Both the position numbers and the translations under genes were made by a program. 64,000 nucleotides of DNA. Origin: Gamsiella multidivaricata. Its lineage: Eukaryota; Mortierellomycota; Mortierellomycetes; Mortierellales; Mortierellaceae. The notes beneath the pieces are model-generated. The model made no database searches. It saw nothing but the letters and a program-made list of their open reading frames with translations, and had not been told where the DNA came from. The DNA is taken from assembly GCF_025024155.1 (NCBI RefSeq), contig NW_026251734.1:248001-312000 (forward strand), written 5' to 3'. This document shows, piece by piece, positions 1-64,000 of this stretch (position 1 is the first letter of the stretch; every line of letters begins with the position of its first letter).

Positions 1-639
1 AAACGTCATTTCAATCGGCGAAGGCAACATGCACAAGATACCGTAGGCCCATTGCTATACAATACGCTTTCCTTCAAAAATTTTTTTTTTCGTGTTTGGA
101 AAATTAGTCCTGTTGGTTCGTTTTTACTTTTGGTTACTCAAAGATGCCAGCACGCAGTGCAAGCCTGAAAAAAATTATCGGCTGCATTCATGTTCATAAA
201 GACAAAAAGAACGGTATTGTGGTAAAGAGACGTCCGTATCATTTCGTCCGCATTACTAAAGACATTCATTGCACATGGCCGTTGTGTTTGCGACAAAGAA
301 ATAAGATCTTAACGATCGCGCGGCAGAAAAAAAAAATTCAGGCAGAAAAGGGGCCTGACCATGGACTGATGAATGCTGGATAGCCATGGGAGACAACAAA
401 AGGGTTCATGTATCCGTACCCACCACCCAGCCAGAGGATCTGTAAAGACGCGTGCCTGGCCATGAACTGATGGACACCGGATGACTATGATTACGAACAA
501 TAGGCTATATAGAAAGGAGTCAACAATATCTAGAGCACGCACTTTACCGTTAAACGCGTTGGTATTTCGCATAATTGAAAGCTAAGCTTTTTTTTTTTTT
601 CTTTTTTTTCTTCAAGTGTCATCCGCAGATCCCCACGAA
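1..639. other. no gene seen, AT-rich flank
   Basis: I see no supportable coding region. The open frames are short, lack family resemblance and end in T-rich runs (a T tract at about 588-609). It may hold the 5' flank of the fragment that follows. Confidence 0.5.
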
Positions 640-1125
640 ATGCTAGCTCCAATGCCTCGACCTCTGGGCGTCCAGCCGAATCATCATCATCCAAATCACC
701 GAGGCCCTCACGCTCGTCTCCACGCCCGCCTTTGAGTTCGTCCCTGGTTCACCAAGCGGCATGTCAGGGAAGGAACTTGAGGATGAACGGGGTGAGTAAA
801 CATATGTACGATCAATCCCGCTTTTGGACTCTTCGATCCAGCAGGATGGTTGAAAATATACTTTTCTCTGCGAGCCGTAAAGAGAATGCTCCAGTCACGT
901 ACGCCATGTGCATACTGTTGCATCAGTGGCAGAGTCAAGGAGCCAAGGCAGTGGTGAAGTAGGAATGCATAGAAATGAATAATGCATATTAGTCATTCTA
1001 GAGCTGATAGCACATGTCTTCTTCAGGTATATCGATCCAACACCTTCAGATCTCTTGCACCTCGAGAATTCGAAGTACGACTATAACAAAATGGGCATGA
1101 CATATGAGGGTGCCCCCTTCCCCCC
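640..1125 (+). pseudogene. possible decayed gene or gene fragment
   Basis: Three open stretches on the plus strand read like protein but do not join into a gene. The first (about 673-788) reads through ITEALTLVSTPAFEFVPG. The second (about 846-957) reads KENAPVTYAMCILLHQWQSQ and can be spliced at a GT near 958 to an AG at 1025, which continues in frame as YIDPTPSDLLHLENSKYDYN. The frame is lost soon after 1120 and I see no start codon context or terminal exon. I do not recognise the family. It could be a fragment of an expanded effector-like family or simply chance open frames. Confidence 0.3.
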
Positions 1126-1865
1126 CCTCCTCCTCAAAAGATTCTGAAGAGATCTACAAGGTTATGTGAGCGCTGCTCAAAGCCTCCGAGACCATGGTTG
1201 CTATCATTTGATGCGTGTCGAATGCCGCTGCTTGCAGAAGCAATCTGGATCCCATTCCCCTTTATATCGATCCGAAATAAATCAAGTTATGTGCCCAGAG
1301 GCAGAAGAGACTTGAGCTGAAGTTCAGGCGCATTCAGGAAAAGGCCAACGCGATATACAGTAGTGCCCGAACCACAGTAATCTTTGCAAGAGGAGGAATT
1401 TCAGGAGACAAACGATTGATCCAAAAAACCCCGTTCAACAGTGTTTCAGAACCAAAAAAACGACAACAACTGGATGACATTGAGCCCGCTTAAAAGTTCA
1501 TTTTCATTAGGGCCCCACAGCCCTTTTTTTATATGCGTTAATTACCACTGGAATTGCTTCCGCCAATCCTTTACAACCATTAGAAGGACCGGGTCAACCT
1601 AAAAGTGGCCGGTGTTTTTCAGGGATTTAAAAGAACTGAATAAGGCTAATGTGGGTAATGAAAAGATGGATGTGGATTGAGAAGTAAACTTCTCAGACTG
1701 CGGTTGCCAGTTCGTTCTGGTAGGTCTAGACTAGAATACTCTCCTTGCCGGACTTGTATATGCTGAGGAGAGTGAAATATGAAAGTCGATAGCCGTAGAT
1801 CGTAGCACCATAGTCGTATCATAGTAGTCAATGAAGTATATGAACTCAACTGAGAGTCCAATCAT
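1126..1865. other. no gene seen
   Basis: No open frame here resembles a protein family. Several stops interrupt all frames and no splice-compatible exon chain could be built. Confidence 0.45.
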
Positions 1866-2400
1866 CTAAACATGCTCTTGGAAGATGATAGGAAGAGGTT
1901 TCAGGGGGGAGATTTCTCCTTGTTGTCTCTGCGCTGATAGCGAATTCCAAGCTTGATTACAATCAAAGTAAGATCCGCTCCATAGGGTCGATGCATTCGT
2001 AGTGCTGCAATTCCGACATGTGTTCGTTTCTATCGTTTGTAGAAGCCAGTTGGAGACGCTTGACGTAGTCAACGCGGACGAGAGCCTACGCCTCAATTTT
2101 GAAGTTCGCCAAGTTGTCTTTTGTTGGAGGGATCCTTCGTCGAGTTTGAACTCCAGTCTAGAATGCAGGGCCAAGAGCATGCATTGACTAGTTGTCCTCA
2201 GCAAATATATTTCAAACCCCCAGCCCACCTAGCGGTCTACGAACGAAAGAAGACGCCCAATAAGTCAGAAAGCTTGACTTTATTGCCAGAGACAAGCTGA
2301 TGTTGATCTTATTCATGAGCTCTATACTGTCATGAAGCACAAGATTAAGGAGATGAGCAAGAGGGGAATTTCTGACTAAGATCCGGTTCTTTAGCATGCA
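1866..2400 (-). pseudogene. possible decayed coding remnant
   Basis: On the minus strand, two frames contain protein-like text separated by stops. One segment near 1970-2070 reads VKRLQLASTNDRNEHMSELQ in one frame, with a stop just upstream and another soon after. A second segment near 2230-2400 reads NSPLAHLLNLVLHDSIELMN in another frame. The leucine spacing is mildly reminiscent of leucine-rich repeats, but that is weak. The frame changes and stops suggest a degenerate gene if it was ever one. Function is unknown. Confidence 0.22.
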
Positions 2401-3065
2401 TGCAGGAGATGACTTTAGTATTACTGTGGATATGAGACTTTTGCGAGGCTGTTCTTCTCGTTTCTGAACATCTTGAACCTTACTCCTTGTAACTAGACCG
2501 GGGAACCCGAATGCAGGAGCTTCATATCACTGATCCGGGACCTATATCGTCCTGCGCAAGGTGCATCGTTCTTTTAACTTGCAGGTGACATCAATGAGCT
2601 TGATACTGCACATAGATACATGCAAGTTCGAGCAAGTACTTGTCCTTTTAAAACTACCCATAAAAAAAATCAGCTGGATACGTAAAATTTTAATGACATG
2701 ACGCGCTTGTTGCTGCTAGATGCGCATAATTGAGGCCAAAGGGCTCCAAAAGCCCTCAACGATACGGTAGTCTGCCGCCTGTATTTTCATAAGTCATATG
2801 GCAAGGCCCATGTCGATATTAACAAACGTATTTATGTGATGCCAGTGATACCTGCCTATGCGCAGTCGGACACTAAAAAAAGAAAAAAAGTTGCACAGCA
2901 AAATTGTACTCTGAGACGCGTTTATCCTCGCCCACGGAGTTCCTTGGGCCGTAGAACATATCAATGTAGAAAACTGTAAGCGTATGCCTGCTTTCTCTGT
3001 TTTATTTTTTTTCCCCTTGATGGACACAACAGACAGGCCTATCGAGATGATTTCTCTCTCTATCA
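2401..3065. other. no gene seen, 3' flank of PMT2
   Basis: This is the region downstream of the minus-strand mannosyltransferase stop codon. No gene-like frame is visible. A T-rich stretch at about 3000-3013 could lie in the 3' UTR. Confidence 0.45.
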
Positions 3066-6000
3066 TCATGGATCAACTACACCGGCAACGAGCTCGACAT
3101 CGTCGCCTGCCTCGTCCTCGCCCACTACCTCTTCGTCCTGCTCTTCATCTTCCTCAATCTTCAGGTTTCCTTCAGGCACCTCATCATCTTCATCATCCCC
3201 ATCCTCTCCGACCTTCTCTTCCACAATTTGCTCCGCATTCTCATCCTTCTTCTTCTCCTGATTTCCTGAAGCATGTCCTCCATCATCCACCTTCTTTACA
3301 CTGTCTCCCGTCGATTCCTTCTGATTCTTCTCTTCCTCCGTCAAAGGATGGCGAGGCAATAACCCCTCCAAAAAATCATGCGGCTTGTCTGATGACAACA
3401 GGGGTTCAATTGCCCGATTTACCACATTCGCATCATTCGTGTTCGTGTACGGATGGTACTGTGAATAGGTCTCCGGATACTGGTAACAATCATAATCCCA
3501 GGTCTTGAGCAGTTTCGACGTCTCGCACTGTGATCTCGTCCATTCAGATCCATAGGCCAATGCAGCTCGTGCACGGAAGACCATGATTGCGGTCAGGGAG
3601 ACGATGAACAGAGCCGCCAGCCGATATCGGTTGGGGATGAAGCGGCAGCCCAGATCGAAGGTGACGCAGAGAAGAAGGATTGCAAAGTAGAGTGCTGGCA
3701 GGTAGTGGTGCAGGAAGAGCTGGCGGCCCATGAGGAAGAAGGGCAGGTAATGGTAGCACCATGCCATAAAGAAGAAGCCGCCTGAGAGTTCGTAGTAGTC
3801 GCGAAGACCTAAGTCAGTGAAAAAGAAAAAAAAAAAAAGATAAAAGAAAGATTAAAAGACAGATCGAACTTAGCACAAAGCCGAGAGCAACCTTCATATT
3901 CATAAAAAAGAAAAAAAAATCCCCCGCTTGCTTTCACAGCATTTACCTTTGAAATTATCACGATAACCCCGCTTATCGCGGAGGACCAAGAGAACCCTGA
4001 TGGCCGCATAGAGGACGATAGAGAACGTGGATAGGTACCATGTGAACCAGTTTCCGATGAGGTAAATATGCTTCTGCTCCTTGCCCCAGAAGCTGATACC
4101 GCGCCTCAGCCAGATCCACGAAGAGGGCCGAGAGTCATATGGATGCGAGTCCGTCAGGCCTGCATTGGTAGTCCACATGACCTTGTTCAGCTCCCAAAAC
4201 TTGCCAAAGAATCCTGGTTTCTTATAATTCACCATAGGCACATCTTTCGGATCTATTTACCAACAAAAATGTATAGCGTTAGTTGAATATTTTGTTGCAG
4301 ACAGCAACAAAGAAACCACAAACATGGTGTCTGCAGGCTGGCAGGAACTTACAGCCGCTGTAGGAATTCGTTTCGATCATCCAAGTGGTCTTGGCAAGAA
4401 CTGCACTTCTCATGCATGTCACCTCTTGCTGTTCAAATCCCCACTTTGGCAGCTTGACCTTATGCGAGAATAGATCGCAGTACATATTGGCATGGACCAA
4501 CTTGAACTTCGACCGCAAAGTGTGCATTTTCTCGCCCGCAGTCTTGTCTTTGCCCTCATAGTCCACAATCTCAACTCGCCACTCATCGTTCGAATCTCCT
4601 GCGAAGCCCGGGTCGCCATATCCGCTGACCTCAAAGTGGTTTTCGGTCTCAGTCATTGGCGGCTTTTGGTCATGCGAATGCAGGCGTTTGGAGGTCGGGA
4701 CGTGCATGAGTCGGATATAATCGCCGTTCTTTAGAAATTCGAGTGCGTCGGGAACTGTTCCGTCTCTCTTTTGAATGATCCAGTCGTTGTTACTGTCCTT
4801 GTGTGGATACAGCGTAATTTGTTGTTCTAATAGAAGGATTGCAAGTTGCTCAAGTCGTTAGTTTCGTCCGCAGCGTTGAAAATCATCAGGTTTGTTCGAC
4901 ATGGTGTATATCACCTACGTTTGCTCCCTGTCTCATAATTGGAAGAATGAGAGTGGAGATATCCGCCTTGAGTGCCCAGGTGGCGGATCGAGACAGTTGC
5001 TCCGTATGCAACAGCTACATAAAAAAAAAAAAAAAAATCAAGCCGAGGCGTAGTTAATAACTGCAATCTCAAACATGTAACAGCGTAGCACCGAATCCTG
5101 TCAGTTTCAATACATACGTAATGGCGAATCCTGCAGAGAATAGCCCAAGGTCATCTGGAATGGTGCGCTCATAAAACCATCGCCGTCTCCTGAGGATGCC
5201 AGCGCCAGGAAATGAATCTCGAACATGAACATGTACACCACTGTTGGGACCAGGATCAAGCAGAACGCACGAGCGGCGAAATGATCCAACCACACCCGAG
5301 GAGTGACTCTTAGATCGCCCCACAACAGCCAAAGTTGGTTGATAGTAGAAGTACCAATGGTGGCGATAATAAAGAGTCCGACCCATTTGACACTACATGC
5401 CAGCCCCAGTCCCAATCCTGTGAGAAATAGCCAGATGAGCCACTCATCCGAGAATGGATATTTTCGTTGGTTGTGAAAGTTGGTCCATGCCAGCACAGTG
5501 AAGGCCGTAAAGAAGATCAATGCCGAGTCCAGCAAGATAAGACGACTTTGTGTGACGATCGCATTCTCTATCGGTGCAAGAAAGTTAGGTGGTTCACCGT
5601 ATTGTATGCGTTAGCTCTCGTTCTTTGATTGCTCCTGCGCTCCAGTTTCAGAATGCACGCACGAACGACTCACCAAAAAGTACAAGCACAGCGGCCAGGA
5701 TTGACGCGTGTAATGAATGACCCGAGTTCTTGACCGTGTAGAATGCCATAGGCACTACTGCGACGCCCATGAGACCACAGAACATCCTCATAGCCACATA
5801 CGGCACCTTTGGTCCGAGATAGTCCCTACAAAAGAGCAAAAAAAAACCCCCCATGGTTAAATATCCTTGCTCTCTCATCTAGTTCATATCCAGGTCAATT
5901 GCGTTTGCACTCGCAAACTCCTCTGTGCCTTACAGTCCGATCTCCTTAAAGTCAAAGCTGGGATCCAGTCCAAAGAGCCACCCTACCAACGCAATCAACA

Positions 6001-7077
6001 TCTTTGCCAATGGCGGATGCACGTCCATAAAGAACCGACCCTTGATATATTTGGAAGCGAACCCACCAAAATGGACCTCGTCGAATCTAATTCATGTTGT
6101 TATCGATTTTTGCATAATCACAATCAGATCGATCACAGAATACCAGAAAAAAAAAAGAAAAAAAAAAAGCGGAATGTCAGTGCGCGCTTTGGAGCATCGT
6201 ATGTTCCCTAATACTTCCAGAGATCAATTGAAAAAAAGAGAACTTACACGACCGAGGTCGGGTATCCGATATGCCACAGCCTGACAATGAGCGAGACTAC
6301 ACAGATCGCTAGGACAATTTGTGCTTCCCGCGTCCGATACCAAGCTTTGCCGCGCCGACTCCTGAATGTCGCAAATCGTTTGCTCATCCCACCTCCGAGT
6401 CCGCGACCGCCAACAAAGTATCCCTCGCCGTCATCATCGCCTGAGTCGCTTTCGCTGCTGCTAAAGTCCCCTGCGCCCATTGAGCTGATGCGCGGTGGTG
6501 GGCCGCGAAAGATCGGTTTCCCACTTTGATCCAAAGAAGAGCTGTGGCCGTTCCGCATTCGCTGGGTACGTGAGGCGTACAGGGGCAGTCCTGAAGATGA
6601 TCCAGCTGCGCTGAACTGGCCTGATCGCGTTCGTGGATACTGGTACCGCGCCGGCGGTTGCTGCTGTGGCGGCAATTGATGCGGCGAGTTGTAAGGCGAG
6701 GAGGTGAGTGAGGGCGAGGAGGTTAAGGATCGCGAAGGCGGTGTAGAAGCAAGATATGGATCCAATGGTATAGATGAATGTGATACAGTTGAGTCCTCGT
6801 AAATCGGTACGGCCTGGTGTCCCTGCCCATGTTCCTGATATGAATATGAACCCTGCTTTTCAGAATATGGATACGGCGATGTGGTGGCCGAAGTCGCAGA
6901 ACGATGACTGGGGTGAACGTGGACATAGTCGGCCTCCTCTTCCTCGTCTGCCTCGTGGATGGTTGGGATATTGCTGGCCGTGGTGGTCGAGGGCTGATCA
7001 AAGTCGAGGCCGGAGGGATCTAGGAAGCCGTGCGAGGATGTCCTCGAGGACGAATGTGAGCTGGAGGATGAGAACAT
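3066..7077 (-). CDS. PMT2: protein O-mannosyltransferase, PMT2 class
   Basis: ER membrane enzyme that moves mannose from dolichyl-phosphate-mannose to Ser/Thr of secretory proteins. Exons placed by hand: 7077-6248, 6086-5934, 5825-5674, 5567-5118, 5014-4919, 4826-4353, 4252-3947, 3808-3066. These sum to 3204 nt, or 1067 aa. A Ser/Pro-rich N-terminal tail of about 250 residues precedes the first membrane segment. Exon 2 encodes the catalytic loop [15 protein letters not shown] and PPLAKM, the form typical of PMT2 rather than PMT4. Exons 5-6 carry the MIR repeats ([24 protein letters not shown]). The last exon has [21 protein letters not shown]. After the final membrane segments an acidic E/D/K-rich tail of about 90 residues follows; this is odd for the family. 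No ER-retention motif is seen at the C-terminus. The start is the first ATG ahead of the Ser-rich tail; an earlier one is not visible. Confidence 0.95.
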
Positions 7078-7988
7078 TGTTTTCAGCGCTTTTCCTGCTC
7101 AATCTCAACTATTCGTCTTTTCTGCTTTTTTTTTTTATTTTTTTATTTTGGCGGCAAAAGTGCCTGGGCTGGTGATGAAGATGAAGTGGGGTGATGCTTG
7201 ATGGCGATGGAACAAAGAAGTGTGATGAAGTGAAATAAAGGAATGATAAATGAAACAAGAACATCAAAAATGAAATGGCTGTGGGGAGCACGCCGAGTAC
7301 AGCCCTGTGCAGTGCGGCAAAAAGGGGAAAGGGAACAAAGGAACGGGCTTTGGTTTACGCCCAGAGTGCAAGCATAATTACTTGATTACAACCTCAGGGC
7401 GTACAGCACGGCGGCGGCACAGTAGACCAGGGGGCGGTACAGGTACAGATGAGGTGTATTAAACTGAGCTGGCAACGGCAATGGCGAACTGCAATTATGG
7501 AGATTGGATTGAGCACTAAAAATAAACTGGGTGGTTGTTTGTTTTTATTTATTTGTTTCTTTGTCCAACGCGACACAAAGAGCGGTTCAAGAGTCCAGAC
7601 ACAAATGGAAATAGCACTGGCAGGGTCTCTAGAGGATGGATGGCACGAAAGAGAGGCTTGTTGAACGGATAAAGAACATCGGCATCTTGAAACTGGTTGC
7701 GATGTATTCGCCTTGACGAAAACAATATTGCTGTCCATCTTTTGGACTATCCTAACACAGGGGGTGCCTCGGAAGAATAAGAAAGCACACACTAGGAGTA
7801 AAAGAATCGACTCTCCTTCAGCCGAAACAAGGAATTATGAAAGGAGCCCACCTACTCTTATAGCCATTGTAATGCATGCTGCTGCGTCCCCTGGACCCAT
7901 CCAGTATCTCTTCGTCATTCTTCTTTTCGTTTCATATTTGATATTTCATATCTGCTTCCAACGTGTGCTCTTTATTTACGGACACTGA
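7078..7988. other. intergenic between PMT2 and the DUF647 gene
   Basis: Holds the PMT2 promoter side (T-rich near 7125-7148 on the plus strand) and the 3' flank of the DUF647 gene. No open frame looks like a gene. Confidence 0.5.
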
Positions 7989-10065
7989 TCATTCTATTTG
8001 AATACGATTGCGATCACCGTCTGTCAGGAACAGGCTGGCGGTGTCCCACCCTTTTTGGTTCATCACATCTATCAATTGAGGCACAGTCTCTATTGCCTGT
8101 CTGTGCGCCATGGTCACTGCCTCATTCCACTCATTCCCATCCAAGGACACAGCACCAATCTCGTCCCTTCTCCGTGCCAGGATCGCCCTTGTTGCACATG
8201 CGTGGTAGAATCCTTGGATCAAATCGTGTCCCTTGGCCTTCTTATCGAACCAGATAACCACCTTACCACCGCAAAGCCCTCCTCTCTTTGCCTTGAAGAC
8301 AGATTCATCCACCATAATATAGTATTGTTCCCTTTGCACAAAGTCCGTCTGTCGGAACGCGCGATCCAATGGTTCGGTTCCATGACCCTTTCGAGCAAAT
8401 CGACTGACAACCGGTTCAATATCGATGTCGATACTGAATGGCGATATGTAAGGCGAGACAAAGACCTCTTTGTGCGCAACTTCCATCGGAATCGGGATCA
8501 GACGCTCCAATTGCTGCAGAAGAGGTGTCACCGTGGAATTTTCTATGCTGTCGCGCTTCTTTTCCAGAGCCAGATTCTCCAGAACGCCGTTGAATACGGT
8601 CTCTGCGCGTGGGACATTAAGAGATGGCGTAGTGACATAATAACAGGATCGGTAGTTGGAATAGATGTTGAAGATTGAAAACGGCAGGAAAGTTAGGCAC
8701 ATAGGGATAAGAGGCAGGACTGTTGGATCTTCCGCCACATAGTTCATCAGCGCCGCAATCACAACTCCCAAGCCGGTCCCTATCAACCAAAAACAAAAGT
8801 GTTAGAACCTTGCTTCACCCTACAATGCAATAGCGACTATTCCGTTTGCAGATCCAGTTCTTCCTTGTTCTTACCAACAAGTCCTGCGGCGGTTGTTTGC
8901 GATCCTGATTTTCCTGTAATGTCACCCAAGCTATTTAACAAAGATAAATCAGTCTTCGAGGCCTTTATCCCAAATCTGGTGCACAGCTTGCCAAAAAGAA
9001 TCAGTCCATACTTGTCTCGAAGAGCAAAGGTCTTGTTCATCTGTGCCCGTGTTGCAGAACTCGCCAGCCATGCCATATTCTTGCCTATCGAAATTTCGAT
9101 GCTTGCACGTAATTAGTTGATCTGCTCCATGGTACTGCTCAGGCCATCGGACATAACTCTTTGTGGATTGTCAGCTCCGTACCGATGTTCGAAATTGACG
9201 CAATGATCAGAAAGTATCCGGGCCAGAGCGGTGTTAACAGCTCCAGAACGTTTGCGCCCTGCATGGCCACTGTGGCCTGGAACCGAAAACGCTTTGGCTC
9301 CGAGTCAAACTTGTCGCTGACGAACGATGCATACACGACACCACCCAACTGGCCCAGTCCATCCTTGATGATCCAGTTCAGCGCGGCAGCCATTGGTATT
9401 GATCCTGCTCCAAGCCCCATCGCGAACAACAGCGACTGTGTGGATATGACTATAGAGGATGGCCATGAAAAAAATCGAAAGCACCATCACAGATCAAAAG
9501 CCATTCCTTTGGGTGGTTTGGCCTTATTGATATAAAAGAATCGAGATCTTGTCCTTGAGGGTTTACCTGCTGTTACAGATCCCGCGACATTATGTACAAA
9601 CTGCCACTTTGCAAACGGCCAGTAGTTGGATGTTACTGATTCTGGGTATCCCTTGGGTAAGAACACCGCAAAGGCCGTCTGGGGAGAGAGCAGGTACTTG
9701 GTGGCGTCGATATCCTCATTTGGAGGGACGTTTTTTGGCTGACTCCCATCTAACGAGGTTTGAAGCGTGCCTGAAGTCGAGTTCTTATCCCGGGAGAGTG
9801 TCACCGTTTGCCACCTGGGCAGCCAGGTCCCGGACTTGCGCTGCCTGATGTTCAGCGAAGTAGGGGTGCCATAGCTGCTATTGCTGGACGACGGTGGTGG
9901 CTGGGTGGAGAGGAAGTGGCCCTGGGCTGCTGTCTGTGCTGAGGTGGGGAAGAGTTTGTTGATCCTCTGAGCTGTGGGATGGGTCCATGGCGAGGATGGG
10001 CGGTAGAGAGATGAGGTCCATCGTGCGGAGGGTCTTGTTGATGCGTAGACGGATTGGAGAAGCAT
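7989..10065 (-). CDS. DUF647 / RUS-family (RUSF1-like) membrane protein
   Basis: Exons 10065-9567, 9449-9183, 9084-8875 and 8779-7989 sum to 1767 nt, giving 588 aa. The family signature is in exon 2: NWIIKDGLGQLGGVVYASFV followed by DSEPKRFRF, as in plant ROOT UVB SENSITIVE proteins and animal RUSF1. Exon 3 reads NMAWLASSATRAQMNKTFA across the splice, also typical. Exon 4 adds hydrophobic segments (LPLIPMCLTFLPFSIFNIYS) and a C-terminal soluble domain. The first 60 residues are rich in R, S and T with few acidic residues, so a mitochondrial or other organelle targeting role is possible. Plant members act in vitamin B6-linked and UV-B responses; a molecular activity is not established, and none is claimed here. 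It lies tandem with PMT2 on the same strand, with separate promoters. Confidence 0.9.
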
Positions 10066-10827
10066 GATGGCGATCCCTCTCCTCCCCCTTTTTTTGTTCG
10101 CGTGGGAATGGAGTGAAGTAGGAGATAAGTGGGGCCCAGTGGATTAGTGGATGTGGTTGGGTATCCTGTGAATCATAAGGAGGAACGCGTCTGTGGGTGA
10201 CTGGGGAATATCAGATCTGCGGGTGTCTGTGCAACGCGTCTCTTGTGTGTGGTTGTGGTTCGAAAACACGTCGCCTACGGCCGAAACATTGTATCGAGAC
10301 ATGCAGTGCTCAGATCTTTAGTGTCCTCAGGGGGGGGGGGGGGGGGGGGTGTGGTTTTAGGATATAGAGCCCAGACTGGCTGCTTTCGGGGCTCCTTAGA
10401 GATCTCTGCTTGCTTGTGGCAAACATGATGACCGACCCTAACGTCCAGAGGCATACGAACCAAGGACCATTGATGTCAAAATAGGCCTGTCTTCTGCTCC
10501 TGCTAACGGCAGCACTGCAGTGACCCCGTGTCCTTCGCATGTTGTACTAAGCTGCTCCCAAGGGACTCTCTACAGGGGGCGACCAAAATAAAGGAGACAT
10601 GAATAAGCATGTCTTGATTCACTCCGTGAGCTCAAGGCTAAAGGTCTGCCGCTCGTAAGATTGCAGCTCGGAGACAGGAGGCCATGAGCAACAAGGAGAA
10701 GCAATGTTTTAAGGAAAAGATATATAAAGCTGGCGCCATCCTCTTCGAGGCATGATTTTTTTCTTCTTTTTCATCAGAATAACCCGCATCTCTTATTATT
10801 TGCATCCCCTCACTTTTACACCTCCCG
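10066..10827. other. intergenic with a G20 run and the precursor gene promoter
   Basis: Divergent region between the DUF647 gene and the repeat precursor. It contains an uninterrupted run of 20 G at 10330-10349 followed by TGTGG. No coding frame is credible. The right end carries a TATA-like box and a pyrimidine-rich leader. Confidence 0.7.
10721..10729 (+). promoter_or_regulatory. TATA box of the repeat precursor gene
   Basis: TATATAAAG lies 99 bases before the ATG at 10828 and is followed by a C/T-rich leader. This is the expected arrangement for a strongly expressed fungal gene. The call rests on motif and spacing only. Confidence 0.5.
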
Positions 10828-12564
10828 ATGAAGATCTCATCCGTCATCATATTGTCCACCGTGGCCGCCATTGCCTGCGCTTCTCATCAGCGTGGCCAGC
10901 TCTATGCCCGTAACCGTTTTGTCCAGCGTGGTCTCCTGGATGGAATGAAGGGCATTATTCCCGGCGCGAGCAAGGCCACTTCCCTTGGGTCCAAGGACGC
11001 CAACGTCGCTTCTGGGGCCTCTTCCAGGCCTGGATACGATATGGAAGAATTTGTTGTCAAGCGAGACGTTAGTAACGTTGAAAACCTGCTCAAAAACCTT
11101 CCGATCGTCGATGGTAGTGGATCTGATGTCAATCAACTTTTGAAGAAGCGTGATTCTGGTGTCGGTAACCTGCTCGAAAACCTTCCGATCGTCGATGGTA
11201 GTGGATCTGATGTCAACCAACTTTTGAAGAAGCGTGATTCTGGTGTCGGTAACCTGCTCGAAAACCTTCCGATCGTCGATGGTAGTGGATCTGATGTCAA
11301 CCAACTTTTGAAGAAGCGTGATTCTGGTGTCGGTAACCTGCTCGAAAACCTTCCGATCGTCGATGGTAGTGGATCTGATGTCAGCCAACTTTTGAAGAAG
11401 CGTGATTCTGGTGTCGGTAACCTGCTCGAAAACCTTCCGATCGTCGGTGGTAGTGGATCTGATGTCAACCAACTTTTGAAGAAGCGTGATTCTGGTGTCG
11501 GTAGCTTACTCGAAAACCTTCCGATCGTCGATGGTAGTGGATCTGATGTCAGCCAACTTTTGAAGAAGCGTGATTCTGGTGTCGGTAACCTGCTCGAAAA
11601 CCTTCCGATCGTCGATGGTAGTGGATCTGATGTCAGCCAACTTTTGAAGAAGCGTGATTCTGGTGTCGGTAACCTGCTCGAAAACCTTCCGATCGTCGGT
11701 GGTAGTGGATCTGATGTCAACCAACTTTTGAAGAAGCGTGATTCTGGTGTCGGTAGCTTACTCGAAAACCTTCCGATCGTCGGTGGTAGTGGATCTGATG
11801 TCAACCAACTTTTGAAGAAGCGTGATTCTGGTGTCGGTAACCTGCTCGAAAACCTTCCGATCGTCGATGGTAGTGGATCTGATGTCAACCAACTTTTGAA
11901 GAAGCGTGATTCTGGTGTCGGTAGCTTACTCGAAAACCTTCCGATCGTCGATGGTAGTGGATCTGATGTCAACCAACTTTTGAAGAAGCGCGATTCTGGT
12001 GTCGGTAGCTTACTCGAAAACCTTCCGATCGTCGATGGTAGTGGATCTGATGTCAGCCAACTTTTGAAGAAGCGTGATTCTGGTGTCGGTAGCTTACTCG
12101 AAAACCTTCCGATCGTCGGTGGTAGTGGATCTGATGTCAACCAACTTTTGAAGAAGCGTGATTCTGGTGTCGGTAACCTGCTCGAAAACCTTCCGATCGT
12201 CGATGGTAGTGGATCTGATGTCAACCAACTTTTGAAGAAGCGTGATTCTGGTGTCGGTAGCTTACTCGAAAACCTTCCGATCGTCGATGGTAGTGGATCT
12301 GATGTCAACCAACTTTTGAAGAAGCGCGATTCTGGTGTCGGTAGCTTACTCGAAAACCTTCCGATCGTCGATGGTAGTGGATCTGATGTCAGCCAACTTT
12401 TGAAGAAGCGTGATTCTGGTGTCGGTAGCTTACTCGAAAACCTTCCGATCGTCGGTGGTAGTGGATCTGATGTCAACCAACTTTTGAAGAAGCGCGATTC
12501 TGGTATCGATAAGCTACTCGAAACCCTTCCAAACATCGGCGGTGGACCCAGTAACAGCCAGTAA
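10828..12564 (+). CDS. secreted Kex2-processed repeat precursor (KEP type)
   Basis: Intronless, 578 aa. Residues 1-18 form a signal peptide ending IACA. A leader of about 60 residues ends in VVKR at 79. Then comes a diverged 29-residue unit, sixteen exact 28-residue units (11152-12495) and a shortened last unit (12496-12561). Each unit has the first half DSGVG[NS]LLENLPIV and the second half [DG]GSGSDV[NS]QLLKKR. Only three positions vary. Every unit ends in KKR directly before an acidic D, a good site for a Kex2-type Golgi protease, with Kex1-like trimming possible. The sequence predicts 18 small secreted peptides, each with a hydrophobic half and a Ser/Gly/Asp half. This is the architecture of fungal KEP proteins, which include alpha-pheromones, Ustilago Rep1 surface peptides and the precursors of cyclic dikaritins. 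I see no UstYa-like or other modifying enzyme nearby, so a cyclic product is not supported. Function is unknown; pheromone, surface-active or host-directed roles are all possible. Confidence 0.9.
   Translation: MKISSVIILSTVAAIACASHQRGQLYARNRFVQRGLLDGMKGIIPGASKATSLGSKDANVASGASSRPGYDMEEFVVKRDVSNVENLLKNLPIVDGSGSDVNQLLKKRDSGVGNLLENLPIVDGSGSDVNQLLKKRDSGVGNLLENLPIVDGSGSDVNQLLKKRDSGVGNLLENLPIVDGSGSDVSQLLKKRDSGVGNLLENLPIVGGSGSDVNQLLKKRDSGVGSLLENLPIVDGSGSDVSQLLKKRDSGVGNLLENLPIVDGSGSDVSQLLKKRDSGVGNLLENLPIVGGSGSDVNQLLKKRDSGVGSLLENLPIVGGSGSDVNQLLKKRDSGVGNLLENLPIVDGSGSDVNQLLKKRDSGVGSLLENLPIVDGSGSDVNQLLKKRDSGVGSLLENLPIVDGSGSDVSQLLKKRDSGVGSLLENLPIVGGSGSDVNQLLKKRDSGVGNLLENLPIVDGSGSDVNQLLKKRDSGVGSLLENLPIVDGSGSDVNQLLKKRDSGVGSLLENLPIVDGSGSDVSQLLKKRDSGVGSLLENLPIVGGSGSDVNQLLKKRDSGIDKLLETLPNIGGGPSNSQ
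11152..12495 (+). repeat. 16 x 84-bp coding tandem repeat
   Basis: Sixteen 84-bp units lie in frame with no indel. Differences are confined to a few linked sites: AACCTG or AGCTTA at codons 6-7, GAT or GGT at codon 15, AAC or AGC at codon 22, and CGT or CGC at the Arg codon. Units 9-12 and 13-16 have the same order of variants, including the silent CGC, so a 336-bp block has been duplicated as a whole. Confidence 0.95.
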
Positions 12565-13100
12565 CGTAGTGGCAATCTCGGCGACTCGCTCGCTTATAGT
12601 GGTCAGGAACCCAAAAAGAGCCTTGCAAGCAACCTCACTTCTTTTTATATGGAATTATAATGCTATACTACCATTCGGTTAGACCTATCGCGCTAAAATA
12701 TATTGTTAGAATTGTAACTGTACAACATGGTACTGAATAGACACGATGCGTCTAATTATCTTTCGTGCTGCCCTGGCTTTTTTGTGTCCAAAATAAGAGT
12801 GTTAGCTCCGAACTTTGAACGCGATTTCTCCTCTTCTGCGTAGATGAGTCCGTGTCATGTGATATTTTCGGAGCGGAGCCGTCGGAGACACACCGTAAAC
12901 AAACCCTCTGCTCGCCCCCTCTTCTCACTCCTCTCTTCTCCATCAATTCCTTCTTTTGACCATCCCCTCTTTCTCCCCCCTCTTTCTTTTCTTCTTTTCT
13001 CGTCATCCCCATCCCTCCTCGTCTGATCGCCTTCCGGGAATCACCTCCTCTCTCGCCACTTCTCCACTCCCTCTGCATCTCCAACACGCTTACCACAACC
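12565..13100. other. intergenic, precursor 3' flank and SDHB leader
   Basis: The left part is the 3' flank of the repeat precursor. From about 12900 the plus strand becomes C/T-rich, as a 5' leader for SDHB would be. No gene is seen. Confidence 0.6.
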
Positions 13101-14649
13101 ATGTCCTTCTCTCTTGCCAAGCAGTCCGTCCTCGGTCTCACGCGCCCCGTGTTGAAATACAACCTCCCCTCGGTAATTCACACCTTCCCCTCCCGCTTCG
13201 TCTTCATCGCCTTCAGCACTTTCTCCAGTCATCACCTTGACATCTACAGCTCCACAGCACTCTTTTCCACAAACCTAATCAGCCTCGCTTAAAAGCCAGC
13301 GAGTCGGTTCCCTTTTTCACGTTCCGGTTGCACACGTCATGGGAGTCGTTTCAGGACATCCGAACACGGCTACTAACACTCTATTCGCTATTTCCCGCAC
13401 TATAGGCTCCTGTCGCTGTCGCGCGCTCTTTCGCGACCGAAGCCCCCGTCAAGAAGACTAAGACCTTCCAGATCTACCGCTGGGTATGTGTGTTGCCTGT
13501 TGCTCATGATTCCTTTTCTTTTCTTTTTTTTTTTTTCCGAAGCGCGATTTGATTCTCAGGCCCTTGCCGCTTTCGGTGCAGGACTCCGAGATAAAATTAT
13601 TTTATGTTCGCTTCGTTGGTGCTATGTGAATTTTCCGAGCTCACACGACTTTGTTCCAACTATAACCATGGATATGCGATGGGACAATAGAACCCTGACA
13701 AGCCTGCGGAGAAGCCCAAGCTGCAGACGTATGAAGTCGATATGAACAGCTGCGGACCCATGGTCCTCGATGCTTTGATCAAGATCAAGAATGAGATGGA
13801 CCCCACCTTGACCTTCCGTCGCTCCTGCCGTGAGGGTATCTGTGGTTCCTGCGCTATGAACATTGGTGGTCGCAACACCCTCGCCTGCATTTGCAAGATC
13901 GACGTCGATGCCAAGCCCACCAAGATCTACCCCTTGCCTCACAGTATGTGCTCAAATATCACCTTAAGTGTCAATTGATGCTATGGTTTATGTTCGTACT
14001 AAGACCTTTTGTGTCCACTATTTGTGTCTCATCTAGCCTATGTTGTCAAGGATCTCATTCCCGATTTGACCGAGTTCTACGCTCAATACAAGTCGATCGA
14101 ACCCTTCTTGAAGCAGAAGACCCCCGAGCTCGAGCGGGAGAACTTGCAGTCAATTGAGGACCGCAAGAAGTTGGATGGTCTTTACGAGTGTATTCTCTGC
14201 GCTTGCTGCTCGACATCTTGCCCCTCGTACTGGTGGAACTCGGATCAGTATCTCGGACCCGCTGTCTTGATGCAGGCCTACCGCTGGATGATCGACAGCA
14301 GAGATCAGTTCGGACCCGAGCGTCGCCAGGCTCTCCAGAACCCTTTCTCTCTCTATCGCTGCCACACTATCATGAGTACGCTACAGGAAGCGTGGTCGCT
14401 ACAGATGACGGTCCTTCATTTTGAATAACTATACTAATCCATTACCCCCTCAACTGCTTTTCTTTTCTCCAGACTGCGCCAAGACTTGCCCCAAGGGTCT
14501 TAACCCTGTAAGCTATAGCTTCTTCCAAGATTGTCACTTTGTATATTCAAGCATATTGGCAGTAACTAACATTGGTGTTTCTTTTCTTTAATGAATCCTT
14601 ATAGGGTCTCGCTATTGCCCAGATCAAGAAGGAGATGGCCTTGGAGTAA
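13101..14649 (+). CDS. SDH2 (SDHB): succinate dehydrogenase iron-sulfur subunit
   Basis: Mitochondrial complex II subunit that carries electrons from FAD to ubiquinone through three Fe-S clusters. Exons 13101-13172, 13406-13483, 13691-13943, 14037-14375, 14473-14507 and 14605-14649 sum to 822 nt, or 273 aa. The first exon gives a basic, Ser-rich targeting peptide. The [2Fe-2S] ligands lie in [21 protein letters not shown], split as CREGICGSC and the later C. The [4Fe-4S] and [3Fe-4S] ligands lie in [17 protein letters not shown] and [17 protein letters not shown]. The His of YRCHT, which contacts the quinone site and is the usual carboxamide fungicide resistance position in other fungi, is present. 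Length matches the family. The fifth exon is only 35 nt. Confidence 0.97.
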
Positions 14650-16132
14650 AGACTATCCACTGCACACGGATATTTTCCCCTTTGTTTTTATGACCAGCAC
14701 GCCCATACATCTCAACCGACCGCCCGATCCCCTGTTCAGATAGGGAGTGGACTTGCTACAGCATGGACACGCATAATAAATTGAATCACTTTTTTTTTGT
14801 CTGACTTGCGTGCCGTGTTATTGTGGTTGACGTTCTTGTGCCAGTTCAGCGATGCTAGCAATTGTAAAGAGGAAGCGAGGCGGCGAAAGAATATGATATC
14901 TTCAGGATTAATTGACGCGACATATCCCAGCCAGGTTAATCGACTTTGGGCGATCGAACTTGAGATGAGACTCAAAATTGATTGAACTTCACGAGGATCA
15001 ACAGCTCTTCATCTGAAGTATGCTGAAATGATGCCTGAGATGCCTAAGCCACGCGTGCTGTGTTCAAACGCGGTGTCCCATACCTTTACGTTTTTGATGC
15101 TTGTGTAGGACCGAATTTTAGGAACGGTTGCTTTCTTTCGAGACTTTACTGCCTGAGATAAAAGCCTGCTGATCGTCTGCTAGCTTGAACATGCGAGCAA
15201 TGATCTTTGTTCGCATCGAGCGACTCGAACATGGTACTGCAGCATATATAGTGAACATGGCTCGTTCCATATGCTATCGCGCTTCCTTCATTTTAGGAAC
15301 CACTTCGCTGCTATCCTTTAGGCCTGACGTATAGCTTGTTCCTGAATCTAGACCATTGTGAATTACATTAAATTAAAAGCATTGGTGTGCATTATAAGTA
15401 GGCTATATCCATTCTCGGATTTTTGAGGTCATGGGGAAGGACTACGAAGACGCAGCGGTTCTGGTCGGCGTGGACTGGCGAAACCATAACAGCCTCGGTT
15501 TGTGCGATTGATCCTCAATAGGAAAATGCAGCGGAGGCACTCAAGGTATGACGAGCGAGCCTGTACTCACCAACAATGTCGCATCAGTCTGCAGTGGAAA
15601 CCGCGAAACGCCGTCGTCCGATCGTCACGGAGAACGGTACAATTGACGCCTCACAGTGGACTAAACTTCAGTCAAACACCAGAGAGGGTCATATTTCCAA
15701 CTGTTAGTGTGCCCTCTGGGCCAGCAGCCTGGAATATATCGTAGTATCTTGGGATGAACACCTCGTCTCCACAAAGTGTGTGGCTTTCAGGCAAGGATGA
15801 CCGCATGATCAAAGCCCGAAGCAAGATATTTTGTTTGCACGGAATCTGAATGCAGCTGCTACGCGAATCAGGGCGATATAGGATCTCATAACATGGCGCT
15901 TCTACATAACGGCTCTGCCGGCCGCCAACTCCCAATACCTGCGAGTCTAAACTCACAGTACCCCATGGCGGCTTCATGAATCAAAAAATTTATGTCGTCG
16001 AAGCAAGGGATAAATTTCTCCCTCTCTCACACACACACACACACACACATCCCTCCTTCAACACACCGTCAGGAACATCAACTCTTCTCTCCCGACTCTC
16101 GATTCTCGACTGATCACCCCAACATCCATGAC
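14650..16132. other. intergenic, with one doubtful minus-strand open frame
   Basis: No gene is firmly seen. One 101-codon minus-strand frame at 15672-15977 reads well in its second half (GDEVFIPRYYDIFQAAGPEG) but has no family match, no clear partner exon and an uncertain start. A (CA)n microsatellite with CT-rich flanks lies at about 16020-16050, just before the next gene. Confidence 0.4.
16028..16049 (+). repeat. (CA)n microsatellite
   Basis: About eleven CA units in the 5' leader of the MIC12-like gene, flanked by TCTCT and TCC. Confidence 0.85.
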
Positions 16133-16837
16133 ATGACGGTCGTCCCAGTCTCCCAGTCGTTTTTGGGATTCACCGGCGGGGTACTGAGTTCGCTGACGGC
16201 CTATTCGCTAGTGTCGGATCAGCTTCGAAGGGACGCTCGGGCACTGGATCACTCTTTGCAACGGTTTCGGAGGACGATCGAGTACGGTCTTCCACTGTTT
16301 ATTCGCGATGAGGTAAAAACAACAACAAATGTGCCAGTATTTTGGAAGCGAGAGGCGGGATGGGCGGGCGGTTCAGTTTGCGTTATCAGGACAGCGACAG
16401 GATCTACTGAGTTTGACGCGATACTCTAGCGGCAACAACACCAGCAAGAGGAGCAACAGAGTATTATGAGGACGAGCAAGGATTACCGCGCAGATCAGAA
16501 ACTGGACTAGGCTTGTTCGGATCGATACACGACTGTCTCGACACCATGCTTTTTATTCTGGGCTGTTCTCAGTTCCAACCGGGAAACAACGTGCACCTAA
16601 CGGCTGTTTGCTTCTCCTTTCTTTCTTTCTTTTATTTTATTTCTTTTTCTTTGCTGCTTCTTTTAATTGGGACACGGATAGGAGTTCCTGCAGGTGATGA
16701 ACGCGCTCGAGGAGACATCCAGACGCCAGAGACGAGAAAAGTCCCTTTGGCGGAAATTCAAGCAGGCAGGACAGTGGAACTGGAACGCCGGATTGGCGGG
16801 CGCCGTCGGAGCCTTTCATGAATGGAAGCAATCATAG
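16133..16837 (+). CDS. small single-TM protein, possible MICOS subunit MIC12-like
   Basis: Two exons, 16133-16312 and 16682-16837, join in frame to give 111 aa. The ATG at 16133 is used because the one at 16128 meets a stop after two codons. Residues 8-30 (SFLGFTGGVLSSLTAYSLVSDQ) form one membrane segment close to the N-terminus. The rest is basic and helical, ending in KQAGQWNWNAGLAGAVGAF. Size, N-terminal helix and the amphipathic tail with Trp resemble Mic12/Aim5 or related MICOS subunits of the mitochondrial inner membrane. That family is short and diverges fast, so the name is tentative. A third exon inside the intron (from about 16430) was considered but runs into a stop. Confidence 0.55.
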
Positions 16838-17270
16838 AACCTCTCCCCTTCCCCATCTGATTAAAGACATCACACTTGTATATTATTATCGACAGAGCCG
16901 GATTAAAGCATGCGTTTGTTGCGAGCAGAAAAAGTGATGGGAAGTATTTTTTTGGATGTGTTGGTCTCGGGATGTCATTATCGTTCCTTTATTGGAGGCA
17001 TCAGAAAATACAAATCGCTGTAATATCATAATGTCAGAGCTGGATCATCAGAGGAAAAAACAAACAAGGAAAGCAAAAACCAAATGAGAGGAGAAAACGA
17101 TGCGGTCTATGATAACAAGGAAAAAGAAAAGATGAATAGATATGGATGCTATGTTGATCAAGTACAAAAAAAATGAAAGTCGATAACACCGGCCAGGTCA
17201 GGGAATAAAACAAAGCAACAAAATATAATGCTGAATGAAAACCCCACTGCTTGAAGAGACACGACACTCT
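16838..17270. other. convergent intergenic region
   Basis: Region between the 3' ends of the MIC12-like gene and the carrier gene. No gene is seen. A/T-rich text is consistent with two 3' UTRs facing each other. Confidence 0.55.
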
Positions 17271-18874
17271 TCACTCGTCGAGTCCGTACCGGGCATGGTT
17301 GCGACACCAGGCACTGACAGTCTCGTAGACGAGGAAGGTGATGCATGTTCCTGGAAGCACTCGAATCACATTCGGCGCCACGCCCTTGTAGAAGCCCAGA
17401 ATTCCCTCCGCTCTATTCAAACAGCAACAACCAGATTGTTGTGGGAAAGGTTACAGGCGTCAATAGTCAGCAAAAACCAGATCGCGCGTCTTCTGCCTTC
17501 TTTGTGGTGCCTTTACCTCTTGATCTTGCGGATACAGTCCATGACGCCCGTATAAACAACCTCAGTCGAGGGACTCTTCATCATTTGCAACCTCGACCTC
17601 AGAACCTGATACGGATACGTCGCCACCGTCGCCGCAACCTTCGAGGTCGCCGCCATACACAAATACTCAACCGTCGATAATGTCTCCCAGTCCTGTTTCT
17701 GCTCCAACAACCTCGTCTCTCTCAACTTCTCGAACGTCTTTGGATCCATGCTCACGCCCGTTCTTCCTTCGGAGGAGATTCCTGCAGACGAATCCGAGAT
17801 CGGTTCGCCCTTCTTGCCGCGGACCTCCTCCAGAAACTGTTTCTCCCACCTTTTCTTCTTTACCTCCTGCCTCCAGTACTTCAGCTGTTCATATGCCATA
17901 AACTGAATCGCTCCGTGACTCGTTCCAAACAATGCCGGTACAATTCCACGGTATACCCCTTGCACGCCCTCCGTCTTGACGAGCGAAACCAACCCTCCGA
18001 TCAAACTCTGATATGCTCCTGGACTGGTTCTTTGGGTGGTGCACATCCTGGTTTTAATCACCCAGAAGGGATTGGTCACGAGCGCGGTAAGAGCGCCTCC
18101 GAGCATACTGGCGGTCATGTGTTGTGTGGGTCCCAGACGTCCAGTCGTAGGATCGACGGCCATCCTTGCCTTGATGCCTGCGTAGAGATAAAAGTAAAGG
18201 CCCCAGGAGACGGTAGCGCCGGCGAAATTGGGTGTCAGTCCACGATAGAGTCCATGACGGAAACCCTCACTCCTATAGATTTGTTGAAAACTGCGGAATG
18301 TGCCTCCGATCCTCGGCGCTGCCTGGGATGCATTCACTTGAAAAAAAAAAAAAAAAAGGGTTGAAAGTAACGAAAAGAGCCAGCGTTAAAAACCACGAGC
18401 TTGTTCCTGTCGTTTTTTTTTTTTTTTTTTTTTTCCTCCAGGTACAGTATACAAATGTGCGTGTGTACCTTGGAAGCGCGTTTTGATGAGGTCCAGTGGA
18501 TGAAGACATATTGTCGAGACCGCGCCGCCTGTGAATCCTGCCAGTGCTTGGTCCTATGGTAGCAGAATCCGACAATTCGCGGTTATGAGTCAACGGGTTG
18601 AATACGCAAGGGCTATCGGTTGTGGTCCTGGTCTGTCCAGAGCTCCAGGAAGTATTGCCCTCTGCGCAATAACGACATCGTGCTCACTGCGCTCACTGCT
18701 TGCTTGCTGGTAATCCTCAAGTTGAGTGATGCGATTCGAGAGATTCGAGCTGATTCAGTCCAGTTGAGTCCAGTTCAGTTCAGTTCAGTTCAGTAGGGGG
18801 TGCGGGTTTGCTTGCATGGTAGAGGGGACCCTGATGATTACCGTTGCAACGCTTCCTGTGTATGATTTCGGCAT
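17271..18874 (-). CDS. mitochondrial carrier, FLX1/SLC25A32 type (FAD or folate)
   Basis: Exons 18874-18842, 18553-18469, 18336-17517 and 17412-17271 give 359 aa. The start was found by requiring a phase-0 first exon: it is 33 nt ([11 protein letters not shown]). Three carrier repeats are visible. Repeat 1 has [11 protein letters not shown] in exon 2. Repeat 2 has [10 protein letters not shown], where the W after PxW marks the nucleotide, FAD or folate group. Repeat 3 has [31 protein letters not shown] and [20 protein letters not shown] match FLX1-like carriers. A charged loop of about 70 residues separates repeats 2 and 3. Substrate is inferred from motifs; FAD is the usual one in yeast, folate in animals. 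Long A/T tracts sit in the second intron. Confidence 0.88.
18771..18794 (+). repeat. short TTCAG tandem repeat
   Basis: Several TTCAG or CCAG-TTGAG type pentamers occur in a row in the first intron of the carrier gene. No function is suggested. Confidence 0.6.
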
Positions 18875-21617
18875 TCCTTGTTGATCAGTTTTCTTGTCGA
18901 GTGTGTTTGGAATGAAGGAGAAGAGGGGAAAAAATAAAGAGGGAAAATATGATTTTTTTTAATGGTGACACGGTTGTCGGTTGGTGTGCAAAACAAAGGA
19001 AAGAAGGAGAGAGGGAGAGACGGAAAGGAGGCGAGGAGTTACGGGCGGAGGGAGGAGTGGGGTGAAGGAGCTGGAAGGGCTAGAAAGTGTGGATATGTCG
19101 AGTACTGTAGAGCAGTACGGGGAGAGAAGGAAGCGGCAGCTTCGGACCCGATTGGGTTCAGTTTTTAGTTTTCTCACACTCGCTCAGCCAGGGGAACAGA
19201 CAAGGGCAACCCACGGACATCCCGACGGAATTTTTTTTCATTTTTTTCAGGGCGGAATTCTCATTCGTTGAAAATATAAAGACTTTTGACCGTTGGCCGT
19301 AAGAGATGTAAAAAAAAAAAACGGGCAGTGGATCGGAAGCTTAGTAACCAAAGGAGTTGCGATGCAGTTCGCGAATTTCTCCAGCTGAACCCATTCGAAC
19401 AGAAGCAGTTGATGAAGGGTTCGCATTTACCCATCCTTTTTACCTTTTCCTCTCGGGCGGAGCAGGAACGTGTCTTTGCTCAATTACTCCATCCTGGTGT
19501 GGAGACCAGTGCTGTGTGCGACCTGATACTGCCTGTACGATTTGGTGGCGCTGTTTTATTTATAAAGACACCCCCCGCCTTTGATACTCCATGCAGGATA
19601 TGTCAAACATAGAGAAAAGACGCGTACAAAGAACTTGCAACGTCTCACCCGTAGTCCTAACAAACCTTGCTTCTTATTTTCGTCATCGGAAAGGCGCCAT
19701 CCACGTCGGCATAGAACAAATCGAGTAGCCCTTTGGCGCTCTATTTTGCCATCAAACAAAAAACAACAACCCATTTCCATTTCTGTTATTTTTAGGAAGA
19801 AAGCGCTTGATAAAACACTCGAAACCGACCCAAAACAACACTATGCATTCTTTAATCGCCGTGTTGACTTGTGGGTATGCCTTCATCATATCACAAAGGG
19901 TTACAAATTGTGGTTGTTTTATTTTACCAAAATAATAAGAACAGAGCGAATGAGCGAGCGAGAGCGTGAGAGATGAGTGTAAAGGAGCGCTGTACTTGTA
20001 GCTGTAGTTTTGTTGTTGTGGACAGTCAAATGAAAAAAAAAAAAAAAAAAAAAAAAAAAGAAAAGCATGCGCACGCGTGGCGCCGCTTCCCTCAGCCGGC
20101 AAAACGCTTCTTTGCAGCATGGCATATGGCCGATGCTCCTGCTCTTTTTGCTCTCGTGCATGTTCAATAGCTTTTCGGCTGCAATGGTATCAGCAATGGA
20201 TTCACTGTTCCTGCTCCACCCACCCTAAGATAACAGTACGGTAGCGCCGACATTGATTATGATCAGATGCTGCAAGGTGTGGTGTTTGGGTAATACTTTC
20301 TTTTCAGATATCAATGATTGGAAAGAGCGAGGCGAGCAATTGCTCGGGCGCCCTGTTTCATGTTACATGTCATATTTGGCATGTATATTACCTCAAAGGG
20401 AGGAGGAAAGTTCTCTGCTGCAAATGCGGGTGTGATGTGCTCTCAGCGAGATCTCTTTATCCTCCAGTTCTGGTACATGGTGAGCATGAGCTCTTTTCAG
20501 TTTGGGAGAGAAGAATGAGGGAAAGGATAAGAAGAAGGTACGCATAAGATAGAACGATAGATAGGGGAATGGTTTTTATCGATAGACTAGAGATGCACCA
20601 CATTCTGGGATCCTCATGGGCGCCCGCCGCACTCTGTACCCGCGTGGTTTAAATGAAGACAACATTTCATTACACATGCAACATGCGAATTTGCGGAAAA
20701 AATATATTGGGGGTCTAGTCTCGTTCGTTGCGACGCGTTGCTTGCTGTACCGACTGAGCGAGTGAGTGAATGGAGTGATGTATGGATACTTCAGAGACTA
20801 GTGAACTGAAAAAAAACACTTTCCGACTTGCTAAGCTGGAACTAGTTTGAGCAGCTGCACGATGCTGCATTCTTCCTTCTTGGCCTCTTGTCCTGTGCAT
20901 CGTATTAAATGAAAACACAAATACGAGGGCGAGTAATTCAAAGCAAGAAACGAGAGTGGGGAAGAGCCGTTTCCGCCCTCTGAAGACAGGAAAAGCAGCA
21001 GCAGCAGCAGCCGCCATATACATGTAGTCTATACAATACTACAATACACATGCCAGATATGAACCCATATCATAAACCTTAATAGTGAGCGATCCAATTG
21101 CTTTCTCACACTTGCACCTCCCGCGAGCGAAAGACATAGAGAGAAAGAGAAAAAGAGAGAGGGAGAGAACAAAGAGCGCGCGCGAGAGAGAGAGAGCGCG
21201 AGAGCTTAAACACGACTGCGAGAGGGTGAGCGAGAAAGAGAAAGAGGAAGAGAAAAGAGAAAAGAGAAAGAGCGGAGGGAAGGGCGTGAAGAGCCTTCTC
21301 CACTTCCACTCCATAGTCTATCCCATCCTTCTTTTTCCCATTCTCACACTTCTTTTTTTTTTTCTTTTCCTCCTCCTTCCTCCTCCTCCCTCCTCGCTTC
21401 TGTCCATGGTCATCTTCGCCCTGCATTCACTCGCATCATCATCGTCATCGTCATCGTCATCATCATCATCACTCGACTTTCATTCTCCTTCCTCTTCATT
21501 CCCCCATCGGGCCCATCCTTCTTCCCTCGCACAGAAAAAAAATAAAATAAAGTAAAAAGCACATCGCATCACTCCGCATCACATCAAGTAGACTCTCTCT
21601 CTCCCTCTGCCGATCAA
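18875..21617. other. 2.7-kb intergenic region with purine and pyrimidine blocks
   Basis: No credible gene. The left 0.3 kb is the carrier promoter. There is a T tract at about 18952-18960, an A tract at 20033-20060, and a strong purine block at about 21130-21285 (GA, GAGA, AAGAG units) followed by a pyrimidine block at about 21320-21610 that leads into the next ATG. Short frames inside are compositional. Confidence 0.55.
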
Positions 21618-24600
21618 ATGTCTGCCTCCAACGAACAGGACAGCAGCCCATCATCCTTCTCACCCGGCCAGGACTCTACCAGCACTGCTGTACCCATATC
21701 CGTTTCCATTGCCGCCGGTGCTCCTTCCACTCCAGCTCCAGCCCCTACCTCTTCTGCTGCTGTTAAGGCTGCCATGCAGGCAAGGCGCATGTCGCGCGGT
21801 CAAGGCGAGGGTCTGCGACCAGACTTCGTCTTTCCAAAACCACAGCACGTTCAAACGCCGCTTTCCCCACACGCTGTCAATGGCCACAACCGACTGCAGA
21901 TCGAGTCCGACGTGCCCTTCAAGGGTCCATCCTCAACGGTCTTCACCCTCTGCTCCCCCGACAGCGCCAACCACGACAGCAGCATTAACATCGGCAGCGT
22001 GATAGGTAACACAGATGGACAGAACAAGCGGCTGTCGGTTCCCCTTGCCAATGGGTCGCTTGCGCCACCAATAGCCCAGCAGCAGCATCTCAAGACCCAC
22101 TATCGCACCCACAGCCGAAACGGGTCCACGGTCACCGTCCAGGATCTGAAGCAGGCCATTGCGGCAGTCTCGACGGATCTACTGGACCTGCCGCCACTCA
22201 CGGCCGTTTCCAGCAACAGCGCGAATACGGATACCTCTGCAATATCAACCGCGGATACAACAGCAAGATCTGAATCGTCTACTGGAGTGACATCCAATGA
22301 GGCCACATCAATGGCCACTGTGCCAGAGGAACATAGGGGCGAGAAATCTCCTCGGCAGGGTCTTGTCCTCCAGCTGAACTCCTTAAAGGTGGACACCGCT
22401 AATGCGCCTTTAACCCCGCTCCGGGAGTCCTGCGCTTCGCCTCTTCTCTCCCCTTCTGTTTCTACGCGATCAAACTCGATGTTGAACAGGTCTACCAGAG
22501 ATCGCTCAAATGTCGCCGTGCCGCCGTTCTTTGCCTATTCGATCCCACATGAACTCCCTTCGCCCTATACCTCCCCCCGACTGTTACTCCCAGGTGCGGC
22601 TGGCCCCACCTCGTTACCAGCCTCGCCCTTTGCACGCAAGCGTAAACACGCCTACCGTCACACCCCGGTCCTTTATCCTTCATCTACCATCACTGTCAAG
22701 TTACCTGGACAGGTTCAGAGCGCTGTTTATGATCATCGACTCCCGGTTGGAAATGTGGACGATATTCAGCTTTATGAACACGATCAGGACTCAGTCTCTG
22801 AAATGACAAAGGAATCTGCAGTTGAAGACACTACGGCATCTGGGACGCGTACATCTGTTGTCGACAAGCGCATATCCTGGGCTTCGATGATAACAATGGA
22901 CGAAGATCAGGCCTCAAAGACACCTCCTGTTGTCGCCACACCCGCAGCATCACAGCCATATCGACCCCCCAACAGGAGAGATACAGTCGATGTCAAGACA
23001 AGCAGCGGCGCCACTCCTACGAACGGTCATCGTAAATCCATCGGTGCTGACAGCCCACGCCCTCAGCGTCGCCCTTCGCCAACCCAGGACAAGGAAAATG
23101 CAGGAGTGTCACCCGCGTCTGAACCGTCTGATTCCAAGATCATCTCACCAGTTCGCGCTCGAAAGGCTGTGCCACCTCCATTGAACCTCACCGGAAACAA
23201 CAACACGGAGGACAACAGCAAACCAGCTGCAGGATCCCCTACGACACCAACAACGCCCAGCCGTCGCCGCCGATCCAGAAGTCGAAAGAATAACGTGGAT
23301 AAGAGTCTGGATGGCACGCAGGCAGAGGATGTGGACAAAGATGAAACCGACCAGGCAGAGTCGGCTTCGCAGGGCGATAAGCAGCAGCAGCAGGAAGGTA
23401 CGGCCGATAAATCCAAGAAGACACGAACTCGGTCCCACTCGCGATCCAGGTCTAGGTCGCGCAACCGTGCTCATGCCGACAATAGCTCGAGCCAAGGATC
23501 CTCTAACGAGTCTGTCCCGCCTGTACCTCAGACGCCCTCTTGGGTGCCAACACACAACATGACGTTTGCCAGCGCAGGACCTCCCTCCGCCACAGGTACT
23601 ACTCCTGTATCCTTGTCTGCGCCCGCACCTGTTGTCGTTCCTGCCAGTCCCGGGGCTTTTTCACACTCGAATCCAGCAGATCCTCCAGTGGACCCTGTTG
23701 CACCTTCTGTATCCTCCGCACCCCGCAGTCCGCTTGGCAGCAGCGGCACCGAGTCTGATTTGAAGCGTCGTGGTCCTCGTCCGGCCCGACTATTGAGCAC
23801 GCGTTCCACCAACAACTTACAGACATTGAGCGAAAGTGGTCCGGCCATGTTCTCACCCAGGAGTGCACGCGATGGACCGTCAGACTATTTCTCGATGCGA
23901 CCCCTCCAACACCCACCGCGCACCCCTATGACTCCTGGCGGAGACTATGGTGACGACGAGGACGATTATTATGGACGCTTGCAGATGGTGACAACACCGA
24001 TGATCCAGAACGGATTCTTCCCGAACTGGGCTAAAGGAGATGCTCAGTTGGAGGAGCTGGAACGCATTCGCCAGTTCTTGGCAGCGAGACAGTATCCCGA
24101 CGAGATGCCGCTGTCCGATGAATGGTATGAAACGATCTTTTGTTCTTTGAAGAATATTCTAATCGCAATGGCAGGAGTTAAACCGTTCTCTTTGTTTCTA
24201 TGTCTACTCTTTTTAGGACTCTGTTCTTTTCGGACACATCTCGCGCAAAGGATAAGTCTGGCGTGCAGGATGCATATTCGAGCGCAATCACACCGCTGTT
24301 CTCATGTCATACGGTGCCTCAGTTCGCAACTTCATGGAAATATGTTCGTGAGCGTGTTCGGCCTGCGACTATGAAGGTGAACCAAAATCTGCACTGGTTC
24401 AAGAAGGGTATCAAGCCGATGTGGGAGGACCCCAAGAACAAGTACGGAGGTCGCTTGACACTCTGTCCACCACGTGCTCTGCTGGATATCGTCTGGGAGA
24501 CGGTCTTGATTCTTATGGCAGGAGACGTTCTCGACCATCACGGCGAAGGAACCGGTGCCGGTACGTTGTCTTTCTTTGAAGATCTGTCGGTGATATACAT

Positions 24601-25309
24601 GTGTATGTGTGTGTGAGTGTGGAACGCTTTATTAACGTTGTTTTAAATTTAAATTATAGTATTCGCGCGTCGTACAAGAGGAGATCGCGTGGAAGTATGG
24701 CTGGGCGCGGACGACACGCCCGAGGCACTTGCCCATATCCGTGGTGTGTTGTGCCAAGAGCTGGCCGCCAGTGGTGCGGATGAACTCGTCAAGACTGCAA
24801 AGTACAAGAAGCATTTCGACGGCCGGCGGGAAGAAAAACTGAAGCAGCAGCAATTGGCCAAGGAAGCCGCCGCCGCCGCAGGAACATCTGGAGCAAGCAC
24901 GGCATCAGCACCAAGCACACCCTCCATATCATCATCAGGCGCGAATGGATTCCATGGGCTCTCGAGTCCATTGTTGCCGATGACACCCAAGCTGAGTGGA
25001 GCGAGTGGCAGTAGCAGTGGTAGTCATCTGAGCGAGTTCCAGTCATTTGAGGCATTCACACAGCATCAGCAACAGCAGCAATTGCTTCGGGAGCGTGAGC
25101 GTGAAAGAGAGCGAGAGTCATTGAAGGGGCAGGAGAGAATTATGCAGCTGGGCAAGGAGCGGTTGGAGAAGGAGAGGGCAGAGAAGGATCGGCTTAGGGA
25201 TGAAAAGGTGCGTGCGATGGCCGCAGCAGCGATGGCTGCATCTGAGGCTAAGCACCAGCAGCAGTTGAGGGAGCAACAAAAGTTACAGCAGCAAAAGCAG
25301 CAGCTATAG
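21618..25309 (+). CDS. giant class II eIF4E (4EHP-like) cap-binding protein
   Basis: Exons 21618-24124, 24217-24560 and 24660-25309 sum to 3501 nt, or 1166 aa. Canonical eIF4E is about 200 aa. Residues 1-830 are disordered and rich in Ser, Pro and Thr, with an RS-like run near 600-620 (TRSHSRSRSRSRNRA). The eIF4E core spans about 834-1003. It contains LHWFKKGIKPMWEDPKNKYG, whose W905 and E906 match the second cap-stacking Trp and the acidic guanine contact. At the first stacking position the alignment places Tyr (Y856 in DAYSSAI), as in 4EHP/eIF4E2, not Trp. The tail is Q-rich, with a charged coiled-coil stretch (RERERERERESLKG). 4EHP-type proteins usually repress translation because they bind eIF4G poorly; a repressor role here is inference. 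Confidence 0.87.
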
Positions 25310-26951
25310 GGCCCAGTAGGGAGGAGGGTGATTTATTTAATTATTTTTTTATATCTATATCTCAATCTAAAACTCTCTTTCTGGCATTCATCGATCGCTA
25401 ATAATTTTTACTAAACAAATCAGCATCAACAAACGTGTAGTAGTCTAACAAACGTGCTCTTATCATGGCATGGATCTCTAGACCTTGCATTTTGTGTATT
25501 TGGTGAAGAATGATAAACATGCAGAGTGTTCGCTCATACAAAGTTGACGTTCTATGGCGATCCCTTCACGGAGAGTATGGACGGAGAATGAAAAAAAGCT
25601 ACGGGATCGACGGGAAGAACGTCGCTCAGAACCAGACAGGAATAAATAAAAAAAAAAAAAAAGGAAAAAAGACCATAGGTCTTGATTATGTGTCGTTAAA
25701 ATGAAAAAGATGCGAAGAGAGAAAAGCACATGGACCCACTGTTAGACTTTGTCTATGCCACTGCTACTCCACGGACACCGTTCCATGGTTTTGTTGTTCT
25801 TTGATGACTCGACGAGTTTTTTTGTTGTTGTTTTTTGCTACATTAGCGTGGAGTGTGGAGCGGAGGTAAAAGTAAAAAAATTCCTGCAGTAGGGCCATGT
25901 CAGAAAAAAGTGATGAGTCAAGCAGATTCACCACCGATCTTCATATGAAATGAACGCAGATAACTCATTGTACGACCGGAGAAAACAAGTGTCGCCCTGT
26001 TTGTATTCATATTTTTTGTCCGCATGCTTGGTTGTCTATTTGGATTTTGAGTTTTTCTTTGCACTACAGCATGGCACAACTAGTCGTTTTTGTTGATTAT
26101 TCAGGCCCAAGTCGATGACTCGAGTCAATCTATCGGTCTTAGATGGATGCAGACAACAAGAGCGGGGGCTCTTTGTTTGATCCGGAGAAGAAAGACAGAC
26201 AAAATGAACATGCTTTCTTCGGTATTTTTTTTTTCTGATCAATCATGATAACGATGCTCCAACTTGGCGACCATGATCATGATCATGAAAGTTAACAATG
26301 AGGGAAGACGGATTAATCAAAAGTCCATGGCGAGACAGAGATAGAGAATAAAGTGTATTCGTCTTTTATCCTAATAGGAATTGTCACAAAAACTGAAGCT
26401 TAGCCCAGCGTATCGTGCGCCAGCATTTTCATTGAGCAGTTGGTTGGTTGCTCGGTTGCCAGTTACCGGTGAGCAGCATTGGACGGGGTAAAGGTACACA
26501 GGACTGGTTGCTCTTCCTTATTGAAGAGGTTTCTTCAGTTCATGTACTTGAAGTGAAGTCCGTAGTTTACTTGATCAGGATACTTGGACTAGTCTACACT
26601 ACAAACGGAAAAAACGAGATAACGATTTTTTTCTATGAGTCTTCGCTCCAAGGACCGAAAGACCGATAAGACGTATAAATACCCCCTCCGCCGCCATCCA
26701 GGGACCATCTCACAGCTCCCTTTTACTCTCTACTCTGCATTAGCAACTCCACCTTCAATTGCATCCGCTTTGCCTTTGCTCCTCTTTTCTATACCCTACC
26801 TTCCGTAAACAACAGACCAAAGCAACCCCCCCTCTTCCATCTATCAAACAACAGCATATAAACAAATATCGGAATCTCATCTTTATATCAGTCTAAAGTA
26901 CTCTTCACACATCCCTCGCTTGGCTATATAAACCCCAGGACAAAATCAAAG
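25310..26951. other. intergenic region before DAHP synthase
   Basis: The left end is the 3' flank of the eIF4E gene. From about 26690 the plus strand is C/T-rich, as in a leader. An exact palindrome CATGATCATGATCATG lies near 26272-26287. No coding frame is credible. Confidence 0.6.
26675..26682 (+). promoter_or_regulatory. TATA-like box upstream of DAHP synthase
   Basis: TATAAATA sits 270 bases before the ATG and is followed by a C-rich leader. The second TATATAAA at about 26924 is only about 20 bases from the ATG and is less likely to be the promoter. Confidence 0.4.
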
Positions 26952-28210
<1,259 letters not shown>

Positions 28211-28447
28211 AAAAAGGCACGCCCTCTGGTGTTCTCTCACTTTTTATCACCTTTTTTTTCGTTTGTCAAGTCCATTTGACAATCTGTAACATATCCTATC
28301 CCACGAGACAATAAACCTACTCATCTGGCATTAGAGCAAAAAGCAATCCAAATTCCATACTCCATGTTCACTCTTGCGTCGTTTATGTCAATCACAAGAA
28401 TCGGCTCCAAAAAAAAAAAAAAAAAAAAAAAAAGAAAGGCAGCGATT

Positions 28448-30080
28448 TTATTGTTGTTGAATCTCAGTTTGCCGTTGTTCTTGCTGTTGTTGTTCTTGCT
28501 GCTGCTGCTTCTTCTTTTCCTCGACCTGCCTCATATACGCTGCAACTCCCTCCGGGCCTCCTTTCTGATAGGCCTCCTTCAGTTCCTTCTTTCTCTTTGC
28601 ATTTTCGACAGCGGTAAAGGCAAAATACCGATCCCGGAATCCGAAATGTCCCTGTCTCTTGGGTACCGTCGTCGATTTGTTCATATCTCCTGTAGGTGGT
28701 CCCAATGCGGATTCTCCATCCCAATCCTTGACCTTTTCCATCGTGATCAATCGACGGCTCCATTGTCCAAAGGCCTGTTCACAGTTTGATACGAGCTCCA
28801 TACAAGGGTGTGTAGGCAGATCATCAATCGCATAGTCCTCCGTCACCGTGGGGAGCCAGTATACGAGTCGACCACCACGGACCAGGTTCTTGACAGCAAA
28901 CATGAGCAAGTCCGCAACGACCTCGGACATTTCGTAAGGCTTTGTTGGAGGGATGTAATCAGGGAGGCTGTAGAAAAGAAAGAAGAATTAGGATCGGATC
29001 TTGCTCATATTAACATGGAAGACGATGGCGAAATAAGTGTACAAATAGACTTACAGATGTGCGAGAACGCCTTCGTCGACAGCCATTCTGGGCTCGGTCG
29101 CCTGCTTAGAAGGATCCTTTCGTCCCAGTGTCTTGGCGCCTGCACGAACACCGTATGGAGCTGTATGTAGTAAGCGGACAAAAAAAAAATGGCGAAACAG
29201 ACTACTTAGTTCCTCACTTCTCCACTCCTTGGTGTCACGAACGAAAAATCGAACTGTAGTACCAACAGCACCCAATTCACTTACGATCGGTCACAATAGC
29301 ATCAAAGATGCCTCCATTGATCTTCCTCCAAGGTGCGTGGCAGACATCAAACACCAATGCATCCAGTACTCGGCCCTTCAAGTTGTACTGCTCACAATTT
29401 GATTGGATGCTGGCCTTCCCCTTCCCCCGAATCTGTCGTCCATCGATATCGCTTCCAACAGTCATGGCTCCGAAATGCGCGCAGGTCATCAAGAAACTGC
29501 CCGTACCGACAAAGGGATCGTAAACCAGTTTTCCGGGCGCACAGAGCGCCTGGTTCGCCATGATCAACGAGAGTTCTGCATCCATGGTGGTATTGCCGAT
29601 GTATTTCCGTTTCTTCACATTGAATTTGTCGATCAAGTCGCGTTTTCCGTTTCCGATCTATTGCATCAAACAAAACAATGTTTCGATATTAGGAAGACAG
29701 TAGAATAACGATGCCTGCACCTGCAATTGCTCGCTTGTCGCTGTCCGTAAAGGGGGGTGCGCGCGCACTTGCTCTGCTTACCAAACGGCCCATATAAAAC
29801 GTATGTGCGACGACCACGTCCGGATCGATCCCATAATCCGCAATCAACAGAAACTCCTCCTCCGGGTTCTTGAGATCAATCTTGCCAAGGAAACCCGTGA
29901 AGGAAAAGCGGTTGATGATCGCCGGCTTGTCCTTCATCTCGATCGTCCCTCCAAAGGTCACGACCGAGAACTTGAAGGTCGTGTGAAGGTATTGTGGCCA
30001 GTGTTCGGGGTGTTCCTTCACTTTCTCAATCAGCTCGTCCCATGATGATCCTGTGCCCCAGAGCTCCGTAATGGTTCTTC

Positions 30081-30125
<45 letters not shown>

Positions 30126-30625
30126 GAGAGGACGATACTATAAGACGCTATCGAGTTATCCGTTTTCGTCTAATCTTTCTTCGCCTGATAAATGAGGTGA
30201 TAAGGAGGTGTATCCGATGCTTACTTGATAAGTATGGCACGCTTCAGCAACGACGCCGCCTTCTCTGCAGACTCGATCTCCACAATCAAAAATGGCGACT
30301 ATTGTATCGAAAGAAGAAAAAAGTTTAGCTATTGGGTTGTCAAAGCCTAGATATACATTAACAATTGGTTGCATTGGCATCTCTCCTGCCCACCTCTAGG
30401 CTATAGTCGTCAGGGTTATATGTCATCTGCACATTCTCTATCGTTGCCAGTGCCTCCAATTCTGGCAACCGGAACTGCGGTCCAACAAGGGCCAGAAAAA
30501 AAAAAAGAAAAAAAGAGCCACTGTAAGTAATAGAACTTTGGTATTATGATGTCCCGCTAATCATTCCTGTTGTTTTCCTGTACCTCCTCATGCTGTTGCG
30601 CAAACTGAATTAAGAAGTGGGGCAT
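28448..30625 (-). CDS. TRM11: tRNA (guanine-10-N2)-methyltransferase catalytic subunit
   Basis: Makes m2G10 in tRNA and works only in complex with Trm112. Exons 30625-30584, 30474-30394, 30298-30225, 30076-29782, 29657-29285, 29160-29055 and 28967-28448 total 1491 nt, or 496 aa. The N-terminal domain (exons 1-4) has the THUMP-like fold region. Exon 5 begins IGNGKRDLIDKF, a hallmark of the family, then YDPFVGTGSFLMTCAHFGA for SAM binding. The catalytic DPPYG is created across the exon 5-6 splice, followed by VRAGAKTLG. The C-terminus has a Q-rich tail of about 25 residues that ends QTEIQQQ, and it does not look essential. The fourth intron boundary carries an extreme T tract (41 T in the transcript) next to the 3' splice site. 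Confidence 0.95.
30082..30122 (+). repeat. A41 homopolymer in a TRM11 intron
   Basis: Forty-one A on the plus strand, thus 41 T in the transcript, lie a few bases upstream of the 3' splice site of a TRM11 intron. The length may vary by slippage or contain an assembly error. Confidence 0.85.
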
Positions 30626-30865
30626 TGGTTTTATGGTGTTGCTTATAGGTGTAGCTCTTGTGTCAAGGTACGCTCTCGTAAAGGTTACTGCTGGCTGTCC
30701 TTGACCAATTAGTGGCTTATGGGATGTTTTTTTTTTTTTTTTTTTTTTTTTTTGTGCCTGCCTGCCTTGCTTGGACCCAGTTCATTATTATTTTTTTTTG
30801 TTTGCATCAACTGAACGCACACTCACCGACAAACACCGACACAGAACACTGACAATTTACCGACC
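30626..30865. promoter_or_regulatory. bidirectional promoter of TRM11 and TRM112
   Basis: Only 240 bases separate the two start codons, which point away from each other. The stretch contains a T tract of about 26 bases (about 30728-30753), a poly(dA:dT) element of the kind that excludes nucleosomes. The layout would co-express an enzyme and its activator. Promoter activity itself is inferred. Confidence 0.7.
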
Positions 30866-31538
30866 ATGAGACTCATCACACACAATATGCTTCAGTGCCA
30901 CGTCAAGGGCTGCAACGCAAACAACTTTCCTCTGGAATTGCAGGAGGTCGTACTGGAGCAAGAGGAGGCAGAGATGAACGAGGACTTTTTGAGAAACATG
31001 CTCGGAAAGCTCGAATACGAGGCCCTTGTCGCAACATGCCTCAAGGTAAGAAGAAGAAGAAGAAGAAGAGGAAAAACCCACCCTATCGAGCCACAATATC
31101 AGGCCACGAACGAAAGAAAGGGCGTCTTGAGGATCAAATTTGCTCTAGGAACATACATAATGAGGGTATAATAGTAGTAATACTGATCCTATTTTTTTTT
31201 CTGCTCGTTCTCTACCTGTGTGCAATCTTGGACGACTTTGCTGCAGCTCGATATCAATGATCTTCCCGCAACACTGCCCGCAGACGCAGCCTACAACGAC
31301 GAATTCCTTCAAATCCTCCACCGCGTTATTCTCGAGGTAATTTAAAGGACTTTTTTTTTTTTCCCAGTCAGCAGAGGATCGGATACGAAGGATGCATATT
31401 CAATCAACTAAACCTCTCTTTTATTTGTAATGATAGACCCATATCAAATCGGGAAAGATGGTCTGCCCGAACTGTCAACATATCTACAACATCCGCGACG
31501 GCATTCCCAATATGCTTTTGGCAGAACACGAAGTCTAG
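30866..31538 (+). CDS. TRM112: methyltransferase activator Trm112
   Basis: Small zinc protein that binds and stabilises Trm9, Trm11, Mtq2 and Bud23. Exons 30866-31045, 31247-31336 and 31437-31538 give 372 nt, or 123 aa, like the yeast and human proteins. The N-terminus reads MRLITHNMLQCHVKGC. The C-terminal strand reads MVCPNCQHIYNIRDGIPNML. The four Cys of the zinc site (CHVKGC and CPNC) are present. It lies head to head with TRM11, its own partner. Confidence 0.96.
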
Positions 31539-31820
31539 AATAGGCGAAGGATCATAATAAAAGGAATTACAGGAACAAAAAAAAACAAAAAAAAAAGCCA
31601 ACATCGTCTTCTATTCATCAGTGGACTCTGAACTGAGGGAAGAGATCAATTGGTATCTGGACTAGTAGCATCGAGGCGTGGACACGGAAAGCATATTTGA
31701 TGTTGTCGTTGTATGAGTGTCATCGTTATGGTTTTTCTTATATGTACTGGTTTTTTTCGCGGTTGCAGTATGCAAGAAATATTGTAAACTATTGTAAGCT
31801 ATGATATCAGGTGGTATGTG

Positions 31821-31864
<44 letters not shown>

Positions 31865-32016
31865 CGTTGTGTGGCAGAATTAGTGCATGCAGCGAAAGAA
31901 AGAAAGAAAGAAAGAAAAAAAGAAAAAAAAGAAAAGAAAAGAAAAAAAAATGGCGAATGGGATATATGTGCGCATGTGTATTCTTGCCGTAAAAGTCGTT
32001 CAGTCTGCTTGTTGTC
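31539..32016. other. convergent intergenic region with microsatellites
   Basis: Facing 3' ends of TRM112 and the FYR gene. It contains a (TG)n array at about 31825-31862 and a purine-rich A/G stretch at about 31893-31950. No gene is seen. Confidence 0.8.
31825..31862 (+). repeat. (TG)n microsatellite, about 19 units
   Basis: An uninterrupted TG repeat of 38 bases. It lies in the 3' intergenic space between convergent genes. Confidence 0.9.
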
Positions 32017-34898
32017 TCAAGGCTCCATCAAACCATGCTCGTATTTATGTTCATAATGGTGCATTGAGCTTTTGTCGTACATGCCTTCAGGCACCTGCGG
32101 TGCATTGGGAGAACATGGTTCCTGTCCGCTCAAAGAGCACGGTGTTACTGGTGCGATCGTCGCCCTTGACATCGTAGGGGTCGTTGCAGCCGGCGTCGTT
32201 CTTGACTGATCGACGCTGTGCTCCACATCCTCCATCGGATCCACTCCCGACTCTGACTCCGATACCGTCGCTGCCGCTGCCGCTGCTGTTAATGGCGGTG
32301 GTACGAATGAGCTGTGTGACGCATTGTCTTCAGCCGTCTCCGATGTCAGGTTTGTCTTTCGTTTTGTGTACTTCCGAGGGGCGTATGGCCGTGATGCTGA
32401 TGAAGATTTCGACCCCGCGGCCTCCTCCATGGTCTCCAAGAGAACCTCGTGGTTGCTGGCGTACAGACTATTGTTGATCTTCTTCTTCCGACCAGGCGAT
32501 TTGCTTCCAGCGGGATCGCCCTGCGAAGAAGGTGAGTTTGGGTCGTCCTCAATGATCCACTTCAGGGGCATGTATCTTCGACATCGATGGGCGTTCGGCA
32601 TCTCCTGGATGTATTTGATAACACCCAGATTGGTCAGACCATACATGTCGGGCCCTGAGGCATGCGTTTTTGCGTTGTAGCCGAGTTCCATCAGTCCCTT
32701 CAATGCTAGCTCCCATGCGCCGCTGGACGAGGAGTGTCGGAAGACCCTCTCAGGCATGTCTTCTAGAGTGATTTGAAACTGTATTACTAGGGCATTAGAT
32801 GAAGCAGATAGAAAAAAAACCACGTCAACATCAGAATGGCTGCTGCACCTACGATGGGCTGCTCTCCTCCATCCAAAATCTCGTTGATGAAGTAGGTCTT
32901 CCGGGATGTGTCCGAAAGTGATGTGTACTGCTTCTTGCTGCGGAATCCTACTGGGAAGATATAGCGATGGTTGTGATATCCTCTGCCTTGCCACACAATC
33001 CTCCCTAGTTTGTGGACAAAAATACAACGACAAAAAACGCAGTGCATTTGTCAGAAGACGAGTCAATGACAATGTGGAGTAAATGCTGCATCCGAGTATG
33101 AAGACTTACCCATATTCTCGATAATGACCTCGTTGGTGCCCTTGCCAACAACAATGGGGTAGTTCAGTGAGCCATCAGGATTTGTCGGAAGCGGCACGAC
33201 TGCCCGTGGTCGGCCACGGTCCGCTCGTTTCTATTACCATGAAAGTGCAAGACATGCCAATGGTTAGGCATCGAAATAAATGAAACCGATGCATGCCAGT
33301 CATTGTGGTCTGGCAATAAGCACTTGCCGTTGCCCGCCTCGTCTGTTTCGGTGCTCCTTCAGGCTTTTCTTTTTTGACGATCGGTCCCGCTCTAGCAGCT
33401 GATCCAGAGGCGCTACCGCTGGCCTGTCTATTGTTACTGGTTATATCGTTGTAGTTGCCACTTCCAGCGCCATAGCCGATACCATTCCTCGATCCGGCTG
33501 CGCTCATGTAGTCTTGGAACAGTTGCGATCCATGTCCAGATGTGATATCTACAAGTAGTGGAATCGGGCCAAAGAGGAGAGCGAATATGGAACAAGTGTC
33601 AGAGCAACGTAAAGTGCCTGCCGTCCTGAAAATGACGATTTCTTTCTTTGTTCTTTTTTTCTTTTTGCTTATTCCTATCTCGAGATGTGTGCTATGGTGA
33701 TCTATCTCCCAACATCAGGTCGCAGTTGCTGGCTGATTACCTCTACGACTCCTGCCTGTCAGTGCCCTCCTGTCTATGACATCTGTCCGCCTCGTACTGG
33801 AACGTCCGTGTCTCTGATCTCCATGTCCTTCTTCCTTGAGCTCATCCTCGTCCTCGTCATCAAAGTCTGACATGTCGTCTATGGATGTATCACTATCACT
33901 TGATGGTCTAATTAATTGAATAGAAGGAAAACAATAGGAAAGATATATGCGTCAGGATTCGGTCTTTTTTCCGAGATCAATGTTACGCGATGATTTGCAA
34001 TATCCGCCCTTGACGAGGCTGCAGTTGGTAATTGGCGGCGGGCCCAATTTGCATAAACATCTTACCCCGAGCCTTTAATTTGCTGCATGTCGCTCAATAA
34101 ATCCAGCAAATGGCTATCAGAAGGGGGAATAGGATGCGGATAAAATTGTATAAGTAACGAGACGCGTCGGTTTTAATTTCCATGATAGCATTGGATATTT
34201 TGAGGCAGCTGACAGGAGCACAGCGGTGAGGGAAAGCAGGGGGGGAGGGAGGGGGAAAGCAAGCCGCTGGAGATAAAAATATATGATATGTTGCTTGCAA
34301 GTCTCAGGGCAGTGGCATGTGCCAGTGGCAGGTGCAATGGCAGCGGTAGGGTTGCATGATAGCATGGCATGGCATGGCATGAATGGGCGACATATAAGCA
34401 GTGCAGTGCAACAAAATAAATTGCAATCCCTTACTTGTTCTCCTCCTTTAGTTTGCGAGCCTTGAGTCGAGCAGTCTGGAGGTCGGTGTTATATTGGCGC
34501 TGGGTCTAAAAGTCCGCCGATAAGCGGATATGGTTGTCGTTTTCATAATGAACGAACAAGCGAGCGAACGAGGGGGGAGGGAAATGGCAGTTGTTGGGAA
34601 AAGGGAAACAGAATGGGAGAAACAAATGGCGGAGAGAAAGATTTCCGTTAGAACAAAGTGCTCATAATTGCAATTACTGAAACTCTCAGGATGGGGGCAT
34701 ATTCAACACATAACACAAAAGGGCCAGCTCAGTTCATTCTCCAGGCAGGGAGGAAGGCACTCGAAGTCGAGGGGGAGGAGGCTGGAGATGGCTCTCTTGT
34801 GGATAAGGACTGGAATGGATCCTTACCGCTGACACTCTGTCGAAGCGCTCACGTAGCCTCAGGTACTTTTCTTTGAAGGAAAGAGAGTCGTCCTTCAT
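32017..34898 (-). CDS. FYRN/FYRC-domain nuclear protein, TBRG1-like
   Basis: Exons 34898-34827, 34505-34435, 34113-34066, 33907-33741, 33548-33328, 33230-33110, 33004-32849 and 32786-32017 give 1626 nt, or 541 aa. The first exons encode a helical coil: KEKYLRLRERFDRVSA, then KARKLKEENNHLLDLLSDMQ. This matches the coil that opens TBRG1 (NIAM). An acidic linker follows. The FYRN half reads YHNHRYIFPVGFRSKKQYTS with EILDGGEQP. The FYRC half reads RVFRHSSSSGAWELALKGLM and KYIQEMPNAHRCRRYMPLKW. The order coil, FYRN, FYRC without a SET domain argues for TBRG1-like rather than MLL. The exon 5 donor is GC (GCAAGT), the only good non-GT donor seen in the window. Role in fungi is unknown; chromatin binding is inferred from the domain. 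Confidence 0.85.
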
Positions 34899-35519
34899 AT
34901 TGGGGGGCTGTGAGGGCAGAGCTGTGGTGGGCGAGAGCGCGGGGGATGGAATGTATGCCGGGTGCAAGAAGCGAGGGTGAGGGAAGGGAGAACGAGGGGG
35001 TGGTGAGAAGTGCGCCAGAGGAGGAAGAGTGTGCCCGAGAAAGAGAAGGAAGTCAAGCGATAAGAGAGAGTGAGTGAGTGAGAGAGAGTGAGTGAGAGTG
35101 AGTGAGTGAGTGAGTGGGTGAGTGAGTGGGTGAGTGAGTGGGTGAGTGAGTGAGAGAGAAAGAAGGCAGGAAGTAGGAGGAGGAGGAGGGAGGGAGGGAG
35201 GGAGAAGATAAGGATGCTGCTTTGCGCTGCTTTGCACTGCTTTGCTCTGGCGGGTGGTGTGGTGTAATGCAAAAGGGAGGCGAGTGGGAAGGTGGAAAAG
35301 CGGGATTGGGAAAGAAACACGTAAAAACAATAAGCAAAAACAACATAGGCTGATTAGCTGGACGACAATCGTCTTTTGACAGCGGCGGACTGCTTTGTCA
35401 ACAGCTTAAATTCTGCTGCTGCGACAGGAACACTGTTTCTGCGAGTGAGGAAGCGAGATCTCATTCTTTGCTTTGCCATCGACTCTCCCTCCCTGCCTCC
35501 CTAAAAACGAATCAACCCC
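34899..35519. promoter_or_regulatory. divergent intergenic region, FYR gene and TRM9
   Basis: The two genes start in opposite directions 621 bases apart. The plus strand carries GAGT/GTGA tetranucleotide repeats at about 35069-35158. An open minus-strand frame upstream of the FYR start is compositional, since it encodes only repeated Leu/Thr/Ser/His runs. No other gene is seen. Confidence 0.55.
35069..35158 (+). repeat. GAGT/GTGA tetranucleotide array
   Basis: About 20 units of GAGT with interspersed GAGA and GGGT variants, followed by GAGAGAAAG. It lies in the shared upstream region of the FYR gene and TRM9. Confidence 0.85.
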
Positions 35520-36957
35520 ATGGCCCAGAAAAAGAATCCACTCCACATCCCTTCGCCCTTCCAGGCAGAAGGCCTGGACATGACCGCCGAGCAGAAGGAG
35601 CAGGAGTATGTCCACAATGTTTATCAGCTGATTGCGCCTCACTTCTCGGCAACGCGCTACAAGGTAAGGCAACACGAGCAGGAGACACAGAAAACGAGAC
35701 ACAGGACAACAGATCGTGCGTTCGGGATCATATGTGAACCAATAATTGAGGAAAAAAAAAAAAGGGCCGAAAGAGGAGGCCCAAAGTAGAGCATCAAAAA
35801 CGAACGTGTGATATAACAATGCCAATGCAATAATTCTCTTCTTCTTGTTCTTTGTCATTTCCTTTGGTTCTATCCTGCGATTTCGTCGAACTATCGCGCC
35901 ATAATTTGAACTAGCCCTGGCCCGTGGTTGAAGAGTTTCTACAAACCATGCCTCCGGGATATGTCGGTGCAGATGTGGGGTGCGGCAATGGCAAATATAT
36001 TGGCGTCAATCCGAAACTGTTTATGGTCGGATCCGATAGGTAAGGTGAACAGCAGAAAGGGACTCGGAAGAACGGAGGACGGATTTGAACTGATCATCGA
36101 GTTTGTACTTCTCCATCGATTCTCTTCTACTATGCCTCTTGTTATAATGTATCAAGGAGCTCAAACCTGATTAGCATCTGTGGCGAACGTGGTCATGAGG
36201 CCATGGTCTGCGACGGTCTTGCGCTCCCTTACCGCTCACAATTCTTTGTATGCCAACTATTAGCGCCTGGATGCTCTATATCGCTGTGTAGAACGCTTAT
36301 CTCATACTAATCATTCATATGATTAATTAATTAATTAATTGATCATTATTATAGGACTTTGCCATTTCGATCGCCGTGATTCATCATTTTATTTCGCCAG
36401 AAAGAAGAGTCGCGGCTATCGAGGAGATCTTGAGAGTTGTAAGGATCGGAGGGAGGGCCTTAATTTTTGTTTGGGCACTTGAGCAAACAGGAAAGCGGGA
36501 CTTTGATAAGGACGTCCAGGATGTGTTTGTGCCTTGGGCTATGCCCAAAAAAGCCGAGCCTAAGAGGAACAGCGCCAGATCAAGGCCTCAGGGAGCCAAG
36601 AGAAAGGACCGAGCAAACACTCCGTCGACAACGGATGAGCCCTCAGTGGCGGAGTCAATGGACCAGTTGACTATTCAGGACAATGAGACAGAGGCAAAGC
36701 AGGAAACGACGTCGAGTACACGGCAGATCTTAATGGAATCCACATCCTCGTCATCATCGCCTCCAATAATTGTAGATGCACCCGCCGCGACACCGGATAG
36801 CAGTACAACGGCTCCACCTGTTTATAACCGATATTATCATCTGTTCCATAAAGGAGAATTGGAGGATTTGGTTGTACAGACGAACAAGGCGACCGTAGTG
36901 CAATCAGGATACGATCGCGACAACTGGTGGTGCATTGTAGAGAGGAGGAGTAACTAA
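35520..36957 (+). CDS. TRM9: tRNA wobble uridine carboxymethyl methyltransferase
   Basis: Completes mcm5U and mcm5s2U at the wobble position of tRNA, with Trm112. Exons 35520-35663, 35915-36039, 36157-36247 and 36355-36957 total 963 nt, or 320 aa. The N-terminus has EKEQEYVHNVYQLIAPHFSA-like text (EQEYVHNVYQLIAPHFS, then ATRYK). The SAM site is DVGCGNGKYIGVNPKL, followed by FDFAISIAVIHHFISPERR and WALEQTGKRDFDKDVQDVFV. The Ser/Thr-rich insert of about 100 residues (near 200-275) is longer than in yeast. The end HKGELEDLVVQTNKATVVQS is also standard. The third intron carries a TTAA repeat. Confidence 0.95.
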
Positions 36958-38300
36958 ATCATTTAACCGCAGCATTCATTTAAGCTAGATCTGGATTTGA
37001 AATCCGGTGGATCTGCATGATAAATTACATCTGGCCACTGTACAAAAAGCGGCCTTCTAGATCTGCCGCCGCAAGTTCATTACTTGGCGTGTGTGTGTGT
37101 ATGTATGTGTGTGTAAACCGTTTCGTCTTGCTCCATTGCCACCTTCCCTTTGTGCTGGCTGAGGCTGAGAGGAGTCTTCCAAGTCTCTTGTCTGAAGGCG
37201 TTCCTCTTCCATAGCTGACCCACTATTCTGGGATTTGCCCTCAGTCAGCGTGGATCAAATGTGCATGTGTTAGGAGTACTACCTGTATAAGTGGACCCGT
37301 TGGAGTTCTAGGAAGTATACTTATTTCACAATCCCACATGGATCACTCATAGCAACGCCATTTATGTTGCCTAGGGTGGTTACTGTGCTTGATGTATTCT
37401 CAGATCCCTCCAGCCTACTTATCTCAGTATGTGTAAGACCCATAGCAAAATCATTACAACAAGGGGCCATTAATGCAACACCAGCGGCTTACAACTCATT
37501 CTATTTATGGCATGACCGTGTGTGAATGAGAGAATGGCGTGAATGGGCGAAGTCTTCAGCCTGGGAAGTCGCTCATAGGGCATGTTCCTTCATTCTTCGA
37601 TGCGCCGAAGAGCCCATCGCCACTAAATTTGACAACCAGTCTGAGGCCCTTTTTCGAGGCCAAGCCGGGCTTCTGATTGGGTTGGGTGCGCACGGACGTG
37701 TTGGCAGAGCTGGCGCCATGGTTTAATAACATCCTGCAGGAAGAGAGGAATCGACACTTGCTTCATCATCTTTACCTTTGCTTGCAAGCCTCGTAAATAG
37801 CCGGCGTTCCGCGTGATATCGTGATATGGCCCTAGTGTGGTTGCAGCAAAAGAAATGTGAGGGATGAGCCCTCTTATGTCCACTGCATAAAAAAGCTGTT
37901 GCTTCATGTAGGGCACAAGGCATCATCGGTATAGACTATAGACTATCCGATGCATCTCGACGTAGTGGTTCTGTTTTCTTCTTCTGCCCAGTCAAACCTG
38001 TGTCTTTCATTTCTTCGTTCTCTCGCCTCTCCCTCTTTCTTAATTTCCCCACACTCTTCACTGCTGCACAGTGCTATACCCTTTTCCCACCGACTCCCCT
38101 GCCCCCTCCAAAAACGTCTGCAGCGCCTTTCTAAAACACATTCCTCTCTCTCTCACTCTCCGCTTCCTTGTCTCCTGTCTCTTTGCCACTTTGTTTCTGT
38201 ATCTCTTTCTTTCTCCGCCCTCTATCCGTCACACTGCATCGGTGAACATATCCGTCGAGTTCTCACACATCCCCCTTCCCCCTTCCCCCCTCCCTCAAGG
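36958..38300. other. intergenic region, leader of the ankyrin gene
   Basis: No gene is firmly seen. A minus-strand frame at 37623-37916 (97 codons) has no family resemblance. From about 37980 the plus strand is C/T-rich up to the ATG at 38301. Confidence 0.5.
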
Positions 38301-41300
38301 ATGACCGCTGAGACCCTTCAGGACAACAGAAAGCCTTACCCGGCCCACAGCGAGGGTATCGATCCCACCCTGGGCTCACCCTCCAATTGCTCAGGGAATC
38401 ATCTCTGCGAGAGCGCAACCGAACAGCACCACCACCACCAGGACCTGTCCTCGTGTGCTGTGGCCTCAAACACAACCACAGCGACAACCACCGATACATC
38501 GGCAGCAGCACCAGTCCCCATCTCCACAGCAATCGCAGCAAAGTGCCCTACTACGGATCTGCGGCCATTGAAAGCCACAGCAACCGACCATTCTTTTGAC
38601 ACTACTGCCTTGGCCTCATCCAGCTCTCCTGCTTCGTCTCGCTCAAGCACGCTCGTCTTCGAGGAACTGTCATCGCAACGCACACCTGTATCATCTACCG
38701 CTTCAACGCCTTTTTCAACAAATTCAACGTCGTCATTTTCATTCCCTACGTCGCTATTGGACAATGTGCAACTGCAAGACCCAACCTGCAATAATTCGTC
38801 TATCAGCATCATCACTTCAACATCTGTAGTTTCCACGGCAGCACCAAACACAGCATCGGCAACAACGCCAGCACCAGCAGAGAGCATGGACTGTGCAGCA
38901 GCAATGAGCACAAATCATATTTTAGATCTCCCGACAGAGATCCTGGAGGAAATCATTTGCCGCCTGATCTCTCCTCGGAACTTTGTAAGAAGCTGTCGTC
39001 AGATCTACCGTCTTTCGAGGTCACCATCTTTGCGTGCAAAGTACCTTTGGCTGTTGCATGGCCCAGATCAGGTACTGACCCGCAAGGTGATTGAGCTCCA
39101 CAGGCTGACGAGCTCTATTCTCAGTTCTCCTGTGGTCATGCTCCTGATGGCCATGGGGGCCCCCTTTCGAGATTCAGAGGAGTTTATGTAAGTTGGGCAA
39201 CTCTGGTTGAAACTTTGAACTTTAAGGGACGAAAGAAATAATGACAGAAGATGGGGGGATAGCTGTTTCCTTGGCTGCTTGCTTGTTCAACATGTCCTTT
39301 CCCCCTTGATTCCCGTTGAACGAAAAACTAGTGGTTCTGTGTCTGTCCATCCACTTCTTTTGCTCTTCTTGCATCACCATGGATGAGGGGAAGGGGGGGG
39401 GGAAATAACAAGGGTAAATAGGAAGTGTAGAGGACCAATCTGCATCGCTGTAGGCTACGTCCTTGAATTCTGTTGGGCGGAGATCAAGGGGGCGATAACG
39501 AATTTTTTTCAAACAACAGCGGCATGAAACATACCGCTCGGAGGAGTAGCTCGACTTGGACGCATACACACACCACATACACACGCACATCACATTGTGC
39601 CTTGAAAGCTGTGTGACAAAGAAGAAAAAAGTTTGACCATTGCCAACCAACGCAGCAGCCATGCGTTCGCAGTGGGCCTCAAAAAGAAGGTTATCGGCGA
39701 ATCACAATACAATCGCACATCATCGCACAAACGCTCAGAACAGACCATGGGCTGCATGTGCTTTTTATATTATTCTACTTGTCACTCTACCATGGATGAT
39801 CCTACTTGGGATGGGTGTTGATGCATGGACCTCTCTTTAGACAAGTGATTGTCCGCATTAGTGCGCTGCAAGACAAAGCGACCAAATCATGGTCGGCATC
39901 TTTTGTACTAGACCACTGACACTTCCCCTCTTTCTTTCAACTCATCCAGCTTTCGATGGGCCTGTTCCAAGGGACACATGGACGTAGTCTCCCAACTGCT
40001 AAAAAGCGAGCCGAGGATTGATCTTCGATTTAGATCTGATTGGTTTCTGCGGGAGGCGGCAAAGAACGGTCGGCAAAGTAAACACCAGATGCGAACTCCT
40101 ACAGCGTTGCCGTTTTTTTTTTGTACTCTATTTCTTCTACGTGCATAAATATGCAGCTGAGCTGACTGCAATGAATTCCTTCTTCGAACACTCTAGACGT
40201 TGTCTCGCTCCTCCTTCGACAACCAGACTATGTGCCCTCAGAGAGCGGACTCAACAAGGCATTCGAGGCTGCATACGAACAATCTTTCTGCGACACCGTC
40301 AGAGCGCTCCTCGACTATGCAGAGAATCGTGGTGCACAGCTGGAGCAGGGACCGTCAGCTTTTCAAAGTGTCGTCCCGTCTACCAGGAGGGCGAAGCGGG
40401 TCATGGCGGGTGGACTCTACATCCAAAAGGACGCCGACAAAGCTCTACGCTATGCTGTGCGCGGAAACGATCTGGAGATGGTAAAGCTACTGATGGACTA
40501 TGAGGCGGACGTACATGCGTTTAGCGAGGAGGCGATCTTAGTTGCTGCACACAAGGGCCATGTCGAGATACTGAAGCTGTTGATCCAAGCTGGTGCTGAC
40601 ATCGAGACCAAGGCGGGAGCACCATTGCGACAGGCTGCAGAATATGGACATGCAGAGGCAGTGAAAGTTCTGTGTAGCAGCGGGGCTGATACAATGTGGG
40701 GAGGATGCAGCGCTCTGCGAACGGCAGCATCTCAAGGTAGGCAAACGAAATATCACTGCGTGTTAATCACCATAGGGCCCTTTGAATATCAGTCCAAGAG
40801 CGTCAATGTTCATAATCCCCTCACTCTTCTCCTTTGGTAACTAGGTTTCGACAACATTATTGCAATATTACTTGAGCATGGCGCAAATGTCAACATTCAC
40901 GAGGGAACACCTCTTCAATTAGCGTGTAAGCATGGACATGAGGCTGCTGTACGGGTACTACTCAAATACGGAGCCAACCATCGTCTGGATGATGGAGCCG
41001 CATACAAATTGGCGCTCGAGGCCAACCACGAAGGCATCAAGGCGCTTCTGATTCAGGCAGAGACTGCAATGCGAGCCAAGGAGAGAGAACTAGACAGGAT
41101 ACTTCAGCAACAGGGGCCCATGATGATGACCGGACAGCAGCCATGGTATTCCTCGCATGCGCGAGCGTTCTCAGAGACCCTCAATAACGCTACGTTCCAC
41201 CCTGGAACTCAAACGCCAGCGCCTTCAGCTGCCATGTCTACATCGTCTTCAGCCTCGAATCTGTCAGGGATGATACCGGGCAGCGGATCTATCTTTGCAG

Positions 41301-41479
41301 GAGCAGGTGTTGGTGCCAGTACTGATGGACTATCGAGAGGACACAAGCGGTTCTACAGCCAGATGTCAAATTATCCGCTTTCGGTTGCAGACTTGTTTAG
41401 ATCGGGATCTGTGTGTGGACTCGTTGCCCTGGATGATGAGATTCGGTCAAGGCAAAGAAGCGAGAGTAATCGGCTGTAG
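38301..41479 (+). CDS. F-box and ankyrin-repeat protein
   Basis: Exons 38301-39187, 39950-40077, 40197-40736 and 40845-41479 sum to 2190 nt, or 729 aa. The start at 38301 was chosen because the open frame upstream lies in a C/T-rich leader. Residues 1-200 are Thr/Ser/Ala-rich and likely disordered. An F-box reads DLPTEILEEIICRLISPRNF, then a short linker. At least seven ankyrin units follow, for example ACSKGHMDVVSQLLKS, AVRGNDLEMVKLLMDY, ACKHGHEAAVRVLLKYGAN and the ANHEGIKALLIQ unit. A Gly/Ser-rich tail ends the protein. The F-box suggests an SCF substrate adaptor; a substrate cannot be told. The exon 2 splice was fixed by its ankyrin reading frame. Confidence 0.8.
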
Positions 41480-41847
41480 AACAACGCGATACGCGCAATG
41501 TCAAATGCCAGGAGAATGAAATACTGAGCAGGATGCAGTATCAAACTGAGCATTTTACAATAAAGACAATCCGGTGTTGACACACGCACTTCCCGATACT
41601 TGCTTGGCCATGAGGCAGGAAGTAGCCCTCAAAGACCAAACAAACATGCAAAATATGATCATTGCAGGATGTCGGTGAGAAGCGCGAAAAAGTAATAAGA
41701 CCTCCTGCGCGACTTTCTCCATAGAAGAAAAGGGAGTAAAGTCTGCAGTCTACACTCTTCCAACTCCAGAAGGTGGAGACGCGGAAGTAATCTTACAGGA
41801 CGCAGTACGGACGGTCGATTTGTCGCGAAACAGTGATCTGATCTGAA
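41480..41847. other. short intergenic region, no gene
   Basis: 368 bases between tandem plus-strand genes. Nothing recognisable; promoter elements are not evident. Confidence 0.7.
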
Positions 41848-42906
41848 ATGGCTGACGTGTATCGTGCACTGGCTAGTCTAGAGTATGGACTCAAAACCAA
41901 TACTTTAACTGACGGAACTCAGGACAACAACGGGACCGTCGCTCCGCCTATTCGATCGACATTCGTTACGCCTTCGTCGCTGGAGCTCAATGATACAGAG
42001 TTTGCGAATGGACAGCCGAAAATGATCACTCTACATAGTTACGGTCGTGACACAGCGCGGCCCGAGCTATTCCAGCTATCCGTGGAATCATTGCACGAGC
42101 TCACGATCGAGAGCAAGGCGGCTATGCTACAAAAACGAGGCATGTGCAATGCGACATCGCCGTCAGAGAAGGACAAGGAAGATATCTTGTTTGTGAAGGC
42201 CGAGGCCAGCGTTGCTTTTTTGACGAGTGTGATTATTGTACCCTCGGGAGGACGGCGCCGTGATGCATTCAAGATTATATCTCCAGGTAATGTTCTCGCC
42301 GAGGAGTATCGGGTCTATTCCGAGTACATTGTCATACGTGCCATCTCAACTTTCAGCCCAGTTCATCAGACAAGCAGTTCAGGCCGAGAGGGGTTCGTCC
42401 ATGTTCCGTAAGCAAGGGGGTCAAGGGACGAATGAAGACCATGCCCATCTTCATTCAACCAGACAGCTCTCTGTCAAGTCATCGAAAGGATCGCGTCGAA
42501 CGAGTATGTGCCACGGTCGTTGACTTAATTGGTCGTCTCGGCTGTTCAGTGGGCTAGTACTTTGAATCTGGTGAAAGATAACGATAGCAATAGCACACGA
42601 CGCGCCAACGTTAACAAGCTGGTTCATCATGAGCCAGGAGTGAATCTCATACATGGAATGCGTGCGCAGATGGCAGACAATATGCAGAACGTGTTGGACA
42701 CGAGCGGGTATCTCACTCAGCTGATTCATTGCAACCTTGGAGAGGTCGAGAGCGAACGAAAGGCTTCTAGAAATGGCGGACATGGGCCACAAACTAGAAG
42801 AAAGGGCAAAGGATTGGGCAAAGGGCAAGAAGAGGAGGACACGATGATAAAGGACCTCAGAGCACACGAAGATGCGTCCGCGAAGAAGAGGAGAGGGCAG
42901 GACTAG
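41848..42906 (+). CDS. unknown protein
   Basis: Exons 41848-42286, 42357-42503 and 42578-42906 sum to 915 nt, or 304 aa. The last intron was placed so that the third exon stays open: other donor/acceptor pairs meet a stop at once. The first 145 residues have mixed alpha/beta character, with SVESLHELTIESKAAMLQKR and LTSVIIVPSGGRRRDAFKI. The middle is a helix-rich linker (AQFIRQAVQAERGSS). The C-terminal 85 residues are highly basic and Lys/Gly/Arg-rich. I do not recognise the family. The basic tail suggests a nuclear or nucleic acid-bound protein, and that is all the sequence allows. Confidence 0.6.
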
Positions 42907-43297
42907 CATCTACTAACTACAAGTCGCACAAAGATTCCGCCTGTTATGAAAATACCGGTGCCTGATGGCGAGTATAGGTTGCGACTGAGTGGATTGCGGA
43001 TGTTAGGCGACATTGACAAACCGCGATTATGATACGTAGATAACTCGAGACTTTAGGATCCAACGCGTACACGCGTCAGCGCCAGGAGATATGGATCCGG
43101 GTCGAGTGGCATTAGTGATATCAAGCATTCACCTGTTTATTTCAATATTTGCAAAAAAATAAAAATAAAAATAAGCGCGTGACGTTACTATTCCTTAATT
43201 TTTAACCTACTTTGCCACCAACCTTCTCCGCACATTCTTTTTCTCTTTTACACACAAGCATCCTTCGCACCCTCCCCCTTCCCTGTATACATCCACC
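42907..43297. other. intergenic, AT-rich leader of the next gene
   Basis: 391 bases. AT-rich near 43150-43200, then a C/T-rich leader. No gene. Confidence 0.7.
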
Positions 43298-45577
43298 ATG
43301 GTAGTAACACGAACCAGACGCCATACAACCCCAGCATCAGCTTCTCCTGCTGCACAACATACACGACCTAATCGACGAACGAGGACACGTGCCATCACTG
43401 CGGCCTCATCAAAGAAAAACAACAACAATAATAACGATGCACTGGAAGCGGACAAAGAGAATCATGACAACAGCAGAAGCACAACCACACATCCAATGCA
43501 GTCGGATGCGAAAGCCAATGCATCACTCAATAAGGATGCGCCGCTGACGACACGAGGTACAAGGATTATGCGCGATACGCGGCGAACCCCTGCTACGACA
43601 ACGACAGCAAGCAATAACCCGACAGAAGACGAGGAGGTCGAAAGACCCCGCCGAGAGCGTGTTGAAGCTGTGGTCATTGTCGAACACCCTCGGAAACTCA
43701 GGTCATGGGAAACACTGGATAATAATACTCGTGCGCACACAGATGCGAAAATTCCCATAGATCTTCACGATGACTATGCGCTCAACTTCGAGACCAGTAT
43801 GACAACGGATGCCTTTACAACCGATATGCTCAAGGATTCGTCGCCAAAGCTGCGGAAACACAACGAGGCGAATGTGGAGAGCGGGATTTCAGGCAAGAGC
43901 GACGATCACAATTCGATGTTGTTCTCTCGACTCTCGCTCTCTCCGCCTCCCCCATTACTCTTCGATAACGATGACGAGGAGGATTACTATGGCGAAGGAA
44001 ACAGTCCGTGGAGGATGAACTTTGATTCCCGACAATCGAGCTCATGCATGAACGACCAGTCCCGGCGCAGAACTATTGATTTTACGCTTTTAGAGCTGGA
44101 ACCGGACGAACAGCAGCACAAGGACCGTCTTGAGTCTTCTTCTTCAGCAGCACCAGCAACAGCAGCATTTTTGAGCTGGGATAAGGACGGGGCGATGGAC
44201 GATTACGATGAGGATGATGATCCGTTCGGATTCTCAAAGGTCGAACGGAAGCTGCAGAGGACCAAGAGCATGCGGCCGAAACTATTGGCTATCAACGAGG
44301 TCAATGCCCGCAGCCCAGCTGTCTCTGCCTCCGCCATGGCCGTCGACACCACAACCAGCAGAATCAGCAGTCCAAGCACCAGCATCGACAGGAGCACGAT
44401 TGATGAAAATGGACTTACCACTCGTGAGGCTGTTCTGGAGAGGGTTGCGAACAGGAGGAGAGGCGACGTCAAGGGCAAAGGGAAGATTGTGGAGCAGGAT
44501 CCGCTTTCGAGTGATAGTCATGATGCGGACAGGAGCCGGAGTGAGGCCGCAGAATTTTCGGCAGAGGATATACAGAGAGCGGTCCAGCTGAGCAGGGGCT
44601 TGGATGTGGCCAATGGCGAAGGGTGTTCGAGTGGTTTAACAGCATCATCAACATCGCAGTCTGGTGCTCGTACGACGGCTACCGAAGGCGATAATACAAT
44701 TCTGCAGGAAACAATCGCCACAGACCAGGACGACGAAGAAACTTTGACTAGGAGCACGAGGCGTATATCTCGGCTGTATGGAAAGGCGGCCGCCGTCGGT
44801 GTTCAGAATGCCCAAACCTTGGCGGACACGACTGCTTCGACCGCACACAGCAACGCACATACCCCAGTTCTTGATGACAATACCTACAGCCACGATATCG
44901 AGATGGAAGCTGTCACCGATATTACCTCTACACCACCAAGGAAGACTCGTTCAGACGACTCTACGAATTCGGACCTTTCAATTCTTTCGAGCGATTTCTC
45001 ACCAATAATTCTTGATCGTACACCTACAAGGAAACCGGAAGCCGGAATGCCAATGTCGCTGGAATATCCGTCCACAGGTCCGGGCAAAGGACGCTCGCGG
45101 CCAAAGAAGAAGTACATGTTGACGGAACAACTTGAGGCGATGCTACCACGACGTAGGAGGAAGCTGAATATGATGAGCAAGAACAGGAACAACAATGTGG
45201 TGGATTTGGGCAGCAGTAGCGAGGAAGACGAGAATGACTCGGATGGATCAATTGGATCGGCTTCGGAGGACGAGAGAGAGTCTTTGACGCGGTTACGACG
45301 CGGACGTACAGCGACACATTCGGTGGACACGAGGCGTAGAGCAAGAACTTTGGGCAAGAAACGATCTGCGCCTGGTGAACTCTCTAAGCCAGTATCCAAG
45401 CGCGGCGGTGTCAAGGGTTCTGCATCTGTGAGCGACAAGGACAAGCGCAAGGACAAGGGCAAGGGCAAGGCAGAGGACAGGAGCGGCTGGTCTGCAGAAC
45501 AATGGGCAGCGCAACAAGAGCGGATCAAATACTTTCAGCAGGTCGACGATTTTGATCTGGAGGTTGAGCCTATCTAG
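43298..45577 (+). CDS. disordered nuclear protein, sororin-like candidate
   Basis: Intronless, 759 aa. The first 40 residues are basic and Arg-rich. A KEN box lies at residues 53-55 (nt 43454-43462), a typical APC/C-Cdh1 degron. An FGF motif is at 310-312 in DDDPFGFSKVERK; in human sororin the FGF motif is used to displace WAPL from PDS5. The C-terminus reads WAAQQERIKYFQQVDDFDLE then VEPI. It resembles the sororin C-terminal domain, which ends with a conserved W-A-A, a helix, and F-D-L-x-V-E. The three features occur in the same order as in sororin. The rest is charged and low-complexity. The protein is longer than human sororin (252 aa), but long forms such as fly Dalmatian exist. A lineage-specific disordered protein with these motifs by chance is the main alternative. 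Intron-free structure and a 3' end only 139 bases from OMA1 are also notable. Confidence 0.6.
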   Translation: MVVTRTRRHTTPASASPAAQHTRPNRRTRTRAITAASSKKNNNNNNDALEADKENHDNSRSTTTHPMQSDAKANASLNKDAPLTTRGTRIMRDTRRTPATTTTASNNPTEDEEVERPRRERVEAVVIVEHPRKLRSWETLDNNTRAHTDAKIPIDLHDDYALNFETSMTTDAFTTDMLKDSSPKLRKHNEANVESGISGKSDDHNSMLFSRLSLSPPPPLLFDNDDEEDYYGEGNSPWRMNFDSRQSSSCMNDQSRRRTIDFTLLELEPDEQQHKDRLESSSSAAPATAAFLSWDKDGAMDDYDEDDDPFGFSKVERKLQRTKSMRPKLLAINEVNARSPAVSASAMAVDTTTSRISSPSTSIDRSTIDENGLTTREAVLERVANRRRGDVKGKGKIVEQDPLSSDSHDADRSRSEAAEFSAEDIQRAVQLSRGLDVANGEGCSSGLTASSTSQSGARTTATEGDNTILQETIATDQDDEETLTRSTRRISRLYGKAAAVGVQNAQTLADTTASTAHSNAHTPVLDDNTYSHDIEMEAVTDITSTPPRKTRSDDSTNSDLSILSSDFSPIILDRTPTRKPEAGMPMSLEYPSTGPGKGRSRPKKKYMLTEQLEAMLPRRRRKLNMMSKNRNNNVVDLGSSSEEDENDSDGSIGSASEDERESLTRLRRGRTATHSVDTRRRARTLGKKRSAPGELSKPVSKRGGVKGSASVSDKDKRKDKGKGKAEDRSGWSAEQWAAQQERIKYFQQVDDFDLEVEPI

Positions 45578-45716
45578 GCGCTTATGAAGTCACCATATGC
45601 TGCGATACTACTGTCTAACTCTATTAAAACTATATGTACTTATGTTCTTCAGTCATCTTGCGAATATGTAGTTCATTAAATTGTATGGTGGTCTAAGTTG
45701 TACTCGTTCTCATTGA

Positions 45717-47471
45717 CTACCAGGATGCCAGCTTGGACTTGTTGAACATGTCCGCCCAGGAGTTGGTTGTTGCACAGTCCGACTTGTTGTACGTATCCAG
45801 AGCCTCCGGCATCCACGCCTCCATTTTGCGGACACGGTCCTTGCTCGCTGGATGGGTGTTCAAGAAAGCAAGCGAAGGTCCCCTCTCCTGTGAAGCCATG
45901 CGTTCCCACATATGAGTGCTCTCCCGGGGATCAAAGCATGCCTGTGCCATGAGCTGCAGTCCGATCTGATCTGCTTCTGTCTCGCACTTCCGACTGAATG
46001 GCAGCTATATCAAAGGGGTAATGTAGGGGTGAAAAAGTACGCATAGTGTTAGCGGATTGATAATACGACGATACAAATTGGTCTAGATCGAAAATCGGAA
46101 GCTGAGAGCGAGAGATTTCATTTACCATCATGCCGAGATCCATCATAATACGCTGTATTCCCCAGGACGGATCAAAGACGAGGGCAACAATGACTCCGAT
46201 AAACATGGCAATCTTTGTGAAGCTCAGTTTTTCTGCCGAATGACGTGCCAGCTGATGCGCAATCTCGTGTCCCAGCACCGTCGCCAGCCCGTTCTCGTTC
46301 TCTGCGATTGGCAGAATCCTATTATTGCGTTACAAGTCGAAGCGAAAGCAACAAAGGATTTGAGTATTAATATTTGATGCCGCAGCGAGAAGAGAGAGAG
46401 GGGGGGGGGGGGGGTCATTTATCGAGAAAAAGGCGCCGAGACTTGACGACGTACCCTGTAAAGACAAAGACCTTTCCTCCTGGCAACACAAACGCGTTCT
46501 TTTCATCGCTCTGAATCACATGGAACTCCCAGTCAAGATCTAATCGCGGCGATGATGAATTCGAGGACGAACAGAGCAAGAGAAAAAAAAACCATCAGTC
46601 CAAGATAACTGTAAAAGAAAACGTATTTACTAGATTTACTAGTGTCGTAATCTGCGTCTTACTCTCCATTCCTGCAGCCTTGATGATCCTTGACGCGACG
46701 CGTTTTACAAATATCGTGTATGGATGATTCGGCGGCAAAATTTTGTTTCCGAACTACGACATTCCATATTCACAAAGAAAACGCCTGTTAGCAAGGTTCA
46801 AACCTTCTATGATGACGATTACGGAAACATCTCTTCAGTGCGATGCAGTGCAGTTTACCTGGTGCATGACTTGATTATACGCCTGTTTAGCCATCATCTC
46901 CTCCTGCTTCGGGGACACATCCATGAATCGACGTCGACCCGTCACAGGTACCCTATCAAACCAACAGCCAACATGCGATCAGCAGCCAGAACCTAAGTAG
47001 ATCTCATCCGGACGCCATTGTCGGATCCGTGTCCCTCGAATCAAATCACACTTACGTCTCCAGATGGGTCAAATAATACCCTCCTCCTCCCACAACAATA
47101 ACCCCACCTAGGACCTGATACCGCCTATCCTGCAAAATCGGCAGCCCGCTTCCTCTCGAGCTCGGCCCCTGTTGTCCGAACCGTTTATACTGCGGTCGAA
47201 GAATGAGCTTCTCAAGCGGATTCGCCACTGAAGAAGACGGTCGTGGCGGTTGAGGGATTAGATCTCCCCAAGAAGATGTCGGTGGTCTGTTGCGCAGCCC
47301 TGGTGGTGAGGCGTGAAGGCCGCGTGCCAGGAGGAATGAGGCCGGTGGTGGTGAGGTTGGTTGCAGCGACGTTGCTGAGAGGAACCCTGAACTGGGACGA
47401 CAGAGCTGACTAGTCCTTTGTCGGGCGACTCTTGCAAGGAACGCGCTTGCTCTTGTTACTGTGGCTGTCAT
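45717..47471 (-). CDS. OMA1: mitochondrial metalloendopeptidase Oma1
   Basis: Inner-membrane M48 protease that degrades misfolded proteins and responds to membrane stress. The start at 47471 begins MTATVTRASAFLARVARQRT, a good presequence; an in-frame ATG further up (47570) lies in a leader. Exons 47471-47056, 46952-46859, 46753-46663, about 46538-46456 and then two more down to 45717 were followed. One TM segment (QVLGGVIVVGGGGYYLTH) is near residue 130. The catalytic HEIAHQLARHSAEK (HExxH) lies in the fifth exon. The third zinc ligand is in the last exon: RKCETEADQIGLQLMAQACF. The family signature DWEFHVIQSDEKNAFVLPGG is also present. Length and domains agree with fungal Oma1. Confidence 0.93.
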
Positions 47472-47684
47472 GCGTGGGTGAGTGAGTGAATCGAGAATGA
47501 GGAAATGGAGGAATAAAGGAATGGGGTGAACGTAAAAGGAAGCGGTCTTTTTAACCTTATGGTGACGCATTTATTCTCAGCTTTGTGCAGCCAAAAAAAA
47601 AAAAAAAAAAAAAAAAAAGTTACGAAAATACGAAAAAGAGGAACATAACAAACATGCAGTGTAATGCGAGGGCAAATGCACCGC

Positions 47685-50000
47685 TTATCCCATGCGACGC
47701 AACTGTTTCTGCACGTCCCTCCAAAGACGTTTGGCGTCCTTCTTGACTGCGTGTACCTCACGGACAACCTTGCCGCCCGTTGGCGTCGACGCAAACTCGC
47801 TTAGCTTCCGCTTCATCTTGCGTTTGACATTGCGCGCAAGCTCAGAGTCGAGCATCTGCTCTACCTTGGTCTCGACTTGCAGTACTATCTTGTCCGCCTT
47901 GCGCACGATTCTATCCACGCGCTCAGACGAATAGAACCTCTCCTCCACATCCGCAAGCATCTCCTCGGTTCTGTAGAGGATCCGGTCGGCCTTGCGAAGA
48001 ACACTCTTTGCTGAAACCCTGTCGAAAGGTCGAAACTGACGCTTGCCATGAAATTGATCCATCAATTGCTGAACCCTCGACGATGCCTCTCTGGTTATCT
48101 TCTTGGCATTTCCTTGAGCCCGTATAAAGGCAACGCGCGCACGGTCCAACACATCGTCTTCAGTCCTGAGCATCAGATCTCTCCATTGCAGCAAAGTGTC
48201 GGCAGCCATGAGACCGAATTGCTTGGAGTACTTGAGGGCGACCTGAACTATGTCCTGGGCTTCAGAGATGGCGAATTGGATATTTCCCCAACCCAAGCTC
48301 ATCATGGACGAGGAAAGGCTTGAACAATGGTCTGTGACTACATCCGCCATATGCCGCAACTGTCCCTTCCAGTATGCAACATAGTCGTCGTATTCGTCGT
48401 CACCGTCCATAGCCCCATTCTTATCTGCGAAGAATCCCCCGGATCCCGTTAGGCACTCGCGAGGTTTCGGCTTTCCATTGCCTCGATTGGTAAAGATCTC
48501 TGGCGGTGTGTCCAAGGCTCGCGTGCCATTAGCAAACCAGATATGCAGATAATAGGACTTGTCAGAGCAAAGCCAAGGGGACAGACCACTCCGAGTACGT
48601 CCCTGAAGCGAAGGGACATACACCGTACAATATCCACCCGGCACACAGGTGACCATGGGTTCTACAAATAGAAGTGTTTGCTGAGAAGGTGCCTCTTCAA
48701 GGCTCCAGGGCTTCTTGTCGTCCAAGACGCGGATGTGGAATCCTGGTGGTCGAGTCCAGCGTGTTTCCTGTTTGAAATGAGCTGTGTACACACGCAATTC
48801 AACAACTGCTAGTCGTGTATACCCCGAATACTGGATATCATAAACCTCAACGTGTGCAGGCCGGGCTGACCAGACATGATATTTGGCTGCAAGGAAGCCT
48901 GAGAGAAGTAGCACCAGAAAGAGACCAACACAGGTGGCTAGGACATTGAGATAAGCCCATGGTGTATTGCTCACAATAGTGTTGGATACAGCAGTGAGGT
49001 GCGCTGAGGGTTCTTGAGCGGGTCGCTCGAAAAGGGTCCTGGTAGCAGCTGGCGATTTGTTTTTGGGGCTGCCTGTGCTCTGATAGGTGGTTTTTGCAGC
49101 AGTTTTAGGTGATTCAGCATCTCGGGCTCTGGCGTCAAGTAACAAAAGACCACTGTCGCCGGCGGGTGGCAGGTCATCTTGCGTGCTGCATTCCTTTGCA
49201 GGGATGTCCTCTGAAAGGGCGTGTACAGGCACCAGCTCCACAGTACCGGACAATGGAGTCGATTCGTCGGCAGTGTCTTGATGGAATTCATTTTCAACCT
49301 GCTGCTCCTGCTGCGACTCGGTGTGCTCCTCTGTTGTAGCCTGCGTTCCAGGCTTATTCGGCGTAGGTTTGGATTGCAGGGCTCCTGATAAAGTCTCCAT
49401 GCTCGAATCGACTGAGGCTAGGGTGTCATGCGCTAAGGATAGGTGCGATTTGTCCTGAGAGTCAGAAACCTTATCGGCTGCGGGCTCTTGGGCATCGTCC
49501 GCGCGTGGTACATGAGTCTCTATCGGCGGTGAGAGTACCATGGACGGGTAAATGAAGTGCATAGGGTCGTCGTGGTGGCTATGGTCCGAGTGGTACGAGA
49601 GTGAGCTCTGGGAGCGGCTCAAAGGATCAAGGTCTGATGGTTCGACCAGGAAGAAATCGTCCTGCATCTTGCTTTCCTGAAGTCGTCTGGAGGGCGAGTG
49701 CTGGTTCAAGTCTTGGGAGGAGAAAGAAGCGGGGGGGAGACCCATCCGTTCATGATCGACTTCGCCGTCGCTCTCGCCATCGCTGGCCAAAGCATGGGCC
49801 GAACGACCGGTATAACGGGAAGGCGAGGCGGGGACCGATAGCGACTGGGGGTGGTCCTCGTTATCTGAGGGGTGGGAGACGAGCTCGGAGTCTGATGAGG
49901 GATGGATGTCATCTGTATCAGACCCTCCATACATGTCCTCCGAGTCGGAGACGTCGCTTGAAAATGCTGTTGGAAGAGTATGCTCTTGATAGTGCTTCAT
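47685..50000 (-). CDS. unknown single-pass membrane protein with amphipathic tail
   Basis: Intronless, 771 aa. Residues 1-340 are Ser/Asp/Glu-rich and disordered, with clusters of SDSE and SDTDD. One membrane segment lies at about 346-371 (VLATCVGLFLVLLLSGFLAA). A globular lumenal or outer part of about 130 residues follows (VEVYDIQYSGYTRLAVVELR, TLLFVEPMVTCVPGGYCTVY). The last 230 residues are a charged helical region with repeating RVxxKADxIL-type units (RKADRILYRTEEMLADVEER, VDRIVRKADKIVLQVETKVE), which look like lipid-binding amphipathic helices. I do not recognise the family. It lies tandem with OMA1 with 213 bases between them. Confidence 0.7.
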   Translation of the reverse strand: MKHYQEHTLPTAFSSDVSDSEDMYGGSDTDDIHPSSDSELVSHPSDNEDHPQSLSVPASPSRYTGRSAHALASDGESDGEVDHERMGLPPASFSSQDLNQHSPSRRLQESKMQDDFFLVEPSDLDPLSRSQSSLSYHSDHSHHDDPMHFIYPSMVLSPPIETHVPRADDAQEPAADKVSDSQDKSHLSLAHDTLASVDSSMETLSGALQSKPTPNKPGTQATTEEHTESQQEQQVENEFHQDTADESTPLSGTVELVPVHALSEDIPAKECSTQDDLPPAGDSGLLLLDARARDAESPKTAAKTTYQSTGSPKNKSPAATRTLFERPAQEPSAHLTAVSNTIVSNTPWAYLNVLATCVGLFLVLLLSGFLAAKYHVWSARPAHVEVYDIQYSGYTRLAVVELRVYTAHFKQETRWTRPPGFHIRVLDDKKPWSLEEAPSQQTLLFVEPMVTCVPGGYCTVYVPSLQGRTRSGLSPWLCSDKSYYLHIWFANGTRALDTPPEIFTNRGNGKPKPRECLTGSGGFFADKNGAMDGDDEYDDYVAYWKGQLRHMADVVTDHCSSLSSSMMSLGWGNIQFAISEAQDIVQVALKYSKQFGLMAADTLLQWRDLMLRTEDDVLDRARVAFIRAQGNAKKITREASSRVQQLMDQFHGKRQFRPFDRVSAKSVLRKADRILYRTEEMLADVEERFYSSERVDRIVRKADKIVLQVETKVEQMLDSELARNVKRKMKRKLSEFASTPTGGKVVREVHAVKKDAKRLWRDVQKQLRRMG

Positions 50001-51720
50001 GGCGATTGGACTGTAGCTCGCAAACTGTTCTTAAGAGGGTTAAGGAGGTGGTCAAGTCGAAATGTGGATGGACAAGGGAGAAGGAAGCAGTAAGTAAGTA
50101 GATAGAAATGAAATAGGGTCGGGAAGAGAGAGTGGTAGGGGTTTGTAGCCTCGTAGCTTTGGAAGGGGCGAGGTGGAGGTGGAGAGGAAGCAAGCCAAGA
50201 CCCAGACCCAAGACCGGGGAGGGCTTAAAGTGCTTAGCATAATGGGTTGTGACTCTCTTCCAATAATGCGAATTGCGGGCTGCTGGGAAAAGAACCACGC
50301 TTCGAGGAAAAAGGAAAAAGCAAAAAAGAGGCGACCTGACGAGGGCTGCTCAGAAGCGACCAAGGACAAGGCGAAAAAGAGCGATTAAGGGCTCCTGACT
50401 CTGCTTCCCTTTGACCATGTTCAGGGATGCAATGTCCACCATTCGAAATGCGGATTCTCTCGTCAAAAGACCCTATGAGGATTCCTGTAGTGGAGCTGAG
50501 CTTTGCTGAGCTGTGTCCAGTTGACTGCTTGAGCACCGCATTTTTTATTTATTTTTCTTTGCTTCTTCCTGTAGTTGCATACGCCCTACGCTGAAGCTGA
50601 GACTGCAAGGAGGACTGATTCTCTTCTCCATAAGTTGGATGGAGTGAATGGTGATGGTGTGGGCGGATGTATATGGGAAGTGTGTTGTTTGCCATCGTTA
50701 CCTGAAGGTTTTGAATGAGCTCTATGGCAAAAGAGAAACCTACGAAGCTTGAGCCAATACCATGAAGAGATATCTAATAGATATCTTGCACGTGACATAA
50801 GGCCTTGTAGGTCCTCATTGGATCACACCCAAAGAAGAGGAAACCCTGAAGGGCGCACGCGTGCACGCGTTCTGAAATTGTTTTCCCTAGACTGTGAGAA
50901 GCGTAGATCCTGCCTGCCTAGGAGTATGCACCCGTTCTGGCTCGCTGATTTAGCTCAGACATGTCTAACAGACAGCTGGATAGGTACTGGGCGCGCGGCC
51001 GCTTGTCATCTGGCCATAGGAATGACCATGAATGCGAAAAATTACAGTTTGGCGCCTGAAACATGTTTTCAGGGACAGACCTGCTCTGAGGGTCGTGCAC
51101 ATACCCCATGGATAAACGTGAAAACGAGAAGAGGGGCGAAGGAATGCAGCGTGAATGTGTCTCGGGCATTGGGCATACGGATATACATGGACGGGTCTTA
51201 GTCTATGCTGCCTTGGCATCTGAATATCTGAAGATGAATGCAGATGTAAGGTCACCATTGAGGGCTCTCCAGCGAATATTTCTCCGTAGGATGCTGTTGC
51301 TCTCGGCGTTGCTGTTGCCTTCAAAGTTGTCGATGCTGCTGTTTTGTCCGATGTGTCTGTACAGACTGCACTTGCGCCCCCTTCCCCCTCCACTCTGTTT
51401 TATTCCTTCTACCTTAAATACACCTCAGGCACACTCCGCCCAGCCTCTTCTTCGGCGAACTCTGTCCTTCTCCGACAACTTCTTCACTCTCACTTTCACC
51501 CCCACTCCTTCTCATTCCTCTCATTGCACCTCTCGCTTCTCATTCCTCACCTCATTCCTCACTCCTTATTCTTTACTTCTTATTCTTTGATTCTTACTCC
51601 TCACTTCCTATTCCTCACTTCTCATTCCTCTCGACCGTTTGTTTGTCTCTATATTTTCTATTATCATTTCTTACCTACCTCTCACCTCTCTCAGCTTAAA
51701 TATACAAATTCATATCAACC
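50001..51720. other. intergenic, with C/T-rich leader
   Basis: Divergent region between the membrane protein and the Opy2-type gene. It has an AGATATCT-AAT-AGATATCT repeat near 50770 and a C/T-rich stretch from about 51390 with imperfect CATTCCTCACTTCT units. Frames of 100 or so codons occur but are not protein-like. Confidence 0.55.
51480..51690 (+). repeat. imperfect CT-rich repeats in the Opy2 leader
   Basis: Variants of CTCATTCCTCACTTCTTATT recur about ten times with indels. They form a pyrimidine tract in the 5' leader. Confidence 0.7.
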
Positions 51721-54536
51721 ATGCCCACCCTCGCCTTACAAGATCCACGGCCATCCTCTACAGCACTCTTTTCACCTCCCTCCAGCTCCTCATCTACGAC
51801 TACATCAGCAGCAACTTCAAGTCTTATGTCCTCCATCCCTCCAACCACTACCCCATGTCCGATTCCAAGCTGCGCGCCCAGCACTCGCTCCTGTCCTCCC
51901 TGTGAATCCAGCTATGAGTGTCGCCTCAGTGTGATCCAATCTAGCTGTCAATGCCCTGTCGCCAGCTGTGTCAAAAAAGTCGACTTCGATACCGGCAATA
52001 GTGATGGATCCATTGGACCAGGCACCGGTGTTTCAAACGGGTCGTCAGGGGGCAGATCTATATTGGGACCTGTGCTCGGCAGTCTTACTGGGTTGATTAT
52101 CATCCTTGTCATTGTGTTCTTCATCGCGAGGCGCAAGCGTCAGCAGCGGCGAGATGTGGACGGCAATAGACTGATTGACCAGGAGGGACAATTTTACAAG
52201 TTTGATGGATCTGTGGATGCGTTCGACGATACCAACAAGAAGATACACGAAAGTAACCAGGTCTGGCGCGGGGTAAGTTTGCTCTCCCTCTGATACTTTT
52301 CGTCCATTTTTTTTTTTTCAGTTTGACATGCAAAAAGATCTCTCGAATGCAGGTGAACATCGTTTGACACAGATGGTTCATCAAGGAGCGGGTAAAAAAG
52401 TCTCTTGTTCGTAGTAGATGGCTGGATATGTATTGAATGGGTTTTTATATGGTTCACTTGGTGTCTGTAATTTTGCAGTTTTGCTTCAACCACCCATAGA
52501 CACTACATCATAACAGTCGTCATCCCTCCCTATTGCGATAAGTAAAGAGCAGGTGGCTCTCTCTCTCTCTCTTTGGCACTCTCCTTTTTCCTCTCCCCAT
52601 CCCTTTTTCGCTCATGGCTGCCGGCAATGGAATGCATTATTGATTCGAGAGTGTCCGTTTTTTGTGATTTCTCGTATGTTTGTTTGGTGTGTTTTATGGA
52701 TAAATGTTGTGGATCAGACAGGGCGAGGCGAGACAAAATATCTCCCGAAGGCGGGACCATGCGCTACTGTTTGCCTGCCGTCTCTGCACTTTGTACTCCC
52801 CCCCCATGCCACACATGTCCCCAATGACTGCTCTGTGCAAACCTACAAACTCAATTTATCATTGTCAACATACTCGCGTGGCCCTGTCCCCCCGTCCCTT
52901 GCCAGCATCGACAAGTTCTGAATCTGCTGCCTAGCAGGATAGCCACAAGTGACACTTTACTGTCCCTGAAATTGCCTCAACCTCCTGGGCACCCTACCTT
53001 TTCTTGGTGAATCAGTTTCATTTTAATTAATTTCCAATCCTTCCTGGACATCCCTAATCCACCACTTTACCACCTTTTAATACTCCACACGCGACTAGCC
53101 CCTGGTCATGGGCATTTCATCATTGCAGGGGCCATGCGCACCCTTTTCTCAACATTTCAGAGAATGGTCCCTGACATGGACATGAAATAGGTGCTATGCT
53201 TTTGGTTTGGTGTTCGTCTGTTACCTCCCTCTTCTTCAGCTCCCCTGTTCCCACTCATGATGGCTCTCGTACCATGGACTAATTAAATTTTCTCCTATGG
53301 CAGCTCCCTAGTGAAATGGAGGGCAAGAAGGATGTTATTAGGATCGCATATATTCCCAACGTACCAGAAATGGCACATCTTGGTGGAGGTAAGTCATCAC
53401 AATGGAAATTAAACCTAAGGATGTAGCGCAAACATGAGTATCATTCTTACGTGCCTTTTCTTTGTGCTCATTTGCATTATCTAGTTCCCCAAGTGTCATT
53501 TGCTGATGAAAACTACGACAAGCATATTTCAATCGCATCTAGTATCTCGACTGGAGTCCTAGACGAGGCCGTCCTCATGGCCATCAACAAGAAGGCTACT
53601 CCAAAAATTATGCGTCTCAACAACATCAAGGCCAAGAACAGCGAGATGATCCAAAAATCCAACAACCTGTACTCTTCCAACTCTCTCAAGCGAACTCAGT
53701 CCCAGAGAAGAACCGCTGAGGCCAGGAGGCTTGAAACCGGAGCACAGGCGGAGGCAGGTAGAAAGGAAGAGGTCCCCGAGACATTTTTTACAGAGGGTCA
53801 GGCGTGCGAAGGTTACGACGCAAAAAATCGACAGAAGGAGCAACAACAGTATACACCAACAGTGATGGTAACGGCACCCTCGACGCGTTCCTCGGCTCAG
53901 TCCATGGCGTCCGGCAAACGTAAACCTAGGCCGCCAAACATGGTCTTGGAACCCCGCCCTCTTCACCCAAGCTATCATGTTAGTCCGACTTCATCATCGC
54001 CTGCACCCAAATCCGAATCTGGCCATGCGATGCCCACCATGATGTCCGAACCCATTCTGGCAAGAGGATCCTCGACGCCATCTACACCTGCGCCGACCGC
54101 ACTGGTTTCGCTACTGGCATCATCCCCGTCCACGTCTTACGTCGCTTCACCTTCGTCCCCACCACCGCCACCAGCATCAGCCCCAGCATCAGCCCCAGTA
54201 TCAGCCCCAGCAAGGCTCGTCCCGCCACCTAAGAGCTACACTCTCGATCGATCGGATCACCAAGCCGAGACCCTTGAAGGCAATGGTCAATTGGATCCAT
54301 GGATCGCCAGTATCATGGCCCGGCACTTTGATTACATGGACAGCGAGTTTAGCGGGGATTATGGCAACGGTGGGAGGTACGCGACCGGCGGTCGACCATT
54401 GGCAGCAGTAAGGAACTCGACGTTCTCAACGTATTCGGATGCAAGATCGACAATGACGCGAGGGGATGGAGAGGAGATTATGATCTTTTGGGATGGCCAT
54501 CGGGGCTCGAGGGCGTCTACTATGTATGGGAATTGA
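51721..54536 (+). CDS. OPY2: Opy2-type membrane anchor
   Basis: Single-pass protein of the Opy2 family, which in yeast recruits Ste50 to the membrane in the osmosensing MAPK branch. Exons 51721-52272, 53304-53388 and 53485-54536 total 1689 nt, or 562 aa. The extracellular part has the Opy2 Cys cluster: CPIPSCAPSTRSCPPC, then CRLSVIQSSCQCPVASCVK. The membrane segment follows (VLGSLTGLIIILVIVFFIAR) and basic residues. The cytoplasmic part has two conserved patches, IRIAYIPNVP and VPQVSFADENYDKHISI, typical of the family. The tail is Ser/Pro-rich, with APASAPASAPVSAPA. The first intron is 1031 bp, very long for this window. No classical signal peptide is seen, so a signal-anchor orientation is likely. 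Confidence 0.82.
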
Positions 54537-55560
54537 ATGGAAGGCATTTGAACGAGAGATATCCACTGTACAGAAACCGACCTTTGGCACACAACACTAC
54601 ACGACGCTGGACGTTTGGAAGAATCCTCCTACGGCAGCTGAGGAAATCGTGGTAGATCGCGAGAAGTAGCGGTGAACAATATTTTAGCATTCGCACAATT
54701 TATGATACCCACTCCATCCAACTTGCATTTCGCCCTTCTACGCACTTTTTAAACAGCCAACCAGTAATAAAAAATAAAACATAAAAAAGACATTGTAACA
54801 TCAACCAAGGAACCATGAGGTCGGCTTATCGTTGTGGTTTTTCAGAGTGGCTCGAATGAGCCCTCTCCTCCCCCGTGGGAAGAGGAGTAGCTGGGATCCG
54901 CCCGCTTGTAGGTTGCTCTACTTATTGTACTTATTGTTGTGTCCATGAAACATCATGGTTCTCCTTGCAGATATGATATTTTGCACTCCTGAACTGCTGT
55001 GCAAGACAATCCAGCACACCCCTCCTTAATTTCTTGGGTTTCTTGGAACAAAAAAGACGCGATCCCACGCGTGCTAGGGAGACAACTGTCGAATAGTTTT
55101 TTTTTTATATACACATAAACACGTATTTACAAGCATAGGCATCAATGGACAACGAGAACATATTGATTGAAGAGTTGCAAAAGATAACAAAGGCGCGGTC
55201 GCTTGCATTTCCAGAATGCAAGAAGCGACTTCACCATTGATTATATTATTTTGGTTTCTGCTGCTGTTTTGCGGAAGAGTGGAGGAGGATGGGAAGGATG
55301 GCTAATATTAGGTAGTGTGGTCTATATAAGTGACCAAGTCTAGGAAAATGTCGGATGAAGAAGAAATGAGTGAAATGCAAATGGATGATAAAATGAGGTC
55401 TAGTCTACATGGAAGGGACGGTAATAAAATGAAAAAGAGAACAATAGGCCGAGAAGGAAACGCTTGTGGAGTGAAACAAAAAGGGTATAGTAATAATAAA
55501 AAAAAAAAGAAACTAGCGGAGAGGAAACAAACGAGGTGGCCCTCTAATATTTAGCTCTCC
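54537..55560. other. intergenic, no gene
   Basis: Convergent 3' flanks of the Opy2-type gene and the DPBB protein. AT-rich, with an A tract near 55498-55511. No coding frame is credible. Confidence 0.6.
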
Positions 55561-56733
55561 TCAAATAAAGCTCCACCGGAGTTGCAGTTCACCCACACCG
55601 AGGCCAGCGAACTTCTTGAACGCAGCCTGGGACAGATCGAGGTCTCCGAACTTGCAGTACTGTCCTGGACACATATCCACGACCGTGACAACGGCCTGGA
55701 CATCCGATCCCTTCAGCGTCAACAGGATCTTCTTGCCACAAAGAGCTTTACCCGTACCCATCTGGTCTTGGTTGACCGCGACGATCATATCTGATTGCGA
55801 GTACGAGTGACCGCACTGGCCAGTCGTATCAGAGTACCAGGTCGCACGTCCAGAGAACTGGGGCGAGGACGAAGGAGCAGTCGGCGAGGGCGAGGCAGTC
55901 GTCGTGGTCGTGGTCGTGGTCGAAGAGGTAGTTGTCGTAGTCGTCGTAGCGGTAGCAGTCGTGGTTGCGGTGGCAGTTGGTTTACCATTTCCATGCACGG
56001 GCGCCGTTACGGAGGAAGGGTTGACTGGGGGATCCGAGAGCGACCAAACAACATTCAGCAGGTTCTTGGGCGAGATGGCAGTCGATCCAATGGGCAGGGA
56101 TGACTCTAGGTCCATAAGGTCCACGATCGTGTTGTTCGAGGTGGGATCAAAGATCATGTTCTCGAATGGCACATCAGGTGCGAGTTCGCTGAGTGCACCG
56201 ATCGACAGATCGACGGAACCGTACTCGCAGTCATCGCAAACACCGACAATCTGGGCATAGGTCGACTGCTCGGTGTTTTCACGGTTCTGGATCTGGATCC
56301 ATTCGCCGCAGGTTGAGTTCGAGGACTTGATATCTCCAAACTGAAGAGGATTTAAGAAGGCGATATTATCAGTGGAGGCGAAGGTGTTATTGTTGCATCC
56401 GGTATAGGTGTTGGTCGTGGTGTTGTAGTAGACAAGAGAGGAGATGGGGGTAGTGGGCGAGCTCGTCGAGGAAGGAGATGGTGTTGGTGATGAAGATGAT
56501 GTGGTTGAGGATGGAGTTGTAGGTGAGGAGGTGTTGAAGAGGGTGAGGTTGAGCAGAGAAGCTGATCCGGTGTATTCGGTGCCCCAGACTGTGGCATTGG
56601 CTCCGTTGGTGGGTGGCGAGCTGCTGGGTGCGGAGAAGGCAGTGAAAAGGGCGCCGGTGATGATGGAGAGGGGGTTTGCGGCGATGCGAGGAATGGGCGC
56701 CATTGTGAAGAATGTGAAGGGGGTCGTTAGCAC
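55561..56733 (-). CDS. secreted protein with two double-psi beta-barrel domains
   Basis: Intronless, up to 390 aa. The start at 56733 or the second Met at 56703 (MAPIPRIAANPLS) are both possible; both place a hydrophobic signal near SIITGALFTAFSA. The C-terminal barrel is clear: RATWYSDTTGQCGHSY, ALCGKKILLTLKG, VVDMCPGQYC and DLSQAAFKKFAGLGVGEL. That is the RlpA/expansin-like fold of loosenin type, with the D of VVDMC. A second, more diverged barrel is upstream (TCGEWIQIQNRENTE, GVCDDCEYGSVDLSIGALSE). A linker of about 35 Thr/Ala residues, coded by ACC/ACG-like repeats, joins them. Loosenins loosen polysaccharides without hydrolysis; activity here is inferred. A TATA-like box at about 56823-56829 lies upstream. 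Confidence 0.8.
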   Translation of the reverse strand: MLTTPFTFFTMAPIPRIAANPLSIITGALFTAFSAPSSSPPTNGANATVWGTEYTGSASLLNLTLFNTSSPTTPSSTTSSSSPTPSPSSTSSPTTPISSLVYYNTTTNTYTGCNNNTFASTDNIAFLNPLQFGDIKSSNSTCGEWIQIQNRENTEQSTYAQIVGVCDDCEYGSVDLSIGALSELAPDVPFENMIFDPTSNNTIVDLMDLESSLPIGSTAISPKNLLNVVWSLSDPPVNPSSVTAPVHGNGKPTATATTTATATTTTTTTSSTTTTTTTTASPSPTAPSSSPQFSGRATWYSDTTGQCGHSYSQSDMIVAVNQDQMGTGKALCGKKILLTLKGSDVQAVVTVVDMCPGQYCKFGDLDLSQAAFKKFAGLGVGELQLRWSFI

Positions 56734-59700
56734 GGGAAAGAGAGAAGGGAGCGTAGGATTTCAGGCACAGCGGTGAGGAGAAAGGGAGAGGGAAAGTGGA
56801 GGATGGCTGCGCTTGGGGATCGTATTTATATGGGGACTAGAGGGAAGACCCTGGTTCCTGAAAACGATGTGAAAATCTAACGGCTGAAGAGGGGGTAGAT
56901 GCACTACAGAGCAGTTTGATTGAGTGAGCAGAGCAGTTGAATAATAAATGCAATATATTTCATCTCCGTATCTGCATCTGTGCCCTCCGACTGCTCAATT
57001 CAATAAGCAGCTCCATTGCACGCGACATAGAATACTATACTTGTACAGTAAGCAGCATGTGCTGACTGAATTAACTCTATCAGGCTAGCCCAGGGAGAGA
57101 GGCATGTCTATCTGACCGCTGCGATTCGTTTTCCCATTCACTCCTTGCTGGACTTGAACCACAGATCGGAACTGAGCCTACATGTTCCTTTTTGGTCGGG
57201 GGAACGAGCGCCCTTAGATCGCTTTTACTCGACCCACTCGCTCGCCTGCTCACCCACCTCTTGTCCATGGGTGGCGCTCCTCTGCTCTAATCCATCTAAA
57301 TACACGCACTCCCACTGTCCTTCCTGCCTTGCCTCTCAACCTGTGCTGCTCTCCAAATGGGAGACGCATCATGAAGGTACCAAAGTAGCAAAGATGAACA
57401 TGAGTATCGAACCCAAAAGCAGGGGCAAATGGGATCCACTTTCTAATTGTCATTGCCGGCAGATAACAACAAATGACATGACCACTCGATAACAACGAAA
57501 GAGAGCGTGTGGGCGGTGTTCATATATCCGTCCGATCGATTGTAGTCTACTCTAGTGGATAATACACAGCACCGATCCGATTTATGAGAAGAAAAGAGTG
57601 ATACCATCCATCTATCACAAGCAAACAAAAGCAAGGGCTCTCTTCCTTCGACCCTTCTTTGCATTCATTTATGTCTCTTTTTCGTCGCTAGTCATTAACC
57701 CTATTCCGCCCTGCCCCTTTTGCCCTTATGCTCAGTTCTACCCTTGTCTGTCGAGTGGGATCCCGATCCATTTCTTGGCCCATTGCTCTCAATTTTTGAT
57801 TCAGTGTTGATTCTCCTCCCCCTCTCTCCCCCTCATTGAATCGCTGCGGCAGAATAGGCAACAGAGTATATTGCAGCCTACAGTATCCAATTTCGTACAG
57901 GCTATGCTTGGCCAAATCATTCAGTAAAATGAACACTTCTGCTTCAGAAAAATTAAAACTGACACATGGTGCATTTTCAGCCGATGGGGTATGTGTGCGT
58001 GTGTGAAGACAACCATGTGGGAAAGATGGCCAGGATCTGCATACCTCTCTTCCCGTCCATGTGTCAATCATTCAAGTGAAAAAAGACTCCCTTGCTCCAT
58101 GCCAAGGGACCCACGTTCTCGTAATCACATTCACTATCCTATTGACATCAACATTCCTCAGAGAAGAGTAAGTCAACGCGGGATGGGGCGGGACAGGGCT
58201 CCCATTGTGACAACACTGACGCCAAGGCAAAGAAGGGCAGATCGGAAGTAGAAAATTGTTCGGACTGGGTCCGTTCGGCGCTGCGCTATGGGCATGCATG
58301 GGTGCAACTGTACACGCCTCCTGTCAAATACAGTTAATGCAGCAACGGCCTATCGATATATTTTTTTTTTTTTTTTTGCTGGGGATACATTAACTGGGGA
58401 GTCATCGTTCTTGTCTCCCAAGGCACGGAACGGTGCTCTTTATGCTCGTAAATTTCCCCTGCTTTCGACATTATATCGATGCAATTCACTATGAGCGGCT
58501 CCAGGGTGTATTCATGGAAATGGTGGATGTGATCAACCATGTGGGGCTCATCTTCCGAGTAGAGCCGTCCCTTCGTATGCGATGATATGGTAAACCCCCA
58601 AGGCCGCATAGAAGAGCTGCACTATACGCTACCATGATATGCCCTCCCTCAATCACTTAACGCGTATCTCGGCAAAAATCCGATTGTCGGTCCACTGCTA
58701 TCTATTCCACCAACAAAGTTCCCAGATCAACTCCGACTGGAGTGACGGGGTCTGACTGACGTCAAAGCAAAGTACCTTAACCTTCGTGACGCTCGCGCCT
58801 CTTGTCCTCGCGTGCCTGAGATCTGGGGCGCTCAGTTCAGTCGGGGGAACTGACCTGGTTCCGCGCATATACATTGTATATTATCGAATGATGACGCAAA
58901 GTCAACAAGTACACGACGTCAAAGGAACCGGCCCTCCTATTGGCAAGCCCCAGAAGTACCGGCGCTGCAGGTTTTTTTCTAGGGTGGCCGTAGACTACTT
59001 GGATAGAATGTGCGGACATGGCGTCCGCAGCTACACCTTCCTCACGGTGCTAGACTAGATCATATTTCCTCAGGGTCCGATAGCACCAAGGCTCTAGTTT
59101 AGCATCCGTGCCTACTGGTCTATAGGTCAAATAGTGCGACAGTAAAAATTCCTTACAGACACGCCTGGGAAATACAAAGTGGTCGGTGCCCAGACCAACT
59201 CGAACAAATCAAACCACAATCAACAAACTTCTACCATCCCTGTCTGTGCGATTTGGTGCTGCTCTGTTTTGTTTTCCTTGCTTCATGTCGCACAGTCTAT
59301 TGACACTCAGAAACGCACTGGGTGCGCTGAGCACTGTACTAGCGTATAGACAGTAGTAGAAAGATAGTATTCGCCAAAGGCAGTAGCAGATAGGTCCAAG
59401 GGCATATATAAAAAAAAAAGCCCGAGAACTGTGCCTAAGTAGTTGGCAGACAACAATAGCATGTGCCGTTTCCTTCCTATCTCCCCTTCCCTTTGTTGTT
59501 TTTTGTTTTGGGTCTTTCTGAACTGTACATGAAGGAGACTGAAAAAGGTGTCAGCCCATAGAGAGCGGGGCACTGTCAACCTTAGGTCGCTCAAGAGGTA
59601 GGACCCCAACACAGACATCGTTGCTATTCCCTGTTGCCACCAATTATATCTGTGCTATACTTTGCCACTGTGGTGACCGCAAATCCCACAGTTGCCAACC

Positions 59701-60974
59701 CTGCAAAATGGATAGCAAAAAAAAAAACCTGATCAGGAGTGACCTGGTCCCATAACCACTGTCTCCGTTTTCATGATTGCTTTCATCCTGGATTGTGTCG
59801 AACAGTCATCTCGACCGTATAAACTGGCCAGCGATTTTCCTTCCTCTGTCTTTTCTCCTCAACTCAGGTCCATGGGTCCAACCAGGGCTGGGCTGGCACG
59901 GTGATTCAGGAAGTAGACGGCCTACGGGAGCGTCTACGGATTAGGTGACCGTTCAGAAGTTCTGTACCGTAAATAAAGTTTACGGAGCAATACAGGACGA
60001 CAGACGCGCTTGGAGAAGTCAATTCACCCGACAGTGTGTACTTTCTGCGTGGTACGGTCTGGCTGGACGGTTATCAGATCCCTGAATCTGTCTTCGGGCA
60101 GGTTTGGGGGGGGGGGGGGCCTCTGAGTCCTTTTTTTTTTCTTAATTATACTCAGAATAAAAAACACCAGCTATCTGAAAAAGAAAAAGGAACAGGCGAA
60201 TGTCCTTCCGCACTGCGATCGAGTTCGCCATGAGCTACGCTCCATGGCCGCCATGAAAGCAACGGAGGGTGATCACTTTCGTACATCCATCAAAGTCGGC
60301 GTCTTCTACAGACGCGTGTCACTCAAACTGCGTCCAATATCAGGAACAAGAAACAATTGGTGGCAAAACCATATTTGACCAATCTGAACAGCTCACTCAC
60401 CCCTTCCTTTTTTTTATCATCGGTAGAGTGCTTCCGGGATATGGTGGTTCCGCTTTGAAGGAGTATCCATCTATTCAAATATTTATCCTTCATAGCCCGG
60501 ATAAGGACCACAATACTGAACAGGAAATGGTAAACGCCGCACCACGGGGCCACTGTCGCTTTCCCTAGGCCTACAACTTTAAAGAGTCGTAGCTCTAGAC
60601 CTGCCACTTGACACGAAGCAGTACGTACAGAGTGGAGGAGTGCGTAAACACGAAATCAAAGGTACGCGCTCTTGAGAGATTATCGAAAAACTGTTCTTGT
60701 TACTTCTATGCACACCGCAACAGGCTGGACCTTATGTAGTGCCTAGGTTGATTGAGAAAAGAAAGGAAATAGTCTTTATAAGAATGCTCGCTCCTTTTGC
60801 TATGTAGTTTTTGAAACGTTTGAGCAACACGCACTTGGTTGGTTGCACCGACAACCCTAAATGTTTCTCCCAAACAATCAGCCACTCATGGCACTCTTTT
60901 TTTTTTTTTTTACGCGCACAGAGCTGACCACACGCTTACTTTCTGAACCTTCGCCCATACTACACCCCGCACCC
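56734..60974. other. 4.2-kb region without a supportable gene
   Basis: The largest gene-free stretch of the window. It holds several short frames with no family signal. A plus-strand run near 58410-58585 reads IDAIHYERLQGVFMEMVDVI and then FRVEPSLRMR before a stop; it looks protein-like but has no start or partner. G runs lie at 60107-60118 and T runs at 60900-60912. It may contain remnants of decayed elements. Confidence 0.5.
60107..60119 (+). repeat. G-rich homopolymer
   Basis: A run of about 13 G followed by CCTCTGAG. Another G15 run lies at 46400-46414 in an OMA1 intron, and a G20 run at 10330-10349. Confidence 0.7.
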
Positions 60975-62274
60975 ATGGCCATGGCAACACCTAACAAGAC
61001 ATTCGACGCACTGACGGAGGAGCTGATCGAGGTCCTCGCCTCTTACCTCGAGCCTCTGGACATGGTTCATCTTGGAGCCACATGCAAACGCCTTCATACG
61101 CTCATCAACCGGCAGGAGGTCTGGGAACAGTACGTTTTTTTTTGTCCGTTGCTGGCTATCAGCCATAGCACATACAATATGTTCAATGGATTATTATATT
61201 TGATTATTTCAATAACATCTATCGTAATTGTACCGACAACACTGCAATTGCAGCAAGGCAGTCGATGATTTTGGAGACAGGTTCACTATCACCTCAATTC
61301 TCGACTCTGCAGGACTAGACTTGGGCGAGCAGAACAAACCTGAGCCATCAGACTGGCGCGAATACTATAAGGAGAGACACCTGGCTATGGCAAAAATGAA
61401 CAACGACGGGGACGCCCAGATCGCAAAGTCAGAAAAGGACTATGAGGAGGCGCAGGAACTTTTGAGGGGGTTCCAGACATCCGGAGAGATCGACTCGTTG
61501 AGCAAAGCAGCACAGTTGATGGTTGGCATTCTGGGTAAGTACAGAGGCGCCTACGCTTAAAACGAATGGTGCCTGAACACACAGCTTTGTATTCGATTGC
61601 TCACCCTTCGTATGATCTTCTATCGCCTCGTTGTAGATAATTTCCCGGGACATGCTGGATGCTATCATTTGCTTGGATTCGCATTATATGTCCTAAACGA
61701 GCTCGAGGACGCCCTTTCGCTGCTTGAGATCGGAAGCATGGTGGATCCAAATTACGAACCTATCAGTGGTAAGGCTCATACTGCTGCTCTGCAAGCGCCT
61801 CTTTGCCCTTCTGTTGCTCTCGAACCAAGCATTGTCTAATACGTTCCTCGGCTGCTCGACATACTTTTGTTAGAATTGACACGCGAGATCCAAGGACTGC
61901 TCGATGGATACGGCTCAACAATGACGGACGGTGCACCTTTACTGGACTCTGCCAAGGAGCTGTCTGCATCCTTGAAGGCTGCCTTGACAGACATTTTCAA
62001 TACCTTTGACAAGGATCACGACGACGCTCTGTCACCCTCAGAGCTATCAGATTTTGTGTACAAGACCAACGGAAGTCGACCACCAGCTGCCTTCTTGACA
62101 CAGATGGGCATTCAATTTGGAAAGAATGCCAAGGGCTACTTGACCCTGGAGGGCTTTTTCAATTTCTTCCTCGAGCAGACGTTAGAGGACCCAATTGAGA
62201 CGCGTCGGGACCTGGAAAAGCATGGATGGGATGGCGACAGATTGGTCCGCGTTGACATTGCCAGGAACGCTTAA
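60975..62274 (+). CDS. F-box protein with a TPR-like and EF-hand (Miro-type) tail
   Basis: Exons 60975-61129, 61254-61534, 61637-61768 and 61874-62274 sum to 969 nt, or 322 aa. The F-box reads LTEELIEVLASYLEPLDMVH with CKRLHTLINRQEVWEQ. The middle is helical, with a TPR-like pair (YHLLGFALYVLNELEDALSL, LEIGSMVDPNYEP). The C-terminus has a canonical EF-hand, DKDHDDALSPSE, with flanking helices. A second EF-like segment, KGYLTLEGFFNFFLEQTLED, and then KHGWDGDRLVRVD, closely follow the EF-hand-associated domain of Miro GTPases, but no GTPase is present. Calcium-tuned ubiquitin adaptor is inference. I know no standard protein with this order. Confidence 0.7.
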
Positions 62275-62496
62275 TAACACGAAGCTGCGGATCATTTCCA
62301 ACCACCAAGTAGAGCATAGGAAGGATCATTGAAACCACCATAAAAATGTAGAAAACATGTGTATAACAGCTGTTATTCTCGGTCTTTTTTTATTTTGTTT
62401 TATTTTACATGGACAGTTGTGTATCCCATATGCTAGATCCTTTGCTGCAGAGCATGCTTCATGATGGGATGACCGCAGGATATGGCTTTAGTATGA

Positions 62497-63427
62497 TCAT
62501 TTTGCAGACAATTCTGCTTCGAGCCGCTTACACCGCTCCCGATGCTTTGCGATCTCCTGTGCTGTGGTTTTGATAGCCTTGTCAATGCGTTCAATTTCCT
62601 CCTGCTCAGCCTGTAAACTGAATTGATGATGGGGCGTCTTTTTCAGTGGGATGTTGGATGTCGAGTTATCCTGTAGGATGTTGTAGAAACTATCAACCGG
62701 CTCATTGAACACCTAATACGATCAATTGTAAAGCGTTAGTTCTCTCTTGCTCTCCATACCGCGATAAAGTCCACTGCAGTGATCCTGTATCAAAACACAT
62801 ACGATCTCGTCATATGCGTAGCTGGTGACAGGTTTCTGTTTCGGCCATGGATTCCCTGGACCATCCTCTTCATATGGGTGCAGCTTCAGGCGATGGTAGA
62901 GTGTGAGCGGTTTTTCTCCACTCGCTTGTACAAAATGGATTTTGATGATAATATCGAATTCGCCCCATCCTGTCTCTGTTACTTCGAATGGTGGTTTCTC
63001 AATCACTATAACGAATAAAGAAGAAAAAAAATCAGTGCTGTTGCTTGGGTTGCTGGTAGCCATCCCAGAGATAAGGCACTCCTGTCGCTTCAGCAAAAAA
63101 AAAAAAAAAAGCGTACCTCTGTTGGGGTTATCGTATGTGTCGTGAAGTTTGAAGGCAACCTTGCGGACAAAATAGGAGATGTCCTCATTGTTGATTCCTC
63201 GCACAGAGATGGTCCAGCGATGAGTATGGTCCGAGTCGCCGACCTTCTTCCCGTTCAGCGGTGTGGCCGAATTGCCGTAGATAATGGGTCTCGAGATCGC
63301 GATCCCCTGCCGAATGGAACAACGAATTGATCAGTAACAGAATCCAGACTCCTGGCACCGTTTGTCTTTCTATGCGAACGGCACCTTGCTTCTAGCATAG
63401 TACCTTCATGCGCTTTAGAGAAGTCAT
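62497..63427 (-). CDS. YAF9: YEATS-domain protein, NuA4/SWR1 subunit
   Basis: Histone acyl-lysine reader shared by the NuA4 acetyltransferase and the SWR1 H2A.Z remodeller. Exons 63427-63404, 63306-63117, 63005-62803 and 62712-62497 total 633 nt, or 210 aa. Exon 2 begins GIAISRPIIYGNSATPLN and later has HTHRWTISVRG. Exon 3 has VIEKPPFEVTETGWGEFDII, then YHRLKLHPYE, the YEATS core. The C-terminal coil (EEIERIDKAIKTTAQEIAKH) binds partner subunits, as in GAS41. The first exon is only 24 nt. A T tract follows the exon 2 donor at once. Confidence 0.95.
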
Positions 63428-63882
63428 GTTGTCGAGTGTCGCCCAGCTGTCGTCAAGGTGTCCGTGTTGGTTGTTGCAAGCTGTTCTGGGGGCACAGCAA
63501 GGAAAGGGAGGAAGCTGTCCAATCGCGTGGCTTGCTGCGAGTTTTCCAACGACTATTGCCCAATTAAAGCTGGTCTGATCGCTATCCTTCAGGAGGCCAG
63601 TGCCTCTCGTCGTCTCTACTGGGAGAGTCCTGGCGCCTTTAGTCATTTGCCCACAGCATCGAGTCCTCTTGATCTTCTATCGAGTCTCGAGCGAGGTGTC
63701 TCAAGACTGGTCGCTGATACCGGCGCCCAAAAAGACGCCCACCTTCGCTCTCTGGCCGGTCTTTAAAAAGAATCGTCTTTATCATCATAAACAGAATGCG
63801 TTTCATTTTATTTTACTGGTGTATGGGATTCTATTGTACATCTTTCTGCGCGTCGACCGCGGAGTTCCCTCGCTACTTCCTG
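63428..63882. other. short intergenic region, no gene
   Basis: Between the YAF9 start and the 3' end of the next gene. No feature stands out; a plus-strand frame at 63458-63766 has no family resemblance. Confidence 0.5.
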
Positions 63883-64000
63883 CCCTTGCCTTTACCCTTG
63901 CCGCCTCCTGAGGACTTGTTTTTCTTGGCAGATCCTCCGCTTCCCTGTTGATCAAACACATGCTGAATCGCCTGCTGATCCGGTTCGCTCACCACCAACG
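63883..64000 (-). CDS. 3' end of a gene, partial
   Basis: The minus-strand frame that ends at the stop 63885-63883 and runs off the window encodes SEPDQQAIQHVFDQQGSGGS and then a Lys/Gly-rich tail (KKNKSSGGGKGKGKGRK). The basic tail resembles C-termini of RNA-binding proteins such as SRP subunits, but the fragment is too short to name. The rest of the gene is outside the window. Confidence 0.5.

Follow-up and report, generated by a model that had tools for sequence, protein, structure and literature searches.

A gene in the window, that is, the whole 64,000-nucleotide stretch of DNA that was analyzed, probably encodes the sororin of a Mortierella-type fungus, as judged from its sequence. Sororin, a largely unstructured protein, contributes to keeping copied chromosomes joined until the cell divides. 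We regard this as the best reading because the C-terminal sororin box and the FGF motif both rank in the family's top three windows for conservation, because a C-terminal helix predicted with confidence has the box at its end, and because matches to the cohesin partners of sororin are found in the genome. The protein probably extends an already known family, as fungal sororins as such have been published.

The sole match to the sororin-like gene in its own genome (37.5 Mb, E ≤0.001) was the gene itself (C100:291298-293574), indicating a single-copy gene. Of the 14 homologues found among 5.8 billion proteins, 12 carry organism names, all of which belong to Mortierella or related genera. Five taxa were checked (Entomortierella, Dissophora, Modicella, Haplosporangium, and Benniella), and they belong to the Mortierellaceae, Mortierellomycota. 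The family alignment contains 15 sequences, with the window protein as P0001; the N-terminal part is missing from P0006 and P0010, and this region has gaps in P0008, P0009, and P0011. A profile of the whole family (15 sequences, E ≤10) recovered the identical 15 proteins and no others, and the tail of P0002, used as a query, returned four proteins including P0002 itself, all of which were previously in the family set. The homologue, profile, and tail searches required shared exact words, and the homologue and profile searches scored only the candidates with the most shared words (7992 in the profile search), so the absence of the gene outside Mortierella-type fungi is not established by them. 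No match to the sororin-like protein was found among solved structures. The features of the gene and its product are collected in Table 1.

Table 1. Location of the sororin-like gene and of the features of its product in the window
Feature	Residues	Position in window	Strand	Remark
Sororin-like gene		43298..45577	+	Single uninterrupted frame, ATG to TAG, 759 aa
KEN tripeptide	53-55	43454..43462	+	Not conserved, chance level
SRLSLSPPPP block	210-219	43925..43954	+	Fairly conserved; window 208-219 ranks 9 among non-overlapping windows
DPFGF motif	308-312 (FGF 310-312)	44219..44233	+	Present in 15/15
UIM-like helix EDIQRAVQLS	423-432	44564..44593	+	Pattern in 15/15; Pfam UIM below cut-off
RLYGK	492-496	44771..44785	+	Resembles PDS5-interaction motif as defined in the text of PMC11148194
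PEAGMP block	580-585	45035..45052	+	Conservation analysis
TEQLEAMLPRRR block	609-620	45122..45157	+	Joint second most conserved window, 0.922
Basic (K/R-rich) region preceding box	661-726	45278..45475	+	Charge counts
Predicted C-terminal helix	733-750	45494..45547	+	AlphaFold2, mean pLDDT 88 (731-740) and 81 (741-750)
Sororin box RIKYFQQVDDFDLEVE	742-757	45521..45568	+	Alignment, Pfam, consensus and pattern tests

The surroundings of the gene were also inspected. Upstream on the same strand, two frames at 40175-41476 carry ankyrin repeats, and the stretch 37935-39185 (+) resembles an F-box weakly, with 16.8 bits where the cut-off is 24.3. The next gene downstream lies on the opposite strand (45931-46278) and matches the M48 peptidase family at 22.1 bits (cut-off 20.3); this frame contains M-L-G-H-E-I-A-H-Q and is part of the gene only. 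A run of 15 G follows the sororin-like gene at 46400-46414.

Close to its C-terminus the window protein carries WAAQQERIKYFQQVDDFDLEVE, followed by PI, and the box stops two residues short of the C-terminus in all 15 members. The box window (742-753) is the most conserved of the 748 twelve-residue windows, with a score of 0.944 against a median of 0.46. Among its hydrophobic positions, F746 and F752 are invariant (15/15) and position 749 is V or L in all members; D750 is also invariant. Their spacing places F746, V749, D750, and F752 on F299, V302, D303, and Y305 of S. pombe, whose mutants are described as not restoring growth and as having reduced protein levels (PMC11148194). The pattern F..[VILMA][DE].[FY][DE]L.[VILMA]E, which we loosened from the published animal consensus after the sequence had been seen, is present in 15/15 family members and in none of 30,000 shuffles, in agreement with the FDLxVE-type end claimed in the earlier note. 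We also compared the C-termini with the animal box consensus as we wrote it out from the text of PMC10656103. Of its 12 constrained positions, eight agree in 13/15 members, seven in the window protein, and nine in P0013, and human sororin agrees at 10. At the C-terminal end, shuffled sequences reached seven positions in 1/3000 cases and eight in 0/3000, whereas eight positions anywhere in the whole protein were reached in 6/3000. The consensus has three constrained positions in its first half (aromatic, hydrophobic, N), none of which agrees in any of the 15 members, and all matches fall within the last 12 residues.

The AlphaFold2 prediction from the 15-row alignment has a mean pLDDT of 40.3, with 640 of the 759 residues below 50. 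The C-terminal helix is its sole confident element, with the box at its end, and further helices were placed at residues 206-211, 372-387, 422-432, and 609-614. This agrees with the earlier claim of a C-terminal helix in an otherwise disordered protein. The W-A-A motif that had been described in this helix did not hold, since W736 occurs in only 3/15 members and the invariant tryptophan is W731. According to PMC10656103, the sororin box contains a short six-turn helix. Immediately ahead of the last 34 residues, a stretch of 60 is rich in positive charge in 15/15 members (K+R 11-21 versus D+E 2-7).

The FGF at residues 310-312, which had been noticed earlier from the sequence, is conserved and above chance. 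It occurs as DPFGFxK in all 15 members, whereas a shuffled protein contains FGF about 1.9% of the time, and the window 306-317, which includes DPFGF, is joint second of the 748 in conservation (0.922). The flanks of DPFGF are unlike the vertebrate FGF consensus. A second candidate docking site, R-x-Y-G-K/R, is present in 12/15 members against 2.5% of shuffled proteins; it is missing from P0014 and P0015, and P0012 is without the final K/R. In the 13 members having Y-G, it is located 163-204 residues after FGF. The YS[RK] motif was found in 0/15 members. According to the text of PMC11148194, the PDS5-interaction motif reads K/R-T/S-Y-S-R-K/L in human and R-T-Y-G-R-R in plant WAPL, and most fungal WAPLs have [M/hydrophobic]xxYG[K/R] as given in PMC10656103.

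The KEN box near the start of the protein fared differently from FGF and the C-terminus. A KEN tripeptide is indeed present at residues 53-55, but only 4/15 members contain KEN anywhere (residues 53, 350, 731, and 101 of P0001, P0005, P0007, and P0013, respectively), and the region of the window protein's KEN is comparable in only 10/15 rows. Shuffled sets contain it in a mean of 2.3/15 members, and 18% of them reach four. The proposed conservation of the three motifs among relatives thus applies to FGF and the C-terminus (15/15) and not to KEN. We rejected KEN as a degron because its frequency is at chance. In the published descriptions, a KEN box belongs to vertebrate and Drosophila sororins and is absent from those of S. 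pombe, A. thaliana, and Sordaria; the published fungal sororins compared here do not have it. Phosphorylation sites of the form [ST]P.[KR] occur 2.2 times per protein versus 1.3 times in shuffles, which is too weak to use.

Other blocks of the protein are conserved as well. The TEQLEAMLPRRR block equals the FGF motif in conservation and lies outside every Pfam match listed for the window protein. TEQLEALLPRRR is a conserved motif, and among the papers searched the letters LLPRRR occur in a single, unrelated one on lionfish venom. The pattern D-hydrophobic-x-x-A-hydrophobic-x-x-S is present in 15/15 members compared with 2.9% of shuffled proteins. Pfam UIM (PF02809) matches 4/15 members, and the best displayed score is 15.2 bits with a cut-off of 21; for this reason we call the motif UIM-like only. 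A literature search that covered few subscription journals and no bioRxiv preprints found no paper linking sororin to a ubiquitin interaction motif (UIM).

The profile evidence for sororin is located at the expected end of the protein and is weak. For the window protein, Sororin_C (PF25220) was the only family reported at E ≤10, with an E of 0.44 and 10.9 bits against a cut-off of 27.4; profile positions 11-24 aligned to residues 744-757 of 759. It was listed for 4/15 whole proteins (9.3-10.9 bits), and the other three matched at the equivalent place. When C-terminal 34-residue pieces of nine of the 15 members were searched, six matched Sororin_C alone (13.0-15.5 bits, E 0.016-0.1) and the remaining three had no Pfam match at all; human sororin scored 38.3 bits in the same search. 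When the genome was searched in six frames with Sororin_C, the sororin-like gene was not listed, and the only match was a 21-residue frame on another contig with 15.7 bits, which shows that Sororin_C scores near 15 bits arise by chance. Because the best scores (10.9 bits for a whole protein, 15.5 bits for a piece) are below 27.4, we do not claim membership of PF25220. The check with the C-terminal sororin HMM that the earlier note had proposed thus gave matches at the C-terminus that were always below the cut-off. Sororin_middle (PF09666) had no match in the genome or among the 15 members, and its genome search was also silent in control genomes and is therefore of little weight. Among the 9/15 members whose scores were displayed, P0001 and eight others, no Pfam domain passed its cut-off. 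A profile of the last 34 columns of the family missed human sororin, with -4.3 bits equaled by 4721/20,000 shuffles, and hhalign of the family tail against the same sequence gave a probability of 3.2% and a P of 0.014, with 9/300 shuffles as good. Several of the candidates in PMC11148194 are likewise stated to have had weak E-values (1 for S. pombe, 0.089 for Pyrenophora, and 0.04 for Arabidopsis), and its text describes filtering of the S. pombe and budding-yeast hits on position, hydrophobic pattern, and no other domains. The features used there for fungal candidates, namely C-terminal position, hydrophobic pattern (especially the phenylalanines), and no overlap with a known domain, are present in our protein.

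These scores bear on the explanation that the product is a disordered nuclear protein unrelated to sororin, such as a chromatin or transcription factor linked to ubiquitin, with an FDLxVE end and an FGF that look sororin-like by coincidence. Sororin_C stays under its cut-off wherever it is listed and has a stray 15.7-bit match elsewhere, the comparisons with human sororin are weak or fail, and in scans of whole proteins the UIM-like motif comes closer to its cut-off (15.2 against 21 bits) than the box does (10.9 against 27.4). However, the box and FGF were picked before the homologues were known and rank among the three most conserved windows, the box pattern is absent from all the shuffles, and the helix is predicted as expected. 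We therefore consider a coincidence quite improbable.

It is also unlikely that the gene encodes another cohesin- or PDS5-binding protein, which would have gained a sororin-like box and FGF independently and would use the same docking surfaces for a different job. Such an origin could account for a length three times that of human sororin (252 residues) and for FGF and Y-G sites that differ from the vertebrate arrangement in order and spacing. The conserved blocks beyond those in the published descriptions of sororins point in the same direction, and a precedent exists in A. thaliana Haspin, which is not a sororin but for which a sororin domain is noted in PMC11148194. On the other hand, the nine members displayed have no above-cut-off Pfam domain, the box lies two residues from the C-terminus in 15/15 members, the gene is single-copy, and the sororin of Sordaria is likewise long (701 aa, PMC12758814). 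We thus keep sororin as the preferred reading.

The genome offers the partners with which a sororin would work. Matches were found for PDS5 at C55, which contains RLYAPDAPYT and thereby the AP[D/E]AP loop as APDAP, for SCC3/STAG at C26, for an ESCO acetyltransferase domain at C174, and for a RAD21/REC8 N-terminus at both C49 and C125. SMC3 matched at C109, where two stretches of the human query aligned with 66% and 53% identity, and this locus carries IGLKKDEYSLDKK, the lysine pair that is acetylated in other species. WAPL matched at C167 over profile positions 2-39 of 344 with 35.4 bits, above the cut-off. The reading as sororin is supported by the box, FGF, helix, and partner matches. Of the earlier arguments, KEN and W-A-A do not hold and the surprise was overstated, and the link to the animal family is below the Pfam cut-off.

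Immediately upstream of the WAPL domain, in a different frame, lies a frame that begins MPPAPRKSTGSKTRRIYGRQRSFL after its stop and contains T-R-R-I-Y-G-R-Q-R-S-F-L. It is likely to be the first exon of WAPL. Its Y-G-R is like the plant and fungal WAPL motif, and its Y-x-x-x-R-S-F-L is like the second fungal WAPL motif as described in PMC10656103. The likely WAPL start (L014, minus strand, ~4424-4353) seems to join the two in one stretch, whereas in other fungi they are described as occurring apart (PMC10656103). When the WAPL start was aligned locally to the members, the best match fell on the Y-G site in 2/15 and beat chance in P0013 only (2/300 shuffles). Since this alignment is near chance in nearly all members, the comparison is limited to the written motif.

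By analogy with other sororins, the box would dock on cohesin, either at the SMC3-kleisin interface, as modelled with AlphaFold in PMC10656103, or on SCC3/SA. The FGF may bind the C-terminal trough of PDS5 or a cleft in the C-terminal domain of WAPL, as in other sororins, and the Y-G site may occupy the PDS5 APDAP loop in competition with WAPL, again as other sororins suggest. Together, the three sites would protect acetylated cohesin from being opened by WAPL once replication has taken place. Vertebrate YSR and FGF are described as too close together to reach both ends of PDS5 (PMC10656103). With a spacing of 163-204 residues, compared with at most ~15 in vertebrates, the FGF and Y-G sites of the present family could be filled simultaneously. 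A further and rather doubtful possibility is a long fungal sororin that combines the box with FGF and Y-G, spaced so that they could simultaneously clamp both ends of PDS5, or PDS5 and WAPL, and with a ubiquitin-binding helix. That helix could recruit sororin to ubiquitin-marked chromatin at replication forks.

If the protein is a sororin, an FGF-bearing sororin would exist in a fungal phylum beyond the ascomycetes, which fits an old origin of FGF in fungi and its loss in Sordaria. It would give cohesin biologists a long sororin in which conserved docking motifs stand out against disorder, and it would offer two conserved motifs, the UIM-like helix and TEQLEALLPRRR, for partner testing. The wide FGF/Y-G spacing would also make simultaneous versus exclusive binding of PDS5 and WAPL directly testable.

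Human sororin (252 residues) has the motif order KEN, YSR, FGF, and box. In the Mortierella family, FGF comes first and Y-G follows 163-204 residues later, with no conserved KEN and no match to Sororin_middle. The family has in common with vertebrate sororin (CDCA5) the FGF motif, the basic stretch, and a C-terminal box ending F-D/E-L-x-V-E. Vertebrate YSR and FGF are placed within ~15 residues of each other in PMC10656103.

Fungal sororin candidates are in print for S. pombe, Pezizomycotina, Lipomyces, and Yarrowia (PMC11148194) and for Sordaria (PMC12758814), so the surprise expressed earlier at a fungal sororin was too strong. No paper on sororin with Mucoromycota, Mortierella, or early-diverging fungi was found in the same kind of search, again with most subscription journals and bioRxiv outside it. 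S. pombe Sor1 (SPAC9E9.05), as described in PMC11148194, shares with our protein the C-terminal domain with F-x-x-V-D-x-aromatic, a putative FGF, a basic stretch before the domain, and the lack of a (conserved) KEN. It differs in length (313 residues versus 759) and was not among the matches of the homologue and profile searches. Its box motif is given with one phenylalanine (PMC11148194), whereas the Mortierella family has two, F746 and F752. The FGF motif is reported for vertebrates and as putative for S. pombe, and in the published descriptions it is absent from A. thaliana and Sordaria. Sordaria macrospora Sororin (SMAC4_08091, 701 aa) is described in PMC12758814 as long and mostly unstructured with a C-terminal box, like our protein, and as without FGF and KEN, whereas the Mortierella family carries FGF in 15/15 members.
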